This document shows, one piece after another, positions 1 to 37,067 of a stretch of 37,067 nucleotides of DNA. Position 1 is the first letter of the stretch. Every line of letters begins with the position of its first letter. The DNA lies in the NCBI RefSeq assembly GCF_012524075.1, contig NZ_JAAZUI010000026.1:1-37067 (forward strand), given 5' to 3'. This stretch comes from Lutibacter sp. B1 (GTDB taxonomy: Bacteria; Bacteroidota; Bacteroidia; Flavobacteriales; Flavobacteriaceae). The position numbers and the translations under genes are program-made. The notes below the pieces were generated by a model. The model saw only the letters and a list, made by a program, of their open reading frames with translations. It was not told the DNA's origin and did no database searches.

Positions 1-108
1 TCCAAATATTAAATACAAATCCTATCGGAAAAATAATGTAAATTTACCTGAGCTTACTATTTAAAATCAAAAATCGATTTATAAAAAAACAACCGAAAAA
101 AAGTCAAC
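1..108. other. AT-rich sequence at the broken end of susD, possible IS end
   Basis: No gene is visible in these bases. They directly follow the premature stop of the SusD-like gene, which reads leftward, and none of the minus-strand frames resumes a recognisable SusD C-terminus. The abrupt change from conserved coding sequence to very AT-rich sequence suggests an insertion junction, for example the end of an insertion sequence whose transposase lies to the left. This is inference; no transposase is seen. Confidence 0.3.
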
Positions 109-1017
109 CTATTTCAGTATAATACAATTATCATTTTCCTGAGCAACAGCAAAAATAATTTCAGAACCACCTGTGTTATCGATAGCAAAATTATCAAAAT
201 AATTGCTCTCTAAGCTAAAATTACCACCTTCTATCAATAGAGATGTATAGTAGATTACTTTATCCATATCTGTACCGTTGTTATCAACAGCCGCTTCTTT
301 AAAATTAAAGCTTGATGAAGCATTGTATCGGTCTTTAAAAACAGCCCTATTTAAATACATATCAGCTAAAAAAGCATAAGCTGCTTGTTTTGTAAAGCGT
401 CCGTTATATGTTTGTTGTTCCCCTAAGTTTGCAAGCTCAGGTATGATGGATTCCACTTCCATAATTAAATTATCAATTTCAACATCAGCTTGAAGAATAA
501 CCAAAGAATTATCTTCAGAAAACAAATCTCTATATGGAGCTTGATTAAAAAGATCTAATGTATTGTATATATAGAAAGCTAATAACCCTCTAGCTTCTGC
601 CATAAACAGGTTGTAATTTGCATAATCCGGGTTTTCTTGTAATGATTCTATTGCTGTTAATGTTTTAGTTATACCACTGTTTAAAGCGTTCCAAGTAGAA
701 GAAACTGCTGCATTATTGGTACCCCAAGTGAATTCTGTTAACGCTCTCCATTTTCCTCCATCACCCCAATCACTACCACGAGTTGGTAACATACATTCGT
801 CTGTTGGATATTCTTGTAATCCAAATACGTTTCCGTGATCAGTAAAAGTTCCATTAGCTAACTGACCATAAGCAGCTGCCATAGCACTCTCAGGATTTGA
901 ACTTTCTCCTCCAATTACCTCGTCTATTACTTCTTCTTTCAAATCAGTACAGCTGAAAAGCAAAGTAGTAAGAATAATGGAGAAAGATATTTTTGATATT
1001 ATATTTGAGATTTTCAT
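109..1017 (-). pseudogene. SusD/RagB-family outer-membrane lipoprotein, C-terminally truncated
   Basis: SusD-family proteins are surface lipoproteins that cap a SusC channel and bind its substrate. Residues 1-23 form a lipoprotein signal ending in the lipobox LLFSC, so Cys23 would be lipidated. The N-terminal SusD region with TPR-like helices follows (for example YNLFMAEARGLLAFYIYN and the ADMYLNRAVF segment). The protein stops at 302 residues just after the EIIFAVAQEND segment, whereas family members usually have about 450-600 residues, so roughly the last third is missing. It follows susC with a 3-base gap, as usual for a susCD operon. The loss probably inactivates it. The family call is firm, the cause of truncation is inferred, and the substrate is unknown. 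Confidence 0.85.
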
Positions 1018-1020
1018 AAA

Positions 1021-4000
1021 TTATAATTTTAAAGTTGCACCAATCATATAAGATTTTGATGATGGATATGTAGTATAATCTATACCTATAGATTGATTAC
1101 CTCCTGTAGAACGTGGACTGTTAACCAACGGATCAAACCCCGAATAGTTAGTGATAGTAAACAAGTTTTGTGCACTAACGTAAAGATTTAAACCTTTTAA
1201 CCAGTTAATGTTAAGACCTTCAGTATCAAGCATATATCCTAAACTAGCATTGTTTAAACGAATAAAATCTGATTTCTCCATATATAATGTAGAAAGTTGA
1301 GGTGTATTTGTAGAGCTTGCACCCTTATTATAGAATTCTGACAACACATTTCTATCTGATGCTATATTGTTGATATTCAAAGCTAAATTGGTATTATTTA
1401 CCAAATAACCTCCTGTTTGACCTATTAAAGCAACACTTAAATCCCAACGCTTATAGGTTAGGTTGCTATTGATGCCGAAAGTAAAGTTAGGCAATGCTCC
1501 TTCGAAGATTTGACGGTCATCACTATTTATTACATTATCATTATTGATATCTTCAAAAATATCATTCCCATTCTCGTCAAAACCTAAGTGTTTAACCATA
1601 TAGAAAGATCCTGCTTCATAACCACTTTTATAAATATTGGCATATACTCCTGATAAACCAGGACCAGCCACATCTCCAGAATATAATTCTGAAACAGGAA
1701 GATCTTTAACTTCATTATTCAAAGTAGCTCCGTTCACATCTAATGACCATGTGAAATCTTCAGTATTAATTAATTTAGACCCTAAGGTAAATTCAAAACC
1801 TTTGTTTATAATTTTACCATCAATGTTTTTCCAAACAGTTGAGGTTGGGCTTAATGGTTCGGATGGAATATTTAAGATAGGATCTGTGGTTCTTTTGTTA
1901 TAATAATCTAATGAACCGTATAATTTGTTATTCCATAAGCTAAAGTCAGCCCCAATATTAAACTGTGTTACTACTTCCCATTGTAAATCTGGGTTTGCCG
2001 TTCTGTTTACTTCAATGCCGTTAATTAAACTATAGTCATCGTACAAATAATATCCACCTGAGGCTGATTGAGAATAACTTGCTTGAGTAATTTTATTTTG
2101 TACTTCTTGGTTACCGGTTTGCCCCCAGCTACCTCTTATTTTTAGCTGACTGATATCATCATTATTTGATAAAAAGTCTTCTCTGTCTAAGTTCCATCCT
2201 AAAGCAAAAGAAGGAAAATAACCATATTTATTGTTTTTACCAAAACGCGTTGAACCATCTGCTCTTAAAGAAGCAGTAACTAAATATTTGTTATCAAAAT
2301 TGTAGTTTAACCTACCAAAGTAAGATTGTAACTCGTTTTCTTGGGCATAACCACTAACACCAGACTGCTCACCTGAATAACCTGGATTGTGTTTTGGTGC
2401 AACACCTGTGCCCATTTCATCAATATTAGAAATAGAAAAAGATGTTCCTGAGAAATCAAATTTTTGATAAGAAAAACCTCCTAAAACTTCAAAATTATTT
2501 TTTCCTATATTAAAATTATAGGTTAGGTAATGTTCCATTAAAGAACTTTGCGAATCTAAATTACTCTGTACATAAGCTCCATCTGGAGTTCTATCTGTAA
2601 CATTAGGGTAAATAGTAGAGTTTCTTTCAGAAACAGAACGGTCAATACCATAATTGAATTTATACTCCAATCCGTCTATAATTCTAAAAGTAGTTTCTAC
2701 GTTTCCTAATACACGTAACGTTTTTGTTTGGTCGTCATAAATATGTAACAAGTACATCGGATTATAATTCTGGTTCAAATTGAAGTTTGTGTAATCTCCT
2801 TCTTCATCGAATATAGGTTGCGTAGGATTTGCCATTAACGCATGAACGATTAACTGACCATCTGAACCAGCATCAGCTCCATTAGGAACTCCTGTTTCAT
2901 TAATCTGACTCGCAGTTAAGTTCATTTTTACTTTTAAACGCTTATTATCAAAAAAAGACTCTTCGGCATTTAAACGTGCTGTAGTTCTTTTAAACCCACT
3001 AGTTTCAACAATCCCTTCCTGATCCATGTAAGATAATGAAGCATAGTAGTTTCCGCTATCTGTCTTTTTAGCGAAAGAAAAATTATGATTTTGTGTAATG
3101 GCGTCACGGAATAATTCATCTTGCCAATCGGTTTTACCACCATGATCGTATGTATTATCGCTAATAGCATTACGATATTCACTACTGGAAAGTACATCAA
3201 TCTTTTTAATTACTGAAGCTACACTCAAATATGAATCTAGCGTTATAGTAGCAACTCCACTTTTTCCTTGTTTTGTAGTGATAATCACAACTCCGTTAGA
3301 ACCTCTGGCTCCGTAAATAGCTGCTGCAGAAGCATCTTTTAATACGGAAATAGAGGCAATGTCACTCGTGTTAAGAAAGTTTAGTGGATTTTTTGCACTT
3401 GAGTTACCAAGACCAAAGTTAGGACTTGCGGCACTCACACTTTCATTACTTAATGGGATTCCATCAACCACAAATAATGGTGTACTGCCACTACGGATAG
3501 AACCAACACCTCGTATTGAAACATCTAATCCGGCACCTGGTTCTCCACTTGAAGCAACTACACGAACTCCCGCTACTTTGCCTTGAATTAAATTATCTGC
3601 AGATATATTTACTCCTTGCCTAAAATCTTCAGTTCCTAATTGAGTAAGGGCACCTGTTACGTCTTTTTTGGTTTGACTACCATATCCCACAATTAAAATT
3701 TCATTTAGTAAAGCATTCGACGGCGTTAATGTAATTAATAAGACTTCAGAGTCAATAATAACTTCCTTTGTTTCATATCCTATAAAAGATACTTGAAGTG
3801 TTTGTCCTAATTCAGCTTCAATAGAAAATTCTCCATCAAAGTTTGTAGAAACACCTTTTAATGTTTCTTTTAACACAATGGTTGCACCTGATAAAGGTAC
3901 TCCGGATTCATCTAAAACTTTACCATTTATTGTTTTTTGAATGGTATAATTTGAAAGTTTTGTTTTGATAGATACAATACTATTTGAATATCCTGAATGA

Positions 4001-4071
4001 TGGTATACTAGTATTGATAAAACTAAAAAAGCTATGTTTTTTAATTTAAAAGAATTAATTTTATTGTACAT
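1021..4071 (-). CDS. SusC/RagA-family TonB-dependent outer-membrane receptor
   Basis: This is a full-length TonB-linked outer-membrane channel that would import an oligomeric nutrient. A signal segment lies at about residues 10-30. A carboxypeptidase-regulatory-like beta-sandwich follows at about 48-115 (GKVLDESGVPLSGATI, then SFIGYETKEV). Next comes the plug, starting around NEILIVGYGSQTKKDVTGA and containing the LKDASAAAIYGARGSNGVV segment typical of SusC proteins. A long beta-barrel ends in YMIGATLKL, a usual barrel terminus. The length of 1016 residues is normal. No anti-sigma/ECF sigma pair is adjacent. The partner SusD just downstream is truncated, so the uptake pair is probably impaired. 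The substrate cannot be read from the sequence; the nearby phosphodiesterase genes are on other transcripts. Confidence 0.93.
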   Translation of the reverse strand: MYNKINSFKLKNIAFLVLSILVYHHSGYSNSIVSIKTKLSNYTIQKTINGKVLDESGVPLSGATIVLKETLKGVSTNFDGEFSIEAELGQTLQVSFIGYETKEVIIDSEVLLITLTPSNALLNEILIVGYGSQTKKDVTGALTQLGTEDFRQGVNISADNLIQGKVAGVRVVASSGEPGAGLDVSIRGVGSIRSGSTPLFVVDGIPLSNESVSAASPNFGLGNSSAKNPLNFLNTSDIASISVLKDASAAAIYGARGSNGVVIITTKQGKSGVATITLDSYLSVASVIKKIDVLSSSEYRNAISDNTYDHGGKTDWQDELFRDAITQNHNFSFAKKTDSGNYYASLSYMDQEGIVETSGFKRTTARLNAEESFFDNKRLKVKMNLTASQINETGVPNGADAGSDGQLIVHALMANPTQPIFDEEGDYTNFNLNQNYNPMYLLHIYDDQTKTLRVLGNVETTFRIIDGLEYKFNYGIDRSVSERNSTIYPNVTDRTPDGAYVQSNLDSQSSLMEHYLTYNFNIGKNNFEVLGGFSYQKFDFSGTSFSISNIDEMGTGVAPKHNPGYSGEQSGVSGYAQENELQSYFGRLNYNFDNKYLVTASLRADGSTRFGKNNKYGYFPSFALGWNLDREDFLSNNDDISQLKIRGSWGQTGNQEVQNKITQASYSQSASGGYYLYDDYSLINGIEVNRTANPDLQWEVVTQFNIGADFSLWNNKLYGSLDYYNKRTTDPILNIPSEPLSPTSTVWKNIDGKIINKGFEFTLGSKLINTEDFTWSLDVNGATLNNEVKDLPVSELYSGDVAGPGLSGVYANIYKSGYEAGSFYMVKHLGFDENGNDIFEDINNDNVINSDDRQIFEGALPNFTFGINSNLTYKRWDLSVALIGQTGGYLVNNTNLALNINNIASDRNVLSEFYNKGASSTNTPQLSTLYMEKSDFIRLNNASLGYMLDTEGLNINWLKGLNLYVSAQNLFTITNYSGFDPLVNSPRSTGGNQSIGIDYTTYPSSKSYMIGATLKL

Positions 4072-4108
4072 TTTTAAGTTATTGGTTTTTACAATGCTTA
4101 ATGATTAG

Positions 4109-4140
4109 ACCGTAGTTGTTCGCAGCAACTGCGGTTTTTT
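4109..4140 (+). terminator. Hairpin with T-run, plus-strand terminator-like
   Basis: ACCGTAGTTG pairs with CAACTGCGGT (one G-T pair) around a 7-base loop, and the stem is followed by TTTTT on the plus strand. It looks like an intrinsic terminator for rightward transcription, yet the gene to its left (susC) runs leftward. It could end a small RNA, or act as a 5'-leader structure for susC when read on the minus strand. Confidence 0.5.
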
Positions 4141-4360
4141 AATTTTTGTAAATAGTTTTTTTAATTCATAAGATTAGAGAATTTTAGAAAATTAACGAGA
4201 TATTCTTTATCATAAGATTATGATTTAATAAAGCGCTAAATAATAAAATATTTAGACATTCTATTTTATCTAAAGGTTATGCGTTTATTAAAAAACGATT
4301 TCAATATTTTTTTTATTTTTATTTTAAATTCTTAAAAATAAGACACTTAACTGCATTTTA

Positions 4361-4389
4361 TTGATACATTTTGAAATACGTAATATTTG
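4361..4389 (+). promoter_or_regulatory. Candidate promoter for the PLC-like gene
   Basis: TTG at 4361-4363 and AATATTTG at 4382-4389 (one mismatch to the Bacteroidota TAnnTTTG box) are separated by 18 bases. Transcription would start about 70 bases before the ATG at 4464. The match is imperfect. Confidence 0.35.
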
Positions 4390-4463
4390 CATTTTGTTCT
4401 TGATTTCGCAACATCTGTTTAATCTTGTTAAAGTAATTTTAAGTTTTATATAACCAATTTATT

Positions 4464-5525
4464 ATGAAATATTATAAAACCTTATTATTACTTTTTTTTA
4501 TTTGTTTGAATATACATGCGCAACAAGACACATTACGAATTAATCAACTACAAGTTATAGGCTCACATAATAGCTATAAGGAAGCTATCGACCTAAAACT
4601 TTTTGAATACTTATCAAAAAAAGATAGTACAGGCAGTATTTATGGATTACAATATGAACACATTTCTATAACCAAACAGTTAGATATGGGTTTGAGAAAT
4701 CTGGAAATTGATGTTTATGCAGATGCCAAAGGTGGACGTTTTTCTCATCCAAAAGGAATGGATTTAGTTAAAGATCAGCCTGCTTACGATTCTGAAGGAA
4801 AAATGAACAATCCTGGTTTTAAAATATTTCATGTAATGGATATCGATTTCAGGAGTCAGTATTATCTTTTATCCGATTGTTTGAATGATTTAAGAAAATG
4901 GTCTGATACACACCCTAATCATGAACCTGTTTTTATTACTTTAGAACCTAAAGATGATAAAGAAAATATATTTGGCACATCTGCAGAGCCGTTTACATCT
5001 GAAGTTTTTGACGAGTTAGACGCTACACTTATAAAACATTTAGGTGTGGAACATATTATTACTCCAGATAATATTCGTGGTAAATATGCTACCTTAGAAG
5101 AAGCGGTTTTAAATAGCAATTGGCCTACATTGAAAGAAGCTAAAGGTAAATTTTTGTTTATATTGGATGCTCATGGTAAAAAACAAGAATCTTATGCAAA
5201 AAACCATCCGTCTTTAAAGGGAAGAGTATTATTTATTAATGCCGAGGCGGGAAAACCAGAAGCGGCTGCAATGATTTTAAATAATCCTGAAGATGAAAAT
5301 ATTCCAAAATTAGTCAAAGAGGGCTATATTATAAGAACTCGGGCAGACTCAAACACAAAAGAAGCTAGAAATAATGATTATTCACGTTTTGAAGCAGCAA
5401 AGAATTCTGGAGCACAAATTATCACTACAGATTATTATTTACCAAGCAAATTTTTTAAAAGCGAGTATCATATTTTTTTTAAAAACGGAACTTATGTAAG
5501 AAACAATCCAGTAACTACTAAGTAA
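4464..5525 (+). CDS. Secreted Ca2+-dependent phosphoinositide phospholipase C-like protein
   Basis: A TIM-barrel phosphodiesterase of the PI-PLC type. Residues 1-19 are a Sec signal peptide ending in HA before QQDT, so the protein is exported. The barrel starts with IGSHNSY (catalytic-type His35), followed by RNLEIDVYAD (acidic residues Glu81 and Asp83 that fit a metal site), FHVMDID (second His, 123) and FITLEPKDD. The length of 353 residues fits the bacterial Ca2+-dependent PI-PLC group. Expected substrates are phosphoinositides or related phosphodiesters outside the cytoplasm; the exact substrate is unknown. The stop lies only 7 bases from the stop of the convergent GDPD-metallophosphatase gene, which also starts with a PLC/GDPD-like barrel. 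The pair may act on the same kind of substrate, which is an inference from position. Confidence 0.8.
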   Translation: MKYYKTLLLLFFICLNIHAQQDTLRINQLQVIGSHNSYKEAIDLKLFEYLSKKDSTGSIYGLQYEHISITKQLDMGLRNLEIDVYADAKGGRFSHPKGMDLVKDQPAYDSEGKMNNPGFKIFHVMDIDFRSQYYLLSDCLNDLRKWSDTHPNHEPVFITLEPKDDKENIFGTSAEPFTSEVFDELDATLIKHLGVEHIITPDNIRGKYATLEEAVLNSNWPTLKEAKGKFLFILDAHGKKQESYAKNHPSLKGRVLFINAEAGKPEAAAMILNNPEDENIPKLVKEGYIIRTRADSNTKEARNNDYSRFEAAKNSGAQIITTDYYLPSKFFKSEYHIFFKNGTYVRNNPVTTK

Positions 5526-5532
5526 AATATAT

Positions 5533-8133
5533 TTAATCAAGTTTTTTTAACGAACCAGTATTGTAATCTATTATAAAATTGTTGGAAGGAGCGCCGTTTA
5601 AAAACTGTGAAAAGATACTGTAAAACTCCAGTAGCTTTTGTTTATTAGAATTGGTGTTTTTTTGAAATATTTTAGTTTTGTAATTTTTAAAAAGCCATTG
5701 ATACATAGCAATTTGTTTTTTGCCAATGTCATTTATAGCTAAAACATCAGCATTTCTAACTCTGTAAAAATCAAAAATTATATCAAATCCATTCCAATGT
5801 TTAAAATCTTGTAATGTAAAACCGGTTTCTTTTAAATCTAATTCGGCTTCTTTTTTAGCAAGTTTCCAATTATTTTTATAGAAGTCTTTATTATCTAATA
5901 GTGCTTCAAAATCAATTTCAGAATCCAAATATGGTAATAATAGTAATTCTTCACCTGAAATATTTAGCATAAAATCTTTGAAGTTCGAAACCCAATCATC
6001 TTTTAAAAAGCGTAAGCGAACGAGTTCTTTCAAATGAAACATAGTGAAATCATGATATGAATTTGTTTTCAAAATATCATAATTCCATAATGGCTTTTTT
6101 TGTTGTTGTAAATAAGCATATTCTTTTTCATATAAAGGAAATAACTCGTTAAAATGGGGAACATTATCAATGGTTATAGTGTTTACTTCTATAATGTTAT
6201 TTGGTTTGATTGTTAATATTTTGTAGCCTGGAATATATGCTGCTAATGATGGTGATTGAATATTTACTAGTGATTTTCCACTTGAAAAGGTTCTAACACC
6301 GGTATCATTTATATGCATATGCCCTGCTACATGAACTGTTATTCCTGCTTCCGAAAATTGTTTCGCTACAGTTTCATTAGGAACACGCTCAAGCTGCCAT
6401 TTATTTCCTTCAAAAAAGGTTTTTAATGTTGTAGAAGCATCATCATTAAAATCAATCATGGGGTAATGGCTAAAAGCAATTAATGTTTTCCCTAATCGTT
6501 TTGCTTCGTCTGCAATTGTTTTGACCCAACTAATTAAGTGTGTTTTGTTAGTAAGTACATTGTTATAACCTATACTAGCTCCATTGTAGTTTTCCGGATC
6601 TGATGGTTTACTATTAATCGTGTCTTTTGGTAAGTATACATTTCCGTCTAAGGCCAACAACCAAATATTTGGTGTTGGTTCTACTACATAACTGGCATCT
6701 GGAATTGTATATTCAGGAACAATATCATACATCCTTTTTTCAAGAGGCGCATTATCTAAAGCTTTTTGGTAGGTGTAGGTTTCGGCAGTATAATTTGAAA
6801 ATGGCGTTGCCCAATATAAATAGTTCTCTTGCGGGTAAAATCCAAAGGGTTTTAAATAGTTAAAAACACCTTCGTATCCTTCTTTTTTTATATCATTTGT
6901 AATTATTGAAGGTAGCTCGCTTTTTTCAGAATCATTTTTATTCATCTTACTATAAATGCCTTGAGATTGTCCTTCTATCCCCATAAAATCAGATTTTCCA
7001 GATTCTTGGGCAAATGGTCCTACAGGATCATGATTACCGGTTGTAATAAAAAACTGTATACCATAAGTAGTCTTGTATTCTTCTAAAATTTGTTGCAATC
7101 CTCTAAGATGTATTGCTTGTCCATCATCAGTGTAATCACCAGGTAATGCTACATACTTTATGCCTTTTGCAACCATATCGTCTAAAGTAGCAAATAGAGC
7201 AAAATAATTTTCATTAAAAATTCGTGTGGAATGCAATTGAGAATCCATAGTACGCAAAAGCGTAAATTTATTTGTTTTATTATTAAATATACCTTTGTAA
7301 TTAGTATCAGAAAATTTTCCGTAGATATCTTGAAAATGAATATCAGATAGAAAAGCTATTTGAATTTGAATGTAATTGTTTGTAAATGTATGTTTTTTGA
7401 AGTAATTAGAGCATTCTAAAGGATGATCTGTATTTATAAAATCTATACCTATACTATTAAAGGTTTTCCAAGCCAATGGTGTATCTGGTGCACCCCAAAA
7501 ACGAAATGGTTTTTTGTATGAATGCGCTTGTTCTACAACAGCTTTTATTTTTCCTAAATCACTTTCCGAAATATCTTTCACCCCGTTCCAAGAAGAAAAC
7601 TTTTTGAAACTTAAACTTATTAGTGAAACTTTATTAAAACTTTCTGTTGGTATAGATTCTAAACTTTGATAATCAAATAAAATGTAATTAGGATAGTTTT
7701 TGTAGTCTTTTACTAATGGCCTATATCCAGAAATAACAAAGGTAAGTTTAGGATTATTAGTTAGTTCTGGATATTTTTTTAATACTTTTTCAATAGCTTC
7801 TAACGTTGAATAGGCTTCCGATTTTAAATCAATAAGCAGCTGCAATTCTTGCTCATTACCCAAGTGTGTTGAAACAACTTTACTCAATGGCTTAAGATAC
7901 ATTGTTTCTAAGGTATTGTTTGGCTCAATGTCATTTTTAGCATGGGCTGCATATAAAACACCATTCTTTAAGAAAATATCAACTTCTATTGAATTTAAAC
8001 CACAATTATAAGCTTTCCAAAAAGGCAAAAGTTGACTATAATCATTATGAGAATGTATTTTAACAGGTTGTTGAGCAAAAAGTGATGTGGATGCAAATAA
8101 TAGAATACAGAAAAAATAACGCAATAAAAACAT
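5533..8133 (-). CDS. Secreted fusion: GDPD/PLC-like phosphodiesterase plus calcineurin-like metallophosphatase
   Basis: An 866-residue exported protein. Residues 1-20 are a signal peptide (ending in LFA before QQ). Residues about 24-245 form a GDPD/PLC-like TIM barrel: HSHNDY (27-32), NSIEVDIF with Glu50 and Asp52, and His64 supply the expected catalytic and metal residues, and NTDHP closes the barrel. Residues about 258-650 form a calcineurin-like metallophosphoesterase with all its motifs: LSDIH (Asp264, His266), PGDYTDDG, TTGNHD (366-369), FSHYP and AGHMHI. A C-terminal region of about 200 residues has no recognised domain. A natural reading is sequential hydrolysis of a phosphodiester and then the released phosphomonoester in the periplasm or outside, but this coupling is inferred. 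It converges on the PLC-like gene with a 7-base gap. Confidence 0.82.
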   Translation of the reverse strand: MFLLRYFFCILLFASTSLFAQQPVKIHSHNDYSQLLPFWKAYNCGLNSIEVDIFLKNGVLYAAHAKNDIEPNNTLETMYLKPLSKVVSTHLGNEQELQLLIDLKSEAYSTLEAIEKVLKKYPELTNNPKLTFVISGYRPLVKDYKNYPNYILFDYQSLESIPTESFNKVSLISLSFKKFSSWNGVKDISESDLGKIKAVVEQAHSYKKPFRFWGAPDTPLAWKTFNSIGIDFINTDHPLECSNYFKKHTFTNNYIQIQIAFLSDIHFQDIYGKFSDTNYKGIFNNKTNKFTLLRTMDSQLHSTRIFNENYFALFATLDDMVAKGIKYVALPGDYTDDGQAIHLRGLQQILEEYKTTYGIQFFITTGNHDPVGPFAQESGKSDFMGIEGQSQGIYSKMNKNDSEKSELPSIITNDIKKEGYEGVFNYLKPFGFYPQENYLYWATPFSNYTAETYTYQKALDNAPLEKRMYDIVPEYTIPDASYVVEPTPNIWLLALDGNVYLPKDTINSKPSDPENYNGASIGYNNVLTNKTHLISWVKTIADEAKRLGKTLIAFSHYPMIDFNDDASTTLKTFFEGNKWQLERVPNETVAKQFSEAGITVHVAGHMHINDTGVRTFSSGKSLVNIQSPSLAAYIPGYKILTIKPNNIIEVNTITIDNVPHFNELFPLYEKEYAYLQQQKKPLWNYDILKTNSYHDFTMFHLKELVRLRFLKDDWVSNFKDFMLNISGEELLLLPYLDSEIDFEALLDNKDFYKNNWKLAKKEAELDLKETGFTLQDFKHWNGFDIIFDFYRVRNADVLAINDIGKKQIAMYQWLFKNYKTKIFQKNTNSNKQKLLEFYSIFSQFLNGAPSNNFIIDYNTGSLKKLD

Positions 8134-8393
8134 ATATTATATATAACTTTCATAAAATTTAAAAGTACCGTTAATCTAAACACATACCGTTACCTATATA
8201 TTAATTATATATTAACCTCATGTTTATTATGATTTAAAAGAAAAAAGTTGCCCATATTACTGGCAATCATGAAATTGTTTTAATTATAAAATATTAACTG
8301 TGACCAACTTAAACACAAAAAAACCTTGAAAGTTTTAAGAAAAATATCAAAAAAAATAAAGAATTGTATTTTTAAAACCAAAAAATATTTTTA
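8134..8393. other. Divergent AT-rich intergenic region
   Basis: This 260-base region lies between two divergent genes. It contains a direct repeat of ATATATTA near 8196-8215. No convincing promoter box or hairpin terminator was found. Confidence 0.4.
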
Positions 8394-9056
8394 ATGTATT
8401 TTCACAAACATCCATATTCGCCTTTTATTCCAAAAAATGCAACCAAATTAATTGTAGGAACTTTACCTCCACCCCGATTTTCAATGGGGAATTTAAAAGA
8501 AGGAGATGTCGATTTTTGCTATGGAAGTATAGACGGCCAATTATGGAAAATTTTAGACAAACTATTTAATTTGAATTTACACTTTGAAACTACCTCTTTT
8601 GCCATTCAACAACGTAAAGATTTTTTACTGAAAAATAATATTGGTATTTGTGATATTGTAGAAAGTTGTGAGCGAAAAAATATAGATGCTTCCGATTTAG
8701 GAATGGAAAATATTAAACTACGTAATTTGTTATTTTACTTATCTGAATTTCAAAAAGTTGAAACACTTTTATTAACCGGTGGAAACAGTAAAAACGGACC
8801 CGAATATCACTTAAGAAAACTGCTTAAAAAAGAAAATATCCCATTTGTACAAATCGCATCAGAAACACCCAAAATTCATCAATTTAAATTACCAAACAGT
8901 AAAAGAATCATTAAAGCTGTTTCATTAACAGCACCTTCCGGAAGTGCTAACAGAGCTGTTGGCAGTAATCTTCAATATAAACTCATCAAAAAACAAAACC
9001 CTAAATTCAACACGTTTGATTTTAGGGTAATGCAGTATAAAAAATATTTTCTTTAA
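8394..9056 (+). CDS. Uracil-DNA-glycosylase-superfamily protein
   Basis: A 220-residue protein with the outline of the UDG superfamily. It has an N-terminal strand and loop LIVGTLPPPRF (about 19-29) at the place of the usual G-x-x-P-G motif, then FCYGSIDGQLWKIL (about 41-54), which matches the Y-G and W-K-I signature of hypoxanthine/uracil glycosylases. A late SLTAPSGSANRAVG segment (about 176-189) resembles the S/T-P-S-x-A-N loop. The family removes damaged bases such as uracil or hypoxanthine from DNA. The GTLPPP loop differs from well-known subfamilies, so substrate specificity is open. It stands alone, convergent with trpA, with a palindromic repeat between the two. Start chosen at the first ATG. 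Confidence 0.62.
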   Translation: MYFHKHPYSPFIPKNATKLIVGTLPPPRFSMGNLKEGDVDFCYGSIDGQLWKILDKLFNLNLHFETTSFAIQQRKDFLLKNNIGICDIVESCERKNIDASDLGMENIKLRNLLFYLSEFQKVETLLLTGGNSKNGPEYHLRKLLKKENIPFVQIASETPKIHQFKLPNSKRIIKAVSLTAPSGSANRAVGSNLQYKLIKKQNPKFNTFDFRVMQYKKYFL

Positions 9057-9122
9057 ACTTATTCAAAATTGAGTTCAATTAATTAAAACTGTTAACTTAC
9101 TGTTTACTATCATTCTTGTATA

Positions 9123-9152
9123 TTGTCATTCCTGCCTTCGCAGGAATGACAA
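9123..9152. repeat. Dispersed palindromic repeat, copy 1 (CCTGCCTTCGCAGG core)
   Basis: A perfect 13-base stem (TTGTCATTCCTGC with GCAGGAATGACAA) and a CTTC tetraloop. It lies between the convergent UDG-like gene and trpA and could also end transcription from both sides. Close copies lie at 11630-11657 (inside trpF) and 14371-14394. The GTCAT/ATGAC ends are shared with the other repeats of the trp region. Confidence 0.85.
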
Positions 9153-9213
9153 ATTCTTAATCAACTAAAAACACACTTAACTAAGTATTAAACACTTTTA
9201 AATCAAATTCACA

Positions 9214-9978
9214 TTATTTACGTATAGATTTTACAAATTCAGCTATTTTATTTGTTCCATTTTCATTCAAATGTTTGATAAATGCCGAACCAATAATAGC
9301 TCCTTTAGCATATTTGGTAGCTTGCTGGAAAGTTTCAGCATTTGAAATTCCAAAACCAATAATTTGGGGAGATTTCAAATTCATAGCTCCAATACGTTCA
9401 AAATATTCATTTTGAGTATTTCCAAAGGTGTTTTGTGTTCCTGTAACACTTGCTGAACTTACCATATAAATAAACCCGTTTGAAATTTCATCAATAAAAC
9501 GAATACGTTCACCGGAAGTTTGTGGTGTAATTAAAAACACATTGATTAAATTGTACTTATCAAAAATAGCTTTGTAATTCTCATTGTATTCTTTTACCGG
9601 TAAATCAGGAATAATTAAACCATCTATTCCAATTTCAGCACATTTTTTACAGAAGGCTTCAACTCCATACTGCATCATTGGGTTAAAATAACCCATAATT
9701 ACCAACGGAATACTCACAGTTTTTCGAATATTTTTTAATTGTTCAAATAAAATTTCCGTAGTCATTCCATTCTTTAATGCTATTGTTGAACTCTCCTGAA
9801 TTGTTGGTCCGTCAGCTAACGGATCGCTAAAAGGCAAGCCAATTTCTATAAAATCAACGCCACTTTTTTCTAAATCTTGAATAATAGAAACAGTATTATT
9901 TAGTTTTGGATATCCAGCTGTAAAATAGATTGATAACAGCTTTTTAGTTGACTGTAATTTTTGGTTTATTCTGTTCAT
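9214..9978 (-). CDS. trpA: Tryptophan synthase alpha chain
   Basis: Cleaves indole-3-glycerol phosphate to indole and glyceraldehyde 3-phosphate; indole passes through a tunnel to TrpB. The motif IEIGLPFSDPLADGP carries the catalytic Glu45 and Asp56. FLITPQTSGERI and GFGISNAE form the phosphate-binding part. The length of 254 residues is normal. It is the last gene of the trp operon. It is separated from trpB by about 370 bases that hold a GIY-YIG gene and two palindromic repeats, whereas trpB and trpA are normally adjacent. Expression should follow the trpE-proximal attenuator. Confidence 0.97.
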   Translation of the reverse strand: MNRINQKLQSTKKLLSIYFTAGYPKLNNTVSIIQDLEKSGVDFIEIGLPFSDPLADGPTIQESSTIALKNGMTTEILFEQLKNIRKTVSIPLVIMGYFNPMMQYGVEAFCKKCAEIGIDGLIIPDLPVKEYNENYKAIFDKYNLINVFLITPQTSGERIRFIDEISNGFIYMVSSASVTGTQNTFGNTQNEYFERIGAMNLKSPQIIGFGISNAETFQQATKYAKGAIIGSAFIKHLNENGTNKIAEFVKSIRK

Positions 9979-10000
9979 TTTTATGTCATTTTGAATTTTT

Positions 10001-10032
10001 CGTCACCCTGAACTTGTTTCAGGGTCTCATCA
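10001..10032. repeat. Dispersed palindromic repeat, copy 2 (left bracket of GIY-YIG gene)
   Basis: Starts CGTCACCCTGAAC and ends AGGGTCTCATCA: ACCCTGAA pairs with TTCAGGGT around a short loop. It matches, in inverted orientation, the repeat at 10316-10343 on the other side of the GIY-YIG gene. The stop codon of that gene (10030-10032) falls within the repeat edge. Confidence 0.85.
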
Positions 10033-10308
10033 TAATTCTATTGTTTTTAATTTTGGATTCTTCTCTTTTATTAAATTGATTTTCCAATCTTTATGCCAAT
10101 TCTTTAATTGTTTTTCCCTCTTTATTGCTTGGTTAATATCTAAATACTCTTCAAAATAAATTAAATCTGTAACATTATATTTAGAAGTAAATTTAGAACC
10201 TCTTTTTTCTAAATGATTCACAATCCTTCTATTTATATTACCCGTAACACCAATATAAAATGTAGTTCTATATTTATTTGTTAATATGTAAACATAACTA
10301 TGCTTCAT
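10030..10308 (-). CDS. Single-domain GIY-YIG (URI) nuclease family protein
   Basis: A 92-residue protein that is little more than the GIY-YIG catalytic domain. YVYILTNKYRTTFYIGVTGN gives the Tyr...Tyr-Ile-Gly core, followed by the conserved Arg in NRRIVNHL. EEYLDINQAIKREKQLKNW carries the usual Glu and basic helix. No UvrC, T5orf172 or other added domain is present. Such stand-alone proteins are common in Bacteroidota and their role is unclear. It splits trpB from trpA and is bracketed by inverted copies of one palindrome, so it looks like a mobile passenger rather than a trp gene. Start: ATG at 10308; a TTG one codon upstream (10311) is also open. Confidence 0.85.
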   Translation of the reverse strand: MKHSYVYILTNKYRTTFYIGVTGNINRRIVNHLEKRGSKFTSKYNVTDLIYFEEYLDINQAIKREKQLKNWHKDWKINLIKEKNPKLKTIEL

Positions 10309-10315
10309 CAATTAT

Positions 10316-10343
10316 GAGATGCTGAAACAAGTTCAGCATGACG
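10316..10343. repeat. Dispersed palindromic repeat, copy 3 (right bracket of GIY-YIG gene)
   Basis: Begins GAGATGCTGAAACAAG and ends AGCATGACG. ATGCTGAA pairs with TTCAGCAT. Its reverse complement matches copy 2, with paired base changes that keep the stem (CCC/GGG there, TGC/GCA-type here). It lies only a few bases outside the start of the GIY-YIG gene. Confidence 0.85.
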
Positions 10344-10351
10344 ATTCGATT

Positions 10352-11533
10352 TTACAACCTAAAATATTTAATATACGTATCTAAATCTTTATCACCTCTT
10401 CCTGATAAATTTAATACCACAACATCATCTTCTTTAAACTTTTTCATGTTGAAAACCGCCAATGCGTGTGAGCTTTCTATCGCCGGAATAATACCTTCCA
10501 ACTTACATAATTCTAATCCGGCTTGCATCGCTTCATCATCTGTAATTGAAATAAATTCAGCTCGTTTACTTTTGCACAAATGTGCGTGTAACGGGCCAAC
10601 TCCCGGATAATCTAAACCTGCAGAAATTGAATACGGCTCCGTAATTTGACCATCTTTAGTTTGCATTAACAATGTTCTGCTTCCGTGAATAATCCCTTCT
10701 TTTCCCAAAACGCTTGTTGCTGCACTTTCACCTGAATCTACACCTAACCCTGCAGCTTCAACAGCTATTAATTGTACACTTTCTTCATCTAAATAATGAT
10801 AAAAAGCACCAGCGGCATTACTACCTCCACCAACACAAGCAATTACATAATCGGGATTTTCGGTATTTTCTTTCTCCAATAATTGTGTTTTAATTTCTTC
10901 TGAAATTACCGATTGAAAACGCGCAACCATATCAGGATACGGATGCGGTCCAACCACCGAACCAATTATATAATGTGTATCTACCGGATTGTTAATCCAA
11001 TCTCTTATAGCCTCATTTGTAGCATCTTTTAGCGTTCTACTACCTGATAAAGCGGGTACAACTTTTGCGCCTAACATTTTCATACGAGCTACATTTGGTG
11101 CTTGACGTGCAATATCAATTTCACCCATATAAACAATACACTCAAGCCCCATTAAAGCACAAACCGTAGCTGTTGCTACACCATGTTGTCCAGCACCTGT
11201 TTCAGCAATAATTCTTGTTTTACCTAAACGCTTTGCCATTAAAATTTGCCCAATAGTATTATTTACTTTATGTGCGCCTGTATGGCATAAATCTTCTCGT
11301 TTTAAGTAAATTTTGGTATTATATTTTTCTGACAATCGCTTGGCAAAATACAATGGTGTTGGGCGCCCCACATATTCTTTTAATAATGATTTAAACTCCT
11401 TTTGGAAAGAAGCTTCTTGCATTATTGTTACATATTTTTGACGTAATTCTTCTACATTAGGGTAGAGCATTTCCGGAATATAAGCACCTCCAAATTCTCC
11501 GTAATAACCATTTTCATCTACAAAATAACTCAT
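10352..11533 (-). CDS. trpB: Tryptophan synthase beta chain
   Basis: PLP enzyme that joins indole and L-serine to give tryptophan. The PLP lysine is Lys89 in [24 protein letters not shown] binds the substrate carboxylate, and [10 protein letters not shown] is the cofactor phosphate loop. The length of 393 residues is typical of the TrpB1 type that works with TrpA. The start overlaps the end of trpF by 4 bases, which fits translational coupling. Part of the minus-strand trp operon. Confidence 0.98.
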
Positions 11534-12171
11534 TTTAAGTTGTTTTTAAATTCTTTTATATCTTCTAAATTTTTTAATCCGGGTTCAATTTCAAAACCAC
11601 TATTTATATCTATACCAATACATCGTTTAGATTCGTGCCTCCGCAGGAATGACAAAATTTGTTTAACATCATTTTTAGCAATACCTCCACTTAATAAAAA
11701 AGGAGTTTCACCCTTATAATTTTGAAGTATATTCCAATTAAATTTTACTCCATTACCTCCATAATTTTCACCTTTTGTGTCGAATAAAAAATACTTACAG
11801 TAAATATTATAAGGAATTGTAGCACTAAAATTAAATTTCTCATCAACAGAAAAAGCTTTAATGATTTCAAATGAATGAGATTCTGAAATAAGTTCAGAAT
11901 GACGTAATTCACGACAATATTCAGGAGATTCCGAACCATGTAATTGCACTAAGTTTAATTGAAACTTATTTATTTTATCAATAACATTTTCAATACTTTC
12001 ATTAACAAAAACCCCTACTTTTTTAGTTTTTTTAGGAAAATCAATTTGAGGAATATCTTTAATAAACCTTTTGGATTTTTCGTAAAAAATAAAGCCAATA
12101 AAATCGGGTTTTAATACTAATAAATTTGAAATATTTTCAATATCCCGCATTCCGCAAACTTTAATTTTCAT
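11530..12171 (-). CDS. trpF: Phosphoribosylanthranilate isomerase with two repeat-derived insertions
   Basis: Isomerises N-(5-phosphoribosyl)anthranilate in the third step of Trp synthesis. KVCGMR holds the catalytic Cys6, [14 protein letters not shown] holds the catalytic Asp131, and FLLSGGI and GIDINSGFE form the phosphate site. It has 213 residues, slightly longer than usual. Two segments look foreign: [10 protein letters not shown] (about 90-99), read exactly from the palindrome at 11874-11904, and LSFLRRHES (about 173-181), read from the palindrome at 11630-11657. Both stay in frame and fall between core elements of the barrel, so the enzyme may still work. Spacing to trpC is 1 base, and the 3' end overlaps trpB by 4 bases. 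Confidence 0.95.
11630..11657. repeat. Palindromic repeat, copy 4, inside trpF
   Basis: The plus-strand run from GATTCGTGCCTCCGC to AGGAATGACAAAAT differs from copy 1 at about two positions over 24 bases. It lies within the trpF reading frame and is translated as about nine residues before the conserved [10 protein letters not shown] segment. The stem is slightly degraded compared with the intergenic copy. Confidence 0.8.
11874..11904. repeat. Palindromic repeat, copy 5, inside trpF
   Basis: The core GAGATTCTGAAATAAG...CAGAATGACG matches copy 3 with three base differences over 28 bases, two of which are a compensating pair that keeps the stem. It is read in frame in trpF as [10 protein letters not shown]. 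This is direct sequence evidence for a mobile palindrome that entered a coding region without breaking the frame. Confidence 0.88.
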
Positions 12172-12172
12172 T

Positions 12173-12958
12173 TTACATAATTTGGTTGATAAATTCTTTA
12201 CAAGCTAACCCCGGATTTTCAGTTTTCATAAAATTTTCACCAATTAAAAAACCTTGAAAACCATATTCTTTTAATCCTGTTATTATTCGCGGATCACTTA
12301 TACCACTTTCTGAAACTTTAATGCATGAATCAGGAATTTGAGCAACCAATTCAATTGAGTGTTCCAAATCTACCTGAAAGGTTTTTAAATTTCGGTTATT
12401 GATTCCTATAATTTTATGATCTAGCTCTATTTTATCCAATTCTTCTTTGCTGTGAACTTCATATAAAACTTCCAATCCTAAACCTTCAGCTAATTTTCCG
12501 TAATTTTTAAGTTCTTCTTTTGTTAAACAAGCAGCAATTAGCAATATTACATCGGCACCAATAGCTTTAGCTTCAACAATTTGAAAACCATCAACTATAA
12601 AATCTTTACGCAAAATAGGCGTAGTTTTATTTATTTCACGCGCTTGAATTAGATCAATTATACTTCCTCCAAAAAATTCCAAATCGGTTAAAATAGATTG
12701 CGCTGCTACATTTGCACTTAAATAATCTTGTGTAACTTCAACAATGGTTGCTTTATCGTTAATAATCCCTTTTGAAGGAGATTTGCGCTTATATTCAGCT
12801 ATAATTCCAGTTGAATTTAGAGAAGTTAATGCCTTTTTTAAAGAAATTGGTGTACGTTTAAAATTAGGGCTTTTCACTAATTTTTCAACAGTAACTTCTT
12901 GCTTTAATTTAGCTACTTCAAGCTTTTTATATGCTATTATTTTATCTAAAATATTCAT
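12173..12958 (-). CDS. trpC: Indole-3-glycerol-phosphate synthase
   Basis: Closes the indole ring in the fourth step of Trp synthesis. Conserved elements in order: IIAEYKRKSPSKG (catalytic Lys and phosphate contacts), PILRKDFIVD (catalytic Lys), LLIAACL, EVHSKEEL (catalytic Glu), GINNRNL and VSESGI. The length of 261 residues is normal and the protein is not fused to TrpF, which is the next gene 1 base away. Upstream, between trpD and trpC, a broken four-helix-bundle gene has been inserted. Confidence 0.97.
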   Translation of the reverse strand: MNILDKIIAYKKLEVAKLKQEVTVEKLVKSPNFKRTPISLKKALTSLNSTGIIAEYKRKSPSKGIINDKATIVEVTQDYLSANVAAQSILTDLEFFGGSIIDLIQAREINKTTPILRKDFIVDGFQIVEAKAIGADVILLIAACLTKEELKNYGKLAEGLGLEVLYEVHSKEELDKIELDHKIIGINNRNLKTFQVDLEHSIELVAQIPDSCIKVSESGISDPRIITGLKEYGFQGFLIGENFMKTENPGLACKEFINQIM

Positions 12959-12976
12959 AAATAATTATAAATTTTT

Positions 12977-12996
12977 CAATTACGAATTACGAATTG
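12977..12996. repeat. AATTCGTAATT-type repeat, left flank of the four-helix-bundle gene
   Basis: Tandem, nearly palindromic CAATTACGAATTACGAATTG. Its AATTACGAATT unit recurs inverted (AATTCGTAATT) at 13341-13351 on the other side of the four-helix-bundle gene, so the gene is bracketed by a short inverted repeat. Confidence 0.6.
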
Positions 12997-13330
12997 TTTT
13001 TTGTATACTTCCAATAATTTTTAATATTTCTTCTACGTCTGCCAAATACGATTTACTCTTTTCTTAAGTCAAATAATTCATATCTGTTAAAAGTCTAATC
13101 CAATAATGAGTTTCTCTTGCTTCTTTATAAGATATTGATAGCTTAGCAAAAAAGTCTTTTCTACTTTGACCTCCAATAGCTTCTTCTATATTAGCACCTA
13201 TCGATGTTCCCGACCTAAGTAATTGTTTACTTAAAATAAATTCTTTTTTTTCTTCACTCAAAAACTTATAAAGTTCTACAATACGAATTGCAAAATCATA
13301 ACTTTTTATTTGAATAATATTCTCTTTCAT
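12980..13330 (-). pseudogene. Four-helix-bundle (23S rRNA intervening-sequence, S23/IVP family) gene with internal stop
   Basis: The first 88 residues match the family of small four-helix-bundle proteins first noted in 23S rRNA intervening sequences. Typical motifs are LLRSGTSIGANIEEAIGGQSRKDFFAKL and KEARETHYWIRLL. A TAA at 13064-13066 follows MNYLT. The same frame then continues with EKSKSYLADVEEILKIIGSI and ends at 12980-12982, giving about 115 residues with the normal family C-terminus. A single nonsense change thus cuts off helix 4. Family members may bind nucleic acid, but the function is not established. It sits between trpD and trpC, flanked by short inverted AT-rich repeats, which suggests it is an insertion. 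A read error at 13064 would be the alternative explanation. Confidence 0.85.
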
Positions 13331-13340
13331 CTCAATTTAA

Positions 13341-13365
13341 AATTCGTAATTTCTAATTAGAAATT
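13341..13365. repeat. AATTCGTAATT unit plus 18-base perfect palindrome at trpD end
   Basis: AATTCGTAATT at 13341-13351 overlaps a perfect palindrome AATTTCTAATTAGAAATT at 13348-13365. The palindrome contains the trpD stop codon. It is the right-hand flank of the four-helix-bundle gene and may mark an insertion junction or act as an mRNA hairpin. Confidence 0.6.
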
Positions 13366-14342
13366 AATTTTTGTAAACATTTTTTAGCTTTTAATCCAAA
13401 TAACGAGTCTTTTGCTTCTTCAAATGCTGTTTCAAAAGATTTGTTTTTATCGATAGTCATTAAAGCATACACTGCATTTGTTAATACTACATTGTTTTGC
13501 TCTTCGGTTCCTTCTCCATTTAAAATGGCAATAAATATAATTGCCGATTCTTGTACTGTTTCTCCACCAAAAATATCTGATTGCAACAACCTTTCTAAAC
13601 CTAAATCTTCCGGTGTAATTAATTGCTCGCTTTCTTTTGTAAACAGCTTAAATGCACTTGTTAATGAAATTTCATCGTACCCATCTAAGCTATAAACTAT
13701 TCCGTAATTTTTTGAAGTTTCTTGCAATAAATAATTGTAAACTCTTGCAACTTCCAAATTAAAAACACCTACCATTTGATTTTGTGGCTCACTCGGATTT
13801 ACCAAAGGACCTAACATATTAAAAAAGGTTTTCATGCCTAGTTCTTTACGAATTGGACCGGCAGCTTTCATTGCAGGATGAAATAACGGTGCGTGTAAAA
13901 AACAAATATTGGCTTTGTCTATTTGCTTTTGCAGCGTAGCCTCATCATTGGTAAATTTATATCCCATAAACTCTAACATATTTGAAGAACCACTTACGGA
14001 TGAAACTCCATAATTACCGTGTTTTGCTACTTTATTTCCTGTACCTGCAACTATAAATGATGTTAAAGTTGAAATATTAAACGTGTTTTTACCATCGCCA
14101 CCAGTTCCACATAAATCGATAGTATTGAAATCTGATAAATCAATTTTCACTGCTAAATCTAACAATGCTTCTCTAAAACCTGCCAACTCATTTACTGAAA
14201 TAGGACGCATTAAATACACCGTTAAAAACGATGCCATTTGCGATGCGTTATAACTATTAGCTGCTAATTTAGTTAGTACATCTCTCGCTTCTAATTTGGT
14301 TAATCGTTGTTGTTCAAATAATTTGTTTAGTATATTCTTCAT
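13353..14342 (-). CDS. trpD: Anthranilate phosphoribosyltransferase
   Basis: Transfers phosphoribose from PRPP to anthranilate, step two of Trp synthesis. DLCGTGGDGKNTFNIST is the PRPP/Mg loop, and KHGNYGVSSVSGSSNMLEFMG and HPAMK with GPIRKELGMKTFFNMLGPLVNP are the other active-site segments. The length of 329 residues is normal. It is not fused to trpG, which lies upstream across a 143-base gap filled with two palindromic repeats. Confidence 0.97.
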   Translation of the reverse strand: MKNILNKLFEQQRLTKLEARDVLTKLAANSYNASQMASFLTVYLMRPISVNELAGFREALLDLAVKIDLSDFNTIDLCGTGGDGKNTFNISTLTSFIVAGTGNKVAKHGNYGVSSVSGSSNMLEFMGYKFTNDEATLQKQIDKANICFLHAPLFHPAMKAAGPIRKELGMKTFFNMLGPLVNPSEPQNQMVGVFNLEVARVYNYLLQETSKNYGIVYSLDGYDEISLTSAFKLFTKESEQLITPEDLGLERLLQSDIFGGETVQESAIIFIAILNGEGTEEQNNVVLTNAVYALMTIDKNKSFETAFEEAKDSLFGLKAKKCLQKLISN

Positions 14343-14370
14343 TTTCTTTAAATTGGAAAGATTATTTTTA

Positions 14371-14394
14371 GATTCCTGCCTTCTCAGGAATGAC
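14371..14394. repeat. Palindromic repeat, copy 6 (trpG-trpD gap)
   Basis: GATTCCTGCCTTCTCAGG then AATGAC is the same element as copy 1 with slight changes. The stem ATTCCTG/CAGGAAT is kept. Confidence 0.8.
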
Positions 14395-14437
14395 TTGTTT
14401 TTGTGATTGAAGTAAGGGAAGTTACTTTAAAGTTTCA

Positions 14438-14459
14438 CTTCGACTCCGCTCAGTGACCA
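14438..14459. repeat. Palindromic repeat, copy 7 (CTTCGACTCCGCTCAG type)
   Basis: CACTTCGACTCCGCTCAGTG shows the short inverted CACT/AGTG ends and a TCGACTCCGCTC core. It is a different core from copies 1-6 but lies in the same gap as copy 6 and is related in core to the element at 15194-15233. Confidence 0.6.
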
Positions 14460-14485
14460 CAACTTCTGCTTCACTCAATAGTCAA

Positions 14486-15061
14486 CTACTTATTTGCTTC
14501 TATAAAATTCCTAATAATTTGTTCTCCTAATGGTGTTAAAATTGACTCTGGGTGATATTGTACTGCACTTACATTGTATTTTTTATGCTGAAGCGACATT
14601 ATTGCTCCGTTTTCATCTTCAGAAGTTATTTCTAACTCCTGAGGAAAATCTTTTGATGCTGCTATCCACGAATGATAACGCGCTGCTTCAAATTCGGTTG
14701 GTAAACCTTTATAAATTATAGCGTCACTTTTGGTAACTTTCATTGTAGTTGCTACTCCGTGAAAAACGGAATCTAAATTTTCTAACGATCCTCCAAAAAC
14801 CTCCGTAATTGCTTGCAAACCTAAGCATACTCCAAAAATTGGTTTTGTTGGTGCGTAGATTTTTATTACTTCTTTTAAAATACCTGCTTCATCAGGTATT
14901 CCCGGTCCGGGTGAAAGAACTATAATATCGTACTCATTTACGGCCTCAATACTTATTTCATCATTTCTAAATACTGCAGGATATTCTCCTGTAATATCTT
15001 CAATCATATGTACCAAATTATAGGTAAATGAATCGTAATTGTCTAAAACTAATATTTTCAT
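14486..15061 (-). CDS. trpG: Anthranilate synthase component II (glutamine amidotransferase)
   Basis: Supplies ammonia from glutamine to TrpE. It is a class I amidotransferase: LDNYDSFTYNL at the N-terminus, LSPGPG oxyanion loop, FGVCLGLQ with the nucleophile Cys79, and the late His-x-Glu in VQYHPES. The length of 191 residues is normal for a stand-alone subunit. In some bacteria such a protein also serves folate synthesis (PabA); its place next to trpE and trpD points to Trp. It is separated from trpE by 180 bases of repeats. Confidence 0.96.
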   Translation of the reverse strand: MKILVLDNYDSFTYNLVHMIEDITGEYPAVFRNDEISIEAVNEYDIIVLSPGPGIPDEAGILKEVIKIYAPTKPIFGVCLGLQAITEVFGGSLENLDSVFHGVATTMKVTKSDAIIYKGLPTEFEAARYHSWIAASKDFPQELEITSEDENGAIMSLQHKKYNVSAVQYHPESILTPLGEQIIRNFIEANK

Positions 15062-15067
15062 AATCTT

Positions 15068-15233
15068 AACCTTCTCTACGGAAGGGATTTTTTATTTATT
15101 TTTTTAATTATCAATTGTTCGCGTTAGGGATTGCAGCTTTGTTTGAGCTCTTTTTGTTTAAAAAACAAAAAAGCGAGTGCGAAAAGCCCGACCTTTATTT
15201 GTCTCTCGACTCAGCTCGAGATGACAAATAAAG
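15068..15233. repeat. Cluster of three palindromic elements in the trpE-trpG gap
   Basis: Three structures fill this gap. At 15070-15085, CCTTC and GAAGG form a small hairpin followed on the plus strand by a T-rich run. At 15119-15193 lies a longer element running from GCGTTAGGGATTGCAGC to AAAGCCCGACC, with an inner hairpin of GCTCTTTTTGTTT against AAACAAAAAAGC. At 15194-15233, CTTTATTTGTC and GACAAATAAAG enclose TCTCGACTCAGCTCGAGA. All would be transcribed inside the trp mRNA and fold. No coding sequence is seen. Confidence 0.75.
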
Positions 15234-15241
15234 GGAACGCC

Positions 15242-16633
15242 CTAAATATTTTCTGCCAATAACAACGCTTTTTTTAACGCTGCTAATTTGTTATTTACCT
15301 CTTGCAACTCTCCTTCTTCGCTTGAATTGATTACAATTCCAGCTCCTGCCTGATAATACAGCGTATTTTGTTTGCTTACAAACGAACGTATGGCAATTGC
15401 CAAATTAACCGTATTATTTAACCCAATAAAACCAACGGCACCGCCGTAAAATCCACGTGTTTGGTTCTCGTAAGTATCAATTAACTCCATTGCTTTAAAC
15501 TTTGGTGCGCCGCTTAATGTACCAGCAGGAAACGTATCTCCAACAATTTCAATAGCTTTTCCTTTTGGTTTTCCCTGAACGGTTGATACCAAGTGAATTA
15601 CGTGACTAAAATATTGAACTTCTTTAAACACCTCAACGGTTACATTACTTGCGTGTTTACTTAAATCGTTACGCGCTAAATCTACCAACATTACATGCTC
15701 TGCGTTTTCTTTTTTGTCTTTTGACAGTTTATCACCCAATTGTAAATCTTTAGTTATATCGCCTGTACGCCTGAACGTACCTGCAATTGGATTGATAATG
15801 GCTTTTTCTTCGTCAATTTTAATTTGTGCTTCGGGTGAAGAACCCATGAGTTTAAAACTGCCATAGTCAAAATAAAATAAATAAGGTGAAGGATTTATAG
15901 AACGCAAAGCTCTGTACACATTGAACTCATCTCCTTTAAATTTTTGCTGAAATTGGCGTGATAAAACCAATTGAAAAACATCGCCTCGTTTACAATGACT
16001 TTTTGCTTTTGCTACGTTGTTTTTAAAATCGTCATCCGTACAATTTGAAGATTCTTCTCCTTTTACATTAAATTTATACAAACCGTACGTACGTGCATTG
16101 ATTAATGTTTCAATTTCATGAATTCGAGATTCTGAACCTTCTTCAATATTTTCAATTAAGGTAAGTTCATCATTAAAATGATTGATTGCTATGATGAATT
16201 TGAAAAAACTGAATTGAAAATCGGGTATTTCAGAAGCAGCTTTTTTTGCTTGTAACTTTATGGTTTCAAAATATTGTATGGAATTATAAGATATATAACC
16301 GTAAAAACCATTAAAAGCCTTTATTTCTGAACTACAATCTACATTTAAAGTGTTACTATAATTCTCAAAGATTTCATAAAAATTACCATCTATATTTTTT
16401 TCATCAAGTACTTTGTTTTTATAGTTATAACTGAATTTATTTTGATGGGCTTTTAACGTTACAAGAGGCTCTACGCATATATAGGTAAAGCTTTCTTCTT
16501 TACTATGATAATCGGAACTTTCTAACAACAAACTATTGGCATACTTGTCTCTGATTTTTGAATACATGCCTACCGGTGTAATAGTATCAGCCAACTGTTT
16601 TTTTGAAATTGTTTTAAATTTTAATTTTTCCAT
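15242..16633 (-). CDS. trpE: Anthranilate synthase component I
   Basis: Converts chorismate with ammonia or glutamine to anthranilate, the first committed step. The N-terminal LLLES motif (35-39) is the tryptophan-binding site for feedback inhibition. The C-terminal chorismate-binding domain shows FQLVLSRQF, SPSPYLFYFDYG-like NPSPYLFYFDYG, PIAGTFRRTGD, HVMLVDLARND, FPAGTLSGAPK and AGAGIVINS. The length of 463 residues is typical. First structural gene of the operon, with its ATG just downstream of the attenuator. Two layers of control by Trp are visible: attenuation in the leader and the feedback motif in the enzyme. Confidence 0.97.
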   Translation of the reverse strand: MEKLKFKTISKKQLADTITPVGMYSKIRDKYANSLLLESSDYHSKEESFTYICVEPLVTLKAHQNKFSYNYKNKVLDEKNIDGNFYEIFENYSNTLNVDCSSEIKAFNGFYGYISYNSIQYFETIKLQAKKAASEIPDFQFSFFKFIIAINHFNDELTLIENIEEGSESRIHEIETLINARTYGLYKFNVKGEESSNCTDDDFKNNVAKAKSHCKRGDVFQLVLSRQFQQKFKGDEFNVYRALRSINPSPYLFYFDYGSFKLMGSSPEAQIKIDEEKAIINPIAGTFRRTGDITKDLQLGDKLSKDKKENAEHVMLVDLARNDLSKHASNVTVEVFKEVQYFSHVIHLVSTVQGKPKGKAIEIVGDTFPAGTLSGAPKFKAMELIDTYENQTRGFYGGAVGFIGLNNTVNLAIAIRSFVSKQNTLYYQAGAGIVINSSEEGELQEVNNKLAALKKALLLAENI

Positions 16634-16644
16634 TTTATTGAAAT

Positions 16645-16677
16645 AAAAAAGGACTTACCGCGAGATAAGTCCTTTTT
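16645..16677 (-). terminator. trp attenuator terminator hairpin
   Basis: On the minus strand, AAAAAGGACTTA pairs with TAAGTCCTTTTT (12-base perfect stem) around the 8-base loop TCTCGCGG, followed by a T-run, about 12 bases before the trpE ATG. The loop side (TTATCTCGC) can instead pair with the upstream GCGAGAAGTAA to form an antiterminator. Confidence 0.9.
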
Positions 16678-16736
16678 GTTATATATATTTTGTATTATAA
16701 ATATAGTAGTTACTTCTCGCTTATTGTATAAGAGAG
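16678..16736 (-). promoter_or_regulatory. trp leader pause/antiterminator region
   Basis: On the minus strand, CTC-T-CTTAT pairs with ATAAG-C-GAG around the loop ACA, forming hairpin 1:2, which spans the leader stop codon. The right arm (GCGAGAAG...TAA) can instead pair with TTATCTCGC of the terminator. A ribosome stalled at the three Trp codons would block hairpin 1:2 and so favour the antiterminator. This is the classic attenuation layout. Pairing was read by eye and no energies were computed. Confidence 0.75.
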
Positions 16737-16774
16737 TTCCACCACCAATTCATATTTATTGTATTTTTTTTCAT
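16721..16774 (-). CDS. trpL: trp operon leader peptide
   Basis: A 17-residue ORF, MKKNTINMNWWWNSLIQ, with three consecutive Trp codons (plus-strand CCA at 16739-16747). It ends in TAA inside hairpin 1:2, and the terminator lies about 45 bases downstream, just before trpE. Scarce charged tRNA-Trp would stall ribosomes at the Trp run. The ATG lies only about 8 bases after the promoter's TAAATTTG box, so the mRNA would have a very short or no 5' UTR. Confidence 0.88.
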   Translation of the reverse strand: MKKNTINMNWWWNSLIQ

Positions 16775-16782
16775 TAGAGCAA

Positions 16783-16813
16783 CAAATTTAAGATAGATTT
16801 TTAAATACACAAA
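16783..16813 (-). promoter_or_regulatory. trp operon promoter
   Basis: On the minus strand TTTG (16813-16810), a 19-base spacer and TAAATTTG (16790-16783) match the Bacteroidota consensus TTG-N19-TAnnTTTG without a mismatch. It lies directly after the stop of the upstream antiporter gene and just before trpL. Confidence 0.82.
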
Positions 16814-16818
16814 TTATT

Positions 16819-18402
16819 TTAAAGCAAACTTAGTATTTGAACCACAATTATAAGTAAAACCATAGCTATAGGATAAACAGTTGCATAAGCTATAGCAGGA
16901 GCGTCAGTATCTGTCATATTATCAACAGCTGCCAATCCCGGTGTACTTGTCATACTTCCTGTAAGAGTACCTAATAGTGTTAACAAATTAATTTTTAAGA
17001 AGTATCTAGCTATAATTGTTGTAACTATCATTGGAAAAAGGGTAATTATAATTCCGTACATAAATAACTCCATACCGTAATTTTGAAAAGTTTCAAAAAG
17101 GCTTGAACCTGCGCTAGTACCTACTGCAGCTAAAAAGAATAATAACCCGAACTGACGCAATAAGTTGTTTGCAGCACCGGTCATTGTCCACATTATAGGT
17201 CCGGTTTTACCTGTTCTACCTAAAATAAGAGCTACTAATAAAATTCCTCCTGTTAATCCTAAACCAAATGAAAATGTTCCTAAATTGATACTTAATTTTC
17301 CAACTAAAATACCCAAGATGATTCCTAATGCAATTGGGAAAAAATCTGTACTGGATAATTTACTGTCATCATCACCAAAAACACGACATACCTGCTGCAC
17401 ATTTTCTTTACTACATGTTACCATTAATTTGTCTCCAAACTGCAATTTTGATGAAGGGCTGGGCGATAAATTTATTCCTGAACGACGTATACGTGTAACT
17501 GTTGCATTGTATGCGCTAAGAATATCAAGTTCTCCTAAAGTTTTTTTAACAACATCTTTATTTGTAACTAATATTGTACGTGCATCATACCGTTTACTTA
17601 AAGGAATTTCCTGATTAGTTTCTGAACCTATCAATAATTTAACCCTTTCTAAAGCTTCTTCTGTACCAACGCCTCTAACTAAATCTCCTTTTTTTAGAAT
17701 TAATGAAGGTTCCGGAATTATTACTACTCCGTCGTGCATAATTCTTGAGATTACAGCTTTTGTCATAAAACGAATATTAAGCTCTTCAAAACTTTTATTT
17801 ATTACATTTTCGTTTTCAACAATAAAATTCTTTCTAGAAATCTCAGGATACTCTGTTGATATTTCGTCCTTGTATTTTTTTTCTTCATCTTCTATTTTAA
17901 CACGTAAAATACGAGGTAAAAAACTAACAAAAAGTATAACTCCTATAACACCAAAAGGATAACCGATACTATACCCAATAGAAGCTAATGAAGAACCTGT
18001 AGTATCAATTGCAACGGCTAAACCCGGAGTACTTGTTAATGCTCCAGTTAATAAACCAATACATAAATTTTTATCTACTCCTGATAAATAATAAATTAAA
18101 AACGTAATTATAGCTGAACTTATGATTAACATACTTGCCAAAATAGTAAGTTCTCTACCGTGTTTTTTAAACGATTCGAAAAAACTAGGCCCGGCCTGAA
18201 TACCAATTGTAAAAATAAAAAGTACTAAACCTAAATATTGAAAATCTTTTGGTACTTGTATGCCGTAATGCCCAAAAAAAAGTGCTACAAATATAACTGC
18301 AGACACATCAAGAGATATTCCTTTAATTTTAATTCGTCCAATAATAAAACCAATTAAAATAATTAAGAATAAGACAAAATAACTATTAGCAAATAAATTC
18401 AT
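16819..18402 (-). CDS. Aspartate-alanine-antiporter-like (AspT/YidE-type) transporter with two TrkA-C domains
   Basis: An inner-membrane protein of the AspT/YidE/YbjL family. It is built from two homologous membrane halves (about residues 1-170 and 355-527), each with a conserved GALTSTPGLAVA- or GSMTSTPGLAAVD-type segment. Two cytosolic RCK_C/TrkA-C domains lie between them (about 185-270 and 275-350). Known relatives exchange aspartate for alanine or other dicarboxylates; the substrate here is not known. The ATG at 18402 (MNLFANSYF) is preferred to a TTG seven codons upstream because the membrane segment starts right after it, giving 527 residues. It ends just before the trp promoter, so readthrough into the trp leader is possible. 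Confidence 0.88.
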   Translation of the reverse strand: MNLFANSYFVLFLIILIGFIIGRIKIKGISLDVSAVIFVALFFGHYGIQVPKDFQYLGLVLFIFTIGIQAGPSFFESFKKHGRELTILASMLIISSAIITFLIYYLSGVDKNLCIGLLTGALTSTPGLAVAIDTTGSSLASIGYSIGYPFGVIGVILFVSFLPRILRVKIEDEEKKYKDEISTEYPEISRKNFIVENENVINKSFEELNIRFMTKAVISRIMHDGVVIIPEPSLILKKGDLVRGVGTEEALERVKLLIGSETNQEIPLSKRYDARTILVTNKDVVKKTLGELDILSAYNATVTRIRRSGINLSPSPSSKLQFGDKLMVTCSKENVQQVCRVFGDDDSKLSSTDFFPIALGIILGILVGKLSINLGTFSFGLGLTGGILLVALILGRTGKTGPIMWTMTGAANNLLRQFGLLFFLAAVGTSAGSSLFETFQNYGMELFMYGIIITLFPMIVTTIIARYFLKINLLTLLGTLTGSMTSTPGLAAVDNMTDTDAPAIAYATVYPIAMVLLIIVVQILSLL

Positions 18403-18420
18403 ATTGTTAAATTTAGAGTA

Positions 18421-18428
18421 CAAAATTA
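18421..18428 (-). promoter_or_regulatory. Candidate -7 box of the antiporter gene
   Basis: TAATTTTG on the minus strand fits TAnnTTTG, about 19 bases before the ATG at 18402. No TTG is found at the usual distance upstream. Confidence 0.4.
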
Positions 18429-18498
18429 CACACTAAAAATACCAATTTAATCTTTTATTTTTTTATTTTACGAAAACGATTGCAGTTTTATAAATAAT

Positions 18499-18523
18499 AA
18501 ATCCTAACGTTTAGTTAGGATTT
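18499..18523 (-). terminator. Hairpin after trxB
   Basis: AAATCCTAAC pairs with GTTAGGATTT around a 5-base loop, 24 bases after the trxB stop. The following ATTATTT run is only moderately T-rich, so termination is likely but not certain. Confidence 0.6.
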
Positions 18524-18546
18524 ATATCTTGTTATCAATCAAATTT

Positions 18547-19494
18547 TTAATGTAATGAGCCTAAGTAACGTTCTGCATCTAAAGCAGCCATACAACCTGT
18601 TCCTGCTGCTGTTACTGCTTGCCTGTATTCTTTATCTTGAACATCTCCTGCTGCAAATATACCGGGTAAATTTGTTTTGGTAGATTTTCCTTTAGTTATA
18701 ACATAGCCTGTTTCATCCATATCAATAACACCTTTGAAAATATCAGTATTTGGCTTATGCCCAATAGCAATAAAAACTCCTGTCACATCAATTACTTCTT
18801 TTTCTCCGGTTATATTATTGAAAACTCTAACTCCTTCAACAACATTATCTCCTAAAACCTCTTCTATTTCGGTATTAAATTTTACTTCAATATTAGATGT
18901 TTTATCAACTCTATGTTGCATTGCTTTTGAAGCTCTCATATAATCTTTTCTAACCAATATTGTTACTTTATTACAAATATTTGCTAAATAGGTGGCTTCT
19001 TCTGCTGCTGTATCTCCTGCTCCCACAACAACTACATCTTGCTTTCTATAAAAAAATCCATCGCAAGTAGCACATGCTGAAACACCTCCTCCAATTAAAC
19101 GTTGTTCACTTTCTAATCCTAAATATTTAGCGGTAGCTCCTGTTGAAATTATTACAGTATTTGCCTCAATTTGCTTAGTTTCATCAATTGTTACTTTGTG
19201 AATACCACCAACTTCTTTACTAAAATTTACATTTGTTACCATGCCAAAACGTACTTCTGTCCCAAATCGTTCTGCCTGCTTTTTTAAATCTTCCATCATT
19301 GCAGTACCATCTGTTCCATTTGGATATCCCGGGAAATTATCAACTTCGGTAGTGGTGGTTAACTGACCCCCCATTTGCATTCCGGTATACATCACAGGTT
19401 TTAAATCTGCTCGTGCAGCATAAATTGCTGCTGTATATCCTGCAGGTCCAGAACCAATTATAAGGCATTTTATTCTTTCTATAGTATCAGACAT
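18547..19494 (-). CDS. trxB: Thioredoxin-disulfide reductase
   Basis: NADPH-dependent FAD enzyme that reduces thioredoxin in the cytoplasm. The FAD loop GSGPAG is at 14-19. The redox pair CATCDG is at 141-146 (Cys141 and Cys144). The NADPH loop is GAGDTA (about 157-162), and IFAAGDVQDKEYRQAVTAAGTGCMAALDAERYL is the usual C-terminal FAD segment. The length of 315 residues is normal. It is divergent from a thioredoxin-fold gene, a plausible but unproven partner. Confidence 0.96.
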   Translation of the reverse strand: MSDTIERIKCLIIGSGPAGYTAAIYAARADLKPVMYTGMQMGGQLTTTTEVDNFPGYPNGTDGTAMMEDLKKQAERFGTEVRFGMVTNVNFSKEVGGIHKVTIDETKQIEANTVIISTGATAKYLGLESEQRLIGGGVSACATCDGFFYRKQDVVVVGAGDTAAEEATYLANICNKVTILVRKDYMRASKAMQHRVDKTSNIEVKFNTEIEEVLGDNVVEGVRVFNNITGEKEVIDVTGVFIAIGHKPNTDIFKGVIDMDETGYVITKGKSTKTNLPGIFAAGDVQDKEYRQAVTAAGTGCMAALDAERYLGSLH

Positions 19495-19523
19495 AATTTG
19501 TTTGTTTTATTTAATGACGAACA

Positions 19524-19531
19524 AATTTATA
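19524..19531 (-). promoter_or_regulatory. Candidate trxB -7 box
   Basis: TAAATTTG on the minus strand, a full TAnnTTTG match, 30 bases before the trxB ATG. No clear TTG element upstream. Confidence 0.5.
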
Positions 19532-19621
19532 GCAATTTATTATAAATAAACATCTTTGTTTATAATTTTTAATAATGACTGTATAAGCTTAAATAATATA
19601 GTAATTATGCTATTTTTAATT

Positions 19622-19629
19622 TACATTTG
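19622..19629 (+). promoter_or_regulatory. Candidate -7 box of the thioredoxin-fold gene
   Basis: TACATTTG on the plus strand fits TAnnTTTG and lies 20 bases before the GTG at 19650, which supports that start. Confidence 0.5.
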
Positions 19630-19649
19630 AGCTTTTTAAAATCTTTTGA

Positions 19650-19988
19650 GTGGATAATAAATTAAAAATAAGTACACTGGAAGAGCTTGAAATTATTTTA
19701 AGCTCTCAAAAAGCTGTTTTGCTATATTTTTCTACCACGTCATGTAATGTGGGTGAAGCATTAGAACCAAAAATTATAGCTTTAATAAACTCCTCTTTTC
19801 CTAAAATCTCTTTTTATTCTATTGATATTAATTTTTCGCCTGACATAGCCGCAAAGTTCAGTGCTTTTGTAGAACCAACTATTTTGGTATTTTTTGAAGG
19901 AAAAGAAACTATTAGAAAAAGCAGAAATATAAGTGTTTTTGAATTACAAGAAACTATACAAAGACTTTATAATCTTATTTTTGAATAA
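19650..19988 (+). CDS. Thioredoxin-fold protein with a monothiol active site
   Basis: A 112-residue protein with the thioredoxin fold outline: beta strand KAVLLYFSTTSC, helix after it, strand FYSIDI, and the cis-Pro loop VEPTILVFFEGKE (Pro76). The active site reads SCNVGE: Cys32 is present but the second Cys of CxxC is Gly35, so the protein cannot form the usual intramolecular disulfide. It may act as a monothiol, chaperone-like or degenerate member. The start is GTG, as an in-frame TGA lies directly before it and no early ATG exists. Divergent from trxB, sharing a 155-base promoter region. Confidence 0.78.
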   Translation: MDNKLKISTLEELEIILSSQKAVLLYFSTTSCNVGEALEPKIIALINSSFPKISFYSIDINFSPDIAAKFSAFVEPTILVFFEGKETIRKSRNISVFELQETIQRLYNLIFE

Positions 19989-19992
19989 TTAC

Positions 19993-20022
19993 TTGTTAAA
20001 TGTATTTTTAGTTATATATTTG
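19993..20022 (+). promoter_or_regulatory. tRNA-Pro promoter
   Basis: TTG at 19993-19995, a 19-base spacer, and TATATTTG at 20015-20022 match the Bacteroidota promoter consensus exactly. Transcription would start near 20028, about 70 bases before the mature tRNA. The TTG lies just past the end of the thioredoxin-fold gene. Confidence 0.8.
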
Positions 20023-20026
20023 CAGT

Positions 20027-20098
20027 CCGAAAATAATTCGGGGTGTAGCCCTTCGTCATTGCTCAGGATAAACTACACTACAAATTTATTATTTTCGG
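20027..20098 (+). other. Foldable 5' leader of tRNA-Pro with a partial copy of the tRNA 5' end
   Basis: CCGAAAATAA (20027-20036) can pair with TTATTTTCGG (20089-20098), and inside it GTGTAG can pair with CTACAC. The segment TCGGGGTGTAGC near 20038-20049 repeats the first bases of the mature tRNA (20095-20106). The outer helix would use the first bases of the tRNA itself, so the precursor may have an alternative fold. It may be a remnant of a tRNA duplication or an old integration site. Confidence 0.6.
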
Positions 20099-20170
20099 GG
20101 TGTAGCGTAGCCCGGTTATCGCGCCGCGTTTGGGACGCGGAGGTCGCAGGTTCGAATCCTGCCACCCCGA
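20096..20170 (+). tRNA. tRNA-Pro(TGG)
   Basis: 75 bases. Acceptor stem CGGGGTG/CACCCCG with discriminator A, anticodon stem CCGCG/CGCGG with loop TTTGGGA (anticodon TGG, proline), T arm GCAGG-TTCGAAT-CCTGC. CCA is not encoded. The integrase gene begins 254 bases downstream, so the 3' end of this tRNA is the probable attachment site of the element to the right. Confidence 0.96.
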
Positions 20171-20194
20171 CAAATTATAGTATCAATCTATAAC

Positions 20195-20228
20195 AAAAAC
20201 CTGTTAATCGTATGATTTACAGGTTTTT
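20195..20228 (+). terminator. tRNA-Pro terminator
   Basis: AAAAACCTGT pairs with ACAGGTTTTT, with an inner AATC/GATT helix around GTAT, followed by CTGTTTTT. A strong rho-independent terminator on the plus strand, 24 bases after the tRNA. Confidence 0.88.
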
Positions 20229-20382
20229 CTGTTTTTAAGAATATCATAAGAATTGATATGTTTTGATTAAAAACGTCAACAAATCGGATAACAATTTGAA
20301 AAATCAAAAAGTGTTGACCAGATTTGTAGCTAACTGTCTGCTAATCGATAAATAAATGTATCTTTATAAGTGATTTGACTTT

Positions 20383-20419
20383 CGTCTGATAACAACGAAT
20401 TATTGTTAACTAAAAGACG
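20383..20419 (+). promoter_or_regulatory. Inverted repeats directly before the integrase start
   Basis: CGTCT (20383-20387) pairs with AGACG (20415-20419) and, inside, TAACAA (20390-20395) pairs with TTGTTA (20403-20408). The structure ends 5 bases before the integrase ATG. It could be a protein-binding site or an mRNA hairpin that limits integrase translation. Confidence 0.45.
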
Positions 20420-20424
20420 AAATA

Positions 20425-21690
20425 ATGAAAACATCTTCCACCTTCAGTATTTTGTTCTGGGCGGACTTCTCCAGGGCAAAAAATGACCAAGCATCAATTT
20501 ACGCAAGAATTACGGTAAATGGTAAACGGGCTACCATCAGTTTAAAACGAAAAGTTTTAGTTTCTGATTGGGATGTCCATAAAAACAGGGCTCGTGGAAC
20601 TAACCAAAAATCAAGAATCTTGAACAGTTATTTGGATGAAACTTACAATCATCTTTTTAAATGTTATCGCGATTTAATGAACGAGCATAAATTGATTACT
20701 GCACAAGTTGTTAAGGCTCGATACTTTGGTAATGACGAAAATAATCGTTCCATTACTGATATTATCAATTACCATAATGAAGATATGGTAAACAAATTAA
20801 AGTGGGGAACACAAAAAAATTACTACACTACACAAAGTTATATCTCAAAATTTTTATCGAAATTCTATAAGACCACAGACCTTTACTTACGGGAACTCGA
20901 TTATCACTTTATCATAAAATTCGAGAAATATCTTCGAGGTTATGTACCCGAAGACCATCAAAAACCAATGGGCAATAATACCGTGATGAAGCACATAGAA
21001 CGGTTTAGGAAACTGATAAATCTATCACATAAGTTGGGCTGGATAGAACGCGACCCTTTTATCAATTTCAAAGCTAAATTCATTAAAAATGAAAGAGGCT
21101 TTTTAAGCCTCGAAGAACTTCAAGAGATAGAAAACAAACAATTTAGCATTCACAGATTGGAATTGGTTAAGGATTTGTTTGTTTTTAGTTGCTATACCAG
21201 TTTAAGCTATATTGATGTCATTCATTTAACTGCGGATAATATCTGTATTGGCATCGATGGCGAACTTTGGATTTATTACAAACGAGAAAAGACGACAAAG
21301 CCTATAAGAATACCTTTGTTACCAAAAGCGATGCAAATTGTTGAAAAATACAAGAGCAACCGTAAATCCATTTCCCAAGGAAGTATATTTCCTAAAATAT
21401 CAAATCAAAAACTGAACTCTTATCTAAAGGAAATTGCAGATGTCTGTGGGATTAAAAAGAACCTTACATTCCATATCGCAAGACATACGTTTGCCACAAC
21501 AGTAACATTGAGTAATGGAATGCCTATCGAGACAGTTTCAAAATTATTGGGCCATTCCCGAATATCTACTACCCAAATTTATGCAAAGGTTATTGAACGT
21601 AAAGTTAGTGACGATATGCAAAAATTAAGGACCCAATTCAATGAGATAGAAAACGAACCTATCTCAAAAGTAGCATCTCAAAATTCATAA
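20425..21690 (+). CDS. int: Tyrosine recombinase (integrase) of the ICE, CTnDOT-like
   Basis: Excises and inserts the element by site-specific recombination. It has 421 residues: N-terminal arm-binding domain (about 1-95), SAM-like core-binding domain (about 105-215) and catalytic domain (about 225-400). Catalytic residues seen: HIARH (His350, Arg353), LLGHS (His377), and the nucleophile Tyr386 in TTQIYAKV. The first conserved Arg, normally in T-G-L-R, is Ser261 in YTSLSYIDV. The same substitution is known from IntDOT of CTnDOT, which places this enzyme near that group. The gene lies 254 bases after tRNA-Pro and reads away from it. Confidence 0.93.
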   Translation: MKTSSTFSILFWADFSRAKNDQASIYARITVNGKRATISLKRKVLVSDWDVHKNRARGTNQKSRILNSYLDETYNHLFKCYRDLMNEHKLITAQVVKARYFGNDENNRSITDIINYHNEDMVNKLKWGTQKNYYTTQSYISKFLSKFYKTTDLYLRELDYHFIIKFEKYLRGYVPEDHQKPMGNNTVMKHIERFRKLINLSHKLGWIERDPFINFKAKFIKNERGFLSLEELQEIENKQFSIHRLELVKDLFVFSCYTSLSYIDVIHLTADNICIGIDGELWIYYKREKTTKPIRIPLLPKAMQIVEKYKSNRKSISQGSIFPKISNQKLNSYLKEIADVCGIKKNLTFHIARHTFATTVTLSNGMPIETVSKLLGHSRISTTQIYAKVIERKVSDDMQKLRTQFNEIENEPISKVASQNS

Positions 21691-21711
21691 ACTTACTTAA
21701 ACCAAAACACA

Positions 21712-22236
21712 ATGAAACTATCAATAATAAAAACCAAAATACACAATATACAAGGTAACAAAGTAATTCTTGATTTTGACCTCGCAGAACTTTATGAAGT
21801 AGAAACCAGAGTGCTTAAACAAGCCGTTAGACGTAACCTTAAACGTTTTCCAGATGATTTTATGTTTCAGCTTTCAAAGGACGAGTGGAAAGAGGTTATC
21901 ACAAATTGTGATAACCTTCCAGAGAATATCAAATTTAGCCCGACTGCTCCTTTTGCCTTTACTGAACAAGGTGTAGCAATGCTTTCCAGCGTACTTAACA
22001 GCGACAAGGCCATTGACGTAAATATATCTATTATGCGTGCATTTGTAGCGTTACGGCAGCATCTTACAGATTATAGCAACCTTAAAGAACATATAGCCCA
22101 ACTTGAAAAAGAAATGAATATCAAATTTAAGGACATTCATCAGGCATTGAATTATTTATTGCAAAAAGACAAAGTGCAGATTGACCAGCAAAACAGGGAA
22201 CGAATTGGTTTTAAAACGGATAGGAAAGATTATTAA
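21712..22236 (+). CDS. ORF6N-domain DNA-binding protein
   Basis: A 174-residue protein with an ORF6N domain at about 5-115: IQGNKVILDFDLAELYEVETRVLKQAVRRNLKRFPDDFMF, followed by FAFTEQGVAMLSSVL and IMRAFVALRQ. ORF6N and KilA-N-type domains occur in phage and mobile-element proteins and are thought to bind DNA. A predicted coiled segment lies at about 120-150 (LKEHIAQLEKEMNIKFKDI). It starts 21 bases after the integrase stop, so the two may be cotranscribed. A regulatory role in the element is possible but not shown. Confidence 0.85.
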   Translation: MKLSIIKTKIHNIQGNKVILDFDLAELYEVETRVLKQAVRRNLKRFPDDFMFQLSKDEWKEVITNCDNLPENIKFSPTAPFAFTEQGVAMLSSVLNSDKAIDVNISIMRAFVALRQHLTDYSNLKEHIAQLEKEMNIKFKDIHQALNYLLQKDKVQIDQQNRERIGFKTDRKDY

Positions 22237-22288
22237 ATTTTTCTTCGGTCATCAGAATAGACAATTTTTATTGATATATTTATTTTTA

Positions 22289-23173
22289 TTAATTCGGTTC
22301 AATATGAATTAGTATGTGTCCTAAATTCGGTATTTCTTTTTGTAAATGGTCTTTTAACTTATGAGCAATGTCGTGACCAGATTTTACCGAAATTTCATTA
22401 TTCACAATTGCGTGTAAATCCACGTGGAATTTCATTCCGGATTTTCTAATAAAACATTTCTCTGTTCCTAAAACACCTTGAACTTCTGTTGATTTTTCTC
22501 TAATTTCAATTATCAGTTCGTCATAAAGTTGTTCGTCCATAACTTCTCCTAAAGCTGGACGTAATATTAAATAACTATTATATAAAATGAATCCAGAAGC
22601 GAATAAGGCAGCCCAATCATCTGCTGTTTCATAACCTTTTCCATATATGATTGCTATCGAAATACCGATAAAGGCCATTACCGAAGTTATGGCATCACTT
22701 CTATGATGCCAAGCATCTGCTTTTAATGATGAACTATTTGTTTGTTTACTTTTTTTAATTACAATTTGAAATGAGATTTCTTTCCAAGCTATTATTAGAC
22801 CTAGCACAATCAAAGTCCAAGATTTCGGGATTTTATGAGGTGTTTGAATGTTTTGAATACTTTCATAGGCGATTATTGTGGCAGAAACAACAAGGAATGT
22901 AACAACTCCAAAGGTAATTAATGGCTCAATTTTGCCGTGTCCATAGGGATGATTTTCGTCCGCTGGTCGTTTTGCATATTTAAAACCTAATAAAACTAAA
23001 AATGAAGCAAAAATATCCGTTGTCGATTCAATCGCATCTGCAATTAAAGCATAAGAATTTCCAAAAAATCCCGCAAGTCCTTTAATTAAGGCTAAAGCAG
23101 TATTCCCAATTATGCTGAAATAAGTTGTTCGTATTGCGGTTTGTTCGTTATTCATTCTAATTTTAGTTGTCAA
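22289..23173 (-). CDS. Cation diffusion facilitator (FieF/MMT1-type metal efflux)
   Basis: An inner-membrane metal/proton antiporter of 294 residues. Six membrane helices fit the CDF pattern. The metal site is suggested by IADAIESTTD (acidic Glu49 and Asp53) in TM2 and by ADAWHHRSDA (His155 and Asp159) in TM5. HPYGHGKIEP is the typical CDF loop, and a C-terminal cytosolic domain follows TM6 (from about 205), including LGHILIHIEP. Fe2+, Zn2+ or Mn2+ are possible substrates. It is cargo of the ICE, set between the integrase pair and the tra block. A dyad over its start of transcription suggests metal-dependent repression. Confidence 0.92.
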   Translation of the reverse strand: MTTKIRMNNEQTAIRTTYFSIIGNTALALIKGLAGFFGNSYALIADAIESTTDIFASFLVLLGFKYAKRPADENHPYGHGKIEPLITFGVVTFLVVSATIIAYESIQNIQTPHKIPKSWTLIVLGLIIAWKEISFQIVIKKSKQTNSSSLKADAWHHRSDAITSVMAFIGISIAIIYGKGYETADDWAALFASGFILYNSYLILRPALGEVMDEQLYDELIIEIREKSTEVQGVLGTEKCFIRKSGMKFHVDLHAIVNNEISVKSGHDIAHKLKDHLQKEIPNLGHILIHIEPN

Positions 23174-23178
23174 TAGAT

Positions 23179-23201
23179 TTGTTATATTTATAACAAAGGT
23201 A
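23179..23201 (-). promoter_or_regulatory. Promoter box and operator-like dyad of the CDF gene
   Basis: A perfect inverted repeat TTGTTATA-TT-TATAACAA lies at 23179-23196. On the minus strand the box TACCTTTG (23201-23194) fits TAnnTTTG, so the dyad overlaps its end and covers the expected transcription start. A bound repressor would block transcription. A metal-sensing repressor is the natural candidate given the gene, but none is encoded next to it. Confidence 0.65.
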
Positions 23202-23213
23202 CTTTTTTAATCA

Positions 23214-23240
23214 TAAAAAAAGAGGTGATAAACACCTCTT
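23214..23240 (-). terminator. Terminator of the tra operon
   Basis: On the minus strand AAGAGGTG pairs with CACCTCTT around a 5-base loop, followed by a T-run, directly at the traN stop codon. Confidence 0.85.
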
Positions 23241-24039
23241 AAATTTTGGTTTCCAAAATCATTTTCCTGCTCCCTTTTAGCTCCTTCAGCTCCAGCATTA
23301 ACTTTTCGTTGTCTCCTAAAACAAACTTTGGAACTACATACACAAAGCATTGACTTTCTCCATCAGTAATGGAATATGGCATTTTGTGTTTGTATATCAC
23401 TTCTTGCTGCAATCTTTGATAAGAGGCTTTACGTTTTTTGTTTCCGTTGGTTCTATATACGTTGAGATAGTCGATTTCAAAATCGATTCCGGACTTGTTT
23501 TTAACTTCAATGACCAAATACACTTCAGAAGCATCGTATGCCATTTTTTGCAATTGTACTTTGATGCCTTTTTTGCGTTTGGTTTCAATACTCTCAAAGT
23601 TGGATTTTAATAAATACTCGCTGAATTTTTGAAAATGGGTTATTCTATTTGTGTATTCGTTCAACGCTTTAACTTCGGGCTTCTGCTTAATCTTTATTGG
23701 AAGCTCGCTACCAATGCTTTCATTTTCGTTGATAAAATAATTCAGTTCTGGAAGTTTTTCAGAATACTTCAGAATATAAGAATAAACGCTACCATCACTT
23801 GTAACGGTCAAAAGGTTGCTTTCAGTTCCAGGCTTCGCCTGTAACAATCCAAAATACTGCTCTTTTTCACGATTATAGGTGAATACAAAATGGGAAGCTC
23901 CGGTAATTCCCTGTCGTATTGGATTGGGAAAAAATAGGGCGACATTTTTCTTGTCGTTGGCATAAATGGTATCGAGGGGTTGTTGTGCAACTATTGACAT
24001 TGTACAAATAAATAGTAGTAATGTGATATATGTCTTCAT
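23239..24039 (-). CDS. traN: Conjugative transposon protein TraN (DUF4138)
   Basis: A 266-residue exported protein with a signal peptide (residues 1-18, ending in VAQQ). The NVALFFPNPIRQGITGASHFVFTYN segment and the beta-rich C-terminal part with LKSNFESI...YLVIEVKNKSGIDFEIDYL are typical of Bacteroidota TraN. It is thought to be a VirB9-like periplasmic part of the mating channel, made with TraM. Last gene of the tra block, 10 bases after traM, followed by a terminator. traO, P and Q, which follow in CTnDOT, are absent here. Confidence 0.9.
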   Translation of the reverse strand: MKTYITLLLFICTMSIVAQQPLDTIYANDKKNVALFFPNPIRQGITGASHFVFTYNREKEQYFGLLQAKPGTESNLLTVTSDGSVYSYILKYSEKLPELNYFINENESIGSELPIKIKQKPEVKALNEYTNRITHFQKFSEYLLKSNFESIETKRKKGIKVQLQKMAYDASEVYLVIEVKNKSGIDFEIDYLNVYRTNGNKKRKASYQRLQQEVIYKHKMPYSITDGESQCFVYVVPKFVLGDNEKLMLELKELKGSRKMILETKI

Positions 24040-24049
24040 AATAATAAGT

Positions 24050-25027
24050 TTAGTAATTGCCCATTATTGGCTTACCTTGATATTTGGTTTTAGGAAGCCT
24101 TAAAATGAGTTTGTAATTGTCGGTTATTGTAACCTTTACGTTTTTATGGTTGCGTTGGAAAATTTTCTTGAAACCGCTTACTTGTGGAACACCGGTAATG
24201 TTGATGTCGTCCACCATATCTCCAACGATTTCATTGGTAACTTCGGCTCTAAAACTGTTTTCGATATAAATGCCTTCGCTACCATCTTGAAAGTCATAGG
24301 CTTTCAATTTTACTGGCTGATGATTGATGTTCTCAATGTCTATGATTGTGCGATTGGGTTTAAAATCGACAAATCCGTAAATGGGCGTGTTTTTGGAATA
24401 GCGTTGTCCGTAAACGGTAGCGTCCTTTAGCAACCGCATTTGTAAACGATAATTAGTTTTAACCGTCTGTGTGCCATCAACCCGAACATATATAAATTCA
24501 TCGGTGTTCTTTGAGTTCAAATCATCATTTTCAATGGGATGCGAGGCAAAAAAGAGTTGATGCTCCAAAGCACGTTCTTTGGCTTCGACATTCGTTTCTT
24601 TTTCTACAATGGCATCCGTTGTGTCTTTTTCCTTCTTAATAGATGGTTTTGATGGTTTGTATCTGGGATTGATATTTTCAAACGTTCTATCTGAATATCG
24701 AATCTGTCCTTGCTGGTAGATGCTATCTACCATCTGCATTTTTTTCTTGTCCAATAAATCAGGGTCATACACGCCTGTGGAATCCAACAGCCGTTCATCA
24801 TAAATACTTGGTGCATTGGTCTCCCTCACTTCCTTTAAATCGTTTAAGGCATCCAATTTGGAATCGTATTCCTTTTGGTCGTCTTCCAGTTTCGGTACGG
24901 GAATTTGATTGTTCTCTATGGTCGGTTCTTCGTCTTCTCCTAATACTAACATTGCATAACCACCTATAAAAAGCAGTATGCATACCAGCACGATGGAAAA
25001 GACTATTTTATTTTTTTCTACTTTCAT
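24050..25027 (-). CDS. traM: Conjugative transposon protein TraM
   Basis: A 325-residue inner-membrane protein with one N-terminal membrane segment (about 8-30), a charged, disordered middle with acidic runs (about 35-160) and a C-terminal domain (about 170-325) that includes RLLKDATVYGQRYSKNTPIYGFV and the IYIENSFRAEV region. It is taken as the VirB10-like bridge of the transfer channel. It sits between traK and traN; the small traL of CTnDOT has no room here (22-base gap to traK). Confidence 0.9.
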   Translation of the reverse strand: MKVEKNKIVFSIVLVCILLFIGGYAMLVLGEDEEPTIENNQIPVPKLEDDQKEYDSKLDALNDLKEVRETNAPSIYDERLLDSTGVYDPDLLDKKKMQMVDSIYQQGQIRYSDRTFENINPRYKPSKPSIKKEKDTTDAIVEKETNVEAKERALEHQLFFASHPIENDDLNSKNTDEFIYVRVDGTQTVKTNYRLQMRLLKDATVYGQRYSKNTPIYGFVDFKPNRTIIDIENINHQPVKLKAYDFQDGSEGIYIENSFRAEVTNEIVGDMVDDINITGVPQVSGFKKIFQRNHKNVKVTITDNYKLILRLPKTKYQGKPIMGNY

Positions 25028-25049
25028 TGTATCTGTTTTTTAATATCCT

Positions 25050-25670
25050 TTATGGGCTTTCATAATTTTCTAATTTTCGTAATGTGTTTTCAAAAAAGTT
25101 GGTAATCAACAATCCGTGGGTATTATTAGGAAAGTTCCTGTCAACGTGAATCAAATTTCCTGTTGTGGTCAATTCATAAGTGTCGGTTACCGACCCTCGG
25201 TTGATTTCAAAAATGGTTTTCGTTTCAAATTTGTAGGGCTCGTTTTGAATATCAACTTTGGATTCGATATTCAATACTTTTTGAACCAGCGAATATTGCA
25301 ACAAACGGTTATAAACACCATCGGCTTTTTTCTGTCGGTACAAAGCATCTACTGAACTATTGCCCAACCAGAGGGCTTTTTCCAAATTCTTTTCATAATT
25401 GCTGGCATCTATGTTATAGAAATAGGTATGGAATAATTCCAATTGTGCCAAGACTTCAACTTTTAAATTCTCCTGTTGAGATACCAGTTTGAGCGGAATA
25501 ACGCTTCCATCCGTATTTACCACAAAGGCATTGTTAACCGTTTCTTTATGTAGTTTTATGACCATCAAAACGGAAATGATGCACGTGAGTACTGCTCCGA
25601 TAACAACCGTTAATACGATAAAGCGATTGAGTTTTAAGATGTTATAAATGTTTTTATATGGTGTTTTCAT
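25050..25670 (-). CDS. traK: Conjugative transposon protein TraK
   Basis: A 206-residue VirB8-like inner-membrane protein with a short cytosolic N-terminus (MKTPYKNIYNILKLNRF), a single membrane helix (about 17-38) and a periplasmic domain. AFVVNTDGSVIPLKLVSQQEN, FHTYFYNIDASNYE and ALWLGNSSVDALYRQKKADGVY are conserved TraK-like segments. It probably helps assemble the mating channel. 22 bases separate it from traJ. Confidence 0.9.
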   Translation of the reverse strand: MKTPYKNIYNILKLNRFIVLTVVIGAVLTCIISVLMVIKLHKETVNNAFVVNTDGSVIPLKLVSQQENLKVEVLAQLELFHTYFYNIDASNYEKNLEKALWLGNSSVDALYRQKKADGVYNRLLQYSLVQKVLNIESKVDIQNEPYKFETKTIFEINRGSVTDTYELTTTGNLIHVDRNFPNNTHGLLITNFFENTLRKLENYESP

Positions 25671-25692
25671 TTAATTATTGATTTATGCTTTA

Positions 25693-26532
25693 TCAGCCTG
25701 TAAAGAGCCTGAAAGTGAACGAAGTCGCCCGTTTGTACAGTTTGAATTTCAGCAGCACAATAAATCCAATAGACCCTAATTGTAAAAGCGGTGCGAAAAA
25801 ATTACTGCCCCAATCTGTACCAAATAAATCGCTCCAGAAATTGGTGTTGATTTCGGTATAAAGATTATTCACGAAAATATTGACCAGAAAGAAGGCAGGC
25901 ACTAACATATATACACCAGCGTAAAGTTTGAAAAAGTTGTAGGCCAACGACCTGAATTTTTCAAAAACCGCCAAGCTGATGACCAAAGGGAAAAAGGCTT
26001 GCATTATGCCCAGCAAAAAGAATCGCTCTGCAAGGAATAATGGGTAGATAAACAAATCCAAAAGCCACAGAAATATTCCGACAATAAAGGATAGTATCTT
26101 TAAACCATATAAAGGTGTAACCAGTGCTTCGTAGAGCATTGCCATTGCTTTAGTGGCGGCATCCCAAGCACTTACATCCTGTTCGATGTCAATATCTTGC
26201 ATCTGCAACGGAAGAAGTGCGGGTGCCGTGTCCCGATATTGGTTTTCAATGGCCACCAAAATAGTGTCGAAAACACCCAATACCTGTGTGGAAAAAATCA
26301 CTAAAATTACTATTGCAAAGTTTTTGGCCAACTCCGCAGGTGTTAATCCCCAAGTGTAGCCCTCATTGTTGGCAACGCCTTCATTGTATTTTTTTAGGAT
26401 GTTGATGAGAAAGAACAATATGGCAAGGGTCTTCATCCCCGCAATAGTGTATTGCGAGAAATCACTATTTTTTATCGTTTGAAAAATAGTGTCCACATAT
26501 TCTAACCCTATGCCTAAAAAAATACCTGACAT
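25693..26532 (-). CDS. traJ: Conjugative transposon protein TraJ
   Basis: A 279-residue polytopic membrane protein, VirB6-like by topology. Several hydrophobic helices are visible (for example TLAILFFLINIL, FAIVILVIFSTQVLG, ILSFIVGIFLWLLDLFIYPLFLAERFFLLGIMQAFFPLVISLAVF and GSIGFIVLLKF), separated by a loop with the DIEQDVSAWDAATKAMAMLYEALVTPLYG-type sequence typical of TraJ. It is a core part of the inner-membrane channel. The start overlaps the last base of traI, which suggests coupled translation. Confidence 0.88.
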   Translation of the reverse strand: MSGIFLGIGLEYVDTIFQTIKNSDFSQYTIAGMKTLAILFFLINILKKYNEGVANNEGYTWGLTPAELAKNFAIVILVIFSTQVLGVFDTILVAIENQYRDTAPALLPLQMQDIDIEQDVSAWDAATKAMAMLYEALVTPLYGLKILSFIVGIFLWLLDLFIYPLFLAERFFLLGIMQAFFPLVISLAVFEKFRSLAYNFFKLYAGVYMLVPAFFLVNIFVNNLYTEINTNFWSDLFGTDWGSNFFAPLLQLGSIGFIVLLKFKLYKRATSFTFRLFTG

Positions 26533-27113
26533 TAGTAATTGGTTTCTCGATTATTGATTTTGTGCTGCATTTCCCGAAATTGAATAATCTCCCGATAGCG
26601 TCTGGTTTTCGCCTCAATTTCCGCTACCATTTCCTTGGATTCCAATTCCTTTTCTTTGAGTACTTCGGCTCGTTCGGCATCGGTCATCTTCATATTGTCG
26701 CTGGACAGGATTTGGTCGATATATTCCATACCTGCCATAGAATTTTCAAGGATGGCATCAAAAGAACCTGAAATACGAGTTACTTCATCTGGTTTGATAA
26801 AAGGGGAATTGAGTATTTCCCGTAAATCATCTTGAACCACATCATACAAGCGTTGGTTATTTCTTGCCAATTCCCTGACCGCTTTAAGTTGTTTGATGAC
26901 ATCGTTGACCTTATCGATATTTTCCTTTTGCGTTTTAAGGAATTTTACCGTCTTCATTAAATTGGCGGTCTGTTTACCGGATTCCAACAATGATTTTACA
27001 AAAGAGATAAAGTTTGTGTTGTCATACACAGGCATCCCCTGGGCCGAAGCGTTACTTCCAATTAGCACTATAAATAGTGCGGATAACATTAGCTTTTTAA
27101 TTGTCTGTCTCAT
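26532..27113 (-). CDS. traI: Conjugative transposon protein TraI (DUF4141)
   Basis: A 193-residue exported, mostly helical protein with a signal peptide (residues 1-24, cut after ASA in SNASAQG). Long heptad-like helices follow (about 45-110 and 150-190: ELESKEMVAEIEAKTRRYREI). It matches the DUF4141 TraI type of CTnDOT-like elements, which is not the relaxase of the same name in plasmid F. By size and export it may be a pilus-tip or channel-associated VirB5-like factor. 11 bases separate it from traG. Confidence 0.85.
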   Translation of the reverse strand: MRQTIKKLMLSALFIVLIGSNASAQGMPVYDNTNFISFVKSLLESGKQTANLMKTVKFLKTQKENIDKVNDVIKQLKAVRELARNNQRLYDVVQDDLREILNSPFIKPDEVTRISGSFDAILENSMAGMEYIDQILSSDNMKMTDAERAEVLKEKELESKEMVAEIEAKTRRYREIIQFREMQHKINNRETNY

Positions 27114-27124
27114 AATTTTTGTTT

Positions 27125-29527
27125 TTAAGAATTAATAAATATTTTAATGGCTTGCTCCATATTATTATGCTTTTCATAGAGCTTCATTATTTCTTCGCTC
27201 TCTCGTCCATCAGTTAAGTAGGCAGCAAAGACTTCTGGTGGTACTTCCAATCGGAAAATGTTGCTTTCCTTTCCAATTTTGATAAACATTTCGGTATATT
27301 TTCTTGTTCCTGTAAGGTTGTTCCGAATGGATTTTAACTGGTTTAAATCGTGACTGGAAAGGTTGAGCCTGCTTTTTAATTCGGCATAGCCTTTTTCATT
27401 GCGAAGGCTGTATATGACCTGTGTGTTTTCCAGAATACTTGCCGATGTTGAATTAGTAGGCAACTGGTTTATGGATTGCAGTATAATCCCAATTGCTCCA
27501 TTCTGTTTTCTAATGGCTTGGTAGTAGAATTCTACACTTTCGAGTACATTTCCGAATTTGAGCTGTTTGGCAAACTCGTCGAATAGGATGATTCCCCTTT
27601 CGGCTTTATTTCTCCAAATGGTTCTTTGAATGGCAGATTTAATCAACTTCAACATTACGGAAAGGATTTCCTTATTGTCCTTAACTTCATCCAGTTCAAA
27701 CACAATCAACCTTTTATCCTCAATTTTGTAGATCTGGTCTTCGCTTACATTGAACAGGAAGCTGTACAAGCCATCATCCACATATTCAGAGAGAATGTGT
27801 AAAAAATCGTAGATGTTGAAATGCTGTTCCTGAATGTGTAGGGCTTCTAAAATGCTGTCCTTTTTGGTATCAACGAACTGGTATAAATTTTCCAAAGAAT
27901 GTGTACAACCAACATTCTGTAGATAGTAGTAACGAAGCACTTTTTTGACTGCCACTTCTTCAGCCTTGGTAGTTTCCTTTCCTGAAGCTAAAAGTTCCAA
28001 AAGGAAGATTGCTAAATCTTCTAACCGCTCTGGTGTCAAATCATTGACATCAGAGATATAAAATGGATTGATACCCAAGTTTTTTCCTTGCTCGTAGCGA
28101 AGGATTATATGGTCGTTTGGATAGAGCTTGGCGAATTTTGAATATGAACCACCTAAATCAATAATAACCAGTCGGACGCCGACCTCGAAGTACTGCCGTA
28201 GAATATTGTTCGCCAAAAAAGATTTTCCCTCTCCCGTAGGTGCGAAAATGGCAAAGTTTCGAGCTTTGATGCGTTTCTTTTTTTCATCCCAAACATCCTT
28301 TAATACAGGAATGTTATGTTGCCTATCATTAAAGATGACACCTGTGGCATCTGACTGATAATTGGTGTTGTTGATATACAGGCAAAGGGCGTGTTTTAAA
28401 TCGGTTACAAATAAATCTTCATTTGAAAAGTTGGAAGCAAAACAGCAGTATGAGTTTAAAAAATATTGCTTTCGTTCTTCGCCTTTTGGGTAATAAGGCA
28501 CTATATCCAGTTCCTTGAACTCGGTTTTTATCTTTGAAGCAATTCTTTCTAATTGTACTTCATCCTTATCCCAGAATATAATATTTAGATGTCCTCGAAT
28601 GATTCTTGAACTATCATCCTCATTGATTTTGGCAACAATTTCTTCAATCTTCTTTAAGATGACTTTGTTCTGTGTTCCAAAATTGGAACTCTTTTTGAGT
28701 TCCTCGATTTTCTTGTCAAGCAGTTTTCGCCACTTATGTTTATCATCCAAATAAATAATTTGGTTGACAATATGGTTTTCATTCAGATTCAGACCCAATC
28801 CGTCAATAAATCCCTGGTGGAATACAAAATCGTCCGAAGTGAATTTATCATTGGTCTTGCTACTCTGAACCACATCGCCAAAACACAGTTCGCTATTAAC
28901 TGCCAGCACATCAAAATGATGGTCGCCAATTTCAATATTCGCTTTTTTCAATTGAATGTCGGTATCAAATCCTTCGTTGAATCCATTAAAATAAGCATAG
29001 GTCAATGACAGGACTTTGTCGGTACCCAAAGGCATCAATGACACTTTCAGGCTGTTATTTACAAAGGAAACGGCATCGTTAACAGAAGCAATAAATTCCT
29101 GAACGTTATGGTCCATTTGCTTATGAATACCCTTTTCGACCTTGCGGAATGGGTTGGTAAACTTCGGTGCGTTCAAAGCTTTATTGTGCGGAAGTATAAA
29201 GAATAGGTAAGAAGAATGTTTAATGAATTCCCGACCTTTAAAATAATCGTGTGTGGCACGTTGCAAAAAGCTTTTGTTCGGAAGTTCTTCCGCCAAATAT
29301 TCAGCTTTCTGATAGATGTCCTGTTTGTGGATAACCGTGGCAATAGGTAATGATTTAAACGCTTGAAACCACGAACCGTGAATATCCTCAAAATCTTTTT
29401 CCGCGAGGGAATAGATTTCAGGATTGTCCACTTGATAGCCCAATACCACATTGCCGTTATTAGCGAACACGATATGGTCTTGAATATCCAAAATAGGATG
29501 ATATGCCGATAGGTTAATTTTCTTCAT
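27125..29527 (-). CDS. traG: Conjugation ATPase TraG (VirB4-like)
   Basis: An 800-residue cytosolic motor that powers assembly of the transfer channel. The N-terminal domain (about 1-400) has the VirB4-like fold region, and the C-terminal ATPase carries Walker A FAPTGEGKS (about 428-436) and Walker B RGIILFDEFAK (about 650), with FEFYYQAIRKQNGAIG-type VEFYYQAIRKQNGAIG and LQSINQLPTNSTSA after it. The motifs are intact. In Bacteroidota nomenclature TraG is the VirB4 homologue, not the coupling protein. traH of CTnDOT is absent; traI follows directly. Confidence 0.95.
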   Translation of the reverse strand: MKKINLSAYHPILDIQDHIVFANNGNVVLGYQVDNPEIYSLAEKDFEDIHGSWFQAFKSLPIATVIHKQDIYQKAEYLAEELPNKSFLQRATHDYFKGREFIKHSSYLFFILPHNKALNAPKFTNPFRKVEKGIHKQMDHNVQEFIASVNDAVSFVNNSLKVSLMPLGTDKVLSLTYAYFNGFNEGFDTDIQLKKANIEIGDHHFDVLAVNSELCFGDVVQSSKTNDKFTSDDFVFHQGFIDGLGLNLNENHIVNQIIYLDDKHKWRKLLDKKIEELKKSSNFGTQNKVILKKIEEIVAKINEDDSSRIIRGHLNIIFWDKDEVQLERIASKIKTEFKELDIVPYYPKGEERKQYFLNSYCCFASNFSNEDLFVTDLKHALCLYINNTNYQSDATGVIFNDRQHNIPVLKDVWDEKKKRIKARNFAIFAPTGEGKSFLANNILRQYFEVGVRLVIIDLGGSYSKFAKLYPNDHIILRYEQGKNLGINPFYISDVNDLTPERLEDLAIFLLELLASGKETTKAEEVAVKKVLRYYYLQNVGCTHSLENLYQFVDTKKDSILEALHIQEQHFNIYDFLHILSEYVDDGLYSFLFNVSEDQIYKIEDKRLIVFELDEVKDNKEILSVMLKLIKSAIQRTIWRNKAERGIILFDEFAKQLKFGNVLESVEFYYQAIRKQNGAIGIILQSINQLPTNSTSASILENTQVIYSLRNEKGYAELKSRLNLSSHDLNQLKSIRNNLTGTRKYTEMFIKIGKESNIFRLEVPPEVFAAYLTDGRESEEIMKLYEKHNNMEQAIKIFINS

Positions 29528-29550
29528 ATTGGTTATTAGTTAAATGCCCA

Positions 29551-29835
29551 TTATGGGCCTTCATAGTACAGACGACTTCCTTTTTTGTTACTAATTGTTT
29601 GTGGGAATACCATTTTGATGTGCATCAATGCAGGGTTTTTGGTAATGTGAGTCAATACGATATACAATACACCGTTCAATAGAAATACTGAAATGATAAC
29701 AGTAAAGCTGAACGAAAAGATGATGAACAGCAATGAACCGATAACAACGGTCATCATTAAAGCGAACAATGATATGGGCAGACCCATTATCACGGCTCGC
29801 TTGCGTATATTTTTATAGACTTCGAACTTTTTCAT
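29551..29835 (-). CDS. traF: Conjugative transposon protein TraF (DUF4133, VirB3-like)
   Basis: A 94-residue membrane protein: MKKFEVYKNIRKRAVIMGLP then two hydrophobic stretches (LFALMMTVVIGSLLFIIFSF and FTVIISVFLLNGVLYIVLTHI). This fits the VirB3-like subunit that works with the VirB4 ATPase TraG just downstream. The ATG at 29835 is preferred over a TTG ten codons upstream because the family begins near KKFEVYKN. Confidence 0.87.
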   Translation of the reverse strand: MKKFEVYKNIRKRAVIMGLPISLFALMMTVVIGSLLFIIFSFSFTVIISVFLLNGVLYIVLTHITKNPALMHIKMVFPQTISNKKGSRLYYEGP

Positions 29836-29874
29836 ATAGCATAAGTTTTTTACAAAAACCCTCAATGAGGGTCA

Positions 29875-30162
29875 TTAGACTACGATGCTAATGAGGTAAG
29901 TAAAGATGCCCACGACTGCTCCTGCAATCAATACAAAGACCAATACGCGGGTAATCCCTTTCTTTAAATCGGCATTTTCGCCAAAGAAATGTCCGGCATT
30001 AAATAGGAAGCCAATTAAAAAGATAACACCCAGAATAATGGGGAAAATGGTTCGGATAGTATCAGAAACATCGTTTACGGAATCTTCGATACCACCGATT
30101 TGTGCAAAAGTTGTACTTGAAATAAGCAATGATAAGATGGTTACATAATGTGATTTTTTCAT
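29875..30162 (-). CDS. traE: Conjugative transposon protein TraE (DUF4134, VirB2/pilin-like)
   Basis: A 95-residue protein with a signal peptide (to about residue 20, TTFAQ) and two membrane helices (IIFPIILGVIFLIGFLFNAG-type region and VLVFVLIAGAVVGIFTYLISI). This is the size and layout of a VirB2-like subunit. First gene of the visible tra block; traA-D are not found upstream. The ATG at 30162 is chosen; a TTG two codons earlier is the alternative. Confidence 0.87.
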   Translation of the reverse strand: MKKSHYVTILSLLISSTTFAQIGGIEDSVNDVSDTIRTIFPIILGVIFLIGFLFNAGHFFGENADLKKGITRVLVFVLIAGAVVGIFTYLISIVV

Positions 30163-30230
30163 AATCAAAGTGATTTAGATTTTACGTCAATTTTGATATT
30201 TGAAAAATAGTGTATATTGCAATACAAATA

Positions 30231-30274
30231 ACTGATAATCAGTAAATTGTGAATAAAATAAGTTTTGATATCAA
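30231..30274. promoter_or_regulatory. Dyads in the divergent traE-amidase control region
   Basis: ACTGAT-A-ATCAGT (30231-30243) and the palindrome TTGATATCAA (30265-30274) lie between the divergent traE and amidase genes. They may be operators for either direction. No perfect TAnnTTTG box was found in the region. Confidence 0.4.
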
Positions 30275-30328
30275 TTGTTTTTATTTGATGCGAATTGGTA
30301 TCAAATTTTATGAAAATTGAAAAGTGCT

Positions 30329-30994
30329 ATGTTGATAACTCTAAAATTTTGGAAGTGGATAAGGCCCAAAAACGTCAGTTTTGTGATTTTGATGCTACAA
30401 TTCTGTGTGATTTTCGGTCAACAAAAAGTCATTATCATTGACCCTGGACACGGTGGAAAAGATACTGGTGCAATTGGTGCAAATACTATTCAAGAAAAGG
30501 ATGTATCGTTAAGTATCGCCAAAGAGATTATAAGGCTAAATAAAACCCTCTTAAATAACGAGTTTGATATGTACTCAACCAGATATAAGGACACTTTAAT
30601 TTCTTTATCCGATAGAAGTCGATTGGCTGAAAGCTTAAAGGCTGATGTGTTTGTATCGTTACATTGCAATGCCTCTAACACATCGGCAAAAGGAATGGAC
30701 ATTTACGTGCATAATACCAACGATGAAGAAGTACTTATAAAAAAATCTATCGGAATGGGATTGTCTATTTTGGAAGAAAGCACCCTGAAATTGGGCTTTA
30801 AAAAACGAGCTGTCCGATTTGTAAATTTTCAAGTGCTACGTGAAAATATCGCAATTCGCCCAGCCATACTCATTGAAATGGGCTTTATTTCGAGCACCGA
30901 TGAAGCGGATTATTTTTTAAAGCCCCAAAATATAAGAGCGATGGCATTGGCCATTTTAATGGGATTGTATAACTATTTAAATGTTGGATTATGA
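30329..30994 (+). CDS. N-acetylmuramoyl-L-alanine amidase (Amidase_3)
   Basis: A zinc amidase that cuts the bond between MurNAc and the peptide in peptidoglycan. A hydrophobic export segment lies at about 17-30, followed by the catalytic domain. Zinc and catalytic residues: His41 in DPGHGGKDTGA, Glu56 in IQEKDVSL, His112 in VSLHCNAS, and the catalytic Glu183 in LIEMGFISS. The length of 221 residues with little more than the catalytic domain fits a mobile-element enzyme that opens the wall for the mating channel; it is divergent from traE. The ATG at 30329 is chosen; a TTG at 30317 is possible. An ATG at 30310 is in another frame. Confidence 0.9.
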   Translation: MLITLKFWKWIRPKNVSFVILMLQFCVIFGQQKVIIIDPGHGGKDTGAIGANTIQEKDVSLSIAKEIIRLNKTLLNNEFDMYSTRYKDTLISLSDRSRLAESLKADVFVSLHCNASNTSAKGMDIYVHNTNDEEVLIKKSIGMGLSILEESTLKLGFKKRAVRFVNFQVLRENIAIRPAILIEMGFISSTDEADYFLKPQNIRAMALAILMGLYNYLNVGL

Positions 30995-31086
30995 AGGAAA
31001 TATTTATGGAAATTGTAAAGAGCATTAGAAAGATTATTATAACTATCTTCAAAGAGATAATTAAAACTAAAAATCCTCAATCCTAA
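30991..31086 (+). CDS. Possible 31-residue peptide overlapping the amidase stop
   Basis: The ORF MKEIFMEIVKSIRKIIITIF... starts at an ATGA overlap with the amidase TGA and ends in a TAA at 31084-31086. The sequence can form an amphipathic helix with a basic face. Overlap of start and stop suggests coupled translation. Its 3' end overlaps the convergent nuclease-like gene by 20 bases. No family is recognised; it may not be a gene. Confidence 0.35.
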   Translation: MKEIFMEIVKSIRKIIITIFKEIIKTKNPQS

Positions 31087-32104
31087 ATTTTAGTTTTTTG
31101 TCAAAATATAACTTGTCAAAATAATTTTGTAGGGTTGGGTCAGTAAAAACAACATATTCACTTTCACATATTTCTTTGAAGTTCTTTGGGTCTTTTAGGA
31201 ACATAGCACATACATCCAATTCATCATTGGTTATTAATCTTCCGTGTAGTAATTCTCTATGCTCCAAAAAGTCAAAAATCTTTCTGGACGGATTACTGAA
31301 ACTATTGTAAAGCACTTTCAAAAAAGTTTCTAAATCATCGACATATATTGACCAAGGGTAAGGGTCTTCATTATTTTTCCTTTTAAGCATTAATCCTAAA
31401 TCGGTTTGTATGGAAGCAAATCTTTCTGAAGTGACTACAATGCAAAAAATCTCGTGAATTTCATTCGTGATAATTACCTCCGATTTATTTTTCAAGCTAA
31501 CAATAACCTTTTCATTGTTTAACAATTCCTGTTCAACCTGATAGCATTGGTCATAACCTTTTTGAATACAGTCGTTAAAGTCAGATTTGATTCTTTGGTA
31601 TGCTTGTTCCGTAACCCTTCGTGGTTCTCTATATCTTGAAGCCTTACATTCAATGATATAGGCGTTATTATCCACAAGGATTAATATATCTTTTTCTTCT
31701 GGCTCGTTGTTTATGTAATAGTTGGTGAAAATTTTAATCCTTTTTGATTTTTTGAAGAATTTTTTAAATATATCCAAAGTATGGCTTTCCAAAACAACTT
31801 TTCCTCTACGGAAATTTATTTGTTCTTTTTCCTTTTTTGTTTGAGTAAGCGTGGTATAAAGTAAATCATATAGAGCTGAAGGCAATTGTTTTTGATATAC
31901 GTTTAAATACTGATTATCACTAATTTTTATAATCGGTTTATTTTCTAAAGGATTTTGTTGGGAATAAAATAAATTACTATGATTATCTTTAATATCAATT
32001 GAAAATAAGCCACAGAAAACATCAATATGTTTTTCTTCAAAAGAGGGGTGAAAATCTTGTTTGGCAAAAAGTAAACATTGGTGGGGTTTCTCAAAAAAAT
32101 TCAA
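31067..32104 (-). pseudogene. PD-(D/E)XK (NERD-like) nuclease half of a probably split gene
   Basis: Carries a restriction-endonuclease-like core: Asp139 in EEKDILILV and Glu152/Lys154 in YIIECKA form the D...ExK motif. Before this lies LENKPIIKISDNQYLNVYQKQLPSALYDLLY, and after it a helical region. No ATG is available near the start; the frame could begin only at TTG (32104), and it is open further upstream into the end of the preceding gene. Adding one base near 32137-32142 joins the two frames as DISLLELSDETQESFLNFFE, so this is probably the C-terminal part of one protein of about 570 residues. Likely a defence-related nuclease by position next to Gabija-like genes; the function is not known. 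Confidence 0.65.
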
Positions 32105-32133
32105 AAAACTTTCTTGGGTCTCATCCGAAAGTT

Positions 32134-32778
32134 CTAACAGCTTATATCTGTAAACTCATTCTCTGCTAATAATCCATTTGCAGATTGCCGAGCCAGTTTG
32201 TCAAAGCCTTTGTCCAATATAAATGACTTTGAATTTATTGACTTTGCACGATAAATTAATTCAGAATGATTGCATAAATTAATTAAGGTTTTTAAATCGA
32301 TTTCTAATCTTTCCTGTATTTTATCTTGATAAGGTTTAAACATCCTAATAACCTTATTTACCTCTTGTTCTCTATAATTTAATATTCCGTTTTGAAAGTA
32401 ATTTTTGAATGCTAATTCGTGAACAAGTAATTTTTGTCTTTTATCAGAAATCTCATCAAATTCATTTCCCTCATAATTTTCTGATAAATAGAAACTAACT
32501 ATCTCTAAAAGAATGTCAGCAACTTGCTGAAGTACTAAATCATTTTTTTCTGAATAATGAAGTTCTTCCTTGCCTGTCAATGGTGTAGAGAGCCTTAACA
32601 TTATCAGATATAAAGAATCTTTTAATTTTGACTTGAATTTTTTTGAAAATCCAATATTGCTTCTTTCTGGATGGTGTCTAATAAAATCAGCAAAAAAACA
32701 TACAAAGCTCTCTTTTGTATAACGAGAGATTATTTTTTGAATTTCTAATGATTTTTTCTCTAAATCTATTTTCTTCAT
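32134..32778 (-). pseudogene. Helical N-terminal half of the split nuclease gene
   Basis: 214 residues, mostly helical, with no recognised domain (for example FFADFIRHHPERSNIGFSK and YSEKNDLVLQQVADILLEIV). It ends at TAG (32134-32136) while the frame of the nuclease half is already open. The short distance and the way the two reading frames fit suggest one gene split by a one-base deletion. A real overlap of two genes, with the second starting at TTG, cannot be excluded. It follows gajB by 60 bases on the same strand, so it may be cotranscribed. Confidence 0.55.
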
Positions 32779-32838
32779 TTTATCCTAAAAACACTATCCT
32801 TAATTTTTCAAATCGTTACAAATGGATTACAACATTTT

Positions 32839-34614
32839 TTATATTTCATCAAATTCAAAATTAAGATTTTGCAATTCTGGGGTAATCTCTAACGGGTTTC
32901 CTTTTTTGGTTTGTCTGCCAGTTTCTGATATCAAGTGTAAATTGGTTTTGGCTCTTGAACAGATAACATAAAGCAATTTTTTTGAAGCGGCAACAGGGTC
33001 TCCAGTGAAAATGTCATTCCAATGTGGGATATACCCATTTAGCAAACCATAGGCAATAACGGTTTCAAATTCTTCTCCTTTAACACCAACGCAAGTATTG
33101 ATGACGACACCTGACATTTCTCTGTAAAAACTCATAAAGGACACTATGTCACTTGGTACTTGAAACGTTGGGTCTTCAAGACGGCTCTTTATTACATCGA
33201 AAAAGGTCTTCCTATTTATAAGAAGTTGTGCGTAAATAGTTTGGTCAATCCCAACAGCCTCTAAAAACTGGTCAAAACAATCATTAAGATAATCGATACC
33301 TTCAGTTTCATTGGATGTTATCGAGTTAATCAATTTCAATACATTTCGCTCTGTTTGATATTGTTCGCTGAATTCAGTATTGGTATGTTCTTTAAAGTTT
33401 TCAATTACTTCAGAACACCATTTGTATCGCAATGAATATATTTTTGGTTGTGGCTGCGTTAAGAACAACCTCGATAACTTATACCAAATGTTATTTCGAT
33501 TTTTTGACATTGGTGCTAAACCTGAAGCATCAAAATTTACATCTGGTAGTTTAGCTCTCAACTGTTTTGTGATAGTAGTTATTAACCACCATTGCGGAAC
33601 CAATACGCATATTTCATCTTCTGGAATTCCATTATCTAAACTATGCTCTATAAGTCGTCCAATTTCATCTACTAAATATCCTTTGTCAATGGTGTTATTG
33701 TACGTTATTATACTATCAACGTCTTTATTAGTACCAATAGCTTCAATTTTAATTGGGTTTGTCTGGAATATAGAGTAAAAGTCGATAATTCTTTGTGTGG
33801 ACCTATAATTTCCAGAAAGCGTAAGTTGCTCAATAGGTAAAGTGTTTAACTCTTCCTGTATTTCTTCCAAACTTTTGGCAATGCCACCCAAAGATGCATA
33901 AATTGCTTGGTCTGTATCTCCTACTAAAAATAGATTTGAGCTACCTTCCCCAGTTGTTACAATCGACGAAATAATTGCGTAAAGCAAATCTTGCGTGTCT
34001 TGATATTCATCAACACATATAAGGCTAAAAATGTTCGATAACGTTTTTTTTATTTTAGGATGCTTGGTTAAGAGTTTGTATGAATAGTATAGTAGAAGCT
34101 CAAAATCAATTAACTTCTCTGTTTGTAGCCTTTCGTGATAATCCTTAAGGACTCTTTTTTGAATTGTTTTTGGTTCGGCAAATGTGCCGTCCCTATTGAA
34201 TCTGAAATTAATCGGGTCAATAGGTTTTAACTTATGCTTTTCTTTAAGTTCACTTATGATATCCGAGGCATAAGTTTCATCGGCAATTAAATAGCCGTTT
34301 TCAAGTTCAGGTAAATAACAGGAATAGGGTTTTATAATCCATTCGAGACAAAATGAATGCAAAGTGCCAGACCAAACCCGATTACTATTAATTCCCATTG
34401 CGTTTAATCTGCGATATATTTCTTCGGAAGCCCTTACGGTAAAAGTTAGAGCGACAATCCTTTGTTTACTGTTTACATCAATATTTTTTAGAGCATAAGC
34501 GAGTTTATGAATAATCACTCGTGTTTTTCCACTTCCTGGGCAAGCTGTAAGAAGTACATTTCCATCTTTAACAACGGCATCTTTTTGTTGGTCGCTTAAA
34601 GTATCTAAAATCAT
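32839..34614 (-). CDS. gajB: UvrD/Rep-like helicase, GajB-like
   Basis: A 591-residue superfamily 1A helicase. Motifs in order: Q motif LSDQQKDAV, Walker A TACPGSGKTR (about 23-32), ALTFTVRASEEI, DEYQDTQ (Walker B, about 205), LFLVGDTDQAIYASLGG, SGNYRSTQRI, and the late VICSRAKTNLHLI. Paired with an OLD-family nuclease gene that overlaps it by 4 bases (ATGA-type), which is the arrangement of Gabija. In known Gabija systems GajB is thought to sense or process DNA ends and activate GajA; here that is inferred. No added nuclease domain is seen. Confidence 0.85.
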   Translation of the reverse strand: MILDTLSDQQKDAVVKDGNVLLTACPGSGKTRVIIHKLAYALKNIDVNSKQRIVALTFTVRASEEIYRRLNAMGINSNRVWSGTLHSFCLEWIIKPYSCYLPELENGYLIADETYASDIISELKEKHKLKPIDPINFRFNRDGTFAEPKTIQKRVLKDYHERLQTEKLIDFELLLYYSYKLLTKHPKIKKTLSNIFSLICVDEYQDTQDLLYAIISSIVTTGEGSSNLFLVGDTDQAIYASLGGIAKSLEEIQEELNTLPIEQLTLSGNYRSTQRIIDFYSIFQTNPIKIEAIGTNKDVDSIITYNNTIDKGYLVDEIGRLIEHSLDNGIPEDEICVLVPQWWLITTITKQLRAKLPDVNFDASGLAPMSKNRNNIWYKLSRLFLTQPQPKIYSLRYKWCSEVIENFKEHTNTEFSEQYQTERNVLKLINSITSNETEGIDYLNDCFDQFLEAVGIDQTIYAQLLINRKTFFDVIKSRLEDPTFQVPSDIVSFMSFYREMSGVVINTCVGVKGEEFETVIAYGLLNGYIPHWNDIFTGDPVAASKKLLYVICSRAKTNLHLISETGRQTKKGNPLEITPELQNLNFEFDEI

Positions 34615-36725
34615 ATAAACGATAAAAATTTAGTAAATTGGTCATTAGGAAAGTTGGCTATATAGTCATCAATAACCTGTTGGTCTTCTTTATCCTTAAA
34701 ACTAATTTTTGTTGCTACATCGTAATAACTATCATTTTTACTACGACTAATTTTTCGTAACCTGTATTTAGCGGTTTTAGCTTTAGAGGCATTATTTAAA
34801 TGCGAAGATGCAAAAGCAACGGCTTTCAAAATATATTCAGGAATATAAGTATTGTAAACTAAATTATCTGCAACAACCAACGCCAGCCAACCTTTGCCTT
34901 TTTTATCAGCCAATCGTAAAACTTCTACACCTGCAATCGAAACTGATTTTTCTTCTAACTTTTTCTTTGAAGAATCAATAGCTGCTTGTTGTTTGAAAAT
35001 TTCAGGAAGTGATTGTACGTATTCGTGGCTATTCCCATTCAAAAGGAAATCAACTTCAAAGGTGTATTTAGAGTAAAAAGGAATCAAGAAGTCGTTTTTG
35101 TCACAAAATTTATCCAATTCCTTTTTTCTTTCAGCTCCACTAATTTGCGATGCCCTACAATGTTTTTCATAAGCAGAATCATCAACTTCATTTGCAGGTA
35201 AATTGACAATACTGGCATCCAAGTCAGTTAGTATGGCACAGTTTTTCTGAATTCTATCCTTATGGAAAAGCCTTGCAACATTTTTAAAACCTGTACTTCC
35301 AATGTTTACGAGACTTATCCCAATTTCATCGAGCGAAATTCCAAAGACTTTTTTAAACATTTGAGGAATGAGAATCTGTTCTGCATCGCCTTCAACCAAA
35401 ACAACGCCTTTCGCGAAAAGCAAGTTGCTTCTTATGGCGTCCAAGTACCTTTCGGCTCTTGTTATATAATCATCATCAAGATTGTTAGATGGTTGATATA
35501 CCAAAGTCTGCATATTTCCTCGGCTTAAAATATTTACTGAACTTATTCGGCTTACAGATGAAATGTGAGTAGAATGCGTTGAAATAATAACCTGTGTTTT
35601 ATTGGTTTGCACATTATCAAAAAGGGTTTTTTGAATATGCGTATGAATATGTGCTTCTGGTTCTTCTATTAAAAGAAAATTTGCAATTCTATCCGTTCTG
35701 ATTTTTTCATACTCCAATAGCTTTAGTGATAGGTAAATCATATTTGCACCTCCCAAACTCAACTCCCATATTTTACCCATATAACCTTCTTCATCTGGGT
35801 CGCCAACCCATAGTTTGAGTGATTGCAGTAGTTTTTCCATATCATTTGGAAGTTCTGATTTGACATCTATATTAGGGCCGTAAGTAGTACCCACAGCTTC
35901 CTTAATACTTTTGTCAATTCCATCTTTCACATCCTTTACTTCTTTGAGAGAACTAATTTGGTCGTTAAGTTTGTTAACGCTATCAATGATGTCCGTTTGT
36001 TTTGAAACTTCAATAGTTTTTTCCTTTCCTCGTAATAAATTAATCAATGGATTAGTAGAATAGGAACGTAAGTCGCTTTCGACATCTCGAAGTGCTTTAA
36101 TGAACGTACAAGAAACCTCGTTGTGCACACTTATTTCCCTCGGCAGAAACGTTCCAAAAATCAATTCTTCTTTATCATCTGGGTTTGGGAATTCAACAGC
36201 ATCAAAATCGCCAACATACTTTTTATAGGTAGTGTCATCACTAAAATCTCCAGAGCCTCTGCATAAGTAAGACGTTTCATAATCATCAATCGTAAGTTTA
36301 TCAAAAAAAAGCTGAAGCCCTGCTACACTTTTACCTGCGGTTTGTGAATAATCATATAATTCTTTTCTAAACTGATATTTTGGTCTAAAGTACACCGAGT
36401 AACTTCCAGTCTTTTTGCTGCCTTCCATATCTCCCGAAGATTGTACTGCCAGTACCTGTGCTTCTTCACTCGCATCCAGTTCGTCAAAAGTAACCGATAA
36501 AATTATCCAATGTCCAGCCCATTTACCCAGACCTCGGTTAAAGTCAGACTCATTAAATCTTATATATCTTGGAAGTTTATCATCAATTAAAACTCGTAAA
36601 GCAAAAAAGAGATTGGTTTTACCTGAACCGTTTTCTCCTAAAATAGTATTTATACCTTTTTTAAAAATGAATTTTGATTTATAGAAATTTCTAAAATTCC
36701 TAATGGATAGTGAACTTATATGCAT
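34611..36725 (-). CDS. gajA: OLD-family ATP-dependent nuclease, GajA-like
   Basis: A 704-residue protein: N-terminal ABC-type ATPase with Walker A GENGSGKT (30-37), signature LSLGG (about 322), Walker B FLLIEEPEAHIH (about 350) and the switch His in STHSTHIS, then a TOPRIM nuclease domain with VLVEGDAE (about 442-449, catalytic Glu445) and LTDLD (about 499-503). The ATPase is split by a long insert (about 80-320) with a coiled-coil-like part. It is longer than the founding GajA (about 580 residues), so the call is Gabija-like. ATG at 36725 is preferred: upstream residues to 36782 are hydrophobic, not family-like, and would be translated through a hairpin. gajB overlaps by 4 bases. Confidence 0.82.
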   Translation of the reverse strand: MHISSLSIRNFRNFYKSKFIFKKGINTILGENGSGKTNLFFALRVLIDDKLPRYIRFNESDFNRGLGKWAGHWIILSVTFDELDASEEAQVLAVQSSGDMEGSKKTGSYSVYFRPKYQFRKELYDYSQTAGKSVAGLQLFFDKLTIDDYETSYLCRGSGDFSDDTTYKKYVGDFDAVEFPNPDDKEELIFGTFLPREISVHNEVSCTFIKALRDVESDLRSYSTNPLINLLRGKEKTIEVSKQTDIIDSVNKLNDQISSLKEVKDVKDGIDKSIKEAVGTTYGPNIDVKSELPNDMEKLLQSLKLWVGDPDEEGYMGKIWELSLGGANMIYLSLKLLEYEKIRTDRIANFLLIEEPEAHIHTHIQKTLFDNVQTNKTQVIISTHSTHISSVSRISSVNILSRGNMQTLVYQPSNNLDDDYITRAERYLDAIRSNLLFAKGVVLVEGDAEQILIPQMFKKVFGISLDEIGISLVNIGSTGFKNVARLFHKDRIQKNCAILTDLDASIVNLPANEVDDSAYEKHCRASQISGAERKKELDKFCDKNDFLIPFYSKYTFEVDFLLNGNSHEYVQSLPEIFKQQAAIDSSKKKLEEKSVSIAGVEVLRLADKKGKGWLALVVADNLVYNTYIPEYILKAVAFASSHLNNASKAKTAKYRLRKISRSKNDSYYDVATKISFKDKEDQQVIDDYIANFPNDQFTKFLSFI

Positions 36726-36745
36726 AATAATTATTTTGAAACAAT

Positions 36746-36777
36746 AAAAAAGCCAATGATTTCCCATTAGCTTTTTA
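36746..36777 (-). terminator. Terminator-like hairpin in the gajA leader
   Basis: On the minus strand AAAAAGCTAATG pairs with CATTGGCTTTTT (one mismatch) around a 6-base loop, followed by a T-rich run, 20 bases before the preferred gajA ATG. It may end transcripts coming from the right or act as an attenuator of the defence operon. No promoter was found between it and the ATG. Confidence 0.6.
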
Positions 36778-36930
36778 AACATTAATATTTTAAGCGTAAT
36801 CGCCTATAAATATACTGAAATGTCTTTTTAAATTCTTACGGTTTCCTACAAATTGTTAAAATTTTATTAAGAATATATCTTTACTTCTGGAAGTCAAAAT
36901 TTTGGTTTTTTTTCGTAAATTAAGCCTAAT

Positions 36931-36966
36931 TAGAGTGTTATGGAGTTGTTACCTTTACTCGGACAC
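36931..36966 (+). mobile_element. Possible left end of an IS3-type element
   Basis: The stretch containing TGTTATGGAGTTGTTACC and CTCGGACAC lies 40-75 bases before an IS3-type orfA start, where the terminal inverted repeat is expected. The other end is outside the window, so the repeat cannot be confirmed. Confidence 0.3.
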
Positions 36967-37008
36967 AAAATTTAAGACCGTTTGTTACAAAACAAATATC
37001 TTAGAAAC

Positions 37009-37067
37009 ATGAAAAAACGTATTTACAGTAAAGAGTTTAAAGATCAAACAGTTCGATTAAGTTATCA
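37009..37067 (+). CDS. IS3-family transposase OrfA, 5' end only
   Basis: Starts MKKRIYSKEFKDQTVRLSY and runs off the window end. This is the typical first segment of the helix-turn-helix transposase OrfA of IS3/IS150-type elements (R-x-Y-S-x-E-F-K-x-Q/A-V). The insertion lies about 280 bases upstream of the gajA ATG and reads away from it; it may mark the ICE's right side or a later insertion. Confidence 0.75.
   Translation, partial: MKKRIYSKEFKDQTVRLSY

Follow-up and report, generated by a model that had tools for sequence, protein, structure and literature searches.

Genes for REP-associated tyrosine transposases (RAYTs) are flanked by inverted REPs, and gene-less dimers of those REPs are dispersed in the same genomes. 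Some of these features are set out in the available part of a survey of CGTC-tagged REPs (Di Nocera et al., 2013; PMC3733652). In that part of the survey, CGTC REPs are reported from five phyla, with Bacteroidetes and alphaproteobacteria among their hosts, apparently without a dedicated transposase, and what mobilises them was left open. They are described there as having a CGTC, TGTC or CCTC head, a stem of 8-9 bp in which a paired A-T comes first and a loop of 4-5 nt, and as forming dimers mostly with the tags outward (HH), including hetero-stem dimers and intragenic copies. Among GIY-YIG nucleases, free-standing homing enzymes have been described in the available part of another survey (PMC1564403).

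The window analysed here, a whole stretch of 37,067 nucleotides from Lutibacter sp. B1, contains a small GIY-YIG gene between palindromes with CGTC heads. The relevant features are the following.

9124-9151 (no strand): symmetric palindrome, each end of which is a GTCA head, a form also found at the site of a unit in Sphingobium relatives
9214-9978 (minus): trpA, downstream neighbour (PF00290)
10001-10029 (plus): trpA-side palindrome arm, a CGTC-REP with an 8-bp stem, a 5-nt loop and the head outward, CGTCACCCTGAACTTGTTTCAGGGTCTCA
10030-10308 (minus): predicted stand-alone GIY-YIG nuclease gene of 92 aa, class 'NWH..WK' (PF01541, E 8e-17, 61.7 bits)
10315-10343 (minus): trpB-side palindrome arm, head outward, core as in the trpA-side arm, outer stem different but compensated, CGTCATGCTGAACTTGTTTCAGCATCTCA
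10352-11533 (minus): trpB, upstream neighbour (PF00291), with orthologues in congeners
11629-11654 (minus): second REP-type palindrome, of the ATTCCTGCGGAGGC type with an imperfect stem, in frame inside trpF (from the sequence)
11876-11904 (minus): copy of the same palindrome family as the arms, in frame inside trpF (from the family pattern search and the trpF translation)
14372-14394 (minus): solo REP-type palindrome with the ORFs 13353-14342 (read as trpD) and 14486-15061 (read as trpG) on its two sides (from the sequence)

An earlier note on this DNA had described a 92-residue GIY-YIG gene bracketed by inverted copies of one palindrome and splitting trpB from trpA. The inverted copies are real and the gene matches PF01541; both neighbours were matched to their families, the order on the minus strand being trpF (named by reading), trpB, the GIY-YIG gene and trpA. 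The two 29-bp arms point their CGTC heads outward and their TCTCA tails towards the gene, and share an identical inner core (TGAACTTGTTTCA), whereas their outer stems differ (CCC/GGG vs. TGC/GCA) with pairing kept in both. The start codon (ATG, 10308-10306) lies 6 nt from the tail of the right arm, and the stop codon (TGA, 10032-10030) abuts the tail of the left arm. The note had placed this stop within one copy, which holds if the copy is taken to 10032 as was done there, but not with the arm ending at 10029. An arm with an 8-bp stem on both strands did not appear in any of 200 shuffles of a 2.5-kb stretch in which 2-base blocks were permuted, an only approximate dinucleotide control.

A search for the palindrome family gave 47 matches in the genome at up to 3 mismatches (24 and 23 per strand), compared to none for a reversed-pattern control. 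At the two outer-stem positions left open in this search, 92 of 94 pairs were Watson-Crick, with one G-U and one mismatch, whereas re-dealing the outer-stem partners gave a mean of 42.8 Watson-Crick pairs and a maximum of 60. Such near-complete pairing shows that a hairpin is being kept and that the pairing is DNA-like. Dimers of 71-79 bp with heads outward, the only orientation sought by the script, were found in the same genome, mostly with two different stems. The window palindromes share with the CGTC REPs the head, the stem, the loop, the outward dimers, the hetero-stems and the intragenic copies. They differ in that several palindromes of the wider clade have shorter stems (down to 5 bp) with longer, imperfect loops, or TCTCA in place of the CCA tail; the tail is CTCA in the window and mostly CCA in the CGTC REPs, CCA being also common in the 4-nt-loop class described below. 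As published, the CGTC REPs have no dedicated mobile enzyme, whereas here a GIY-YIG partner was found.

The arrangement resembles that of REPtrons, RAYTs and REPINs in having an enzyme gene between inverted REPs and dispersed gene-less dimers. In the RAYT systems the enzyme is of the Y1/HUH type and the tag is GTAG, whereas in the window the enzyme is of the GIY-YIG type and the tag is CGTC. To our knowledge, no covalent enzyme-DNA intermediate is to be expected of a GIY-YIG enzyme, unlike a RAYT. Mobilisation by a RAYT was considered and rejected, because the gene belongs to PF01541, the Lutibacter sp. B1 genome gave no match to the Y1 transposase family (PF01797) and the palindromes have CGTC heads with no GTAG tag.

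Other observations were made in the same region. At both positions of the trpF protein (11530-12171) where palindromes are read in frame, congeners carry other REP-like peptides (for example RHSELVSESHP or ILSFLRRQESNK) or none, as judged by eye, so that REPs appear to have landed in trpF repeatedly. Between the ORFs read as trpC and trpD there is a gene for a 23S rRNA-intervening-sequence protein (PF05635; 13064-13330, minus strand), another small gene that splits operon genes.

Six GIY-YIG matches were found in the genome, uvrC (assigned by frame length) and five others. By eye, each of the latter five lies between inverted palindromes, and four sequence types can be told apart among these. 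As a long-strict-stem hairpin scan caught only a minority of palindromes, because many have 5-bp stems, it was replaced by a strict motif (a GTC head, A and a stem of at least 4 bp, closed by T and C, with heads outward), and an inverted-arm score of at least 15 was used as a second measure. In the own genome, the strict motif was found on both sides of the window gene and of L005 and on one side of L002 and L003; L001, which has a longer frame, was left unscored. L005 has the palindrome type of the window gene and sits between ORFs read as hisA and hisF.

The same measures were applied to a Flavobacteriaceae set of 94 loci from 60 genomes among those listed, with other ORFs of the same loci as controls. 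Genes over 200 aa, duplicate proteins and proteins outside 70-160 aa were left out before counting (each in some counts only), and genes with short flanks were dropped (3 in Flavobacteriaceae, 6 in the cross-phylum set and none in the fresh set described below). The outward motif was present on both sides of 23 of 97 small GIY-YIG genes, and on one side of 14 more, compared to none of 228 control ORFs on both sides and 22 on one. The inverted-arm score reached 15 in 50/104 small GIY-YIG genes vs. 4/228 controls. When 92 of these genes were sorted by protein group and counted as positive with the motif on both sides or a score of at least 15, the positives were 29/38 in the NPxW-tail group, 14/22 in the RRPV group, 2/19 among UPF0213-like proteins and 3/13 in the rest; with a looser criterion, the first two groups reached 35/38 and 18/22. 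The two UPF0213-like positives were filed by a crude pattern: L105 belongs by sequence to the NPxW-tail group, and the L049 repeat looks like a shared terminator-type hairpin.

With L105 as the query, 33 records of a plasmid collection (11 of them fetched) and the best 80 of more than 80 genome loci were obtained. The hosts, which include Bacteroidota, Alpha-, Beta-, Gamma- and Deltaproteobacteria, Patescibacteria, Omnitrophota, Chloroflexota, Marinimicrobia and Acidobacteriota, make up 19 phylum-level groups by labels that we drew from the record titles; each proteobacterial class was counted as its own group, and four bacteria without a name were left out of the count. A tblastn search of 50,697 phage records with L105 at 1e-5 gave no match. 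The 91 loci yielded 96 genes or pieces (two loci none, a few several), 90 of which were assessed. Among these best matches, outward arms were found on both sides in 60, on one side in 15 and on neither in 15, whereas the control ORFs had the outward motif on both sides in 2/447 cases and on one side in 68/447. The score reached 15 in 71/90 genes vs. 12/447 controls. Several of the 15 negatives have inverted palindromes with another head, such as CCTC in Sinorhizobium.

In a fresh set from other families of Bacteroidota (84 loci, 85 genes), outward arms were present on both sides in 35 genes, on one side in 26 and on neither in 24, compared to 3/89 and 26/89 control ORFs with both and one, respectively, and a score of at least 15 in 41/85 genes vs. 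6/89 controls. Inward arms on both sides were also enriched (6/97, 11/90 and 21/85 in the three sets; 4/228 and 6/447 in controls of the first two), because REPs are dense around GIY-YIG genes. The earlier note would have been refuted if other copies of the gene lacked flanking palindromes, and this is not the case: flanking is common in the clade of the window gene and rare in control ORFs of the same loci.

Some loci depart from the single-gene arrangement. At L183, L414, L146 and L172, GIY-YIG genes or fragments of them stand in tandem, and REP arms separate the copies. Two Flavobacteriaceae loci, L061 and L112, have tandem GIY-YIG genes without the palindromes, within a repeated block that contains tRNA-like sequence by eye (CAGGTTCGAGTCCT, ATTAGCTCAGTTGG), which suggests a putative separate, tRNA-associated GIY-YIG class. 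At L001 (G000:C92) the GIY-YIG domain shares one open frame of 432 aa with a second protein, which we take to be GHMP-kinase-like from its look, and palindromes lie near both ends of the GIY-YIG part; a gene fusion created by insertion is possible.

The match between nuclease type and palindrome type was analysed in the pooled 206 distinct genes, 88 of which have arms on both sides. The inner cores of the two arms were closer within a locus than between loci (distance 0.23 vs. 0.54; 0/1000 permutations), and in 16 of the 46 loci with a near-identical core the outer stem differs yet is paired, although pairing is demanded by the scan itself. Protein distance was correlated with core distance (Mantel r 0.31, 0/999 permutations), also when only cross-phylum pairs were taken and palindromes were permuted within phyla (r 0.235, 0/999). 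The core belonging to the nearest cross-phylum protein was at a mean distance of 0.404, compared to 0.461 across 300 permutations, the lowest of which gave 0.393; in this form the difference was not significant.

Within the sample, the residues that follow REK in the protein went along with the palindrome: NWH..WK with AACTTGWTT loops, KWx..WK with 4-nt loops, xG with ATTGCGA and xWx..KK with the short-stem CTGA/CCGA types. Since these classes were drawn after seeing the data, the rule was fixed in writing and applied unchanged to the fresh set, where 58 genes fell in the four classes and 45 of these had an arm. The palindrome type was predicted correctly in 38/45 cases, compared to a mean of 10.4 and a maximum of 19 in shuffles. 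One clear miss was L388, with NGH instead of NWH yet an NWH-type palindrome. Comparison of these loci thus shows a partnership of gene and palindrome across many phyla, with outward heads, conserved hairpin pairing and type matching.

The protein has the fold and the conserved residues of the GIY-YIG superfamily, according to the PF01541 match, an alignment of 29 rows and a structural model. Ten residues are invariant in the alignment (Y7, Y18, G20, R28, E53, E65, K69, K76, I80 and N84), presumably with catalytic roles by analogy with UvrC. The dN/dS ratio was 0.03-0.24 over 13 chosen pairs, some with dS near saturation, and 0.08-0.24 for the window gene against four relatives, indicating that the gene is under purifying selection. 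The AlphaFold2 model of the 92-aa protein (pLDDT 92.4, pTM 0.81) gave a single Foldseek match under 0.001, the UPF0213 structure 1zg2 (E 2e-4), which was also the best PDB match by sequence (E 8e-4). Weaker matches were Slx1 chains (TM 0.54-0.64 by query length, E 0.02-0.2), UvrC (about 0.5) and I-TevI (0.41). NCBIfam gave nothing above its cut-offs and PADLOC gave weak partial matches only.

UPF0213 and Slx1 are therefore the closest folds. Slx1 works together with Slx4. Unlike the window clade, the UPF0213-like genes of Flavobacteriaceae mostly lack palindromes, and the invariant C-terminal Asn of the clade (N84) is absent from Slx1 according to the available part of PMC1564403. Slx1 is reported to cut branched DNA, and a hairpin or cruciform substrate would fit this likeness. 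With homing endonucleases of the I-TevI type the window protein has in common the GIY-YIG catalytic core and possibly a homing logic, but it differs in having 92 aa, no intron and no visible DNA-binding extension.

The occupation of orthologous sites was then compared. Of 30 trpB loci, 16 were not read by the script at trpB-trpA; in the 14 junctions read, two had the whole unit (the own genome and G086), five were empty with 3-4 bp and neither gene nor repeats, five had unrelated sequence and two had one decayed arm. Empty sites, as the earlier note had proposed to look for, thus exist in relatives. In G062 and G075 the gene lies just behind trpB by coordinates. As a separate observation, other repeat-like sequence (CTTTGTGAAACTCCGTGA...CACAAAG) occurs at this junction in L084, L086, L087, L090 and L095. 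At hisA-hisF, where 23 junctions were printed from 30 loci, there were one unit, one gene-less dimer of the window palindrome family with its arms in the opposite order (L421), four dimers of other types by reading (L419, L426, L434 and L442), one unplaced case and 16 junctions with none. The gene-less dimer means that dimers can land on their own too.

In Azospirillum lipoferum the unit lies between sufB and sufC, and the gene is flanked by two complete dimers instead of two single arms; four relatives have neither the gene nor a CGTC-type palindrome there. Two of three Sphingobium relatives have at the spot of the unit a single palindrome with heads at both ends, which could be the expected product of arm fusion or, also possibly, a precursor. 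A second element in Bradyrhizobium (L194) has two arms that enclose only the beginning and the end of the gene, its middle part being absent. Used as a DNA query, it gave 47 to 126 matches per genome in three genomes, nearly all of them arms, often two per palindrome, and one of them itself. Copies in different flanks gave 52 alignment rows. In 5 of them, from four distinct pairs, the homology stopped within 6 nt of the head on each side, and in the other 47 it did not stop at heads on both sides; single ends at heads were found in 7/25 left and 17/34 right cases with an arm, these rows not being independent. A Shinella comparison at 80% identity (L284) had no clean junction and was not counted, and no target-site duplication was identified.

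Between 0 and 7 homologous matches per genome were found in 38 genomes of one genus. The median palindrome copy number was 18 in the 17 congeners that have a matching nuclease and 8 in the 21 that lack one, a difference that was not significant (Mann-Whitney p 0.12; Spearman 0.23, p 0.17), and one congener had 67 palindrome copies with a weak homologue only. Comparison among relatives thus shows that the gene is under purifying selection, that orthologous sites are occupied only sporadically, and that there are dimers without the gene and one derivative with an internal deletion. Together with the frequent bracketing in the clade, the empty sites make the mobile nuclease-plus-palindrome unit suggested in the earlier note well supported.

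The above results make it likely that we are dealing with a minimal, autonomous mobile element in which an inverted CGTC-REP pair carries a small Slx1-like GIY-YIG nuclease gene in place of a RAYT. They also suggest that a large class of dispersed bacterial repeats has in this nuclease the partner that it had seemed to lack. The nuclease would recognise the hairpin of its own palindrome in single-stranded or cruciform DNA, with the variable helix motif after REK reading the loop and the inner stem. It may nick at the CGTC head and the TC tail, the probable cut sites, after which the broken DNA would be repaired or replicated by the host and the head-to-head unit thereby copied or excised. Gene-less dimers could be served in trans by the same nuclease, and the dispersed repeats would in this way be accounted for. 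The overall logic would be that of a RAYT/REPIN pair in which a hydrolytic GIY-YIG enzyme takes the place of the RAYT.

The main rival to this autonomous element is homing, in which the REP dimers are older and spread otherwise, and the nuclease gene enters by cutting gene-less dimers, followed by recombination between matching arms. The Azospirillum gene between two whole dimers is in line with this explanation, as are the existence of free-standing GIY-YIG homing enzymes, the Sphingobium fused palindrome if it is a precursor, and the matching of nuclease and palindrome types, which fits equally well. The same-family gene-less dimer at a hisA-hisF junction of a congener also agrees with it, but the opposite order of its arms means that it is not simply the form before insertion. 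Homing also leaves REP spread unexplained in a genome with no detectable Y1 transposase, and neither the five readable empty trpB-trpA sites nor the four Azospirillum relatives have a CGTC-type dimer. We consider it possible but rather unlikely.

The nuclease might instead serve the host, as a domesticated structure-specific enzyme that resolves REP hairpins or cruciforms, or that cuts hairpins in its own mRNA as autoregulation, the palindromes being regulatory. A UPF0213/Slx1-like fold, purifying selection on the gene and arms close to its start and stop would all fit such a role, which is nevertheless made very improbable by the patchy presence at orthologous sites, by the variation from 0 to 7 homologous matches across the 38 congeners and by the strict Watson-Crick outer stems, whose one G-U among 94 points to DNA and not RNA. 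That REPs are so common that small genes fall between them by chance is hardly credible and, as pure coincidence, was rejected at the level tested by the control ORFs of the same loci (0/228, 2/447 and 3/89), since despite REP-dense neighbourhoods with enriched inward arms, only 2/19 UPF0213-like GIY-YIG genes of the same size in Flavobacteriaceae were positive and type matching holds out of sample.

Inverted palindromes flank GIY-YIG genes in three of the species named in PMC3733652. Those of A. lipoferum conform to the strict motif, and those of N. aromaticivorans and S. meliloti were picked up through arm similarity alone. GIY-YIG is not mentioned in the available text of that survey, a term search of the available part of RepRanger (PMC12306157) found no GIY-YIG, and the accessible part of the GIY-YIG survey PMC1564403 does not contain 'palindrom'. 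A link between GIY-YIG nucleases and these REPs was not found in the open PMC text that was searched.

Returning to the autonomous element, a broader proposal, which could equally prove right or wrong, is that the CGTC REP superfamily as a whole, dRS3 of Neisseria and RPE-4/RPE-6 of Rickettsia among its members, has its dedicated enzymes in small Slx1-like GIY-YIG nucleases. These would form a class of hairpin-ended transposable elements moved by a hydrolytic nuclease and host repair rather than by a transposase, with the helix motif after REK (NWH..WK, KWx..WK, AG..K or GW..KK) as a palindrome specificity code. With a partner nuclease whose palindrome preference can be predicted, the mobilisation of CGTC REPs can be put to a direct test that takes a 92-aa protein and 30-nt oligonucleotides. 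Such a partnership would further account for the many GIY-YIG genes that lie dispersed among the genes of operons, and it would provide a small natural set of nucleases that read hairpins and seem to follow a specificity code.
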